From positions 1 through 48,150 of the forward strand of contig JACZRH010000002.1 in NCBI GenBank assembly GCA_022574815.1: a stretch of 48,150 nt of DNA, written 5' to 3'. Below are positions 1 to 48,150 of the stretch, one piece after another. The first letter of the stretch is position 1. Every line of letters begins with the position of its first letter. A model generated the notes under the pieces. The model saw only the letters and a list, made by a program, of their open reading frames with translations. It was not told the DNA's origin and did not search any database. Source of the stretch: Planctomycetota bacterium. GTDB taxonomy: Bacteria > Planctomycetota > Phycisphaerae > UBA1845 > Fen-1342. Made by a program: the position numbers and the translations under genes.

Positions 1-2
1 GT

Positions 3-296
3 ACGGTCGTGAGCGACCCGGCTACGATCATCGTTGCGCAGCTCATCTTCACGCATCCGGCCAGCCAAACGGTTTGCGAGAACGACCCGGTCCTCTTCAG
101 TGTCCTCGCCATCGGGCCGGACCTTACGTATCAGTGGCGCAAGGACGGTGTCGATATCCTCGGCGCTACGTCCAACCCGTTCATTATCCCTGCCGCTCAA
201 CTGAGCAACGGCGGCGTATACGACGTAGTCGTGACATCGTCGCAGTGCGCCCAGATCAGCGAGCCCGCGACTCTGACAGTTCGGCAGTGTCCGTAA
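3..296 (+). CDS. Ig-like domain protein, C-terminal end (partial)
   Basis: The reading frame is open from the left window edge and stops at 296, so only the last ~97 codons are present; the GTG at 9 is probably internal. The visible part is one Ig-like domain: a Pro-Ala-Ser-Gln-Thr-Val strand, a Cys (CEND), the core YQWRKDG motif, the GVYDVVV strand and a second Cys near the end. Such domains are commonly tandem in large secreted or surface proteins of planctomycetes, where they mediate adhesion or act as spacers (family knowledge). The protein ends right after the domain (TVRQCP), with no anchor or sorting signal visible. Function beyond a probable extracellular structural role cannot be assigned. 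Confidence 0.75.
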   Translation, partial: TVVSDPATIIVAQLIFTHPASQTVCENDPVLFSVLAIGPDLTYQWRKDGVDILGATSNPFIIPAAQLSNGGVYDVVVTSSQCAQISEPATLTVRQCP

Positions 297-492
297 GAAG
301 TAGTTGTGTCACGGTCTTATGGGCCTTCCAAAGAGCCGGTGATTCCCCGGTGCGGGCGCCTCAGCGCTTCCTTTTCTTCTGAACGGACGCCCGGTTGTGC
401 CGGTGACCCGAAGCGTGCAAAGAGCAGTGAAACCGCTATACTAAGGAGTTTGCGTTTCGCTTGACCTACGCACGGCGCGACACCCGTGTTCG

Positions 493-2028
493 ATGGAGGA
501 CTGCGGTTCCATGCCGCACGGTCCGACACAAGGCCCCGTTCCGTTCGAGCAGCAGAGCGAGGCGGCGCAGGCTGCCGGGATTCTAGAAGTGCTCGGCCAG
601 GGGGTCTGCGTCGTGGGCGGGGATGCAACACTGCTCTGGTGCAACCCCGCGTTTCAAGCCTATGCCGAACGTGTCCGCGAGGAGATTCGAGCTGCGTGCG
701 CCAAGCTCTGCGTCGAATTCGACGCAGAGCGGGACGACGCCGACGCGCCCCGCACGCGCCGACACGTCCTGGATGTCGACCGCGACCACTGCTATGAGCT
801 ACTGGCCTCGGGGCTGGTTGCGACCGGCGGAGGCGTCGCCGGCGTTGTCGCCGTGGCGTGGGACGTCACCGCCGTGCGCCGGCTGCGGGAGAAGCTCGAC
901 GCGATCGACGCCGCTGGTCGCGAACTCATGCGGCTCGACGCGGACGCCACGGCTGAGATGGAGCTTGGCGAACGCCTGGGCCTGCTCGAGGACCGGATCA
1001 TACGCCACATGCACGAGTTGATGCGTTTCGACCATTTCATCGTGCGCGTGCTGGACCGCGAGAGCCGCCGGCTGGAAACGGTCATTGCCGGGGGCATGTC
1101 GGAAGAGGCCAAGTCGCTCGACCTGTACGCCGCCGATGACGACTGCGGAATCAGCGGGCACGTGGCGGCGACCGGCCGGTCGCACATCTGCACGGACATC
1201 TCGCGCGACACGCGCTATCTCCCGGGGATCGACGACGCGCGTTCGTCGCTGACCGTGCCACTGCGTCTGCACGATCAGGTCGTCGGGATTCTCAACATCG
1301 AATCGCGCGAGCGTGCGGCGTTTGGAGAGGACGACCGGCAATTGGCGGACATCTTCGGCCGCTACATCGCGATGGCATTGCACGTGCTCAAACTGCTGGT
1401 CGTCGAACGGAAAGCCACAACCGGTCAGCTCGCCAGCGATGTCACCGCCGAGCTCGCGGCGCCTCTGAACGATATCGTGACCGAGGCCACGCACATCATG
1501 GAGGAATACATCGGGCAGGACGACCTGCGCCGCCGTCTGCAAGCGATCATCGACAATGTGGATCGCGCCAAACGCGGACTGAAATCCGTGACCGAATCGC
1601 CGGGCCTGCGCGGTCTCGTGCCCGCGACCAACGACCGCGACCCGATTATCGACGGCAAGTGCATCCTCATCGCGGACGACGAGGAGATCATTCGCGAAAC
1701 CGTGTCGGACGTGCTCACCAAGGCGGGAGCCCTGACGCTCATGGCCAAGGACGGCGACGAGGCGGTTACGCTGATTCGCTCGCGGCGCTTCGACCTGGTC
1801 GTCTCGGACATCAAGATGCCGCGCAAGAACGGCTACGAAGTGTTCGCGGCTGCGAAGCAGGCCGACGCGCGCTGCCCGGTAATCCTGATCACGGGCTTTG
1901 GATACGATCCGAACCATTCCATCGTGCGGGCCAGCAAGAACGGGCTCGCCGCGGTGCTGTACAAGCCGTTCAAGGTGGACAAACTGCTCGAGGAAATCCA
2001 CCACGCCTTGACGATCGATGTCAATTGA
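493..2028 (+). CDS. PAS-GAF-receiver signalling protein with degenerate DHp helix
   Basis: A 511-aa soluble regulator. A PAS-like domain (about 30-130, LWCNPAFQAY then AWDVTAVRRL) is followed by a GAF domain (about 165-300, DHFIVRVLD to VVGILNIESRERAAF). Next comes a helical stretch (305-365) that looks like a histidine-kinase DHp helix, but Ala319 sits where the phospho-accepting His is expected (VTAELAAPL instead of VSHELRTPL). There is no HATPase domain. The C-terminal receiver (388-505) is intact: acidic pair D395/D396, phospho-acceptor D439, T467 and K491. It probably senses a small ligand or redox signal and is phosphorylated by another kinase. Its stop overlaps the most upstream possible start of the debranching-enzyme gene by 11 bp. 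An alternative start is ATG 511, which has a GGAGG 11 bp upstream. Confidence 0.85.
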   Translation: MEDCGSMPHGPTQGPVPFEQQSEAAQAAGILEVLGQGVCVVGGDATLLWCNPAFQAYAERVREEIRAACAKLCVEFDAERDDADAPRTRRHVLDVDRDHCYELLASGLVATGGGVAGVVAVAWDVTAVRRLREKLDAIDAAGRELMRLDADATAEMELGERLGLLEDRIIRHMHELMRFDHFIVRVLDRESRRLETVIAGGMSEEAKSLDLYAADDDCGISGHVAATGRSHICTDISRDTRYLPGIDDARSSLTVPLRLHDQVVGILNIESRERAAFGEDDRQLADIFGRYIAMALHVLKLLVVERKATTGQLASDVTAELAAPLNDIVTEATHIMEEYIGQDDLRRRLQAIIDNVDRAKRGLKSVTESPGLRGLVPATNDRDPIIDGKCILIADDEEIIRETVSDVLTKAGALTLMAKDGDEAVTLIRSRRFDLVVSDIKMPRKNGYEVFAAAKQADARCPVILITGFGYDPNHSIVRASKNGLAAVLYKPFKVDKLLEEIHHALTIDVN

Positions 2029-4120
2029 CCCGCCGCGCGCGCACGCCGGCGCCGCCCCCGATGGCGCCAGTCCTGCCCGGTCGCCGGCGCCTCGCTGCGC
2101 GATGCCCATGAATCCGCGCAGCACCGGCGTCCATTTGCCCCGTGAAGTCTGTTCAAACGTCTCCGAAGCGCTGCGGCGCGAATGGCTCGTCACGAACGGC
2201 ATTGGCGGTTTTGCCTGCGGAACGGTCGCCGGCGCCCTGACGCGACGCTACCACGGGTTGCTGATCGCCGCACTGCGGCCCCCCTTGGGGCGAACCTTGC
2301 TCGTGAGCAAGATCGACGAGGCCGTGACGGTCGGCGATCAAACCGTGTCTCTGGCCACCAACGTCTGGAAGACCGGCGTCGCCGAACCCGCCGGCTGTCG
2401 ACTGTTGCACGGCTTTGATGTCACGCTCGGCGTTCCCGCTTGGCACTTCGTCCGGGGCGGCTGCCGAATCATCAAGCGCGTCTGGATGGAACGGGGCCGC
2501 AACACCACGTACGTTCGGTATGAACACGCCGAGGGGCGGGCCGAAGTCGTATTGACCTGCAAGTTCCTCGTCAATTGCCGCGACTACCATTCTCTGGCGC
2601 GCGTCGATCCACGGGAGTGGAGCGTGTGCGCAGAGGCGGGCGGCCTGAGAGCGCAAGCGCCCGGTGCGGCCGCGTCAATCCGAATTCAGTGTGACCGCAA
2701 CGACCGGGCCCGCTGGAACGCCGAAAACGTCGCGTACCGTGACTACGCCCTGGAAGCCGAGCGTGAGCGCGGCTTGGATTACCTCGAGGACCACTTGTGG
2801 GCCGGGACTTGCCGGGTTGGGCTGCGCCCCGGAGATTCGATCACTTTCGCCCTGAGCGCGGATCGCGACGCACCCACGCTCCTGGACGGTGCCGCGGCCC
2901 TTGAGCGTCACATCCAAGCGGCGCGCGGCCGGCTCGAAATGTGGGAATCGCGAGCAGCTGGCCGGCTCGACGCGGCGCCGCCGGAGATCGCCCAGCTTGT
3001 TCTGGCGGCCGACTCGTTCGTGGTTGCGCGAGCGCGCGGCGCCGAGTCGGGGCACACCATCATCGCCGGATACCCCTGGTTCACGGATTGGGGCCGCGAC
3101 ACGATGATAGCGCTGCCGGGGCTGACGATTTGCACGGGGCGGTTTGATGTGGCCCGCGAGATCCTGCGGACCTGGTCGCGCTACGTGGACGGCGGCATGA
3201 TCCCGAACCGCTTTCCCGAAGACGGCGCCACGCCAGACTACAACGCCGCCGACGCCGGGCTATGGTACCTCTGGGCGATCGATCAATACGTGCGGGCCAC
3301 GAACGATCTCGAGACGTTGCGCGAATTGTTCCCGACCGTGTGCGCGATCGTCGACGCAACCCGCCGAGGGGCGCGGCACAACATTCGCGTTCACTCCGAC
3401 GGCCTGGTCTACGCGGGTGAGCCGGGCGTCAGCCTCACCTGGATGGACGCCAGGATCGGTGAGCGCGTCGTCACGCCGCGCACCGGCAAGCCGGTGGAAT
3501 TGAACGCCTTGTGGTACGACGCCCTACGCAATGCCGCGCGCCAGGCCGACCGGCTCGGCCTGCCCGCCGAAGAGTTCAAGCGCCAGGCCGAACAGACGCA
3601 GGCCGGTTTCGCCCGCTTCTGGAACCCGCGGCGGGGCTGCTGTCATGACGTGCTCGACGGCCCCGACGGTGACGATTCGGCGCTGCGCCCCAACCAGATC
3701 TTCGCGGTGTCACTGGCACACTCGCCCTTGACCTCGTCCCAACAGCGAGGTGTCCTCGCAAGCTGCGCGAAAGAACTGTGGACGCCTTTCGGCCTGCGCA
3801 GCCTGGCGCCGGGCGAACCGGGCTATTGCGGCGTCTATCGGGGAGACCCCGTCGCGCGCGACGAAGCGTATCACCAAGGGACCGTTTGGGGTTGGCTGCT
3901 CGGTCCCTTTGTCCTGGCCGAGTTTCGAGTGCACCGGGATCGCAGCCGGGCGCGCGAGCTTCTTCTGCCGATGTTGCGGCAACTGCGCGAGCACGGCATC
4001 GGGACTCTCTCGGAAATCTTCGACGCCGATGCCCCCCACACACCGCGCGGTTGCATCGCTCAGGCGTGGACGGTGGGTGAGATTCTGCGCGCGTGGCAAC
4101 TGACCCAACGACGCGAATAG
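2018..4120 (+). CDS. glycogen debranching enzyme (amylo-alpha-1,6-glucosidase family)
   Basis: Up to 700 aa. The N-terminal bacterial-type debranching domain begins around residue 50 with the signature REWLVTNGIGGF, then TRRYHGLLIAAL. The C-terminal (alpha/alpha)6 catalytic domain starts near residue 320 and contains AGYPWFTDWGRDTM, LTWMDARIGERVVTPR, a YHQGTVWGWLLGPF motif and SEIFDAD. The family hydrolyses alpha-1,6 branch points of limit-dextrin-like glycogen in the cytoplasm. The first ~28 residues are Ala/Pro/Arg-rich and unlike the family, so the true start may be ATG 2102 or 2108; starting at 2018 would overlap the upstream stop by 11 bp. Coupling to a sensory receiver protein suggests the pair may be co-regulated, but this is only positional evidence. 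Confidence 0.9.
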   Translation: MSIDPPRAHAGAAPDGASPARSPAPRCAMPMNPRSTGVHLPREVCSNVSEALRREWLVTNGIGGFACGTVAGALTRRYHGLLIAALRPPLGRTLLVSKIDEAVTVGDQTVSLATNVWKTGVAEPAGCRLLHGFDVTLGVPAWHFVRGGCRIIKRVWMERGRNTTYVRYEHAEGRAEVVLTCKFLVNCRDYHSLARVDPREWSVCAEAGGLRAQAPGAAASIRIQCDRNDRARWNAENVAYRDYALEAERERGLDYLEDHLWAGTCRVGLRPGDSITFALSADRDAPTLLDGAAALERHIQAARGRLEMWESRAAGRLDAAPPEIAQLVLAADSFVVARARGAESGHTIIAGYPWFTDWGRDTMIALPGLTICTGRFDVAREILRTWSRYVDGGMIPNRFPEDGATPDYNAADAGLWYLWAIDQYVRATNDLETLRELFPTVCAIVDATRRGARHNIRVHSDGLVYAGEPGVSLTWMDARIGERVVTPRTGKPVELNALWYDALRNAARQADRLGLPAEEFKRQAEQTQAGFARFWNPRRGCCHDVLDGPDGDDSALRPNQIFAVSLAHSPLTSSQQRGVLASCAKELWTPFGLRSLAPGEPGYCGVYRGDPVARDEAYHQGTVWGWLLGPFVLAEFRVHRDRSRARELLLPMLRQLREHGIGTLSEIFDADAPHTPRGCIAQAWTVGEILRAWQLTQRRE

Positions 4121-4651
4121 AGGATGTTGGTGTGAGGCTCGCAGGGCAACGACTCTGCCGTTCGCGGCGACGCTCGGCCCCGGCCCGACGCAAGATCTGC
4201 GCCTCGCGCCGGTGCTTCAAACCCGTCGAGTTCGGGAGCGTCGCTTGCGTGGCCCAAACGCGGCGTGGTTGGCGCGGCAGACGGCAGGGGGGCGTTGGAT
4301 CGTCCGGCGCGACACCGCCAGAATACCAAGGGGCCGAAAAAAAGTCCGGCGCTTGCCAACCCCGGCCATGGGAGCGTGACGTAAGTGGATATTCAAAAGC
4401 AGGTTACGTCCTGGCTGCCCCGGCTGTGACAGCAACGGGCTCCGACGAAAAACCCCTTGCCACGACACGTCCGAATCGGCTACAATCTGTTGGCTGGGAT
4501 GGTCGGCGGGCGTCATGGCCCGGGGCGCAAAGCGCGATCGCGCTGCATCTGTATTGTGCGTCCCGCACGGCAACCGTCGGGCAGACTGCTGCAGAGACCT
4601 AACAAGTCCGATCTCATAAAATGGAATAATGCGAGTCTTGGAGGACGCACT
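4121..4651 (+). other. gene-poor region upstream of the pseudopilin gene
   Basis: About 530 bp between the debranching enzyme and the pilin-like gene. Open frames here have no recognisable domains, and the 5' extension of the pilin frame (from 4457) is explained by absence of stops. The only supported element is the candidate promoter at 4457-4486, giving a leader of about 160 nt before the GTG at 4652. No clear terminator follows the debranching gene. Confidence 0.5.
4457..4486 (+). promoter_or_regulatory. sigma70-type promoter for the pseudopilin gene
   Basis: TTGCCA (4457-4462) and TACAAT (4481-4486) each match the consensus hexamers at 5 of 6 positions and are separated by 18 bp. It is the best promoter match I saw in the window. 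It would give a transcript starting near 4493 with a long untranslated leader. Confidence 0.5.
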
Positions 4652-5722
4652 GTGAGACGCACGAAACGACAAGCTGGATTTACGCTGATCGAACTGCTCG
4701 TGGTAGTCGCGATCATCGCACTGTTGATCTCGATCTTGCTGCCGGCCCTGCAACGCGCCAAGGAGCAGGCCAAGATCACCAAGTGCCTCGCCAACATGCG
4801 CACCATCGGGCAGGGCGCCAACGCCTACTGGCTCGAGTTCGACGACCTCCCCTGGGCCCTCGAGAGCCCGTACTCCACCGGGGGGCAGACATTCGGATGG
4901 GGTCTCTATACCGAGTTCATCTGGGGCGGCGGCCAGCCCGATAAGCGCCGGCTGGACTATCGCAACGCCGGTGGCCGTGCATCGACGAACCCTTGGGGGT
5001 CCGACGTTTACCGCCTCCCGCCGCGCTACCGACCCATGAACAAATACTTGTCCAACTCGGTGACGTGGGACAACGCGCTGCGCCACTGGGGAAGTGGGTC
5101 GCTCCGCGAAGAAATCGCTATGGACCTGCCAGGCTTCTTCAAGTGCCCCTCCGACTCGACGATCGAGGTTCCGATGGTCGGAGGCGTCAATCCCGACGTC
5201 GAAGACAACATGCCGAACTCCACCTGGGAGTTCTGGGGCTCGAGCTATCCGAGCAACTGGTACTGGCCTTATTACTACCGTGAGGGACGCGTCCCGCCCG
5301 CCAATCGCCCGCCGTACACCCAAGGCACTCCCACTGTTCGTTTCATCAAAATCCTCGGCGCGTGGCGGGAACCCCGCAACGCACCGTACCCGATCAAGGG
5401 GCTCGGTGAGCTCATGCTGAAGTCCAAGAGCGGCCGCTGGGCCGCCGAGTTCATCATCTTCTACGAAAACCGCTTGAACTACGCGCTCGAAGCCGCCCGC
5501 CCGCCCGGAGCCCCCGGCGGGCGCAGTGAGGCCAAGAACTTCAACGGCTGGCACAAACAGTTCGATCGGCACGTCGCCGCGTTCCGCGACGGACACGCCG
5601 CGTATCAGCTCTATGACACGCGCTATGTCTGGGGCACCGGCTGGACGACTTGGCCGACCAAGCCGTGGGAAGCCCGCATGGCCCAGTACAACCTCGGCAC
5701 GCCTGAGAACCCGGACGGATAG
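4652..5722 (+). CDS. type II secretion/type IV pilus-like pseudopilin (planctomycete type)
   Basis: A 356-aa protein starting at GTG 4652, chosen because GGAGG (4640-4644) lies 7 bp upstream and because it gives a short basic leader before the prepilin site. The leader RRTKRQAG is followed by FTLIELLVVVAIIALL; cleavage is expected between Gly and Phe, with the conserved Glu at +5 and then a hydrophobic N-terminal helix. The globular part is Trp/Tyr/Pro-rich. Near the end, HVAAFRDGHAAY resembles the DG motif typical of the large planctomycete pseudopilin families. It is likely inner-membrane inserted and processed by a prepilin peptidase (candidate at 26898-28421). It forms its own transcription unit between a promoter and a terminator. 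Confidence 0.88.
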   Translation: MRRTKRQAGFTLIELLVVVAIIALLISILLPALQRAKEQAKITKCLANMRTIGQGANAYWLEFDDLPWALESPYSTGGQTFGWGLYTEFIWGGGQPDKRRLDYRNAGGRASTNPWGSDVYRLPPRYRPMNKYLSNSVTWDNALRHWGSGSLREEIAMDLPGFFKCPSDSTIEVPMVGGVNPDVEDNMPNSTWEFWGSSYPSNWYWPYYYREGRVPPANRPPYTQGTPTVRFIKILGAWREPRNAPYPIKGLGELMLKSKSGRWAAEFIIFYENRLNYALEAARPPGAPGGRSEAKNFNGWHKQFDRHVAAFRDGHAAYQLYDTRYVWGTGWTTWPTKPWEARMAQYNLGTPENPDG

Positions 5723-5752
5723 TCCCCACCGGGCCAAACGGAAAAGGCTCCC

Positions 5753-5796
5753 GACCGGCCGGCGCGGCGAATGAGCTGTGCCGGCCGGTCTCTTTG
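5753..5796 (+). terminator. rho-independent-type terminator after the pseudopilin gene
   Basis: A perfect 11-bp inverted repeat, GACCGGCCGGC (5753-5763) and GCCGGCCGGTC (5780-5790), with a 16-nt loop, followed by the short pyrimidine run TCTTTG. It begins 31 bp after the pilin stop. The T tract is weak, so termination efficiency is uncertain. Confidence 0.6.
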
Positions 5797-6198
5797 ACGC
5801 CCCCCCGCACAGACGTGACGCTTCGCCTCAGATTCGATTTCAAGAACTCGCCCCGCACGCGGTTCGCCTCGGTCTGCCGGTGCGCGACGTCGGGTGCATG
5901 GGCACGCGCACCCGTCGCGAACAATGACGGCGACGCCTGTCACCACGCCTGTCGGACGGCCGACCACGTCACCCACGAGCGAAGCTGCCCGAAAAGCTTG
6001 AGGGCCGGACAAGCTGCGCGACCTTGCGCGCGTGTCGTTGATTCTCCGTCTGGCGGTGATTTGCGCTCGGGCCTTCGGTGGCTCTCATGGTGTTCTCATC
6101 TTCACTTGGTAATCTACTGGCCGGAAATGTGACCGGGCCCGCCCGGCGTGCGGCGGGTCAAACGGATTGTCGAGATTCGGATCAGCAAGGAGATCGCG
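5797..6198 (+). other. non-coding region upstream of the PepSY/two-component unit
   Basis: About 400 bp with no convincing gene; the open frame at 5794-6132 has no recognisable composition or domain. The 3' part holds the direct repeat at 6083-6099 and presumably the promoter of the downstream unit. Confidence 0.45.
6083..6099 (+). promoter_or_regulatory. candidate OmpR-family operator (11-bp-period direct repeat)
   Basis: TCTCAT at 6083-6088 is repeated exactly at 6094-6099, an 11-bp period, which is the geometry bound by OmpR/PhoB-type dimers. A TAATCT hexamer begins 11 bp further downstream (6110). The site lies 100 bp before the PepSY gene that precedes an OmpR-type regulator, so autoregulation is the simplest reading. 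Confidence 0.35.
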
Positions 6199-6939
<741 letters not shown>

Positions 6940-6995
6940 AGGGGGGCAGGCTTGATTCGTCGCGCGAAGACGTGCAAGCTGAACCTGAGTGATCC

Positions 6996-7661
6996 ATGCG
7001 CGTCTTGCTTGTTGAGGACTATGCCCCGCTGCGCGAGTCGGTGGCGCAAGCCCTTGAGGAGGCCGGCTTTGCGGTGGACGCCGCTGGCGACGGCGAGGTC
7101 GGTCTGTGGTACGCGCAGTCGGGCAACTACGACGCGATTGTGCTCGACATCGTGCTGCCCAAACTGGACGGTTTGTCGATCCTCAAACGGCTACGCCGGT
7201 CGGACAACCGGACGCCGGTCCTGCTTCTGACCGCCAAGGACACCGTCGCCGATCGCGTTGCCGGTCTCGATTCGGGAGCCGACGACTATTTGGTGAAGCC
7301 GTTCGCACTCGAGGAGGTCCTGGCCCGGGTACGGGCGCTGCTTCGCCGCAGGTATGACGCGCGCGACCCGATCATTCGCGTTCGGGATCTCGAACTGAAC
7401 ACAATCAGCCGCATCGTTTGCCGGGCGGGCGAACGGCTCGACCTGACGGCCCGCGAGTTCGCGTTGTTGGAGTTCCTCGCCCACCGCGTAGGTGAGATCG
7501 TGTCCCGCACCGAGATCTGGGAGCACGTGTACGACTTCCGCTCCACGGTGGAGAGCAACGTGGTCGACGTGTACATCGGCTACCTGCGGAAGAAGCTCGA
7601 GCGCTCGGGACGGCCACGCCTGATCCACACGCGGCGAGGCCAGGGGTACGTGCTGGAATAG
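6996..7661 (+). CDS. OmpR/PhoB-family response regulator
   Basis: 221 aa. The receiver domain (1-118) has the acidic pair E7/D8, phospho-acceptor D51 (VLDIVLP), T79 and K101 (DDYLVKPF). The winged-helix DNA-binding domain (about 125-221) has the usual LTAREFALLEFL, the recognition-helix region ESNVVDVYIGYLRKK, and the RGQGYVLE end. It is a transcription factor activated by phosphorylation. It lies 56 bp after the PepSY gene and 7 bp before its partner kinase gene. Because that kinase is broken, the regulator may now be orphaned, phosphorylated by another kinase, or act unphosphorylated. Confidence 0.93.
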   Translation: MRVLLVEDYAPLRESVAQALEEAGFAVDAAGDGEVGLWYAQSGNYDAIVLDIVLPKLDGLSILKRLRRSDNRTPVLLLTAKDTVADRVAGLDSGADDYLVKPFALEEVLARVRALLRRRYDARDPIIRVRDLELNTISRIVCRAGERLDLTAREFALLEFLAHRVGEIVSRTEIWEHVYDFRSTVESNVVDVYIGYLRKKLERSGRPRLIHTRRGQGYVLE

Positions 7662-7668
7662 AGGTCCC

Positions 7669-8212
7669 ATGAAGTCGTTGCGTTTCCAACTCCTGGCCGG
7701 CATCTCGCTGGGCATGGCGGCGGTATTGCTAGCATCGGGCGCCGTGTTCTACACGCTGATCAGCCGGACACTCCGGACCGAATTCGACGAGTCGCTCGCC
7801 GGCAAGGCCCGTTCGCTCACAGCCCTCGCCGAGCAGGAACGGAACCAGTTGGATTTCGAACTCACCGAAGTGTCGCTTCCCGAGTTCGAGCCCTCCGAGC
7901 ACGCCGAGTATTATCAGGTTTGGTTTCCGGACGGCACCGTCTTCGTCCGCTCGCCGTCCTTGGGTGCGGGGAACCTGGATCGGATTTCAGGTCCCGCCGA
8001 CGCCCCCGCGTTCCGGACGGTCACGCTCCCCGACGGCCGCCCGGGCAGGATCGTCGGCCTGGCCTTCGTGCCGAGACGCGGGTGAAACACATGGCGGGCT
8101 CGGACTTCCCCTCTGCAAGGCGGTGATAGAACGGTTGGGCGGCACCATCGAAGCCGGCGTGACTCCGGAAGGGCGGTTTACACTTACGATTCGCCTGCCT
8201 CGCCACGGGTGA
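7669..8212 (+). pseudogene. sensor histidine kinase with an internal deletion
   Basis: The 5' part (7669-8085, 138 codons) encodes a typical sensor N-terminus: basic start MKSLRFQLL, one transmembrane helix (about 8-30) and a periplasmic domain ending VGLAFVPRRG, then a stop. Immediately downstream in another frame is the C-terminal tip of a HATPase domain: GGLGLPLCKAVIERLGG (the G2 box) through TIRLPRHG and a stop at 8212. Everything expected in between (second membrane helix, HAMP, His-containing DHp, N and G1 boxes; roughly 250-300 codons) is absent. The join lies at about 8080-8096. The reading frame also changes, so no kinase activity can remain. The 5' fragment could still make a short membrane protein. 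Confidence 0.85.
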
Positions 8213-9058
8213 AGGATTGGCCGCATGGAGCGTCCTTGCCGGGCGGCCGGAACACGTGTCGGGGCCGCCGAGACGACCGGTTGCCGACGGCAGAGGTGCG
8301 CGGCCACACGAGCCTGCAATGATTGTCTCGACACGTCCGGTGACCCTGGCCCAAAATCTCCGTTCTCATCCCGGAAATCCCGGTGGAGCCAACCCAGTTT
8401 GTTGCGGCTCGCCGGATTGTTTTCCAAAGTTGAGATAGCGGCGGTTCGCACAAGAAGGCCGCGGCCCCTCTGACTTCGCGGCCGTCAGTTTCCACCAGCT
8501 TCCACAAAGGCGAATTGCACCAAGGCCAGTGCCCGCACCCCTTGCACTGGGGAGGTTCGTCAGTTGCTTGGGTCTCGTCAGCCGGAGGGAACGAACATGA
8601 ACGCCCAAAGCACTGCGTCAAAACTCCATCGTCCAGCTCGCCCAGCTCAAGGCGAATTTCCGGACGCTGGGCGGCGAGCTCCCCGCCGCGCTGATCGAAT
8701 AGGACTTTCCGGCAGACGGCAGCGCGGAGCCTCCTATCGCCCCATTACGAATCAGTCGCGCTTCCGGCCATGTGCCGCCGGCCGAAACTGCGCGAACTGT
8801 GGGGGCCGAGCCGCTGAACGCGATTCGAGCGCGAACCGAGTCGGACCCGGCGAGGTGCGTTTCTCGGACACTGGGCGTCCGCCGGACCGTTCGCGGATCG
8901 AATAACGTGTGTTTGCAACGGTTGTGGGCTGGTTTGGACGAAGTGATAGACGCGGGGGTGAAGGCGCCCCGGGATCGGGGTGCGCGAATCGTAACGGCGG
9001 TTGCGGGCGTTCCGGAGGCCGGGGCGCCGCAGGCTCGACGCGGAGGACAGCAAAAACG
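8213..9058 (+). other. gene-poor, possibly decayed region
   Basis: About 850 bp between the broken kinase and cpaE. Open frames on both strands lack signal, domain or composition typical of real genes. One short stretch (8597-8702) looks like a frameshifted small gene. I see no clear promoter or terminator. Together with the adjacent kinase deletion this suggests a locus undergoing decay. Confidence 0.4.
8597..8702 (+). pseudogene. possible frameshifted short ORF
   Basis: ATG 8597 has a good ribosome-binding site (GGAGGG at 8584-8589, spacing 7 bp) and starts MNAQSTASK. That frame then becomes Arg/Pro-rich noise. From about 8620 the frame that ends at TAG 8700-8702 reads SIVQLAQLKANFRTLGGE, a protein-like amphipathic sequence. 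A 1-2 base indel near 8620 would join them into a ~35-residue peptide. No family is recognised, and chance cannot be excluded. Confidence 0.25.
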
Positions 9059-10291
9059 GTGAGCGGCACGGTCCGAGTTATCGTCCTCAACGCTGATGAA
9101 GACGCCGCGCCGGAGTTGCGCGCCCACCTTCTAAGCGTGAACGGAGTCAAGATCGTCGCGGAGATTGACGAGCCGAGCTTCCTCGCTCAAGCGCTCGATC
9201 AGTTTCCGGCCGAGGTCTTGCTGGTCCACCTGGACCCCAACCCGCCGGCGATGATGGACGTGGTGGCCCCGCTAATCGAGGCCCGCAAGGGGCGCTTCGC
9301 CAGCATTGCCATGACCGAGAGCCGCGACGCGGAGCTGGTCGTGCGCGCGATGCGGGCCGGGATGAAGGAGTTTCTGTGGAAACCTTTTCCGCCGGAACAG
9401 CTCAACGAGATCCTCATCCGCATCGGCAAGGAAGTGCCGGCCGGTTCCCGGCGCATGGGCCGGCTGATACCCATCATGGGCACCAGTGGCGGGGCCGGCG
9501 CGACGACGCTCGCGACCAACGTCGCGGTCGAGCTGGTGCAGCTCGAGGGGCACAACGGGGGGGCCGGCAAGCCCAAAGTCGTGCTCGTGGACCTCGATTT
9601 TCGGTTCGGTCAGGTCGCGATGCTGCTGGACGCGCAACCGACCTACACCATCGCCGAGTTGTGCGAATCGCCCGAGCAGCTCGAGACGCAGATGATCGAG
9701 CGGGCGGTCGTCAAGCTGGACTGCGGCCTGCACGTGCTGGCGCACCCGGCCGACTTCGAGCAGGCCGCTCGGATCACGGCGGCGCAGACGGCCGGAGTGC
9801 TCGCGGCGTTGCAGGAGCACTACGACTATGTGATCGTCGACGGACCGGTGCGGCTCGACCCGACGGCCCAGGCCGTCTTCGACATGACCGACATCTACGT
9901 GTTGGTTCTGCAACTGCTCGTTCCGGCCGTGCGAAACGCCGACCGCATCTTGCAGGAGATGGCCCGCAACGGATACAACCCCAAACGCATCCGGCTGGTT
10001 TGCAACCGGTACGGCCGCGAAGCGGGCTACCTCGCCGTCAACGACGTCGAGACGACGCTCGGGCGCAAGTTCGACTTTTGGATTCCGGACGATTGGAAGA
10101 CGAGTTGTTCGGCCGTGAACATGGGATCCCCGCTGATCGACTATGCGCCGAAAACGAAATTGCGACTGGCCTACAAAGAGTTCGCAAAGACGCTGATTGC
10201 GGACGCCGACGAAAGTGGCAACGGGGAACAGGAGGAAGCTCGTTCCGAAAAGAAGGGCCTGTTCTCCTTCTTCGCGGGGCAAAAGGCCTAG
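9059..10291 (+). CDS. cpaE: CpaE/TadZ-like pilus assembly ATPase
   Basis: 410 aa from GTG 9059, which is preceded by GGAGGA (12 bp); longer N-terminal extensions are Gly/Arg-rich and unlike the family. Residues 5-120 form a receiver-like domain without a proper phosphorylation site. A MinD/ParA-like ATPase domain follows. The deviant Walker A position reads GTSGGAGATTLATN, so both conserved lysines are missing; VLVDLDFRFGQ and YVIVDGPVRLDP are the later Walker-type motifs. CpaE/TadZ proteins localise Tad pilus machinery at the inner membrane. It is the first gene of the cpaE-cpaF-tadB-tadC run, and the position supports the call. Confidence 0.85.
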   Translation: MSGTVRVIVLNADEDAAPELRAHLLSVNGVKIVAEIDEPSFLAQALDQFPAEVLLVHLDPNPPAMMDVVAPLIEARKGRFASIAMTESRDAELVVRAMRAGMKEFLWKPFPPEQLNEILIRIGKEVPAGSRRMGRLIPIMGTSGGAGATTLATNVAVELVQLEGHNGGAGKPKVVLVDLDFRFGQVAMLLDAQPTYTIAELCESPEQLETQMIERAVVKLDCGLHVLAHPADFEQAARITAAQTAGVLAALQEHYDYVIVDGPVRLDPTAQAVFDMTDIYVLVLQLLVPAVRNADRILQEMARNGYNPKRIRLVCNRYGREAGYLAVNDVETTLGRKFDFWIPDDWKTSCSAVNMGSPLIDYAPKTKLRLAYKEFAKTLIADADESGNGEQEEARSEKKGLFSFFAGQKA

Positions 10292-10456
10292 GGCAGCCGG
10301 GTAGCATTCGAGCGCGCGGTTCGGCATAGGCGAGGGACTTTCGAAATGTGACGATGGAAGGACCGGGTTGAGTTCGAGACCGGCCAAGCGCGCGGGCGGG
10401 CAGCGCGAAGATCAAACGGAGTGATTTCCGAACATCGTCTGGGGATCGGACCAGTT

Positions 10457-11992
10457 ATGGGGCTGTTCACTAAGAAAACGGAATCCATGGGCGGGACGAA
10501 CACCGCGAACCCGCCGGCGACTACGCCGCCGCCGGCTCAGTCGCCGCCGTTCCCGCGCGAGAAAGAGCCGCCCGCGCCGCGCCCCGCGACGCCGGACCCC
10601 GCGGCGAAGCCGGCCGCCTCCGTGGAGCCGCTCAAGCCCTCGGAGAGGCGCCAAGCTCCAGACCGTCGCAAGAACACCAAGTCGGGCCGCAACCGCCCGG
10701 AAGACGAGCGGACCCGCAAGTTTCACGAGCTCAAGGCGATCATCCACCGTAAGCTGGTCGAACAGCTCGATATGTCCAAACTGTCGCGCGACGCCAGCGA
10801 AGAGATGCGCGAACAGGTGCACGGGGCGGTCGTCGCGTTGTGCGAGGAAGAAAACCCGCTGCTCAACTACAGCGAGCGCCAGCGGCTGGCCAAGGAGATC
10901 CTGGACGAGACCTTCGGGCTCGGCCCGCTCGAATCGCTGCTCGCCGACGAAAACATCTCGGATATCCTGATCAACGGGCCGCACCAGGTCTACATCGAGC
11001 GCGGCGGGAAGCTCGAGCTCACCGACGTCAAGTTCAAGGACGACGCCCACCTGCTGCACGTGATCGACAAGATCGTCTCCCCGCTCGGGCGCCGTTGCGA
11101 CGAGGTGTCGCCGATGGTCGACGCGCGGCTCAAGGACGGCAGCCGCGTCAACGCCATCATTCCCCCGCTGGCGCTCGACGGCCCCACCATGTCGATACGG
11201 CGTTTCGGGGCCGACCCCATCAACTGGGACGATTACATCAGATTTCGCACTTGCGCCCCGGAGATGGTCGAGTTCCTGAAGGCGTGCGTCATCGCCGGTC
11301 TGAACATCCTGATCGTCGGCGGGACCGGCTCGGGAAAGACCACCCTGCTGAACAACCTCTCCGCGTTCATCCCCGAGGGCGAACGCATCGTGACGATCGA
11401 GGACGCGGCCGAGCTGCAGCTCCGCCAGCCGCACGTCGTTCGGCTCGAGACCCGCCCGCCCAATATCGAAGGGAAAGGGCGCATTTCGATTCGCGACCTG
11501 TTGATCAACGCGTTGCGCATGCGCCCCGACCGGATCGTGGTCGGTGAGTGCCGCGGCGGCGAAACGCTCGACATGCTCCAGGCCATGAACACCGGCCACG
11601 AAGGCTCCATGACCACCATCCATGCCAACACCACTCGCGATGCCGTCCAACGCGTCGAAACCATGGTGATGATGTCCGGCTTCGAGCTGCCCGTGAAGGC
11701 GATCCGCCAGCAGTTCGCTTCGGCGATCAACCTGATCGTGCAGGCCGCGCGGCTGACCGGCGGTCCGCGCAAGATCACGAACATCACCGAGGTGCAGGGC
11801 ATGGAGGGGGAGGTCATCACCATGCAGGACATCTTCAAGTACGAGCAGGACGGTGTGAACGCCGAGGGCAAGTCGTACGGCCGGATCGTCTCGACCGGCG
11901 TTCGCCCGGGGTTCGTGGACCGTCTCAAATCGTCCGGTTGCTTTGTCGATCCGGACTGGTTTATTCCCCGGGACCTTGTTGTGGACGAGTGA
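10457..11992 (+). CDS. cpaF: CpaF/TadA secretion ATPase of the Tad pilus
   Basis: 511 aa from ATG 10457 (MGLFTKK); GTG 10421 would add 12 residues. A Pro-rich disordered N-terminus (about 15-75) precedes the helical domain (FHELKAIIHRKLVEQ) and the GspE-type ATPase. Walker A is VGGTGSGKTTLLNN, Walker B is RIVVGECRGGE, and the His-box region reads GSMTTIHANTTRDAVQR. It is the hexameric motor that drives Flp pilin polymerisation. It lies 165 bp after cpaE and 4 bp before tadB. Pilin, secretin and CpaB genes are not in the window. Confidence 0.93.
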   Translation: MGLFTKKTESMGGTNTANPPATTPPPAQSPPFPREKEPPAPRPATPDPAAKPAASVEPLKPSERRQAPDRRKNTKSGRNRPEDERTRKFHELKAIIHRKLVEQLDMSKLSRDASEEMREQVHGAVVALCEEENPLLNYSERQRLAKEILDETFGLGPLESLLADENISDILINGPHQVYIERGGKLELTDVKFKDDAHLLHVIDKIVSPLGRRCDEVSPMVDARLKDGSRVNAIIPPLALDGPTMSIRRFGADPINWDDYIRFRTCAPEMVEFLKACVIAGLNILIVGGTGSGKTTLLNNLSAFIPEGERIVTIEDAAELQLRQPHVVRLETRPPNIEGKGRISIRDLLINALRMRPDRIVVGECRGGETLDMLQAMNTGHEGSMTTIHANTTRDAVQRVETMVMMSGFELPVKAIRQQFASAINLIVQAARLTGGPRKITNITEVQGMEGEVITMQDIFKYEQDGVNAEGKSYGRIVSTGVRPGFVDRLKSSGCFVDPDWFIPRDLVVDE

Positions 11993-11996
11993 AGCG

Positions 11997-13016
11997 ATGG
12001 ATACCGTAATTCTGGCCGCGTCCATGATCGACCTGCTCAAGAGCGGGATGGTGGTCATGTTGCCCTTGGCGGGGTCGATGATGCTCGCCTACGGCGCCTA
12101 CCAGGTCGTCGTCGACCTGCGTTCGAGCAACCGCAAACGCGTCATCGATCGGCTCAAGGGCGGCACAAAGAGTTCTTCCACCCAGCGCAGCGACGCGTTC
12201 GACTTCGAGGACTTCCGCCGCCAGAGCGGCGAGGCCAGCGGGCTGTTGGCCAAGAGCATCGCCAAGCTCAAGTTCACCACCAGTTTTCAGCGCGTGCTCG
12301 AACAGGCCAACGTCAACATGTCCGCGCCGCAGATCCTCGTCAATCTGTCCATCGCGGCGGCGCTCGTGACCGGGGCGCTGATGCTCTTTCGCGTGCCGAT
12401 CCTCGCGTCGGCCGGCCTGGGCGCCGCCATCTTCGTTCTGCCGATCCTCTACCTTTACAAGCGTCGCAAGAAGCGGCTGAACAAACTCGTCGAACAGCTC
12501 CCCGACGTGTTCGAACTGCTCAGCCAAGCCCTACGGGCCGGCCACTCGCTCGCCAGCGCCATGCAGCTGATCGCCAAGGAGGTCCCCGAGCCGGCCGGTC
12601 CCGAGTTCGGTCGGGTCTTCCACGAGCAGAACCTCGGGCTGAAGATCGAAGACGCCCTGACCAACATGGCCAACCGCGTCGACATGCTCGATGTCCGCTT
12701 CTTCGTCACGGCGGTATTGATCCAACGGCAGACCGGCGGCGACCTTGCCGAAGTGCTCGGAAAGATAGGCAGCGTCATCCGCGACCGCATCAAGCTCTTC
12801 GGCACCGTGCGAGCCCTCACTGCGGAAGGCCGGCTTTCCGGCTACGTCCTACTCGCTCTGCCGCCGCTCGTATTCGTGGTCATGCTCCAGGTCAACCGCG
12901 AGTACGCGGAGATGCTCCTCTACACCGAAGTCGGCCGGATGATGCTGACCGTCGCGATCGTTATGCAGCTCATGGGCTGGGCGATGATCAAGAAAATCGT
13001 CAACATCAAGGTATAG
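11997..13016 (+). CDS. tadB: TadB-like inner-membrane platform protein
   Basis: 340 aa counting from ATG 11997, which lies 4 bp after cpaF; the frame extends further upstream, but only through cpaF. One N-terminal helix (about 14-35), two central helices around 115-155, a T2SSF domain beginning LNKLVEQLPDVFELLSQ with LRAGHSLASAM, and two C-terminal membrane helices (LALPPLVFVVML and the final segment). TadB pairs with TadC to form the inner-membrane platform on which CpaF acts. QTGGDLAEVL is the conserved second-half motif. Confidence 0.92.
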   Translation: MDTVILAASMIDLLKSGMVVMLPLAGSMMLAYGAYQVVVDLRSSNRKRVIDRLKGGTKSSSTQRSDAFDFEDFRRQSGEASGLLAKSIAKLKFTTSFQRVLEQANVNMSAPQILVNLSIAAALVTGALMLFRVPILASAGLGAAIFVLPILYLYKRRKKRLNKLVEQLPDVFELLSQALRAGHSLASAMQLIAKEVPEPAGPEFGRVFHEQNLGLKIEDALTNMANRVDMLDVRFFVTAVLIQRQTGGDLAEVLGKIGSVIRDRIKLFGTVRALTAEGRLSGYVLLALPPLVFVVMLQVNREYAEMLLYTEVGRMMLTVAIVMQLMGWAMIKKIVNIKV

Positions 13017-13028
13017 GAGGGCCGCTTC

Positions 13029-13973
13029 ATGGACATGATGATCCTGGGCATCCTGGGCGTCCTGGGCGTGGTCTTGGTCTGCTACAGCGTGATGCCCAAG
13101 AAGAACGACCAGCGCGACGCCGTCAAACGCCGTCTGGCGGGCGGCAGAGGCACCGACGAAATCGCGGAAATCACCAAGCAGGCCCGGGCCTCGGCGACGG
13201 AAGAGTTCGTCTCCAAGGCCACGCCCATGCTCACCAGGCTGATCATGCCGACCTCCGATGAGGAGCGCACCAACCTGCGCGCCAAGCTGGCATCGGCCGG
13301 CTTCCGCCACCCGCAGGGCCAAACGCTCTTTCTCGCCAGCCAGACGATGCTCGGCTCGATCGGCTTGGCGCTCGGGCTGTTCGCCGGTTTCTCGCTCGAT
13401 CAGGACCTGGCCAAGCTCGGTGGAATCAGCGCTCTGAGCGCCGCGATCGGGTTCCTGCTGCCCAAGGGTTGGCTGGCGCTGGCGATCAAAGGGCGCAAGG
13501 AGAAACTCCGCTACGCCCTGCCCGACACCCTGGACTTGCTCGTCGTCTCGGTCGAGTCCGGCTTGGCACTCGACGCCGCCCTGAAGCGCGTCGGCGACGA
13601 GATGATGCCGGTCCACCCCGAGCTGTCCGAGGAGCTGCGCATCGCCACGATGGAGTCGCAGATGGGCATCCCGCGCGCCGAGGCGTTGCAGAACATGGCT
13701 GATCGCACCGCGCTCGCGGAGCTGCGCAGCCTCGTCTCGATGATCATCCAAGCCGAGAAATTCGGCACCAGTGTCGCCTCCGCGCTGCGGAACCAAGCCG
13801 AGTCCCTGCGTGTCAAACGCCACCAGCAGGCCGAGGAACGCGCCCAGAAAACCGCCGTCAAGCTCATGATCCCACTCGTGCTCTTCATCTTTCCGGCGAT
13901 GGGCGTCGTGCTCGCCGGCCCGGCGGCGCTAAAGATGCTCGAAGCACTCAAGAACAACCCGACTTTGAATTAG
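13029..13973 (+). CDS. tadC: TadC-like inner-membrane platform protein
   Basis: 314 aa with an AGGAGG ribosome-binding site just after the tadB stop. An N-terminal membrane helix (MILGILGVLGVVLVCY), a soluble segment, two central helices (about 100-150), a T2SSF domain (LRYALPDTLDLLVVSVESG, then QAEKFGTSVASALR) and a final hydrophobic segment (LMIPLVLFIFPAMGVVL). It is the paralogous partner of TadB in Tad/Flp systems. The gene ends this run; the next gene is 370 bp away and unrelated to pilus assembly as far as can be seen. Confidence 0.92.
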   Translation: MDMMILGILGVLGVVLVCYSVMPKKNDQRDAVKRRLAGGRGTDEIAEITKQARASATEEFVSKATPMLTRLIMPTSDEERTNLRAKLASAGFRHPQGQTLFLASQTMLGSIGLALGLFAGFSLDQDLAKLGGISALSAAIGFLLPKGWLALAIKGRKEKLRYALPDTLDLLVVSVESGLALDAALKRVGDEMMPVHPELSEELRIATMESQMGIPRAEALQNMADRTALAELRSLVSMIIQAEKFGTSVASALRNQAESLRVKRHQQAEERAQKTAVKLMIPLVLFIFPAMGVVLAGPAALKMLEALKNNPTLN

Positions 13974-14344
13974 GTTAGGGCGTGTGCCGCAGGTTGGCGG
14001 GGAACCGAGTATGCACAAGCGATAAAGAGGTCGTTTGAACCAGCTTCCGCAGGCCTTGTCCGATAGCTGGAAGCGTACGGCCCGTGGGGCTGGAATGCCC
14101 GCGATCGAAATCCGTCGCCAACGCGTTCGACGGTTTCCGACCAATGCGTCGCGGCGGGCGCTTGATGTGCGGGCACGTTGGTCGATACTATTCGACGCGG
14201 GATCCCGTCAGGCCGGGCACGCTCGGGCGAGCGTGGCCGCGCCGTGGTCGGCTCCGGACAAGAGACCCGCGTGTGGGCCGGCGGGCTTGCTGCAACGGTC
14301 TGAAACCCAGGTTGCAACGATGCCGAAAGGTTGGGAAGTATACC
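13974..14344 (+). other. intergenic region between tadC and the DUF1573 gene
   Basis: 370 bp with no credible coding signal. It holds the promoter-like pair at 14162-14191, and TTGCAACG at 14309-14316 just ahead of the gene. No terminator hairpin with a T tract was found. Confidence 0.4.
14162..14191 (+). promoter_or_regulatory. weak sigma70-type promoter candidate
   Basis: TTGATG (14162-14167) and TACTAT (14186-14191), spaced by 18 bp, each match 4 of 6 consensus positions. They lie 154 bp upstream of the DUF1573 start. Confidence 0.3.
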
Positions 14345-15502
14345 ATGAACAGCGCTTGGCAAATCAACCGGGGGTTTCTCGTGGTTTTCCTGATCGGCGT
14401 TGCGGGCGTGATGCCCTCTCGCGCCGGCGAGCCGGCACCCGGTCGTGACATTCTCGAGCAGCCCCGCATCGAACTGTCCGAAGAACGATGGGACTTGGGC
14501 GAGCTCTGGTTCGGCGATCCGGCGTCTCGTACGGTCCGCGTTACGAACAAAGGCGACGTTGAGCTCAAGATTTCGCAGATCCTTCCCGGCTGTGGCTGCG
14601 TGTTTGCCCGGATGGGCAAGACGACGCTCGCCGCCGGTGAGTCCACCGACCTGACGATTCAATTCGATTCGCGCAAGAAACAGGGACCGATCGTGGTCAA
14701 CGTGCGCATCGACAGCAACGATCCCCAACAGCCCTATATGGTGTTTCCCATCACCGGATTCGTGCGGAAGCTGATCACACTGACCCCGCCGCCCCCGGTG
14801 CTCTTGCGGGCCTCCGACCCGACTGCCGTGCTGACCCAGGTGGTTCGCATCGAGGACGTCTACAGCAAACCGATGAAGCTGGAGCGGATCGCGGCGCAGA
14901 ACGAGAAATTCGACGTCTCCGTCAAGGAAATCGAACCGGGTCGCGTGTACGATGTGACCTTCAAGAACAAGCTGCCCACGACCCAGCGGACCACAAGCGC
15001 AAGGGTTTCATTCTCGACCGGGCTCGACCGGCAGCCCACGCTCACGATCCAGGTGAAACATATATTCCAACCGTCTGTTACGCTATCGCGTCCGGTGATT
15101 TATGTCCCCAAGACCTCGAGCGCGCCCAGCCAGCAAATTGCGCAGCTCCGCTTCTACGGCGACGGGGACTACAATATCACGGAAATCCGCTGCTCCAGCG
15201 AAAAGATTCGGGTCGAGTTCAACGAGCCGCTGCGGCGGGCAGCGACTCGCGCACCGATCGCCCCGCGGTCCGTGCAGCCGGTCACGATCCGCTTGCCGTC
15301 GGGCGCGGAGATGCCTGAAGAAGACGTTACGATCGAGTTTCACACGAACGACCCGAAGATCGCAGTGCTCAGAATGATCGTGACGACCGACCTGAAACGC
15401 TATCGCAGGATCCAGAATCTTTCCCAACGCCGCGGAATCGCGCGCCCGCCTCAATCGCCCGTGCGCAGAATCCCGATTCAGCCCAAGAACAAGAAACCCT
15501 GA
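14345..15502 (+). CDS. exported DUF1573-family protein
   Basis: 385 aa from ATG 14345, which gives a signal peptide (about 1-27, ending PSRAGE). Residues 35-135 form a DUF1573 (ASPM/SPD-2/Hydin-like Ig fold) domain: ERWDLGELWFGDPASRTV, VTNKGDVELKI, then the hallmark PGCGCV, and a second strand block IDSNDPQQPYMVFPITG. A second, less conserved Ig-fold copy ends with VTIEFHTNDPKIAVLRM. The tail is basic and proline-rich. This family is greatly expanded in planctomycetes, periplasmic or surface located, and has no established biochemical role. The preceding genes encode Tad components, but a functional link is not shown. Confidence 0.85.
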   Translation: MNSAWQINRGFLVVFLIGVAGVMPSRAGEPAPGRDILEQPRIELSEERWDLGELWFGDPASRTVRVTNKGDVELKISQILPGCGCVFARMGKTTLAAGESTDLTIQFDSRKKQGPIVVNVRIDSNDPQQPYMVFPITGFVRKLITLTPPPPVLLRASDPTAVLTQVVRIEDVYSKPMKLERIAAQNEKFDVSVKEIEPGRVYDVTFKNKLPTTQRTTSARVSFSTGLDRQPTLTIQVKHIFQPSVTLSRPVIYVPKTSSAPSQQIAQLRFYGDGDYNITEIRCSSEKIRVEFNEPLRRAATRAPIAPRSVQPVTIRLPSGAEMPEEDVTIEFHTNDPKIAVLRMIVTTDLKRYRRIQNLSQRRGIARPPQSPVRRIPIQPKNKKP

Positions 15503-15662
15503 GCCGGCACCGGGCCGTCGGGAACCTTTCGATCTTCGGCCGGCGCAGCTCGGCGCCGGAAGGGGGCCGGCCGATGGAAGCCGCTCCTCAAATGGCCGGA
15601 ACGCAAACGCCCGATGTGGACTTTGCCACGAGCGATCTGCCTCGGTGGATCACGTCGAGCTG
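15503..15662. other. convergent intergenic spacer with a hairpin
   Basis: Between two genes that converge. CCGGCGC (15540-15546) and GCGCCGG (15553-15559) form a perfect 7-bp stem with a 6-nt loop. There is no T tract on either strand, so a terminator role is only possible. Confidence 0.3.
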
Positions 15663-16844
15663 TCAGTGCAATTTGGTCCGCAGCACGACGTACCACAACG
15701 CTGTCAGATAGGCCGTGAGAAACACCCGGCCGCGGAAGCGCGCCCCGAGCAGCAGCAAGACGCTGAGGACGTAGAATTCCGTCAGCGCCCTCAGGAAGGC
15801 CCAGTCCTCGATCCAGATCCACCCGCTCAGCAAACTCGCGAGCCCGGCGTATAGCAGCCAGCCGACCTTGATCTCGCGCGCCGCCGAGCTACTGCGGAAA
15901 GCGACCACGACCAAGACCGTGAGCACGGACAGGAAGAACACTTCGCCGAGCCACAGTTCGCCGATTCCGCCGGGAGCCGGAAGGAGAGCTCGCAGGAAAC
16001 CGGTCAGCCCGGCCAGCGGAGGGCCCAGGTTGCCCGCTCCCGAAAAGACGCCGGCCCGGCCCCAGCGCTGGTGCAGGAACGCCTGCCAGCATAGAAAGAC
16101 CAGACTCGGAAGCGCGATCACGTACCAGCGCAGCCCGGCCCGGTCGCGATTCGATCCGCGCGGCCGGACGAACGTGAACGCCAACGCCGCGATGAGACCC
16201 ACGGACGTCTCGCGTGCGAGCACCGCCAGGGTCAGCACAAGGGCTGCGACGATGGACTTCTTGCGTTGCAGCGCCAGCACGCCCGACAACAGAAAGAACG
16301 TCGCGACGATCTCCACCGTATCGCGAGCCAGACTCAACACGAATCCCGGATACAGGGGGAGCATCAGCCCGATCAGCGCGTGCTTGCCGCACGCTTTGGA
16401 CAAGGCACCGGCCACCCATCCAATTCCAATCAGGGCCGCCAGATTCACGAGGATCATCGCCGCCGGCACGGATTCAGCCCGCCCGAGCGACAGCGTCCAC
16501 ACCAGTAGCGGATAGAGGATTCGCTGTTGGCGATAGGGTGGGTTGTCCAGCCGGATGCCGAACGCGGTGGGCTCGGCCGAAAACGGATCGAGCGCCAGGC
16601 GATAGTAGAATTGCCCGTCGTGCCCCGCTGAGTCGATTCCGACCGGCAGGTTGCTCGGGACCCGCGCGGGATCGCAGAACTCGTCTCCCGCGAACACGAA
16701 CCGCGCCGGGTCGGACGCCAGGTTCCCCGGTCGCGCCGCGAGATAAGCCGCGTACGCAACCGCCACGATCAGCGCCACGACGCCCGGCGTGTTCAGCCGC
16801 CGAACGAACGACCGCCAGCGGGTGAGAGCCGTCGGCTCGCGCAT
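15663..16844 (-). CDS. polytopic membrane protein, GT-C glycosyltransferase-like
   Basis: 393 aa with about ten hydrophobic segments. The first large periplasmic loop contains GHDGQFYYRLALDPF followed by YRQQRILYPLLVW. An acidic/aromatic loop of this type after the first helix is typical of GT-C enzymes that use polyprenyl-phosphate sugars, and a similar DGQHYRS...FFPLYPL layout occurs in the PIG-V-like protein at 31101-32507. A sugar transferase role is inferred from architecture; donor and acceptor are unknown. The gene lies 6 bp after the flavin reductase gene and is the last of the dapL-folK run. Confidence 0.6.
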   Translation of the reverse strand: MREPTALTRWRSFVRRLNTPGVVALIVAVAYAAYLAARPGNLASDPARFVFAGDEFCDPARVPSNLPVGIDSAGHDGQFYYRLALDPFSAEPTAFGIRLDNPPYRQQRILYPLLVWTLSLGRAESVPAAMILVNLAALIGIGWVAGALSKACGKHALIGLMLPLYPGFVLSLARDTVEIVATFFLLSGVLALQRKKSIVAALVLTLAVLARETSVGLIAALAFTFVRPRGSNRDRAGLRWYVIALPSLVFLCWQAFLHQRWGRAGVFSGAGNLGPPLAGLTGFLRALLPAPGGIGELWLGEVFFLSVLTVLVVVAFRSSSAAREIKVGWLLYAGLASLLSGWIWIEDWAFLRALTEFYVLSVLLLLGARFRGRVFLTAYLTALWYVVLRTKLH

Positions 16845-16850
16845 GGTCGG

Positions 16851-17471
16851 CTAACCCGGCTTCGGGATGTGCATTGCGTACGGCTCGGTCACCGTGCAAT
16901 AGCCCGAGCCGCCCAGCCGTCCCACCGTGCGCAGCTTGCGGGCATCGACCTGCCCGTCCTCGTCCAGGATCCAATCCGCGATGTGCAACGCAACGATGTC
17001 GCCGAACACCGCGCTGCCGGCGCCCGGCTGCTCACCAAACGAAACGACCTGGCGCAGCGTACACTCCATGTTCACCGGCGACTCGCGCACCAGCGGCGGG
17101 CGCACGCGCGTTGCCGTGACCGGCGTCAGACCGCTGAACTCGAACTCGCTCCGGCCGTGCGGCAGGTTGGCGGCGCAACGCACCATAGGCTCGGCGATGG
17201 CCTCGGTCACTGTGGCGATCACGAACTCGCCGGTCGCTTTGACGTTGACCAGGGTGTCCTTCTTCGTCGCGTCGCGCGTGAGCCCGGGGCAGAACATGAC
17301 GATCGGCGGATGGGCCGAGACCATGTTGTAGAAGCTGAACGGCGCCAGGTTCGTCAGGCCTTGCTGCGATGTTGTCGAAACCAATGCGATCGGCCTCGGA
17401 TTGACGAAGCCGATGCAGAGGCGATAAATCTCGCGCCAGTCCTGGTCGCCTTCGGCAACATCAATGTACAT
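16851..17471 (-). CDS. flavin reductase-like FMN-binding protein
   Basis: 206 aa from ATG 17471 (MYIDVAEGDQDW), preceded by a GGGGGA purine box 7 bp away; another ATG at 17489 would add six residues. FMN-binding split-barrel fold: FVNPRPIALVSTTSQQG, TNLAPFSFYNMVSAHPP, IVMFCPG and the DTLVNVKATGEFVI block. Members bind FMN and either reduce flavins with NAD(P)H or act in uncharacterised oxidoreductions. The start overlaps the folK stop by 11 bp, suggesting co-translation. The physiological partner is not evident. Confidence 0.85.
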   Translation of the reverse strand: MYIDVAEGDQDWREIYRLCIGFVNPRPIALVSTTSQQGLTNLAPFSFYNMVSAHPPIVMFCPGLTRDATKKDTLVNVKATGEFVIATVTEAIAEPMVRCAANLPHGRSEFEFSGLTPVTATRVRPPLVRESPVNMECTLRQVVSFGEQPGAGSAVFGDIVALHIADWILDEDGQVDARKLRTVGRLGGSGYCTVTEPYAMHIPKPG

Positions 17472-17943
17472 CGCGCGGTCCCCCGGCATCGGCCGCCTTC
17501 GCCGCCCGTGGGAATTCCGGGCTGGCTCGGCCGGCGAGAACCTCGGCGAGCGGCTCGGTCACGAACGCCCGCTGCCACATCCGCGGGTGCGGCACCTTCA
17601 GGTCCGGCTCGTCGATCGATTGATCGCGATAAAGGAGCAGGTCGAGGTCGAGCGGCCGCGGGCCGTTCGGCACGCGTCGCTCGCGCCCGTGACGCGCCTC
17701 GATTTGCAGCATCCGCTCGAGCAACGCCCGCGCCGGCAGATCCGTGTCGATTTCGGCGACCGCGTTCAGGTACCGGCCTTGTCCCGCCGGACCGCCCACC
17801 GGCTCCGTTTCGTGCAGGGACGATTGGCGGACGACGCGAACATCGCCACGGCTGGCCAGTTCCGTCAAAGCCGTGCGGATATGAAAGTCTCGATCCCCCT
17901 GATTCGACCCCAGGCCAATGAAGATACTTCCGCCGCCTACCAC
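17461..17943 (-). CDS. folK: 2-amino-4-hydroxy-6-hydroxymethyldihydropteridine pyrophosphokinase
   Basis: 160 aa. FolK transfers pyrophosphate from ATP to 6-hydroxymethyl-7,8-dihydropterin in cytosolic folate synthesis. The family landmarks are visible: IGLGSNQGDR at the start, SLHETEPVGGPAGQGRYLNA, the signature GPRPLDLDLLLY with the Mg-binding acidic residues, and VPHPRMWQRAFVTEPLAEV. It starts with GTG 17943, overlapping the dapL stop by 7 bp. No folB or folP is in the window; a PTPS-family gene at 24518-24889 may supply the substrate. Confidence 0.95.
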   Translation of the reverse strand: MVGGGSIFIGLGSNQGDRDFHIRTALTELASRGDVRVVRQSSLHETEPVGGPAGQGRYLNAVAEIDTDLPARALLERMLQIEARHGRERRVPNGPRPLDLDLLLYRDQSIDEPDLKVPHPRMWQRAFVTEPLAEVLAGRASPEFPRAAKAADAGGPRDVH

Positions 17944-19103
17944 GACAGCTCTCGCATTCGCGCGACCGCGGCCCGGATCCGGTCGAGCTCGACCGTCAGA
18001 GCGAAACGCACGTACCCTTGCCCCGCCGCTCCGAAGCCGGTCCCCGGAATGCAGACCACGGCCGCGTCGTCCAGCAGCTTCATGACCGTCCCCATCGTGT
18101 CCAGGCCTTTCGGGACGCCGGCCCAGATGTAGAACGTCGCTTTGGGCGGCGCCACGCGAAAGCCGATCTCGCGCAGCCCCGACGCGAGGACCTCGGCTCG
18201 CTCGTGATAGAGCTCGCGCAGGTCCAGAATCTCAGGCCGCTCGAAGCCCGCGTAGGCTTCGATCCCCGCCTCCTGGACCGCCGTGAATACACCGCTGTCG
18301 AGGTTGGACTTGATGCGCCCCAGAGCGGCGACCGTGTCGGCGTTGCCGGCGACAAAACCCAGCCGCCAGCCGGTCATGTTGAAGGTCTTGGAAAGCGAGT
18401 GCAGCTCGACGGCGACCTCCTTGGCGCCGTCGATCTCCAGAATGCTGGGCGGTCTTTCGTCGAAGTACATCTCGTTGTAGGCCGCGTCGTGGGCGATGAG
18501 AATGTCGTAGCGGCGGGCGAAAGCGACCGCGTCCTCAAAGAAGCCCCGCGTCGCGACCGCGCCGGTCGGGTTGTTGGGGTAATTCAGGTTTATCAGCGCG
18601 GCCGATCTCGCGACGCCCTCCGGGATGGAAGCAAAGTCCGGTAACCAACGGTTCGCTTCGCTCAGCTCCAGCGTCCACGGCTCGCCGCCCGCGAAGATCG
18701 CCGCGGCGCGGTACACCGGATACCCCGGCTCCGGCACCAGGACGGTTTGCCCGGGATTGACCGCCGCCAGGGGCAGGTGCCCCAGCCCCTCCTTGCTGCC
18801 GATGAGCGCGTGGATTTCGCGTTCGACGTCCAGCGCAACGCCGTAGCGCTGCTCGAAGAACGAGCCGATCTGTTCTCGAAACGCCTGCGACCCGCGACCG
18901 TCGGGATACGGATGGTTCTTCGCGTCCTGGACCGCCCGCGTCATGCGGTCGATGATGAATTGCGGCGTCGGCCGGTCCGGGTCGCCGACGCCGAAGTCGA
19001 TAACGTCTTTACCCGCCGCCAGAAGCTCTTGCTTCTTGCGGACGATCTCGACGAAGAGATAAGGCGGCAGGGATTTCAAACGGTCGGTGGGTCGAAACGG
19101 CAT
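17937..19103 (-). CDS. dapL: LL-diaminopimelate aminotransferase-type enzyme
   Basis: 388 aa from ATG 19103, which has GGAG 5-6 bp upstream and begins with the family-like MPFRPTDRLKSLPPYLF. PLP-dependent fold type I: IDFGVGDPDRPTP, the HPYPDGRGSQAFRE block, NYPNNPTGAVA, DAAYNEMYFDE, and the Schiff-base lysine K239 in SLSKTFNMTGWRLGF. DapL converts tetrahydrodipicolinate directly to LL-diaminopimelate in the lysine/peptidoglycan pathway and is common in planctomycetes and related phyla. Other class I aminotransferases are possible, but the GDPD motif and overall length fit DapL. It heads a minus-strand run with folK, a flavin reductase and a membrane protein. Confidence 0.82.
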   Translation of the reverse strand: MPFRPTDRLKSLPPYLFVEIVRKKQELLAAGKDVIDFGVGDPDRPTPQFIIDRMTRAVQDAKNHPYPDGRGSQAFREQIGSFFEQRYGVALDVEREIHALIGSKEGLGHLPLAAVNPGQTVLVPEPGYPVYRAAAIFAGGEPWTLELSEANRWLPDFASIPEGVARSAALINLNYPNNPTGAVATRGFFEDAVAFARRYDILIAHDAAYNEMYFDERPPSILEIDGAKEVAVELHSLSKTFNMTGWRLGFVAGNADTVAALGRIKSNLDSGVFTAVQEAGIEAYAGFERPEILDLRELYHERAEVLASGLREIGFRVAPPKATFYIWAGVPKGLDTMGTVMKLLDDAAVVCIPGTGFGAAGQGYVRFALTVELDRIRAAVARMRELSW

Positions 19104-19504
19104 GGTTGCTCCGCGTCGGGCGAGGCTGGAATCGCCGGGAAGTCTACGCCTGTGGCGGCAGGCCGACAAGCGGGGCGGCGATCGGGCCGCGGTCGCATTC
19201 CGCTCGGGGCTCCGGTCGGAGGGCAGGGGCCTGGCGCGCCGCGGCGGCCGCGGGGCTGGGGCACTTGCGGCTTGTTCGGCCCCGCGGATTCCTAATATCT
19301 TTCCGTGGATATTGTCCGATAGCACTGGTATTGTGCGAACCTCTTGGATACAATGCGCGGTCTACGATCTAACTGCGGGAACGACGTGAAGCGTCCTTTT
19401 TTCATACGTGTTTCTTCCGCAAAGCGGTACTCCCACACCATGCAAGCCGGCCGGTTTCTGCGCGCGTGTGCCGCGCGCCGCGCCGCGCAGAAAGAGCGGA
19501 GCCA
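19104..19504. other. divergent promoter region (dapL / kor genes)
   Basis: About 400 bp between divergent genes. There are AT-richer patches near 19290-19360, including TACAAT at 19349-19354 on the plus strand, but no matching -35 at proper spacing. The upstream extensions of both genes into this region have non-protein-like composition. Confidence 0.4.
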
Positions 19505-21385
19505 ATGAGCACGGTCACTTCCGAGGGCACCCAAACCCACGGCGAGAGCGCCAAACCCATCGAAGCAATCGAAAGCGCCATAGTGCGGTTCGTCGGCGAC
19601 TCCGGCGACGGGATGCAATTGGCGGGCACGCAATTCACGACCACGTCCGCCGTATTCGGGAACGACATCGCCACTTTTCCCGACTACCCGGCCGAAATCC
19701 GCGCGCCGGCCGGGACGCTGGCCGGCGTCTCGGGCTTCCAGATCAACTTCAGCAGCCGCGACATTCACACCCCCGGCGACAAGGTCAGCGCGCTGATGGC
19801 CATGAATCCGGCGGCGCTGAAGGCCAACATCGCCGACCTCGAGGACGGGGGCTTGTTGATCGTCAACGTCGACGAGTTCAGCGTGCCCAACCTGAAGCGG
19901 GCCCACTACGAGTCCAATCCGCTCGACAGCGACGCATTCGACCGGTATCGGGTCTACAAGATCCCCATCACCAAGCATACCTTTGAAGCGGTCAAGGAGA
20001 CGGGGCTCAGCACCAAGGACGCCTCGCGCTGCAAGAACTTCTACGCTCTAGGCGTGGCGTTCTGGCTCTACGACCGGCCGCTCGAAACGACCCTGGCCTG
20101 GATCAACCAAAAGTTTGCCAAGGTGCCCGCGGTGGCCCAGGCCAATACGCTGGCGCTCAAGGCCGGCTACCACTTCGGCGAGACCGCGGAAATTTTCACG
20201 GTGCGCTACCGGATTCCGCGGGCCAAGCTGGCGCCCGGCAAATACCGCAACCTGACCGGCAACCAAGCCACCGCGCTGGGCCTCATTGCCGCCGCCCGGC
20301 TGGCCGGCAAGCCGCTCTTCTACGGGTCGTATCCGATCACGCCGGCCAGCGACATTCTGCACGAGCTTTCGCTGCACAAGAACTTCGACGTCCGCACGTT
20401 TCAAGCCGAGGACGAGATCGCGGCGATGTGCTCGGTCATCGGCGCCGCCTACGCCGGGGCGATCGCCGTCACTGGAACCAGCGGTCCCGGCATGGCGCTC
20501 AAGCAGGAGGCCATTGGCCTGGCCATGATCACCGAGGTGCCCTGCTTGATCATCAACGCGCAGCGCGGCGGGCCCAGCACCGGGCTGCCCACCAAGACCG
20601 AGCAGGCGGACCTGTGGCAGGCCATCATCGGGCGAAACGGGGAGTGCCCCGTCCCGGTCCTCGCCGCCCGGTCGGCGAGCGACTGCTTCTCGGCGGCGAT
20701 CGAGGCCATTCGCGTCGCCGTCAAATACATGACGCCCGTGATCCTGCTGTCCGACGGATTCATCGCCAGCGGCTCCGAACCGTGGCGAATCCCCGACGCC
20801 GCCGACCTCGAGAAGATCGAGATCAAGCACGCCGACGACGCGGAGACCTTCCAGCCTTACGAGCGCAACGCCGCCGGCTCGCGACCCTGGGCGATCCCCG
20901 GGACTCTGGGCCTGCAACACCGCTTGGGCGGCCTGGAAAAGGCCGACGTCACCGGCGATGTCTGTTACGACCCCGACAACCACCAGCACATGATTGAGCT
21001 GCGGGCCCGCAAGGTCCAAAACGTGGCCAATGACATCGGCGACCAGGAAGTCTTCGGCGAGCCGTCGGGCGACCTGCTGGTCGCGTCCTGGGGCGGGACG
21101 TTCGGGGCGGTGTGGTCCGCCGTCCAGCGGGCCCAGGCCGAGGGACACAAGGTCTCCCACATGCACCTGCGCTGGCTGCTCCCCATGCCGAAGAACACGG
21201 GCGCGATCCTCAAACGATTCAAGAAGATCCTCGTCTGCGAGTTGAACATGGGCCAGTTGCAATTCGTCCTCGGCGGCCACTTCGCCATCGAGAGCGAGGG
21301 CCTGCACAAGGTCCAGGGCCGCCCGTTCATGATCGGTGAAATCCACGAGAAAATCGTCCAAGTCCTTGGAGGCCAAACGCCGTGA
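19505..21385 (+). CDS. korA: 2-oxoacid:ferredoxin oxidoreductase, fused gamma-alpha subunit
   Basis: 626 aa from ATG 19505, with GCGGAG just upstream. The N-terminal gamma-type domain (about 20-205) starts IVRFVGDSGDGMQLAG and includes FPDYPAEIRAPAGTLAGVSG. The alpha-type pyrimidine-binding domain follows (GNQATALGLIAAARLAGK, YGSYPITPASDILHEL, FQAEDEIAAMCSVIGA, GTSGPGMALKQEAIGL) and then domain II. With the beta subunit it oxidatively decarboxylates a 2-oxoacid (most likely 2-oxoglutarate) to acyl-CoA with ferredoxin as electron acceptor. The sequence does not fix the substrate. Its stop overlaps the korB start (GTGA). Confidence 0.92.
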   Translation: MSTVTSEGTQTHGESAKPIEAIESAIVRFVGDSGDGMQLAGTQFTTTSAVFGNDIATFPDYPAEIRAPAGTLAGVSGFQINFSSRDIHTPGDKVSALMAMNPAALKANIADLEDGGLLIVNVDEFSVPNLKRAHYESNPLDSDAFDRYRVYKIPITKHTFEAVKETGLSTKDASRCKNFYALGVAFWLYDRPLETTLAWINQKFAKVPAVAQANTLALKAGYHFGETAEIFTVRYRIPRAKLAPGKYRNLTGNQATALGLIAAARLAGKPLFYGSYPITPASDILHELSLHKNFDVRTFQAEDEIAAMCSVIGAAYAGAIAVTGTSGPGMALKQEAIGLAMITEVPCLIINAQRGGPSTGLPTKTEQADLWQAIIGRNGECPVPVLAARSASDCFSAAIEAIRVAVKYMTPVILLSDGFIASGSEPWRIPDAADLEKIEIKHADDAETFQPYERNAAGSRPWAIPGTLGLQHRLGGLEKADVTGDVCYDPDNHQHMIELRARKVQNVANDIGDQEVFGEPSGDLLVASWGGTFGAVWSAVQRAQAEGHKVSHMHLRWLLPMPKNTGAILKRFKKILVCELNMGQLQFVLGGHFAIESEGLHKVQGRPFMIGEIHEKIVQVLGGQTP

Positions 21386-22398
21386 GTGCCATCGATACGC
21401 CCCTCAAACCCAAGGATTTCAAGAGCGACCAGGAGGTGCGCTGGTGCCCCGGTTGCGGCGACTATTCGATCCTCTCCCAGATGCAGAAGGTGCTCGCCGA
21501 CGTGGGCGCCGAGAAGCACAACACTGTGTTCGTTTCCGGCATCGGCTGCTCCAGCCGCTTTCCGTACTACATGGACACCTACGGGTTTCACGGGATTCAC
21601 GGGCGGGCGGCGTCGATCGCCACCGGCGTGAAGATCGCCAACCCCGACCTGACGGTCTGGGTAATCACCGGGGACGGCGACGGCCTGAGCATCGGCGGGA
21701 ACCACTTCATTCACACCATTCGGCGCAACATCGACCTCAAGATCGTGCTCTTCAACAACCGTATCTATGGGCTGACCAAGGGGCAGTATTCGCCGACCAG
21801 CGAGGTCGGCAAGAAGACGCGTTCGACGCCTTTCGGCTCGATCGACAACCCGATCCATCCGATCGCCGTGGCGCTAGGCGTCGAAGTGACCTTCGTGGCC
21901 CGCTGCGTCGATGTCGACGTGAAGAACATGATTTCGGTCTTGAAGCGCGCTGCGGCGCACAAGGGGACCGCCTTCGTCGAGGTCTATCAGAACTGCAATG
22001 TCTACAACCACATGGCGTTCGCCTACGCGTCGGACAAAAAGACCAAGGATGACCACGTGCTCTATCTCGAGCACGGCAAGCCGATGATCTTCGGCAAGGA
22101 GCGCGATAAGGGCATCCGGCTGAACGGGACGATGCCCGAGGTGGTCGATCTGGGCAGCGGGATCAGCCAGGACGATTTGCTGATCCACGACGAAAAGGCC
22201 GCCGAGCCCACGTTGGCGTACCTGCTCTCGCGCATGCGCTACCCGGATTTCCCCGAGCCGATGGGCGTCTTCCGCGCGCTGGAGGCCCCCACCTACGAAG
22301 CCGTGCTGATGAACCAGATCGAGGAAGCCACCCGTCAGAAAGGCAAAGGCAACCTGAACGAGCTGTTCGGCGCCGGCGACACGTGGGAGGTCAACTGA
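21382..22398 (+). CDS. korB: 2-oxoacid:ferredoxin oxidoreductase, beta subunit
   Basis: 338 aa, GTG start overlapping the korA stop by 4 bp. A TPP-binding beta subunit: WCPGCGDYSIL with CxxC and a later Cys (SGIGCSSRFPYYM) that usually ligate the 4Fe-4S cluster. The TPP/Mg motif is GDGDGLSIGGNHFIHTIRRN with NNRIYGLTKGQYSPTS. Length is typical of two-subunit enzymes where gamma and alpha are fused. No separate ferredoxin-like delta subunit is present nearby. Confidence 0.93.
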   Translation: MSAIDTPLKPKDFKSDQEVRWCPGCGDYSILSQMQKVLADVGAEKHNTVFVSGIGCSSRFPYYMDTYGFHGIHGRAASIATGVKIANPDLTVWVITGDGDGLSIGGNHFIHTIRRNIDLKIVLFNNRIYGLTKGQYSPTSEVGKKTRSTPFGSIDNPIHPIAVALGVEVTFVARCVDVDVKNMISVLKRAAAHKGTAFVEVYQNCNVYNHMAFAYASDKKTKDDHVLYLEHGKPMIFGKERDKGIRLNGTMPEVVDLGSGISQDDLLIHDEKAAEPTLAYLLSRMRYPDFPEPMGVFRALEAPTYEAVLMNQIEEATRQKGKGNLNELFGAGDTWEVN

Positions 22399-22469
22399 CC
22401 CGCGCCGCGCCTCACACCTCACGATCAACGCTCACGTTGCGGCCGCGCGTCGCCCGAAGCCGTTGAGAA

Positions 22470-22787
22470 TCACTCGCCGAGTTGATCGAGCACTTCGGTC
22501 CAGTTCGTAAACCGAATCGCGCGATCGTCGATCCACACGTCGCCGATCGGTTTGGCCATATGGATGCCGTCGTACGCCATGCCGTGGTCGTCGAGCCACT
22601 GCTTGGCGACGCGAAGCTCGGCCCACCCGCGGGCCGTATAGATCACGATCGAGTGACCGGCGTCGCGCAGGCGCTGCAGCGCCTCACGTGCTCCCGGCAT
22701 GGGCTCGGCCAGCGGCCGCTCGAAAGTGCGCTCCTCCGTGCAGATCACGCCGTCGAGATCCACCATGATCGTTTTCGGGCGGCTCAT
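22470..22787 (-). CDS. small HAD-superfamily phosphatase
   Basis: 105 aa from ATG 22787, which has GAGGAG 10 bp upstream; longer versions add only Arg-rich sequence. The HAD motifs are present: D10/D12 in VDLDGVICTEE, the Thr of VIYTARG, the Lys of MAKPIGD and the acidic pair in VWIDDRAIRF. There is no cap domain, so the substrate is probably large or exposed. Similar short proteins occur in sugar-phosphate or nucleotide contexts, but no specific substrate can be assigned. It is transcribed divergently from cmk. Confidence 0.8.
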   Translation of the reverse strand: MSRPKTIMVDLDGVICTEERTFERPLAEPMPGAREALQRLRDAGHSIVIYTARGWAELRVAKQWLDDHGMAYDGIHMAKPIGDVWIDDRAIRFTNWTEVLDQLGE

Positions 22788-23000
22788 CGCTGGTCGTCTC
22801 CTCATGCGTTCGCTCGGTCCCTTCGCGCGGGTCCGCCGGTCCTCGCGCCTTTCCCGTGCCGCGTCCCTGGTTCGAAACACAATCTTGTCGCAATCGCACC
22901 GCGATGTCCACGCCGCACGGACGTAGCGGAGCGCGCCCGCGGGCGTATAATCAAACGGGCGCTCCCGGAATGGTCTCACCTACAGGAAACAGCACACGCG

Positions 23001-23696
23001 ATGATCATCACCATCGACGGACCGGCCGGGTCGGGAAAGAGCACCGCGGCACGAAAGCTGGCGGCGCGGCTGGCGATTCCCTATCTCGACACCGGCGCCA
23101 TGTACCGCGTGGTTACGCTGCTGGCGCTCGAAGACGGCGTCGACCTCAACGATGAGGCCGCCTTAGCTGAGGCGGCGGCCCGCGGCGACTACGACCTCGA
23201 CCTCGGGCCGACGCACATTCGCGCGACGCTGCGCGGCCGCGACGTGAGCGAGGAAATCCGCTCCATGCGGGTCAGCGACCACACCCGCTTCATCGCTGCC
23301 TCGCCCGGCGTGCGGCGTTTGCTGGTCGAGCGACAGCAGGCGATCGGCCGTCGGCTGGGGTCGCTCGTGACCGAGGGACGTGACCAAGGCAGCGTCGCGT
23401 TTCCAGACGCCGACCTCAAATTCTTCGTCGACGCGGACATTCAAAAGCGGGCCGAACGGCGACTGCACGAACTGCTGGCCGACGGCGAGGAAGTGGACCT
23501 CGCACAAGTGCTCGAGAATCTGCGGCAGCGCGACCGCACCGACTCGCAGCGGGCGGTGGCCCCGCTGACCGTCCCCGACGGCGCCATCCGCATCGACACC
23601 AGCGAGCTGTCGATCCACGAAGTCGTCGAGATGATGCTGACGCACATACGCCGCGCCGGCTTGCAAGTGCCCGATGCCGGGCAGCACGATGTCTAG
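23001..23696 (+). CDS. cmk: cytidylate kinase
   Basis: 231 aa from ATG 23001. The P-loop IDGPAGSGKSTAARKLA is at the extreme N-terminus, followed by YLDTGAMYRV (NMP-binding), the insert region, RQQAIGRRLGSLVTEGRDQGSVAFP and the LID RxxRDRTDSQR. It phosphorylates CMP/dCMP using ATP. It overlaps the following plsC gene, an association seen in many bacteria. Confidence 0.95.
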   Translation: MIITIDGPAGSGKSTAARKLAARLAIPYLDTGAMYRVVTLLALEDGVDLNDEAALAEAAARGDYDLDLGPTHIRATLRGRDVSEEIRSMRVSDHTRFIAASPGVRRLLVERQQAIGRRLGSLVTEGRDQGSVAFPDADLKFFVDADIQKRAERRLHELLADGEEVDLAQVLENLRQRDRTDSQRAVAPLTVPDGAIRIDTSELSIHEVVEMMLTHIRRAGLQVPDAGQHDV

Positions 23697-24357
23697 CCGC
23701 ACCGCACCGGAACCGACGCTGGCGCTGGGCTTGCTCTGGCGTGTAGGCCGCGCGCTGTCCCGGGTGCTTTTCCTGCTGGTCTTCCGGGGGCGCGTGTTCG
23801 GGCTTCGGCACGTGCCGCGTTCGGGCGGCGCGCTCGTGGTCTCGAACCACCAGAGCTATCTCGATCCCATGTTCGTCGCGCTGTCGTTCGAGCGCGAGTG
23901 CTGCTTCATGGCCCGCGACAGCCTCTTTCACAACCGGTTCTTTGGCGGACTACTCAAGCGGGTCAATGCGATCCCCCTGAAACGCGGCACGGCCGACCTC
24001 GGCGCGGTCAAGACCTCACTGCGGAATCTCGAGGCGGGCAACATGCTCGTGGTCTTCCCCGAGTCCACCCGCAGCGCCGACGGGGCCATCGGCGAGATGC
24101 AGCACGGCGTGGTCATGCTCGCCCGAAGAGCGCGCGTTCCCATCGTGCCGGCCCTCATCGTCGGCGCTTTCAAGGCCTGGCCCAGACACGCCCGGCTTCC
24201 GCGACCGCGGCCCATCCTCGTTGCGTACGGCGAACCGATCCTCCCGGCGCAGACGAAGGGCCTCGATAACGCCGCCTGCATCAGACTCGTGCGGGAGCGC
24301 CTCATCGAACTCGCACACCGGTACGGCGGCCCGAGCCCGAAAGCGGCGCCTCGCTGA
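23674..24357 (+). CDS. plsC: 1-acyl-sn-glycerol-3-phosphate acyltransferase
   Basis: 227 aa from ATG 23674 (ATG 23689 would be five residues shorter), overlapping cmk. A hydrophobic N-terminal segment (about 15-38) precedes the acyltransferase domain. Block I is SNHQSYLDP (the HX4D motif), block II is KRVNAIPLKRGTADLG, and block III is FPESTRSADG, with Ser in place of the usual Gly. The enzyme acylates lysophosphatidate to phosphatidate at the inner membrane in phospholipid synthesis. Confidence 0.92.
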   Translation: MPGSTMSSRTAPEPTLALGLLWRVGRALSRVLFLLVFRGRVFGLRHVPRSGGALVVSNHQSYLDPMFVALSFERECCFMARDSLFHNRFFGGLLKRVNAIPLKRGTADLGAVKTSLRNLEAGNMLVVFPESTRSADGAIGEMQHGVVMLARRARVPIVPALIVGAFKAWPRHARLPRPRPILVAYGEPILPAQTKGLDNAACIRLVRERLIELAHRYGGPSPKAAPR

Positions 24358-24410
24358 TTGGGTGCGGCCCGTCCAGGCTCCATGCACTACCGGGAGCACA
24401 ATGTGTTGAA

Positions 24411-24480
24411 CGTCATGCTGAGCGAAGCGAAGCATCCGGCCCGGAATCCAGCCAGATTCCTCGCTGCGCTCGGAATGACG
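24411..24480. repeat. REP-like imperfect inverted repeat
   Basis: The left arm CGTCATGCTGAGCGAAGCG begins at 24411, and the right arm ends with CGCTCGGAATGACG at 24480. Over 26 bp the arms match at 21 positions when folded. This type of sequence (GTCAT..GAGCGAAGCGA..) is a widespread dispersed intergenic palindrome in several environmental phyla (general knowledge). It sits between the convergent plsC and PTPS genes, where a transcribed hairpin could form on either strand. Confidence 0.75.
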
Positions 24481-24517
24481 TTGTCCAATCTCTCGTGCTC
24501 CGGGTAGCAACTGTTGA

Positions 24518-24889
24518 CTATGTAGGTCGAAAGCGGGCGACGCAGCCGGGGGCCTCTTCCACCTCCACGCACGCGAGCCCGACGCCGTCCCGCAGGTCGG
24601 TTGACATCTTCCCGGCGATATGGATCGCGACATTCTCCGCCGACGGATTCGTCTCGAGAAACGGCGCGAGCTCGCTGAGGTTGCGATCGTGCATCGCCAA
24701 CAGGACCTCGTCGAGTCGCCGCTGGACCACGGTGAAATCCACGAGCACGCCCATCTCGTCCAACACGTCGCCGCGAAAGGTGACCGAAACGTGCCAATTG
24801 TGCCCGTGCAGCGGCTCGAGCACTCCGTCCGGCATGCGCAATTGATGCGCCGCGGCGAACCATCCTTTGACACAAACCTCGAACGCCAT
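24518..24889 (-). CDS. 6-pyruvoyltetrahydropterin synthase/QueD-family enzyme, PTPS-III-like
   Basis: 123 aa from ATG 24889. A tunnel-fold COG0720 protein: Zn ligands H15 (FAAAHQL), H28 and H30 (EPLHGHNWH), a central LVDFTVVQRRLDE, PSAENVAIHIAGKM and the final EEAPGCVARF. QueD and classical PTPS have a catalytic Cys shortly before HGH. Here that segment (DGVLEPLHGH) has no Cys but a Glu (E25), the substitution associated with PTPS-III, which makes the FolK substrate and bypasses FolB. I therefore favour a folate role, though QueD (queuosine) is the default annotation. It is a single gene convergent with plsC. Confidence 0.82.
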   Translation of the reverse strand: MAFEVCVKGWFAAAHQLRMPDGVLEPLHGHNWHVSVTFRGDVLDEMGVLVDFTVVQRRLDEVLLAMHDRNLSELAPFLETNPSAENVAIHIAGKMSTDLRDGVGLACVEVEEAPGCVARFRPT

Positions 24890-25123
24890 CGAGCACCCGA
24901 TTCTTGGTTTTTCTCTCAAAGCCCGTCAAGAACAATACGGCGTAATGGGTTCGCTCCTGACCCAAGACAGAGTAAATACCTGCACACGCCCTCTTCGGCA
25001 AATCGCTGGAATCGGTAACGGGCCCCTCGGAAGATCCGCTCGGCCGGCCGGGGCGCATCGCCCGAGACTGAACGAGCCGCACTGCGAACCCGATAAAGTC
25101 CAATGGCCCTTCACGGGAAAGCT

Positions 25124-25414
25124 ATGATTGAAACGGTGACATGGCCTGCCCGGCGGCGTCGCAGCGTGCGTAGCGCTGCGCCGCTTTCGCCGAACGGCCG
25201 GCGCAACGCCCGCGGAAGCAAAGCTGTCATAACCTGCTTCGCATTGCTGAGTTGCGCCGCCGCGGGTTGTGCAACATCGGACGCACCCGGCTACAATCCC
25301 TATGCGAGGCCGGACTCCGAGCCGACGATTCTCGAACGGGCCGACGCTTTTATGGATGGGCTCGGCAACGCGGTCGATGGCTTGGACCAACGAATGGAGA
25401 ACGCCGTCTATTGA
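25124..25414 (+). CDS. small putative lipoprotein
   Basis: About 96 aa; ATG 25103 would add seven residues. After a basic, rather long N-region comes a hydrophobic segment VITCFALLSCAAAGC, ending in a lipobox-like AAGC. The mature part (about 50 aa) is acidic, with YNPYARPDSEPTI and a helical end ADAFMDGLGNAVDGLDQRM. No known family is recognised. The unusually long N-region makes the start and the lipidation uncertain. Confidence 0.55.
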   Translation: MIETVTWPARRRRSVRSAAPLSPNGRRNARGSKAVITCFALLSCAAAGCATSDAPGYNPYARPDSEPTILERADAFMDGLGNAVDGLDQRMENAVY

Positions 25415-25500
25415 GTGATGCCGGCGTTTCGCCCCAATGGGCCGGGTTCAAGCTCCACTCGACCGATCGGGCCTGACGCGACCGTGTTTGCGGGATTGCG

Positions 25501-26361
25501 ATGCGGATCTGCTATTCCAGCGACTTTCACGGGCAGATCAGCCTCTACGACCAGTTCGACGACCTCGTCCACGCCCAAAAGCCGAATCTCGTCATCCTCG
25601 GCGGCGACATGCTGCCGGACGGCGATCCGGACGACCCCATCACGCCGCAAGTCGCGTTCGTCCACGACGAGTACATGCGACGGATCAATTCCTGGCAGAA
25701 CGCGGCGCCGGGATTGGCGGTCGCCTGCGTCCTCGGCAACCACGACTGGATCTGTTCGCGCATGGCGCTTCAGAACTACCACGACGCCGGGCGCATCGTG
25801 CTGCTCGATCACCGACAGGCCTGGCACTACGACGGCGTCGCGTTCCTGGGCTATTCCAAATCGCCTCCTACGCCGCACTGGGTCAAAGACCTCGAACGCC
25901 TCGACCTGCCCGACTCGCCGCTGCCCGCCTCGGGCGGCACGGTCTGGGATCCCGGCGCGCAATGCGTGTTCGAAGCGCGGCCCGAAGAGCATTTCGGCAC
26001 GCAGCCGTCCATTGAGACCGAACTCGCAGCGGCAGCGCGGATCGAGGGGCCTTGGATCTTCGTGTGTCACGCCCCGCCGCACGGCACCAAGCTCGACCGC
26101 CTGCCGAGCGTCGAATACCCGATCGGCTCGCGAGCGGTGCGCGACTTCATCCAATCGCGCCAGCCGATGTGTGCCTTGCACGGCCACGTCCACGAGTCGC
26201 CCGGTTTCACCGGGAGCCACATCGATCACATTGGCCGGTCGTTGTGCGTGAATCCCGGGCAGAGCCTCGACAACCTGCACGCCGTCCTGTTCGATTCGGA
26301 CGACCCGGCCGGCACGCTGCGCCACACGGTTTTCGCCGAAGCGCCCGCTTCACGTCCATGA
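25501..26361 (+). CDS. calcineurin-like metallophosphoesterase
   Basis: 286 aa. All dimetal-site motifs are visible in order: SSDFHG (D/H), LGGDMLPDGDP, LGNHDW, then VCHAPPHGT and LHGHVHESPG. The fold hydrolyses phosphomono- or diesters in the cytoplasm; the family member cannot be pinned down from sequence alone. Its last codons overlap the aroK start (ATGA), so the two are probably co-translated. Confidence 0.88.
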   Translation: MRICYSSDFHGQISLYDQFDDLVHAQKPNLVILGGDMLPDGDPDDPITPQVAFVHDEYMRRINSWQNAAPGLAVACVLGNHDWICSRMALQNYHDAGRIVLLDHRQAWHYDGVAFLGYSKSPPTPHWVKDLERLDLPDSPLPASGGTVWDPGAQCVFEARPEEHFGTQPSIETELAAAARIEGPWIFVCHAPPHGTKLDRLPSVEYPIGSRAVRDFIQSRQPMCALHGHVHESPGFTGSHIDHIGRSLCVNPGQSLDNLHAVLFDSDDPAGTLRHTVFAEAPASRP

Positions 26362-26873
26362 AGAATCTGGTCCTGATCGGCCTACGCGGCAGCGGCAAGA
26401 GCACGGTCGGCCGCGCGCTGGCGGAGCAGCTCGGCCGGCGTTTCGTGGACACCGACGAGCAAATCGAACTGGAGCAGCACCTCACCGTGGCGAAGCTCTT
26501 CGAAACCGAAGGGGAGCCCGCATTTCGAGTGCTCGAATCGAACGTCATCGAGCGGTTCGCCGCCGGCTCCGGCCAGGTGATCGCCGTTGGCGGCGGTGCC
26601 GTGCTCGTTGCTGCAAATCGCGACCGATTGCGAGCGGCCGGGACGTGCGTCTGGCTGACGGCGTCGGACGCCGAGCTGCACCGGCGGGTGGCTTCGGACC
26701 CGCGAACGGCCTCGTTGCGGCCGGCCCTGACCGACGCTACGGCACTGGAGGAAATCGGTCGGCTTCATCAAGAGCGCGCCCCGCTCTACGCGGAAGTGGC
26801 CCATCACTGCGTGGACACCACTGGGCGCGATGTGGGGCAGGTGGTAGAAGCTGTGCTGGCCGTTCTGGACTGA
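26358..26873 (+). CDS. aroK: shikimate kinase
   Basis: 171 aa, ATG 26358 overlapping the previous stop by 4 bp. P-loop LIGLRGSGKSTVGRALA, shikimate-binding VDTDEQIE, FETEGEPAFRVLES, the GGGAVL motif and the LID region TASLRPALTD. It phosphorylates shikimate at O-3 in the chorismate pathway. Short spacing to the prepilin peptidase (24 bp) suggests a continuing operon. Confidence 0.93.
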   Translation: MKNLVLIGLRGSGKSTVGRALAEQLGRRFVDTDEQIELEQHLTVAKLFETEGEPAFRVLESNVIERFAAGSGQVIAVGGGAVLVAANRDRLRAAGTCVWLTASDAELHRRVASDPRTASLRPALTDATALEEIGRLHQERAPLYAEVAHHCVDTTGRDVGQVVEAVLAVLD

Positions 26874-26897
26874 CGCGACCGATCCGCGGAACAGCGC

Positions 26898-28421
26898 ATG
26901 ATTTCCGACACGTTGATGGGGTCCTTCATCTGGCTGCTGGGACTCGCGGTCGGCAGCTTCCTCAACGTCGTGCTCTATCGGCTGCCGGCCGGCCTTTCCG
27001 TGGGCAAGCCGGCGCGTTCGTTCTGCCCGCGCTGCAAAGCCGCGATCCGGTGGTATGACAACCTGCCGGTGCTGAGCTGGCTTCTGCTGCGGGCCCGCTG
27101 CCGCAACTGCCAGGCCCCCATATCGGTGCAATATCCTCTAGTGGAGGCCGTCACCGGGCTCGCGTTCGTGACGACTTACCATCTACTATTCGTGTCCCAG
27201 ACGCGCGTCGGAATCGACCCGTCCGTGAACTGGCCGACGGACGCACCTCTTTTGCTCGCGTGGCTGGTCCTGGTCGCGGCCTTGGTGGCTTGCTCCGGGA
27301 TGGACCTCGTGTCCTACATGGTCGACACGCGCATCACCGATTTCGCCATGTACGCCGGCATCGTACTTTATGCTTGTTGGCCGCGCGCCTGCTTCTTGCA
27401 GTCGACCGCCGCCGGACCTTCCGCCGCCGCCGCCTTGGCGGCGTTTGTCGTCAGCGGCGTGCTGCTGCTGCGCGCGTCCCGGAAACAGCTCGCGCTCGAA
27501 GGAGCAGAAAAGGATTCGGCGTCCGACGAGTCCGAGCCGGACTCTGGCGCTCTCGCCGGCGACAACTCCGGGCCGGCGTCCAAGCCGACTTCCGCCGGCG
27601 TCGGCGCGATCGCGATTGCGGTCTTCGTCGGTCTGTCCATCTGGCTGCTGGTGACAATGATCAACGGATCGGCGGGCCACGCTCCCCCCGCCGCCGAGCC
27701 GGCCGTCCCCGCGGCCCTGCTGGCCTTGTTCGCCGCGACGGTCATCATCGGCGGCCAGCGCCGCGACGTAGACGCCGAACTGCACGAAGCGATCGAAGAA
27801 GAGGCGCCCGAAGCCCGCCGGCTGGCACTGCGCGAACTCCGCTGGCTGGCCGGGCCGATGCTGGCCGCCGCCGTCGCCTACGGACTCGTGGCCAACGTGG
27901 CGGCCGTCAATGAGCTGTGGCGGGGAGCGATCTTGTGGCCGGCGTCGTCGTCGTTCGCGCCGCTGGGGGGCGCCGCGTACGCGATTCACGGGGCGATGGT
28001 CGGCGCCGCCGCCGGCTGGGCGCTGCGCATCGTCTTTACGCTCGTCTTTGGGCGCGAAGCGTTCGGAGTCGGAGACATCTACATCCTGGCGGCGGCGGGC
28101 GCGGCGGGCGGCTGGGACATCGTGCTGCTAGGGCTGCTCTTCTCGGTCGGAATCGCGATGGCGGGTTGGCTCGCGGGGCTCCTGCTCAAGAGCACCAGCA
28201 TGATCCCCTTCGGCCCGTGGCTCGCGATCGGATTCGTCGCCGCGCTTTGGCTCAACAAGCCGAGCGCCATCGTGCTGGGCCGCTACGGCGACGACATTCG
28301 CGTCGCGTGGGAAATGCAGCCGAAACTGGTGTTTATGGGCATCGGGCTGATGCTCGTCGGGAGTATGTTCGCCGTGGTGATCGCCCGCCTGGTGCGTCAT
28401 TTCGTGGAGCCGAAACCGTAG
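26898..28421 (+). CDS. enlarged prepilin peptidase (A24 family)
   Basis: 507 aa, against the usual ~250-290. The N-terminal DiS_P_DiS domain is normal: GSFLNVVLYRLP, zinc-type cysteines C43/C46 and C68/C71. The first catalytic Asp is D136 (SGMDLVSYMVDTRIT, lacking the usual Pro before the second Asp). The second is D393 in FGVGDIYIL, the GxGD site. The two lie 257 residues apart, where about 60 is usual. The insertion (about 190-380) has an acidic soluble linker (EKDSASDESEPD), an Ala-rich membrane pair, a charged helix (ELHEAIEEEAPEARR) and another membrane segment. It should cleave and N-methylate prepilins such as the pseudopilin at 4652 or Tad pilin. Confidence 0.88.
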   Translation: MISDTLMGSFIWLLGLAVGSFLNVVLYRLPAGLSVGKPARSFCPRCKAAIRWYDNLPVLSWLLLRARCRNCQAPISVQYPLVEAVTGLAFVTTYHLLFVSQTRVGIDPSVNWPTDAPLLLAWLVLVAALVACSGMDLVSYMVDTRITDFAMYAGIVLYACWPRACFLQSTAAGPSAAAALAAFVVSGVLLLRASRKQLALEGAEKDSASDESEPDSGALAGDNSGPASKPTSAGVGAIAIAVFVGLSIWLLVTMINGSAGHAPPAAEPAVPAALLALFAATVIIGGQRRDVDAELHEAIEEEAPEARRLALRELRWLAGPMLAAAVAYGLVANVAAVNELWRGAILWPASSSFAPLGGAAYAIHGAMVGAAAGWALRIVFTLVFGREAFGVGDIYILAAAGAAGGWDIVLLGLLFSVGIAMAGWLAGLLLKSTSMIPFGPWLAIGFVAALWLNKPSAIVLGRYGDDIRVAWEMQPKLVFMGIGLMLVGSMFAVVIARLVRHFVEPKP

Positions 28422-28495
28422 GCTGGCCGGTTCGCCCGTCATCGGTTATTTTTGCGGCACTCGCTTCCCCTGTTGCCATGGGTCAAGGAGGACCG

Positions 28496-29338
28496 GTGAG
28501 ATCGCGACCCATTGCCGTATTCGATTCGGGCCTCGGCGGCCTCTCCGTCGTGCGCCACCTGCGACAAATCCTTCCGGCCGAAGAGATCGTGTACTTCGGC
28601 GACACGGCCCGCGTTCCGTATGGGACGAAGTCGCAGCGCACCGTAATCAGTTTCGCGCTCGACGCGGCCCGCTTCCTGCTGAATTTCGAGCCGAAGCTCG
28701 TGGTGGCGGCGTGCAACACCGCCAGCGCGCTGGCCATGGATGCGCTGCGGGCTGAGGTCGCCGTGCCGATCTTCGGGGTCGTCGAGCCTCCCGCGCGGGC
28801 GGCGGCGCGGCTGGCGGAAGGGCAGCCGATCGCAGTGCTCGGAACCGAGGCCACGGTCGCCAGCGGCGCCTATCCGGCAGCGATCGCCGAAGTATCGCCC
28901 GATCTCGAAGTGATCCCCCTGGCGTGTCCGCTTTTCGTTCCACTGGTGGAAGAAGGCCGCGGGTGCGACGACCCCATCGTCCGACTCGCGGTCGAGACGT
29001 ATTTGGCACCGCTGCGATCGAGGCGGGTCGGCGTCGTCGTGCTGGGTTGCACGCACTATCCGTTGCTGCGCGAGGCCATTGCCGCATTCCTCGGGCCCGA
29101 CGTACAGATCGTCGGCAGCGGGCGCGAAACGTCGCTGGCCGTGCGGCGCTATCTCGAAGACCAAGCCGGCTTGTGCTCGTGGGGCGGCAAAGGTAGCATT
29201 CGTTGCTACGTGAGCGACAATCCGGCCCGGCTGCGGCGGGTCGGATCGCGCTTTCTCAACGAGAACATCGAGAGTGTCGAGTTGGTCACGCCCGAGCGAT
29301 ACGTCGCGTCGGCGATGCTCCAGAGCGAGGTTCGTTAG
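28496..29338 (+). CDS. murI: glutamate racemase
   Basis: 280 aa from GTG 28496, because AAGGAGG (28485-28491) lies just upstream and would be coding if ATG 28478 were used; the spacing is short, so 28478 stays possible. FDSGLGGLSVVRHL, VYFGDTARVPYGTKS, catalytic Cys in VAACNTASALA, FGVVEPP and the second Cys in LGCTHYPLL. It supplies D-glutamate for peptidoglycan, which together with dapL implies a peptidoglycan pathway in this organism. Confidence 0.93.
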   Translation: MRSRPIAVFDSGLGGLSVVRHLRQILPAEEIVYFGDTARVPYGTKSQRTVISFALDAARFLLNFEPKLVVAACNTASALAMDALRAEVAVPIFGVVEPPARAAARLAEGQPIAVLGTEATVASGAYPAAIAEVSPDLEVIPLACPLFVPLVEEGRGCDDPIVRLAVETYLAPLRSRRVGVVVLGCTHYPLLREAIAAFLGPDVQIVGSGRETSLAVRRYLEDQAGLCSWGGKGSIRCYVSDNPARLRRVGSRFLNENIESVELVTPERYVASAMLQSEVR

Positions 29339-29360
29339 AGTGAATTCGCCGGTGTGCCCG

Positions 29361-30212
29361 ATGATCAAACGAAATCGCGGCCTGACGGTTCTGTTGGCGA
29401 TGTTCGGCGCGATCGTCTTGTGCACCGGCTGTGGGGGAAAGACGTTCGACGTGGCGCTCGACACCGCGTTCAAGAAGCTCTTTCGCTCCAAGCGGACGCC
29501 GCAGCAGAACATGATCATCGCGGTGTCGGACACCGACCCGGACTTGCGCCGTGACGCGGTGGCGCGCGTTGCGAATAGCAAGCAGATGGATCGCGAATGG
29601 GCCGTGAAGGGCTTCATCGCGATCGCGCTGCTCGAAAACGATCCGCAGGCGCGCTGCGTGGCGATTCGCGCGCTGGGGCGCAGCAACGACGCGCGGGCCG
29701 TCGAGACCATGCTCAAATTGTTGAACTACACCGAGCAGCCGGTCGAAGAGGTCCGCCCGCCCGAAGCGATCTGCCGCTGGGACGCGATGGCCGCGCTCGC
29801 CGATCTGTTGGCGGCGGGCAACGTCCCCGACGACTTGTTCGACGCGGTCAAGGCCACGCTGCTGAAGGGTCTCACGATCGACGACGACCGGCACGTGCGG
29901 ACGGCGGCGGCGCGTGGGCTCGGGCACTACTTCGAGACCGACGTGGTTCGGGCCCTGATCGATGCGTTGATCGATCTCGATTTCGCGGTCGCGCACGAGT
30001 GCGAAACGTCGCTCGTGCGACTCACGGGCCGCACGCACTCATGCGATCGCACGCTCTGGAACGCTTGGTACGAAATAAACCGCGACGACCTCTTCGCCCA
30101 CGCCGGCGAAATACCCGACTCACGCCGCCGGCCGTATCGAAACCGATGGGAAAAGGCCGGCTACAAAATGCGTGAGTTCTTTCGCTGGATGGTCCCGGCG
30201 CGTAAGACGTAG
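29361..30212 (+). CDS. lipoprotein with HEAT-type repeats
   Basis: 283 aa from ATG 29361; GTG 29340 would add seven residues. A signal peptide with lipobox (LLAMFGAIVLCTGCGG) is followed by helical repeats. The visible repeat motifs are DTDPDLRRDAVARVAN, NDPQARCVAIRALG, WDAMAALADLLAAG and DDDRHVRTAAARGLGHY, typical of HEAT/PBS-lyase-like scaffolds that bind other proteins. The C-terminus is basic (RRRPYRNRWEKAGYKMREFF). It is probably attached to a membrane, facing the periplasm. The partner is unknown; it lies 22 bp after murI. Confidence 0.8.
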   Translation: MIKRNRGLTVLLAMFGAIVLCTGCGGKTFDVALDTAFKKLFRSKRTPQQNMIIAVSDTDPDLRRDAVARVANSKQMDREWAVKGFIAIALLENDPQARCVAIRALGRSNDARAVETMLKLLNYTEQPVEEVRPPEAICRWDAMAALADLLAAGNVPDDLFDAVKATLLKGLTIDDDRHVRTAAARGLGHYFETDVVRALIDALIDLDFAVAHECETSLVRLTGRTHSCDRTLWNAWYEINRDDLFAHAGEIPDSRRRPYRNRWEKAGYKMREFFRWMVPARKT

Positions 30213-30286
30213 CGCGAGCCGCAGACCTTCGCCCGCGCCGCGGACTCGCGGAGTATCAAGTTTCTTCTCGATCCGAAATCACATCG

Positions 30287-31051
30287 ATGCGGTTTTGTGC
30301 GATAGATGACCGACGGTACGCTCGCTTGGAGCGCCTGGGGCTCCAGAAGGGTTTGTGCCATGCGTTCTCAACCCGGCCGGACGATGTTTCGGCTCGCGCG
30401 GACGGCTCGGCCGCGCGGCGCGCGGCGCGGCGGCGCCAGATGGCGATCGACGTCGAGCTCGACGCCGATGCCATTACCTACTGCATTCAGGTTCATCGGA
30501 CGGAGCTTGCCGTCATCGAGGGCTCAAGTGCGGCCGGTCCGTGCGAGGGCGTGGACGGACTGCTGACCGTCCATCCGGGCACCGCGCTGCTGACCTTCTC
30601 GGCGGACTGTCCGCTCGTGTTGGCCTACGACCCGGTGCGACGCGCCGTCGGCATGGTCCACGCGAGCTGGCGCTGCACCGTGGCCGGCGCGACGCGCGGT
30701 CTAATCGACGCCATGCGCCGCAGTTTCGACTGCGATCCAAAGAACATTCTGGCCGGTGTCGGACCCGGCGCCGGCCCCTGTTGCTACGAAGTCGGGGCCG
30801 ACGTCCACGAAGCGGCGGCGGGCCTGGAGCAGCGCGACGCCGTGTTTTCCGCTCGCGGCGGACGACTCTTCTTCGACCTCTGGAGCGCGAATCGGGCCCA
30901 GCTCCTCGCCGCCGGCGTCCGCGAGGAGAACGTCGAAACGGCCGGCATCTGCACGCTCTGTCGCAACGATCTCTTTTATTCCTACCGAATCGAAGGCGCG
31001 GGTTGCGGACATTTTGGTCTGATGGCAGGATTACGAAGCGTGAAACCTTAG
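30287..31051 (+). CDS. PgeF/YfiH-type laccase-domain protein (purine nucleoside phosphorylase family)
   Basis: 254 aa. The Zn-binding residues of the Cu-oxidase_4 (DUF152) fold are present: His in QVHRTEL, Cys in FSADCPLVLAYD and His in MVHASWRCTVAG (usually AGWRGT), plus GPGAGPCCYEVG. The end reads ICTLCRNDLFYSYR. Members act on peptidoglycan quality control (PgeF) or as purine nucleoside phosphorylase/adenosine deaminase; which one cannot be told here. The N-terminal 50 residues are Arg/Ala-rich. Confidence 0.85.
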   Translation: MRFCAIDDRRYARLERLGLQKGLCHAFSTRPDDVSARADGSAARRAARRRQMAIDVELDADAITYCIQVHRTELAVIEGSSAAGPCEGVDGLLTVHPGTALLTFSADCPLVLAYDPVRRAVGMVHASWRCTVAGATRGLIDAMRRSFDCDPKNILAGVGPGAGPCCYEVGADVHEAAAGLEQRDAVFSARGGRLFFDLWSANRAQLLAAGVREENVETAGICTLCRNDLFYSYRIEGAGCGHFGLMAGLRSVKP

Positions 31052-31100
31052 CGAGCTTGGACGGCGTCGAACGCGGCGCCGCTTGGAACCTGGCCGGTCG

Positions 31101-32507
31101 ATGCACGATTCTCCACACCCACCCGACAGCTCCGCACCGGTCGAGCTTGCCCATGCCTCGCGCAGGCGACCGCGCTTGCTCTTCGACGATTCGGCTGCCG
31201 ATCGGGCTTCCGGCGGTTCGGCACGGGATTTCGCCCGCGGGATCCTCGCGGTGCTCGCAATCTTCCTGACTACCAGGCTGGTCGTCTGGACGGCGGCCTA
31301 CGGCGGGGCGGTCATCCACTTCCGAATCCAGTTTCAGATCGAGCCGCCATGGCAAGAACGGACGGCGGCGCTGAAGCAGAAGATCGAGGACGAAAACACT
31401 CCGGAGCACTATGCCATTCATCGCCGCCTGTCGGATTTCAACCCGCTAACCAACTTTGACGGGCAGCACTACCGCTCGATCATCGTCAAGGGCTACCAGT
31501 ACGCGCCCGTCAGGCCGGCTCAGCCGGCCAGCGAGCGACAACAGAACATCGCTTTCTTCCCGTTGTACCCGCTGATCTGCTCGGCACTGACGTCCGTTCT
31601 CACGCCAAACCAGGCGATGGTGCTCGTGGCGAACACGGCCGCGCTGTTCGCCTGCGTTTTGGGGTATTTCTGGATCCGCCGGCGCATCGACGAGCGGGCT
31701 GCGCTGTTCTTCGTCGCGGCCATATCCTGTTTCCCGTCGGCGTGCTACTTCAGCTTCGCGTACGCCGAAAGCGTGACGCTGCTTGCGACTGTCTCGACGA
31801 TGATGCTGATCGATCGCCGATCGTTCTGGGCGGCGGCGGTCGTCTGTGGGCTGGCGACGGCGTCGCGGCCCACGGCGTTCGGGCTCGTTCCCGTGCTGAT
31901 GCTGGCCTACTGGTTCAACTCGCCGAAACCGCAGCGACGTGTGGCCGTGCTCGCCGCGCTGACGGTCGTCGCCTCGGCGGGAATCGCCGCCTACGCGGTT
32001 TACTTGACGGCGCGATTCGGCTCGCCTTTGGTGTACGCGACGAACTTTCGAATGGGCTGGATCCCGGACCACGACCGGCCCGACTGGTTCGAGTTCCTGA
32101 CGTTGGCCCGCGTCTGGGACCAGTTTAAGTATTTCGGCCGCGCGTTCGTCGGCTTCCCGGCCGGGCTGCCGAACCTGCTCTATCCGTTTGCCTGGAACAT
32201 GCCGGTGAATTTCTCCATCTTGTTTCTCAGCGTAGCGGGCCTGTGGCGCGTGCCGCGCAGCTTCCGGCCGCTGCTGCTGCTCGGACCGTTCATCTTTCTG
32301 CACTCCTACATCGCCGGCGGCGGGGCCAATTTTGGCGTCGAGCCGATCGGACGCTACATGGCCGTGGCCGTCCCGGCGTTCGCCGTGCTGGCGGCGTGGT
32401 GTACGCGGGAGTGGCGAGCGGGTCTGCGGTACATGTTGCTGGCCGGCATGTTGTTCATCGAGGCGGCGTGGGCGTTTCATTTCGGTCTGGACGAATGGTC
32501 GGGTTAG
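31101..32507 (+). CDS. PIG-V-like polytopic mannosyltransferase homologue
   Basis: 468 aa from ATG 31101; a TTG six codons earlier is less likely. A cytoplasmic N-terminus, then about ten hydrophobic helices. After the first helix a long loop carries NPLTNFDGQHYRSIIVKGY and NIAFFPLYPLICSAL, the DG..Y/FFPLYP pattern typical of PIG-V/GT76-type GT-C enzymes. The later CYFSFAYAESVTLLAT and ASRPTAFGLVPV also fit. It likely transfers a sugar from a polyprenyl phosphate at the membrane; substrate unknown. Confidence 0.72.
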   Translation: MHDSPHPPDSSAPVELAHASRRRPRLLFDDSAADRASGGSARDFARGILAVLAIFLTTRLVVWTAAYGGAVIHFRIQFQIEPPWQERTAALKQKIEDENTPEHYAIHRRLSDFNPLTNFDGQHYRSIIVKGYQYAPVRPAQPASERQQNIAFFPLYPLICSALTSVLTPNQAMVLVANTAALFACVLGYFWIRRRIDERAALFFVAAISCFPSACYFSFAYAESVTLLATVSTMMLIDRRSFWAAAVVCGLATASRPTAFGLVPVLMLAYWFNSPKPQRRVAVLAALTVVASAGIAAYAVYLTARFGSPLVYATNFRMGWIPDHDRPDWFEFLTLARVWDQFKYFGRAFVGFPAGLPNLLYPFAWNMPVNFSILFLSVAGLWRVPRSFRPLLLLGPFIFLHSYIAGGGANFGVEPIGRYMAVAVPAFAVLAAWCTREWRAGLRYMLLAGMLFIEAAWAFHFGLDEWSG

Positions 32508-32633
32508 GCTCGTTCCGATTTCGCGTACACGCCGATGGCCCGGAGTCGGCGCCTATCGGCTTCCTGACCATCCGTACTTGCTTCGCGCCGGGCGCGATGC
32601 TTCAATGCACGCAACCAGCAGGGAGATGCCCGA

Positions 32634-35379
<2,746 letters not shown>

Positions 35380-35417
35380 ACGACCACGAAGCGCTCAGCC
35401 CCGCCCACAACGTACGC

Positions 35418-35963
35418 TCAAACCGCGGAAACGCGGAGAATGACTCGATCGCGAAAGCGATAGACGCATTCGAGCGCCGCGAGTCCGCAGCGCTCGAGTT
35501 CGGACATCATTTCAAGCATATGCAGCCGGCGCACCGGGTCGTCCGGGCCGCCGCTCGCCCAGGGCGGCGCCAGCGTCTCCACGTCAAACAGCCGGCCGCC
35601 GGGGCGCAGCATTAAGGCCAGCTCGCGCAGGGCGGCCCGCAGCCAGTCGAGGCCCTCGGCGTGCGGGCCGGTGCGCAGTTCCAACATCGGCATGAGCACG
35701 CTGCCGACCGTGACGAGCGAGGCCTCGCGTTGGGGGAGTTCGTCCCCCTCACCCAGGGCCGCACACAACGCGGTGATTTTCGCGTCCGGCAGGATGTCGC
35801 GCAGGCGGCTCTCGGCCCGCTCCAGCTTGGTGCGGTTCGGCTCGATCAGGGTTACGCGCCCCAAGCACGGATAGCCGCCGGCGATCAGGCAGGCCAGCTT
35901 GCCGGTTCCCGCGCCGACGTCGATGAGGTGATCGTCGCGATCGAGCGGCGGCAGGGCCAGCAC
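35418..35963 (-). CDS. SAM-dependent methyltransferase, 5' end interrupted by a stop codon
   Basis: The longest open frame is 181 codons from GTG 35963. It contains SAM motif I (LIDVGAGTGKLACLIA), the acidic end of strand 2 (VTLIEPNRTKLERAE) and the later LALMLRPGGRLFDVETL block of Rossmann methyltransferases. Homology-like sequence continues upstream in the same frame (HPDWYDLHDTTCTAGPE, EHYRECV) to ATG 36059, but codon six is TAA (complement of 36042-36044). Either translation starts at 35963, without a visible ribosome-binding site, or the gene is a recent nonsense pseudogene. Substrate unknown. Confidence 0.65.
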   Translation of the reverse strand: MLALPPLDRDDHLIDVGAGTGKLACLIAGGYPCLGRVTLIEPNRTKLERAESRLRDILPDAKITALCAALGEGDELPQREASLVTVGSVLMPMLELRTGPHAEGLDWLRAALRELALMLRPGGRLFDVETLAPPWASGGPDDPVRRLHMLEMMSELERCGLAALECVYRFRDRVILRVSAV

Positions 35964-36059
35964 GCACTCGCGATAGTGCTCGGGCTCGCGCTCGGGGCCG
36001 GCGGTGCAGGTCGTGTCGTGCAGGTCGTACCAGTCGGGGTGTTACCAGGGGGCGTCCAT
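35964..36059 (-). other. upstream in-frame remnant of the methyltransferase gene
   Basis: ATG 36059 begins MDAPW, then a TAA, then 26 further in-frame codons with protein-like composition leading straight into the methyltransferase frame. It looks like the authentic N-terminus with Trp or Tyr replaced by a stop. Confidence 0.5.
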
Positions 36060-36113
36060 GGCTTTCTCTCGTAGGGTGGCGGTCCCATAGCGAGTCCGTT
36101 CACAGGAATGATA

Positions 36114-37874
36114 TCACACGGTGGGCAGAGTCAAGACGAAGCAGGCGCCGGCGTCGGTGGAGGCGTCGAGCCGCAGATCGCCGCCCATGTTGCGCGCCAG
36201 CCGCCGGCTGAGAGCCAAGCCCAAGCCAACGCCGGCGGATGCGTTCGCCGGCTTTCTCGCGGATCGGTGGAACGGCCGGAACAGCCGGCGTGCTTCGGCC
36301 GGCGCGATGCCGGGGCCGCGATCGCGCACGCGCAGCACCACCGACCGCGCGTCCGCCGAGACGTGCAGCGAGATCCCCTTGTCCTTCGCGGTCGCCGCGT
36401 ATTTGCAGGCGTTCTCGACCAGATTGACCAGGATGCGTTCGACAGCCGCGGCATCGACGCGCAGGAGCGCGTCAGCGGCATCGGGATCGATTTGCATCTT
36501 CCAGGACATGCGGGCTTCGACGGCGCGGTGCGCGAACCTCTCCGATACACGGTCCAGCAAGTCGCGCACGCGCACCGGCTCGGCATTCGACACGGCATTG
36601 CCGCGTTCGAGCTGGGCGTACGACAGCACGTTTTCCACCAAGTGCGTCAGCCGGTCGGCCTCGCCGCGGAGCGTGTGAATGTAGCGGCGGCGCTTGGGTT
36701 CGTCGGCGACGCGGCCTTCGTCGAGCAACTCGGTGTACAAGCGAAAGGTCGTCAGCGGCGTCCGCAGTTCGTGCGTCACGGCCGAGACGAACGCCGCCCG
36801 CCGCTCGCTCAGCGTGACCGTTCCAAACAGCAGTGCCGCGACGGCGACCACGGCCAGCAGCATTGCCGCCCACGCCAGCATGAGCGTCACGCCTATGGGC
36901 GACCATGCGTCGCCGCGGCCGGGCGGCAACTGCCCCGGAACGAGCCGGACCGGCAACGCCGCGAGCACGCGGGCCGCGTCGTCGGCCTCGTCGCTCGCGA
37001 GGGGTTGCAAGTCGGCGGCCGGCAACAAGTCGGCGATCTCGGAAAGCATGGCGGTCTTCATTGCCGGCCAGTCCAGCCAACAGCCTTGTACGCGCGGGCT
37101 GCCGGCCACCGAGACCCGGCGCGCGAGCAGGAGCGCGTCGCCGCTCCAGATCGGGGCCAGCACGGTACCGCGCATCTCGAGCGGCAGCGGAACGATGCGA
37201 TTCATCAAGCTCTGGCTTTGCACGATCTGCTGCATGTTGCGCGAGCGAGCCTGCCGCTCGATCGAGCCGCGCGAATCAGACGACCGCGAAAGACTCGTCT
37301 GCACCGGATTCGCGGTAGCGGCAGCGCCTTCGGACTGCTCTGCCGGCTCCATCTCCATGCGACCGAGCGCGACGGCGACAGCGCCACGATCGAGGCGCCG
37401 GCCCAATTCCCTCAGCCGCCGCACGGCGGTCGCGACCCGATCGGCCGTGGTATAGCGGGCCAGGGCCGCGGCGCGCACGCGCGGATTCGGCACCTGCGGC
37501 GACGTGATGCCGCCCTTGCTGTCGTACTGAAAGTGCAGCAGGACGTACTTGGAAACATCGGTCAGCAACGGCGACGGGACCAGCACTTCGCCGAAGCCGA
37601 ACTCGTTCAGCGACTCGGAATAGGCGCTTTCGACCGGATAGAAGGCCTGGTACGCGGAATAGGGCCGACCGTTTTCCAGCGCCAGGATCGACGCCAGTGA
37701 CGAGTCCATCCGCCACAAAGCGAGCCGGATGTTCTCTTCCAGAGCGGCTTGTCGCCGGGATTCGGCATCCGCCGCTTCGAGCCGCAAGGCTGTTGCGCTG
37801 ATCCACGCCATCGGGACCGTCACGACGACGAGACACAGGCCGAAAACGACAAAGACGTGCCGGGGGCGCAGCAT
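36114..37874 (-). CDS. membrane sensor histidine kinase
   Basis: 586 aa, start ATG 37874 overlapping the regulator's stop (TGATG). Membrane helix 1 (8-28), a large periplasmic sensor region (about 30-325), helix 2 (327-350), then without an obvious HAMP the DHp helix with H368 (SAVTHELRTPL). The ATPase domain has N488 in the N box (LVNLVENACKY), G1 DRGPGIAP (518-) and G2 GVGLGLAL (548-). The periplasmic part contains a Ser/Arg/Gln-rich stretch (180-225) but no recognised domain. It autophosphorylates and passes phosphate to the regulator encoded just upstream. Confidence 0.92.
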   Translation of the reverse strand: MLRPRHVFVVFGLCLVVVTVPMAWISATALRLEAADAESRRQAALEENIRLALWRMDSSLASILALENGRPYSAYQAFYPVESAYSESLNEFGFGEVLVPSPLLTDVSKYVLLHFQYDSKGGITSPQVPNPRVRAAALARYTTADRVATAVRRLRELGRRLDRGAVAVALGRMEMEPAEQSEGAAATANPVQTSLSRSSDSRGSIERQARSRNMQQIVQSQSLMNRIVPLPLEMRGTVLAPIWSGDALLLARRVSVAGSPRVQGCWLDWPAMKTAMLSEIADLLPAADLQPLASDEADDAARVLAALPVRLVPGQLPPGRGDAWSPIGVTLMLAWAAMLLAVVAVAALLFGTVTLSERRAAFVSAVTHELRTPLTTFRLYTELLDEGRVADEPKRRRYIHTLRGEADRLTHLVENVLSYAQLERGNAVSNAEPVRVRDLLDRVSERFAHRAVEARMSWKMQIDPDAADALLRVDAAAVERILVNLVENACKYAATAKDKGISLHVSADARSVVLRVRDRGPGIAPAEARRLFRPFHRSARKPANASAGVGLGLALSRRLARNMGGDLRLDASTDAGACFVLTLPTV

Positions 37875-38578
37875 CAGGCGGCCCCGTGATCCGCGAACAT
37901 GTAGCCCTTGCCGCGCACGGTCAGAATCAGGCGCGGCTTGCCGCCGTCGTCGCCGATCTTCTCGCGCAGCCGGGCGATGTGCATGTCGATGGTTCGCGTC
38001 TCGATTCCGCGCGGCTCGAGCTGCCAGACGCGCGTGAGAATCTCGTCGCGCGAGATGGCGCGGCCGGCGTTGCGGGCCAGGTAGGCCAGCAGCTCCGTTT
38101 CGAGCTGCGACAGTTCGCAGCGCCTGCCGTCGTCGCTTTGAATTTCGCGGCGCGGCAAGTTGACCATTCCGGCGGGGACCCGAAACGTCGTGATGTCCGA
38201 GGGGCGCTCGGGCGAGCGTCGTATGACCGCCTCGACCCGCGCGAGCAGCTCCTTGACTCCGAAGGGTTTGACGACGTAGTCGTCGGCGCCGAGCCGCAGC
38301 CCGCGCACGCGGTCGTTTTCCTCGCCGCGGGCGGTGAGGATGATCACGGGTGAGGTGGGTCGTCCGGAGCGGACTTCCCTGAGGATTTCGAGCCCGTCTA
38401 TTTCGGGCAGCAGCAGGTCGAGCAGCAGCAGGTCCCACTCGCTCGTCAAAGCGAGCTCGAGCCCCGAGCGCCCGTCCGACGCTTCGCTCGTGGCGTATCC
38501 GCCGATCTGAAGCGCGTCCACGACGCCCTGGCGAATACCGGCGTCGTCTTCAATGACCAGGATGTGTGGTCGACGCAT
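37874..38578 (-). CDS. OmpR/PhoB-family response regulator
   Basis: 234 aa. Receiver residues E10/D11/D12, D54 (LLLDLLLPE), T82 and K104 (DDYVVKPFG); C-terminal winged helix with [12 protein letters not shown], the recognition region [15 protein letters not shown] and RGKGYMF. Phosphorylated by the kinase encoded next to it. Its promoter region has a perfect TATAAT and an 11-bp-period direct repeat, suggesting autoregulation. Confidence 0.94.
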
Positions 38579-38617
38579 CCATCACTCCCATGCGAGCGCC
38601 TCGCGCCGCTGCGCAAA

Positions 38618-38655
38618 ATTATATTCGGCCCGACGCGCTTCCGCGTCCGTTCCGC
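38618..38655 (-). promoter_or_regulatory. candidate response-regulator-activated promoter
   Basis: On the minus strand a perfect TATAAT (38623 to 38618) has no recognisable -35. In its place GCGGAA is repeated with an 11-bp period (38655-38650 and 38644-38639). A PhoB/OmpR-type dimer bound there would sit where RNA polymerase needs an activator. It lies 40 bp upstream of the regulator start. Confidence 0.45.
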
Positions 38656-38756
38656 TCCAAGGCGACGCGAACCCGAGCGGAATCTCGAACCGACCCAATC
38701 GTGCCGGTTCGCAAATTCTCCTACCGGTAGCGTACGCTGGCCGGCGGCCGTCCGCT

Positions 38757-38772
38757 GTAACGGCTTCGTAAC
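38757..38772 (+). promoter_or_regulatory. PHO-box-like direct repeat
   Basis: GTAAC occurs at 38757-38761 and 38768-38772, again 11 bp apart; in context CTGTAAC and TCGTAAC are separated by 4 bp, the geometry of PhoB half-sites. A further GTAAC followed by CTGTCAC lies at 38808-38819. It may control the divergent plus-strand gene. Confidence 0.3.
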
Positions 38773-38890
38773 ATCCGCCGGCCGATTGCGAGCGTCGCTG
38801 TCGGCAAGTAACCTGTCACGAAGGCTCCGCGATTCGGGTCGCAGACCAGCCACACTCGTATTCGGACGGTACCAGCGAAGGGTGATAACC

Positions 38891-39295
38891 ATGAACTCAA
38901 TCACGATGAAGCAGGCACGGGCGGCCGTAACAGCCGCAATCGAGAAGTCCACCGAGATGGACGTGAGGATGAACGTCGCGGTGGTCGACGCCGGTGCCAA
39001 CCTGAAGGCGTTCGTCCGCATGGACGGGGCCTGGCTGGGCTCGATCGACATCGCGATCAAAAAGGCCCGCACGGCTCGCTTCTTCGACATGAACACCGGC
39101 GAGATCGGCAAGCTGTCCCAGCCGGGCAGCCCGCTCTACAACATCGAGCACTCCAACGGCGGCCTGATCACGTTCCCCGGTGGCGTTCCGATCAAAAATG
39201 CGAGCGGCGAGATCATCGGCGCCATCGGCGTCTCCGGCAGCACGGTCGAAAATGATCACGTGGTTGCGGTGGCGGGCGCGCAGACAGCCGGTTGA
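38891..39295 (+). CDS. GlcG/HbpS-family (DUF336) protein
   Basis: 134 aa from ATG 38891 with an AAGGGTG box 6 bp upstream. The whole length matches the HbpS/GlcG-type fold: [50 protein letters not shown], then the [22 protein letters not shown] block. No signal peptide is visible. Some members bind haem (HbpS, which acts with the SenS/SenR two-component system) and others sit in metabolic operons with no defined role. Here it is divergent from a two-component pair, making a sensory accessory role plausible but unproven. Confidence 0.87.
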
Positions 39296-39326
39296 CGGCG
39301 CGCGCGACGCCTGGCTACACGATCGC

Positions 39327-40400
39327 TCATTCGCTCTGTTGGACCGGCTCAAGTTGCGGCGGTTTGGCGGCGGGTCGCGGAGGTTTCAGCCATTCGCCGA
39401 GGCGGCGCAGGCCTTCGTCGATGGAGACGCGCGGCTCGTAGCCCAGCTCGCGACGGGCGGCGGCGATGTTGTACCAGTGCGAAGTGGACAGCTCGCCCGC
39501 CACGAAGCGCGTCATGCGCGGCTCGCGCTGGATGCGAAACAGCCAGTGCGTGAACTCGAGCATGCCGCCGACCGCCCGCGCCGCGGCCGGCGAGATCGAA
39601 CGGCGCACCGGCTCGAGCCCGGCGGCGGCGAGGATGCGGTCGATCAGCTCCCAGACCGGGATCGGCTCGCCGTTGCTGACGAAATAGGCCCGCCCGGCGG
39701 CGGCGGGGTTGGTCTCGAGCGCGTCGGCGGCCAGTACGTGGGCGTCGGCGGCGTTGTCGATGTAGGTGCTGTCGACCCGGTTGCGGCCCGCCCCGATGCG
39801 CCGCAGCCGGCCCGCCTTGGCCAGCGCCACGAGCCGCGGGACGAGGTGATTGTCGCGCGGACCCCAGACCAGGTGCGGCCGCAAGGCCACGGTGCGAAGA
39901 CCCTCGCTATTTGCCGCCAATACGTGCTTTTCGGCGAGCGCCTTGGTCGCGCCGTAGTGCGACTTGTGCCGGCGTGGGTAGGGCAGCGACTCGTCGCCGC
40001 CCTCCACGTCCCGGCCGTCGAAGACGACGCTCGGTGAGCTGGTATACACCAATCGGCCCACACCCCGATCCTTGCAGGCCGCCAGGACGTGGTCGGTGCC
40101 GCGCACGTTCGGCTGGTAGAACGACTCGATCGAGCCCCAAACGCCGGGCTTACCGGCGACGTGCATCACGACGTCGCGGTCGGCGCAGGCCGCGCGGACC
40201 GCGTCGGCGTCGGCGAGGTCGCCTTGTCGCTGATCGACACCCAGCTTGCGCAGCTCGGGGTAATCGCCGCGTGAAAAGCTGCGCACCTCGTCGCCGCGGG
40301 CCACGAGCCGCTCGACGATCGCGCGGCCGAGAAACCCGCCGCCGCCGGTTACCAGGACCTTTTGAGGACGGTGCGCAGGCCGTTCGTGAGGTGTGTTCAT
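39327..40400 (-). CDS. oleD: OleD, 2-alkyl-3-oxoalkanoate reductase
   Basis: 357 aa. Extended short-chain dehydrogenase: Rossmann motif VTGGGGFLGRAIVERL, catalytic Y149 and K153 (HYGATKAL) with upstream Ser pair YTSSPSV. It reduces the beta-keto acid made by OleA to the beta-hydroxy acid using NADPH. The start overlaps the oleC stop (ATGA), and it ends the pfa-oleABCD run. By itself it could be any 3-beta-HSD-like dehydrogenase; the call rests on its place after oleA, oleB and oleC. Confidence 0.9.
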   Translation of the reverse strand: MNTPHERPAHRPQKVLVTGGGGFLGRAIVERLVARGDEVRSFSRGDYPELRKLGVDQRQGDLADADAVRAACADRDVVMHVAGKPGVWGSIESFYQPNVRGTDHVLAACKDRGVGRLVYTSSPSVVFDGRDVEGGDESLPYPRRHKSHYGATKALAEKHVLAANSEGLRTVALRPHLVWGPRDNHLVPRLVALAKAGRLRRIGAGRNRVDSTYIDNAADAHVLAADALETNPAAAGRAYFVSNGEPIPVWELIDRILAAAGLEPVRRSISPAAARAVGGMLEFTHWLFRIQREPRMTRFVAGELSTSHWYNIAAARRELGYEPRVSIDEGLRRLGEWLKPPRPAAKPPQLEPVQQSE

Positions 40401-42103
40401 CGCAGTTGTCCGATGGCCCAGGCGGCCAGTTGTTCGCGGAAGATTTTGGCGTTGTGGCGCACGTCCACGGGAAACGCCGGATGAAAGAGAACCGTCCTGA
40501 TCTCGCGGGTGTGTTCGTTCGCGGCGCCGCGGGCGAGCAGGTCGCGCGTGACTTCCTGTCTATTTGCGGTGGCGCTAGCGGGTTCGAGCTCGACGCAGAG
40601 CACCGGTTTCATCCTGCCGGGTTCGCCGACGCCGACCAAGGCGGTCCGAAACACGCGCGGGTCCTGATTGAAGATCGCTTCGCACGGGACGGTGAAGAGT
40701 GTGCCCTGCTCAGTGATGACGCGGTGCGCCTTGCGACCGCAGAACCAAAGCCGCCCCTGCTCGTCGAAGCGGCCGACGTCGCCCATGCGGTGCCAGACGG
40801 CGCCGGCGGCGTCGCGGAGCTTCGCGGCGGCGGTGGCTTCGGGATTGTCGAAGTACGAGTGCGTGACGACCGGGCCGGATACGACGATCTCGCCGATCCT
40901 TCCGTCGGGCGGCTCGCGCGTTTCCTCCAGGGTCGCGAGCGGATCGTCGGATATTTCGATGATGCGCACGCTGATGCCCGGCAGCGGACGGCCGACGCAA
41001 GTGCCGCCGCCCCGCGCCGTGGCCTCGCGCGTGTCGGACAGGATTTCGCGGCTCGCGATGTCCGTCACGGGCAGCGCCTCGGTCGCACCGTAGGGCGTAT
41101 GAATCTCGGCATCGGCGGGGAGCATGTGGTGCAACGACTCGAGCAGCGGCGGCGGGATCGGCGCGCCGCAGGTGATGACCCGCCGCAACGACGGCAGCTT
41201 CACGCCGGTCCGCTCGCCGTGCTGCGCCAGCCGCCGCAGCAGCGCCGGCGAGCCGAACATCTGCGTGCAGCTCTGAGCGGTGATGGCGGCGACGATCTTG
41301 CGCGGGTCCGCCGAGCCGGGCTTCGAGGCGTCCATGTCGGGAATGACGGCGGTCATGCCCAGCGCCGCGTCGAACAGCGCGAAGAGCGGAAAGGTCGCGA
41401 GGTCGGTCTGCTCGGGGCCGCAGCCGAAGGACGACTGCAAGCAGCGCACCTGCGCGTCGAACATGCCGTGCTCGTAGACGACGCCCTTGGCCGGCCCGGT
41501 GCTGCCGCTCGTGAACAGAATGGCGGCCTGCTCGTCGGGTCGGGTCGGCGCGGGCACGAACGGTCTGGTCGTTGCGGCTCGCAGGTCCGACAGGCGATGA
41601 CCGCCCCAGAACAGGCGACGGCCCACGGTTACGGCGGTACGCACGCCGCGAAAGGCTGCCGGATAGAGCTTGCGGAGCACGTGCGCGAGCGGGATGCCGA
41701 TGAACGCTTCGGCCTTGACGCGCGCGAGGCAGCGAACCAGGTTCTTGCGGCCCATGCCCGGGTCGATCAGGACCGGCACGGCGCCGATCTTGAACAACGC
41801 GAACGTCAGAGTGAAGAACTCGAGGCTCGGCCGGACCATCAGGATCGTGCGCGTGCCGCGCGTGATGCCGATGCGCTCCAGGCCGTGTGCGTATTGATTG
41901 GTCTCCTGCTCGAGCTGCGAGAAAGTCAGCCGTGCGTATTTCGCATTTCCGGCCGATTCGACGCCGGCCGGGCAAACGACCGCGTGCTTGTCCGGAAAGC
42001 GCTCAGCCATCGTCGCCAGGCGCGTCGCGATGTTGACCACGGCGTCCGACAAGGTCGGCCGCGCCACGCTCGACTCGCCGCGCGCGAGCTGCGTTGCGGT
42101 CAT
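40397..42103 (-). CDS. oleC: OleC, beta-lactone synthetase
   Basis: 568 aa from ATG 42103, overlapping the oleB stop by 4 bp. ANL-superfamily adenylating enzyme: the P-loop-like ILFTSGSTGPAKGVVYEH, the PYGATEALPV motif, and MGDVGRFDEQGRLWFCGR at the hinge; the C-terminal domain ends with HNAKIFREQLA. OleC adenylates the beta-hydroxy acid and closes it to a beta-lactone instead of making a CoA ester. Length and neighbours fit OleC. Confidence 0.92.
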   Translation of the reverse strand: MTATQLARGESSVARPTLSDAVVNIATRLATMAERFPDKHAVVCPAGVESAGNAKYARLTFSQLEQETNQYAHGLERIGITRGTRTILMVRPSLEFFTLTFALFKIGAVPVLIDPGMGRKNLVRCLARVKAEAFIGIPLAHVLRKLYPAAFRGVRTAVTVGRRLFWGGHRLSDLRAATTRPFVPAPTRPDEQAAILFTSGSTGPAKGVVYEHGMFDAQVRCLQSSFGCGPEQTDLATFPLFALFDAALGMTAVIPDMDASKPGSADPRKIVAAITAQSCTQMFGSPALLRRLAQHGERTGVKLPSLRRVITCGAPIPPPLLESLHHMLPADAEIHTPYGATEALPVTDIASREILSDTREATARGGGTCVGRPLPGISVRIIEISDDPLATLEETREPPDGRIGEIVVSGPVVTHSYFDNPEATAAAKLRDAAGAVWHRMGDVGRFDEQGRLWFCGRKAHRVITEQGTLFTVPCEAIFNQDPRVFRTALVGVGEPGRMKPVLCVELEPASATANRQEVTRDLLARGAANEHTREIRTVLFHPAFPVDVRHNAKIFREQLAAWAIGQLR

Positions 42104-43032
42104 GACACGCTCTCCGCGCAGGCCGGGTTCGCAATCGGCAAAGGGTGTTTTCCCAGAAACGCCGCGATTTTCTCGATTACCCCCGCCGGCTCGTCCTCCA
42201 GCAGGTAGTGGCCGGCGTCGGCGAAGGTGTGGACCTCGGCGTCCGGAAAGCGCCGCCGCCACTCCGTGAGGAAGAGAGTGTCAAAGACGAAATCCTGCTC
42301 GCCCCAGCAGATCAACATCGGCAGGTCGCCCAGGGTGTGCAGGTTCTCAGCGACCCATTGGACCATTTCGTAGCTACGGTCGCCGGGGCGCAAGGGGATG
42401 TCCTGCACGAAGCGCAGCGTGGCGATGCGGTCCCTCGGCTTGGCGTAGGGCGCCAGGAACGCCGCTCTTACTTCGGGGGTCATGGGGCGCCGGCAGCAGC
42501 GGCGCGCGGCGCCCCGTGCGAACGCGTTGAATCCGTAGACGAGCGCTTCGCGCAGCAACGGCACGTGGCGAAGAATTCCGATCTCGAGCGGCAAGCGCTT
42601 ACCGGCCGGCTTCAGGAAGCCGGACGTGTTCAGCAGGACGATCCGTGCGATGCGGTGCGGATGGCGCAAAGCGCACGCCAATCCGATCATGCCGCCCCAG
42701 TCGTGCAGCACGAGCGTGACGTTGTGCAAGTCGAGCCTTTCGAGCAGCGCTTCGAGGTCCGCGACGCGCCGCTCGAGCACGTATTCATAGTCCGCGTCGC
42801 GCGGCTTGTCGGACAAGCCGCAGCCGATGTGGTCCGGGGCGATGAGGCGGTACGAATGGCGCAGCACCCGGATGAGCTCGCGGTACATGAAGGACCAGGT
42901 CGGGTTGCCGTGGACGCACAAGAGCGGCTCGCCAGCGCCTTCGTCGAGATAGTGGTAGCGCAGGCCGCCGCGATCGAGCCAGTGGCTTTTGAATGGGTAG
43001 AGCGAGCGAAAGCGGTTGATGTCGAGGCTCAC
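42100..43032 (-). CDS. oleB: OleB, beta-lactone decarboxylase
   Basis: 310 aa from GTG 43032, with GGAG 6 bp upstream. Alpha/beta hydrolase of the haloalkane-dehalogenase type: oxyanion loop HGNPTWSFMYRE, nucleophile D111 in LVLHDWGGMIGLA (Asp, not Ser), acid D251 and H275 (ADAGHYLLED). OleB removes CO2 from the beta-lactone, giving a cis-olefin. It follows oleA by 74 bp, the only non-overlapping junction in the group. Confidence 0.92.
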   Translation of the reverse strand: MSLDINRFRSLYPFKSHWLDRGGLRYHYLDEGAGEPLLCVHGNPTWSFMYRELIRVLRHSYRLIAPDHIGCGLSDKPRDADYEYVLERRVADLEALLERLDLHNVTLVLHDWGGMIGLACALRHPHRIARIVLLNTSGFLKPAGKRLPLEIGILRHVPLLREALVYGFNAFARGAARRCCRRPMTPEVRAAFLAPYAKPRDRIATLRFVQDIPLRPGDRSYEMVQWVAENLHTLGDLPMLICWGEQDFVFDTLFLTEWRRRFPDAEVHTFADAGHYLLEDEPAGVIEKIAAFLGKHPLPIANPACAESVS

Positions 43033-43106
43033 TTAAGGCTCCGCACGGCTGACACAGCCGTGGCACAGCGTACCCCAAACAGAAAACCGAAGGCCGTCGT
43101 CGGTTG

Positions 43107-44144
43107 TCACCACTGCACTCCGAGCATCACACAGTTTAAGCCGCTGCCGATGCCCAGAAAACCGACCTTGTCGCCGCGCTCCAGGAAGCCGCGCTGCTCG
43201 GCGATGGCCGCCGTGATCGGCAGCGAGACGGTGCCGATGTTAGCGAGGTAGGGGAAGGTCGAGAAATCCCGCTCCAGCGGAATGTTCAGGGTCTTGAGGA
43301 TTGCGGTCCGATTGGTTGTGCCGACCTGGTGACAGATCACCTTGTCCACGCCGTCGGGCCAGCCGAGCTCGCGGATGAAATCGCGCCAGGTCTGTGCACC
43401 GAGCTTCACGCCGTTTTCGAGCACGTCGATCGCGTGCGTCTCCATCACGTGCGCGGCGCTGGGCGGGATGCCGGTGTCCGGCCCCCAGCGGCAGAGGCGG
43501 TGATGCTCGGTCGCGCTGCGCGCCGCGCCGCCGAGCAGGCGATGGCCGTCCGGCGCGAGGGCGGCGTCGGCCAGAACGACCGCGATCGCGCCGGAGCCGC
43601 CGGTCAACGTCGCGAAGGTGGTCTTGAAGGTCTCCATATCGCACCGCGCGAGCAACCGCTCGATCGAGCTGTCGATGATCTCGCGCGCCGACTCGCACGA
43701 GACCACCATGCCGGCCGCGATCTGCCCGAGCTCGATGGCATTGGCGATCTGCACCATCCCGTTCACGACGCCGAGACAAGCGTTCGAGACATCATAGGTG
43801 ACGGGCGACCCGGGCAGGCCGAGCCCGTCGGCCACCGGGCACGCCGTCGCCGGTTCGAGATTGTCGCGGCACACGCCGCCGTAGATGAGCAGGCCGATGT
43901 CGTCGCGTTTCAGGCCGCTGGCGTCGAGCGCTTTGCGGCCGGCGGCGACGGCCCCGTCGCTCATGCGGAAGCCGGGGTCCCAGAGTCGCCGCTCGCGGAT
44001 GCCGGTCATCGTTTCGAGCTGGCCGAACGACAGGCGCAACGTTTCGTAGACGGGCGCGAGGCGGTCCTCGAGCGCCGCCGACGTGATGACGTTGGGCGGC
44101 AGCTCGTAGCCGATCGAGACGATGGAAACTCGCGAATAGCGCAT
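43107..44144 (-). CDS. oleA: OleA, thiolase-type head-to-head condensing enzyme
   Basis: 345 aa from ATG 44144, sharing one base with the stop of the upstream synthase gene (TGATG). Thiolase/FabH fold with C123 (SNACLGVVNG), H272 (ICHQVGTTN), N302 (YLANIGTVSLP) and the OleA-specific Glu E97 (RDNLEPATAC). The spacings E-to-C (26) and H-to-N (30) equal those of the characterised Xanthomonas enzyme (E117/C143, H285/N315; from memory). It condenses two acyl thioesters through their carboxyl/alpha carbons to a 2-alkyl-3-oxoalkanoate. FabH is the alternative, but E97 and the oleBCD neighbours decide against it. Confidence 0.94.
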   Translation of the reverse strand: MRYSRVSIVSIGYELPPNVITSAALEDRLAPVYETLRLSFGQLETMTGIRERRLWDPGFRMSDGAVAAGRKALDASGLKRDDIGLLIYGGVCRDNLEPATACPVADGLGLPGSPVTYDVSNACLGVVNGMVQIANAIELGQIAAGMVVSCESAREIIDSSIERLLARCDMETFKTTFATLTGGSGAIAVVLADAALAPDGHRLLGGAARSATEHHRLCRWGPDTGIPPSAAHVMETHAIDVLENGVKLGAQTWRDFIRELGWPDGVDKVICHQVGTTNRTAILKTLNIPLERDFSTFPYLANIGTVSLPITAAIAEQRGFLERGDKVGFLGIGSGLNCVMLGVQW

Positions 44145-47100
44145 CACGCCACCGGAACCAGACGAACGCCGAAATCGATCATCTCGTAAATGGGCTTGCC
44201 GTCCACTTTGAGGAACCCGTTGGCTTTCACGTGCGGCGAGGCCCCTTCCCCGACCTCGGTCACGACTGCTTCGACCTCCACCCGCCGGTTGGTCGGAATG
44301 ACCTGCCCGCGGTAGACCCATTCGTGCGGCGAGCCCACCAGGATCGGCTCGAAGCGGTGCGTGTGTTCGAGCTGCTGCCCCCAGCGCTCGATCGCGGCGA
44401 CTTTCAGCAATTGCAGGAAGGCTTCCAATCCGAGCGAACCGGGCCAGACGGGGTCCTGGTAAAAGTGGGCCTTGAAGAACCACTCGGCCGGATCCACCTG
44501 CTTGACGCCGCGGACAAAACCGAGCCCGTGCGGGCCGCCGTCCGAAACAAAGGCGTCCACGCGGTCGATCATGCGAAACGCGCGGGCCGGCATGGCCGAC
44601 GGAGGCGCTGCTTCGCGACTAGCATCGCTCGGCGTAAGCGGCGGGGCGTCCGCGAGCTCGATTCGTCCGGCCTTTCGCAATTCCGCAGCGTCGGGAGCAA
44701 AGGCACGCTCCGCGGCGCCGCGAATCCCGACCTGATCGGCGAGTGCAGCGTCGGTGAAGAACCCGAAGTACGTGTTGCCGTCGTAGACCGGGCGCGAGCC
44801 GTTCCAGACTTGCAGGTCGAATTTCTCGATAATCATCCCGCCGGCTTCGGAGACGTCCGTGATGCGCACGCGCGCGGTCAACATGCCGGCGTCGGGAAAG
44901 ACCTCTTCGTGCAGCGTGGCCCGGCCGCCGAGGTTGCGGAAGCGGGTGTCGACTTCGCTGCGCAGCGCCGACCCGAGATACGCCGCCAGCCACCCGCAGG
45001 GTTGCAGCCCGATTTCGAGCAGGATCGCGAATGGCATCGCACGCTGCCGGTTGGCGGCGAAGTACCACGCGTCGGGCGGCACGTCGTATTGCGTCTCGAT
45101 CCACCCGCCGGGCTCGAGCTTCCACGGCTCGGCGTGGATTTCGGTGACGCGGTCGAGGAATTGATAAGGCGGCCCCGGGAGCCGCGCAATCCGCCGTTCG
45201 GCGTCGAACACGCGGTACGGCTCGCCGAAGCAGTCGGACGGATTGCCGATCGCGAAGGCGCGGATTTGGTCGGTGTCGAAGATGGCGGCTTTGGGCTCGG
45301 CGAGCGGCAGACCCTCGCCGATCGGCTGCACCACCGGCGGGGGGACGCTGGTCGGCGCACCTCGGGGGGCCGCTGCGATTCGTACGCGATTGCGCCAGGT
45401 TTCCTTGATCCGCTCATACGGCAGCCCGTTGAGCTTAATGGACATGTCGGTGAATCGAACGATCCGCTCGCCGTCCGCATACATGAGGGCATCCGCGACG
45501 ACGTACGGTTCGGGCTCGTGGCCGATCTCCTTCAACTCGAGCTCGTACGTGACGACCCGGGTCTCGGGCGTCACCGGCCCGCGGCAGGTCAGCTTGCACG
45601 GCTTGTCGAGCAACGGCTCGTAGCTCACGCCGGCCTGCTCGCCGACCCACCCCATGCGCAGCAGCAGGATGCGCAGCGTATGGGCGCAGCACTCGAACAT
45701 GAGCGTGCCGGGCATGACCATGTCGTCGACGAAGTGGCAGGTGAGGAACCAGTCGTCGGGGCGGATGTCCGCTTCGGCGCGAATCGACCCGATCCCGAAA
45801 CGCCCGCCCCGCGGATCGAGCTCGACGATGCGGTGTACGAGGCGCATGCGGCCGCCGGGAATGCGCAGCGGGTCGTCGAGCTGCAATCCCTCGAATCGCG
45901 GTCCGAAACAGCCGGCCAAATCGCCGGCCCGCAGCGCGTCGAGCCGCGCTTCGTCATACGATTCGACCTCCATCGGCACGAGCTCGAGCGCGTCGGCCGG
46001 CCGCTTTCCGGGCATCGGCTTGCGGTCGTCGTCGGTGAGGACGATCCCACCCGATTCCGCGATTTCCTGCTCCGTGAAGAAACCCGCGCAGCCGTTCGTC
46101 ATGGTAATCAGCGGCCGATCGTCGATCGTGCCTTCGAAACGGAAGAAGAACAGGTAGGTGTCGCCGCGGCGGACGAACTTGTCGATCGCGACATCGTAGC
46201 GGATCGTCTCGCCGGGCCGCGGCAAACCGCGGTGAAAGTCGACGGTGGCGTCGAGCAGGCGGTAGGTGCGCAGCCCCTTGACGCGCAGGTCGATCCCCAG
46301 CCAGGACGCGAGGAACAGGTCCGCCTGACCGGCCTCGACCGTGATGCAGACCGGGGCGCGGTCGCCGTCGAGGTACCACTGGCCCGGCGTGACGTCATGC
46401 TCGGTGACGATCGATCCGGAGGTGAGCGAGGCTTTTTGGCCGTGGATGGAAAGGATGCGGTCGACCAGCATAAGCGGCTCGTCGGGCAGGCGCACGCGGG
46501 CGCGGCAGGTGTCGATCTCCGCGAACTGCGGGCCGAACAGCTTCGCGACCGAGCCGACCGCGAACTCCAGGCATTGTTCGCGCGTGAAAGCGATCTTTTT
46601 GCGGCCGATCGTCTCGTGCGCGGGACGGTCCCGGTCATCAAGAGATGGCTGAGGCCGCGTCGGATCGCTCAGGAGTCGTGACTGAAACGCGAGCGCCCGG
46701 CCGATGGCCTGCGTGGCCGACTGCGAGAACCGCAAAAACGCGTCGTGTGCGGCGGCATTGGCGGCGCCGGTCGTCGCGACATCAATTGCCAGAGCGCCCA
46801 GGCTGGTCGCCGCGGGGGCCATCTCGGCCGGCCGCTGAGGCTGAGCAACTTGCCCGAAACCCGCCGTCGCCGTTTGCACAGGCGGAGAAAGTGGCTGGAC
46901 GGTAACAGCCTCGCCCGCGGTTAGGGCGCGAGGCCGGGGCAGCTCCCGCGGCTTGGAGCCCAGCGAAACCGTGACGTGTCCGCTGCTCGAATCGTCCCCG
47001 CTAAGCCCCGCGGTCAGATGCCCCACGGCGCGCGTCTCGTCCTCATACAAACCCGCTAGACTCGGCAGAGCGCGCTGCGCGACGAGCGCGGCGACAAGGT

Positions 47101-48150
47101 GCAATACCGAGGAAACTTCGTCCTGACTTTGCGAGGCCGAGCGCGCGAAATGAGGCCGACCGCCGAGGATCCGGCCGATCACGCGGCTGCACGATGCCTG
47201 GGGGCCGACCTCGACGAACAGACGCACCCCGTCGGCGTACGCCCGCTCGATCAGCTTCGGAAAATCGAATCCGCGCAGGGCTTGGTCGACGATGGAGGCC
47301 GCCGCGGTCTCGCGGTTGACGTAATAGGATCGTGCCCAGGCGGCGCTGTAGAAGCGGATGCCGGCCGGTGGGGCGGTCTCGAGCTCGTGCAAAGCGCGGT
47401 AGGCCGGCTCGACGCCGCGCGCGATTTCGCAGTGAACCGTGGAGGCGCCTTCGATCACGACAGCTTCGCATCCCAATCGGGACACGACCTGTTCGACCTC
47501 GCCACGCCAACCGCCGATGACACACTCATCCGGCGCGTTTGTAATGAGCAGATAAACCCGCTTGAGCGCAGCGAGCGCGTGGCGCACGCGGTAGGCCGGC
47601 CGATTGACGATCACGACCTGCCAATCGACGGACTGCCCGGGACGCAGACCCCACGCCCGTTGCGCCGCGCGGCACTCGCCGGCGAGCTCGCTCTGAAACA
47701 GCGGCGACGCGATCATCCGCGCGTGCATTTCGTCGCGGCCGCGCCAGGCGCGCAGGGCAAACAAACTCGTCGTCTCGCCGAGGCTGTAGCCGATCGCCGC
47801 GCCCGGCCGCGCGCCGAACGAGCGCAGCAGGTCGCTCATCACGATGCCGTATGCGACCTGCCCCATGATCGCGCGCACCGTGCTGCTGCCGAGGCGCTCG
47901 GCCGCGTCGCGCTGCCACTCCGGTCCCCAGTCGCCGCGCCAGGGCGCGTACCAGCGCGGCATGAGCTGGCTCGCGAGGCGCTGGGTGTCGGCGTCGAGCG
48001 CCCGTGCGATTTCCGGCCACTGCACGCCGAGCTCGCGCCCCATGCCGACGAAGTGGTTGCCGGAGCCGGGAAAGACGAACGCGACCTCGCCGCTCTTTCC
48101 GAGCGGCTCGGTGTAGTAGAACGAGCCGTCGCCGCCGTCGATCGGCTCCT
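44144..48150 (-). CDS. polyunsaturated fatty acid synthase subunit, AT-DH-DH part (5' end beyond window)
   Basis: At least 1334 codons, open through the right edge; the ATG at 48043 is internal, as the preceding in-frame codons read VAFVFPGSGNHFVGMG, the start of an acyltransferase domain. Numbering from that Met: AT domain to ~330 with Ser87 (GYSLGE) and His204; an Ala/Pro-rich linker (335-480); then four hot-dog units. Units 1 (~515-670) and 3 (~955-1095) lack the catalytic His. Units 2 (H770, E784; CHFVDDMVMPGT) and 4 (H1193, E1207; AHFYQDPVWPGS) keep it. This is the paired layout of PfaC/Pfa3 dehydratases, which introduce cis double bonds during PUFA assembly. KS and CLF should precede it. 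No C-terminal acyltransferase (AGPAT) domain follows; the stop runs directly into oleA. Confidence 0.9.
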   Translation of the reverse strand, partial: EPIDGGDGSFYYTEPLGKSGEVAFVFPGSGNHFVGMGRELGVQWPEIARALDADTQRLASQLMPRWYAPWRGDWGPEWQRDAAERLGSSTVRAIMGQVAYGIVMSDLLRSFGARPGAAIGYSLGETTSLFALRAWRGRDEMHARMIASPLFQSELAGECRAAQRAWGLRPGQSVDWQVVIVNRPAYRVRHALAALKRVYLLITNAPDECVIGGWRGEVEQVVSRLGCEAVVIEGASTVHCEIARGVEPAYRALHELETAPPAGIRFYSAAWARSYYVNRETAAASIVDQALRGFDFPKLIERAYADGVRLFVEVGPQASCSRVIGRILGGRPHFARSASQSQDEVSSVLHLVAALVAQRALPSLAGLYEDETRAVGHLTAGLSGDDSSSGHVTVSLGSKPRELPRPRALTAGEAVTVQPLSPPVQTATAGFGQVAQPQRPAEMAPAATSLGALAIDVATTGAANAAAHDAFLRFSQSATQAIGRALAFQSRLLSDPTRPQPSLDDRDRPAHETIGRKKIAFTREQCLEFAVGSVAKLFGPQFAEIDTCRARVRLPDEPLMLVDRILSIHGQKASLTSGSIVTEHDVTPGQWYLDGDRAPVCITVEAGQADLFLASWLGIDLRVKGLRTYRLLDATVDFHRGLPRPGETIRYDVAIDKFVRRGDTYLFFFRFEGTIDDRPLITMTNGCAGFFTEQEIAESGGIVLTDDDRKPMPGKRPADALELVPMEVESYDEARLDALRAGDLAGCFGPRFEGLQLDDPLRIPGGRMRLVHRIVELDPRGGRFGIGSIRAEADIRPDDWFLTCHFVDDMVMPGTLMFECCAHTLRILLLRMGWVGEQAGVSYEPLLDKPCKLTCRGPVTPETRVVTYELELKEIGHEPEPYVVADALMYADGERIVRFTDMSIKLNGLPYERIKETWRNRVRIAAAPRGAPTSVPPPVVQPIGEGLPLAEPKAAIFDTDQIRAFAIGNPSDCFGEPYRVFDAERRIARLPGPPYQFLDRVTEIHAEPWKLEPGGWIETQYDVPPDAWYFAANRQRAMPFAILLEIGLQPCGWLAAYLGSALRSEVDTRFRNLGGRATLHEEVFPDAGMLTARVRITDVSEAGGMIIEKFDLQVWNGSRPVYDGNTYFGFFTDAALADQVGIRGAAERAFAPDAAELRKAGRIELADAPPLTPSDASREAAPPSAMPARAFRMIDRVDAFVSDGGPHGLGFVRGVKQVDPAEWFFKAHFYQDPVWPGSLGLEAFLQLLKVAAIERWGQQLEHTHRFEPILVGSPHEWVYRGQVIPTNRRVEVEAVVTEVGEGASPHVKANGFLKVDGKPIYEMIDFGVRLVPVA

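Follow-up and report, generated by a model that had tools for sequence, protein, structure and literature searches.

A planctomycete pfa/ole gene set in which OleA very probably draws its chains from a fused PfaBC-type Pfa synthase

The window analysed here (48,150 nucleotides, the entire contig C368 of a 4.48 Mb Phycisphaerae (Planctomycetota) MAG) carries a planctomycete copy of a pfa/ole gene set known in other bacteria, and based on co-occurrence across genomes and on clade membership, OleA is very probably the functional partner that draws chains from the Pfa synthase. On the ACPs of PfaA the synthase would assemble a polyunsaturated acyl chain; OleA, judging by homology, would take two such chains off the ACP and condense them head-to-head, and OleBCD would then complete a long polyunsaturated olefin, e.g., C31:9 as the predicted product. 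We consider this route from Pfa chains through OleA to an OleBCD olefin highly likely, with the absence of an AGPAT domain being ordinary for such a synthase and a PfaB-type terminal acyltransferase being kept. The features of the window on which this reading draws are as follows:

44144..48150, (-) strand: 3' part of pfaBC (putative KS-CLF-AT-DH2 type); the 5' part lies beyond the contig end
47188..48079, (-) strand: AT domain, PfaB type (PGSGN, GYSLG, STVH); Pfam Acyl_transf_1, residues 24-320
47791-47777, (-) strand: GYSLG motif of the AT
47443-47432, (-) strand: STVH motif of the AT
46073..46504, (-) strand: hot-dog unit 1, FabA-like, without catalytic His; Pfam FabA and motif, approximate boundaries
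45425..45865, (-) strand: hot-dog unit 2, FabA-like, catalytic type CHF...MFE; residues 761-906
44750..45193, (-) strand: hot-dog unit 3, FabA-like, without catalytic His; Pfam and motif, approximate boundaries
44178..44590, (-) strand: hot-dog unit 4, FabA-like, catalytic type AHF...GLE; Pfam residues 1187-1323
43107..44144, (-) strand: oleA; base 44144 belongs to both its ATG and the pfaBC stop
42100..43032, (-) strand: oleB, alpha/beta hydrolase, haloalkane dehalogenase-like
40397..42103, (-) strand: oleC, AMP-binding, olefin beta-lactone synthetase family; ATGA overlap with oleB
39327..40400, (-) strand: oleD, 2-alkyl-3-oxoalkanoate reductase family; ATGA overlap with oleC

When we looked across the order to which this genome belongs, an OleA with 53% identity or higher was found in 32 of the 33 genomes that carry pfaBC or pfaD, and the 68 lacking both had none (101 genomes; Fisher p of 1.6e-25, uncorrected for relatedness), the single Pfa-bearing genome lacking one being a 75% complete MAG. 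In a quick tree, 97 OleA sequences were divided by a branch with an SH-aLRT of 100; on one side of it fell all 46 pfa-linked OleAs together with 25 of the 30 unlinked ones from Pfa-bearing genomes, and on the other those from genomes of the order without pfaBC. The single pfaBC-less genome (G024) with an OleA inside the Pfa-side clade does have pfaD. Five Pfa-bearing genomes (G101, G102, G106, G104 and G109) are a natural contrast to those with the clade OleA: the sole OleA homologue found in each is divergent (36–41% identity) and located elsewhere in the genome, retaining the catalytic Glu, Cys, His and Asn, and in three of them, Desulfosarcina alkanivorans and its relatives (G101, G102 and G106; loci L131, L120 and L126), pfaBC is directly followed by oleB. 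One OleA clade thus accompanies the Pfa synthase even without gene adjacency, with near-perfect co-occurrence in one order, and this pairing makes the question of which enzyme ends the chains of a PUFA synthase genetically testable in cultured relatives.

The identification of the gene that follows pfaBC as oleA, made in a first-pass annotation of the same DNA, was borne out by a match to the Xanthomonas campestris OleA structures (3fk5/3row, E-value of about 1e-62), by the presence of Glu117, Cys143, His285 and Asn315 (X. campestris numbering), by a score of 477 bits against a cut-off of 285 for the profile PRK09258, and by the oleB, oleC and oleD genes that come next; OleC and OleD had high scores, these being below equivalog cut-offs specific to Xanthomonas/Shewanella. 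The X. campestris OleABCD pathway comprises the same four enzymes; to our knowledge it is not paired with a Pfa synthase. The reported sharing of one base between the two genes was also correct: the junction reads GTG GCG TGA TG, with the pfaBC stop TGA at 44146-44144 and the oleA ATG at 44144-44142. The spacing between oleA and oleB is 74 bp; ATGA overlaps join oleB to oleC and oleC to oleD, so that overlaps of a few bases are a general trait of the pfa-ole operon. The one-base overlap is not conserved, however, an overlap of pfaBC and oleA occurring in just 6 of the 48 linked loci (that of the window among them), with gaps ranging from -4 to +2032 bp; in Desulfatitalea alkaliphila (L143) the two genes overlap by 4 bp. 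The translational coupling that had been read from this junction therefore cannot define the partnership, which holds without adjacency. Downstream of oleD and on the same strand, by our reading, lie a response regulator and a sensor histidine kinase (36114-38578 (-)).

The pfaBC ORF is open at the contig edge, its N-terminus falling outside the window at the contig break, and in its 1334 residues Pfam identified a single Acyl_transf_1 domain and four stretches of FabA. The first-pass annotation had described an AT followed by two DH pairs; the AT and the four FabA units are there, but by motif reading only two of the units are catalytic (CHF...E and AHF...E) and two are degenerate. The H and E of unit 4 were invariant in an alignment of 20 relatives. 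The AT and DH2 are fused in one PfaBC protein, the frames of relatives being uninterrupted over about 2170–2550 aa. In myxobacterial Pfa3 proteins, according to the first-pass annotation, the AT also stands before the FabA-like DH domains, an order common to the Pfa protein of the window. As had been noted, the protein ends right after hot-dog unit 4 (...FGVRLVPVA) with no acyltransferase beyond, and we found no PF01553 (AGPAT) match in the ORF, the stop coming soon after that unit.

This end is shared by nearly all of the synthases that we sampled. We compared 95 distinct pfaBC C-termini, drawn from Planctomycetota, Desulfobacterales, Acidobacteria, Eremiobacterota and Elusimicrobia records; 94 of them lay -3 to +19 residues from the end in the window, and oleA was downstream of 47. 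A further 38 had no oleA behind them with the next 1.5 kb or more present, and for the other 10 the downstream sequence was too short to judge. At one locus (L148) the seeming extension of pfaBC by 110 residues proved to be an out-of-frame reading over an oleA without its first 33 codons, which we put down to a deletion in the assembly, not to a gene fusion. As the terminus is the same with or without oleA behind it, the end of pfaBC is independent of oleA, and outside myxobacteria this synthase family normally has no AGPAT. In myxobacterial Pfa3 (Aetherobacter and Minicystis; PMC6731297) there is a C-terminal AGPAT, which in Minicystis follows a PKS-like DH4 and which is absent in the window; the transfer step assigned to this AGPAT had been taken as established in the first-pass annotation, whereas its role in Pfa3 itself is given as presumed (PMC6731297). 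A paper on hybrid PUFA-synthase lipids makes no mention of OleA.

The AT domain bears on the further claim that the Pfa subunit lacks a release acyltransferase, which our searches speak against. The domain aligned over its whole length with PfaB of Shewanella baltica (PDB 9ry8, E-value of 1.1e-27), with GYSLG in the place of GYSMG and a conserved region around the catalytic His; GYSLG differs from the malonyl-type GHSxG, and the PfaA of the same genome has GHSYG. The pfaBC fragment scored 75.5 with pfaB_fam, under the curated cut-off of 144.3 for whole PfaB. A published account describes PfaB as a terminal acyltransferase, acting late on long chains and possibly off-loading the product (PMC12895367). 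The AT in pfaBC is thus PfaB-type and, with a terminal or off-loading role predicted from sequence, a release acyltransferase is probably not lacking. The same alignment and the same report (PMC12895367) favour a different weighting, in which the AT is the true terminal acyltransferase, passing the chain on to a different ACP or other acceptor on the way to phospholipids, with OleA diverting only a C16 intermediate, as in Shewanella, where one synthase yields both EPA and hydrocarbon (PMC6463001). We regard this as quite possible; it is compatible with the passage of Pfa chains to OleA, the difference being which outlet is the main one, but in the sampled order the synthase almost always occurs with the Ole pathway, which would be needless for a synthase making chiefly membrane PUFA. 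The opposite extreme, that the Pfa synthase of this branch feeds neither free acids nor phospholipids, with OleA as sole off-loader, hydrocarbon as sole product and the AT serving chain handling only, seems to us doubtful; it is worth testing as the co-occurrence is near-absolute, while the PfaB-type AT in pfaBC argues for another outlet.

It is unlikely, in our judgement, that off-loading is left to OleA alone in the sense that had been proposed, i.e., that OleA replaced an ancestral release acyltransferase and became coupled to pfaBC through the overlapping start. The one-base overlap and the tight OleA/Pfa co-occurrence are in keeping with such a history, as is the result of our search for a separate AGPAT or thioesterase gene, a check that had been suggested, which found neither within the pfa/ole cluster. 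Against it, the overlap is infrequent and gaps reach 2 kb, the PfaB-type AT is present, we saw no trace of an AGPAT ever having been there to be lost, AGPAT being a feature of myxobacterial Pfa3, and the identical C-terminus exists in genomes that carry oleA at another site, so that OleA has replaced nothing. Searching the bin one family after another, we identified PF01553 in two proteins, one on contig C129 and the other a solitary PlsC within the window (23674-24357, (+) strand). The PlsC was considered as a hidden AGPAT and rejected; being 15 kb from oleD, on the opposite strand and the only stand-alone PF01553 protein found, it is most likely a housekeeping enzyme. We rate as very unlikely that a trans-acting hot-dog thioesterase of the PfaT/Orf6 type frees the chain as an acid that is later activated with CoA for OleA. 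The bin does hold several 4HBT proteins, but none was found on C194 or C368, and the four that we tested had as best PDB matches generic YbgC/4HBT proteins or nothing, with no Orf6-specific match; a bin search for PF00975 thioesterases found none. In addition, PfaT has been reported to be accessory rather than a release enzyme, and OleA functions in a fadD-minus host (PMC6463001).

The preferred reading, that Pfa chains pass to OleA, follows published work, and the central idea of OleA off-loading is largely contained in two papers (PMC3098273 and PMC6463001) that precede it. Shulse and Allen (2011) described Type I pfaBC fusions, often ole-linked, in Deltaproteobacteria and one planctomycete, and Type I pfa clusters were proposed to supply olefin precursors, Geobacter bemidjiensis making C31:9 (PMC3098273). 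The Type I secondary lipid synthase clusters of Geobacter, Pelobacter, Desulfuromonas and Gemmata (PMC3098273) resemble the window in the pfaBC fusion and the ole linkage, a likeness judged by gene layout; the window differs in its Phycisphaerae host and its one-base overlap with oleA. Allemann and others (2019) showed Pfa and OleA to be enough for a 31:8 ketone in E. coli without acyl-CoA synthetase, and concluded that acyl-ACP is the OleA substrate in vivo and that the role of the PfaT thioesterase is accessory (PMC6463001). Off-loading by OleA, which had been presented as a possible new mode of termination, therefore stands as a very probable draw on Pfa chains and not as a novelty, having been proposed with in vivo support in 2019. 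In Shewanella and Photobacterium profundum (PMC6463001), as is predicted for the window, Pfa supplies OleA (proposed to be from acyl-ACP), the operons may adjoin and the hydrocarbon is C31:9; these bacteria, however, have separate pfaB and pfaC and also make EPA, unlike the fused pfaBC of the window, and in SS9 a pfaT thioesterase gene lies between the pfa and ole operons (PMC6463001), while none was found at the window locus. The present locus extends the partnership, itself already described, to Phycisphaerae.

The pfaA and pfaD partners expected of a Type I cluster (PMC3098273) were found in the same bin on contig C194, which carries pfaD (above the TIGR02814 cut-off), pfaA and then the start of a KS-first gene. 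C194 stops 550 nt into this gene, so that the middle of pfaBC, with the KS-CLF part, falls in the assembly gap; no sequence overlap joins C194 to C368, and about 2 kb is missing. The order pfaD-pfaA-pfaBC is that of relatives with single-contig loci, and as the assignment of C194 and C368 to one locus uses relatives and binning, pfaD-pfaA-pfaBC-oleABCD is here a predicted order across the ~2 kb gap. The closest named relatives carrying the Pfa gene are Phycisphaerae and other Planctomycetota, with a few records labelled Acidobacteria. The PfaA of C194 has the domain composition KS-MAT-ACP-KR-PS-DH and scored 1470 bits against the TIGR02813 cut-off of 1010. The first of its two ACP repeats (L035:5300-11761) reads DLGIDRIRR, with Arg at the position of the phosphopantetheine Ser, and the second repeat is intact. 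Among relatives, several have both repeats intact and others show one.
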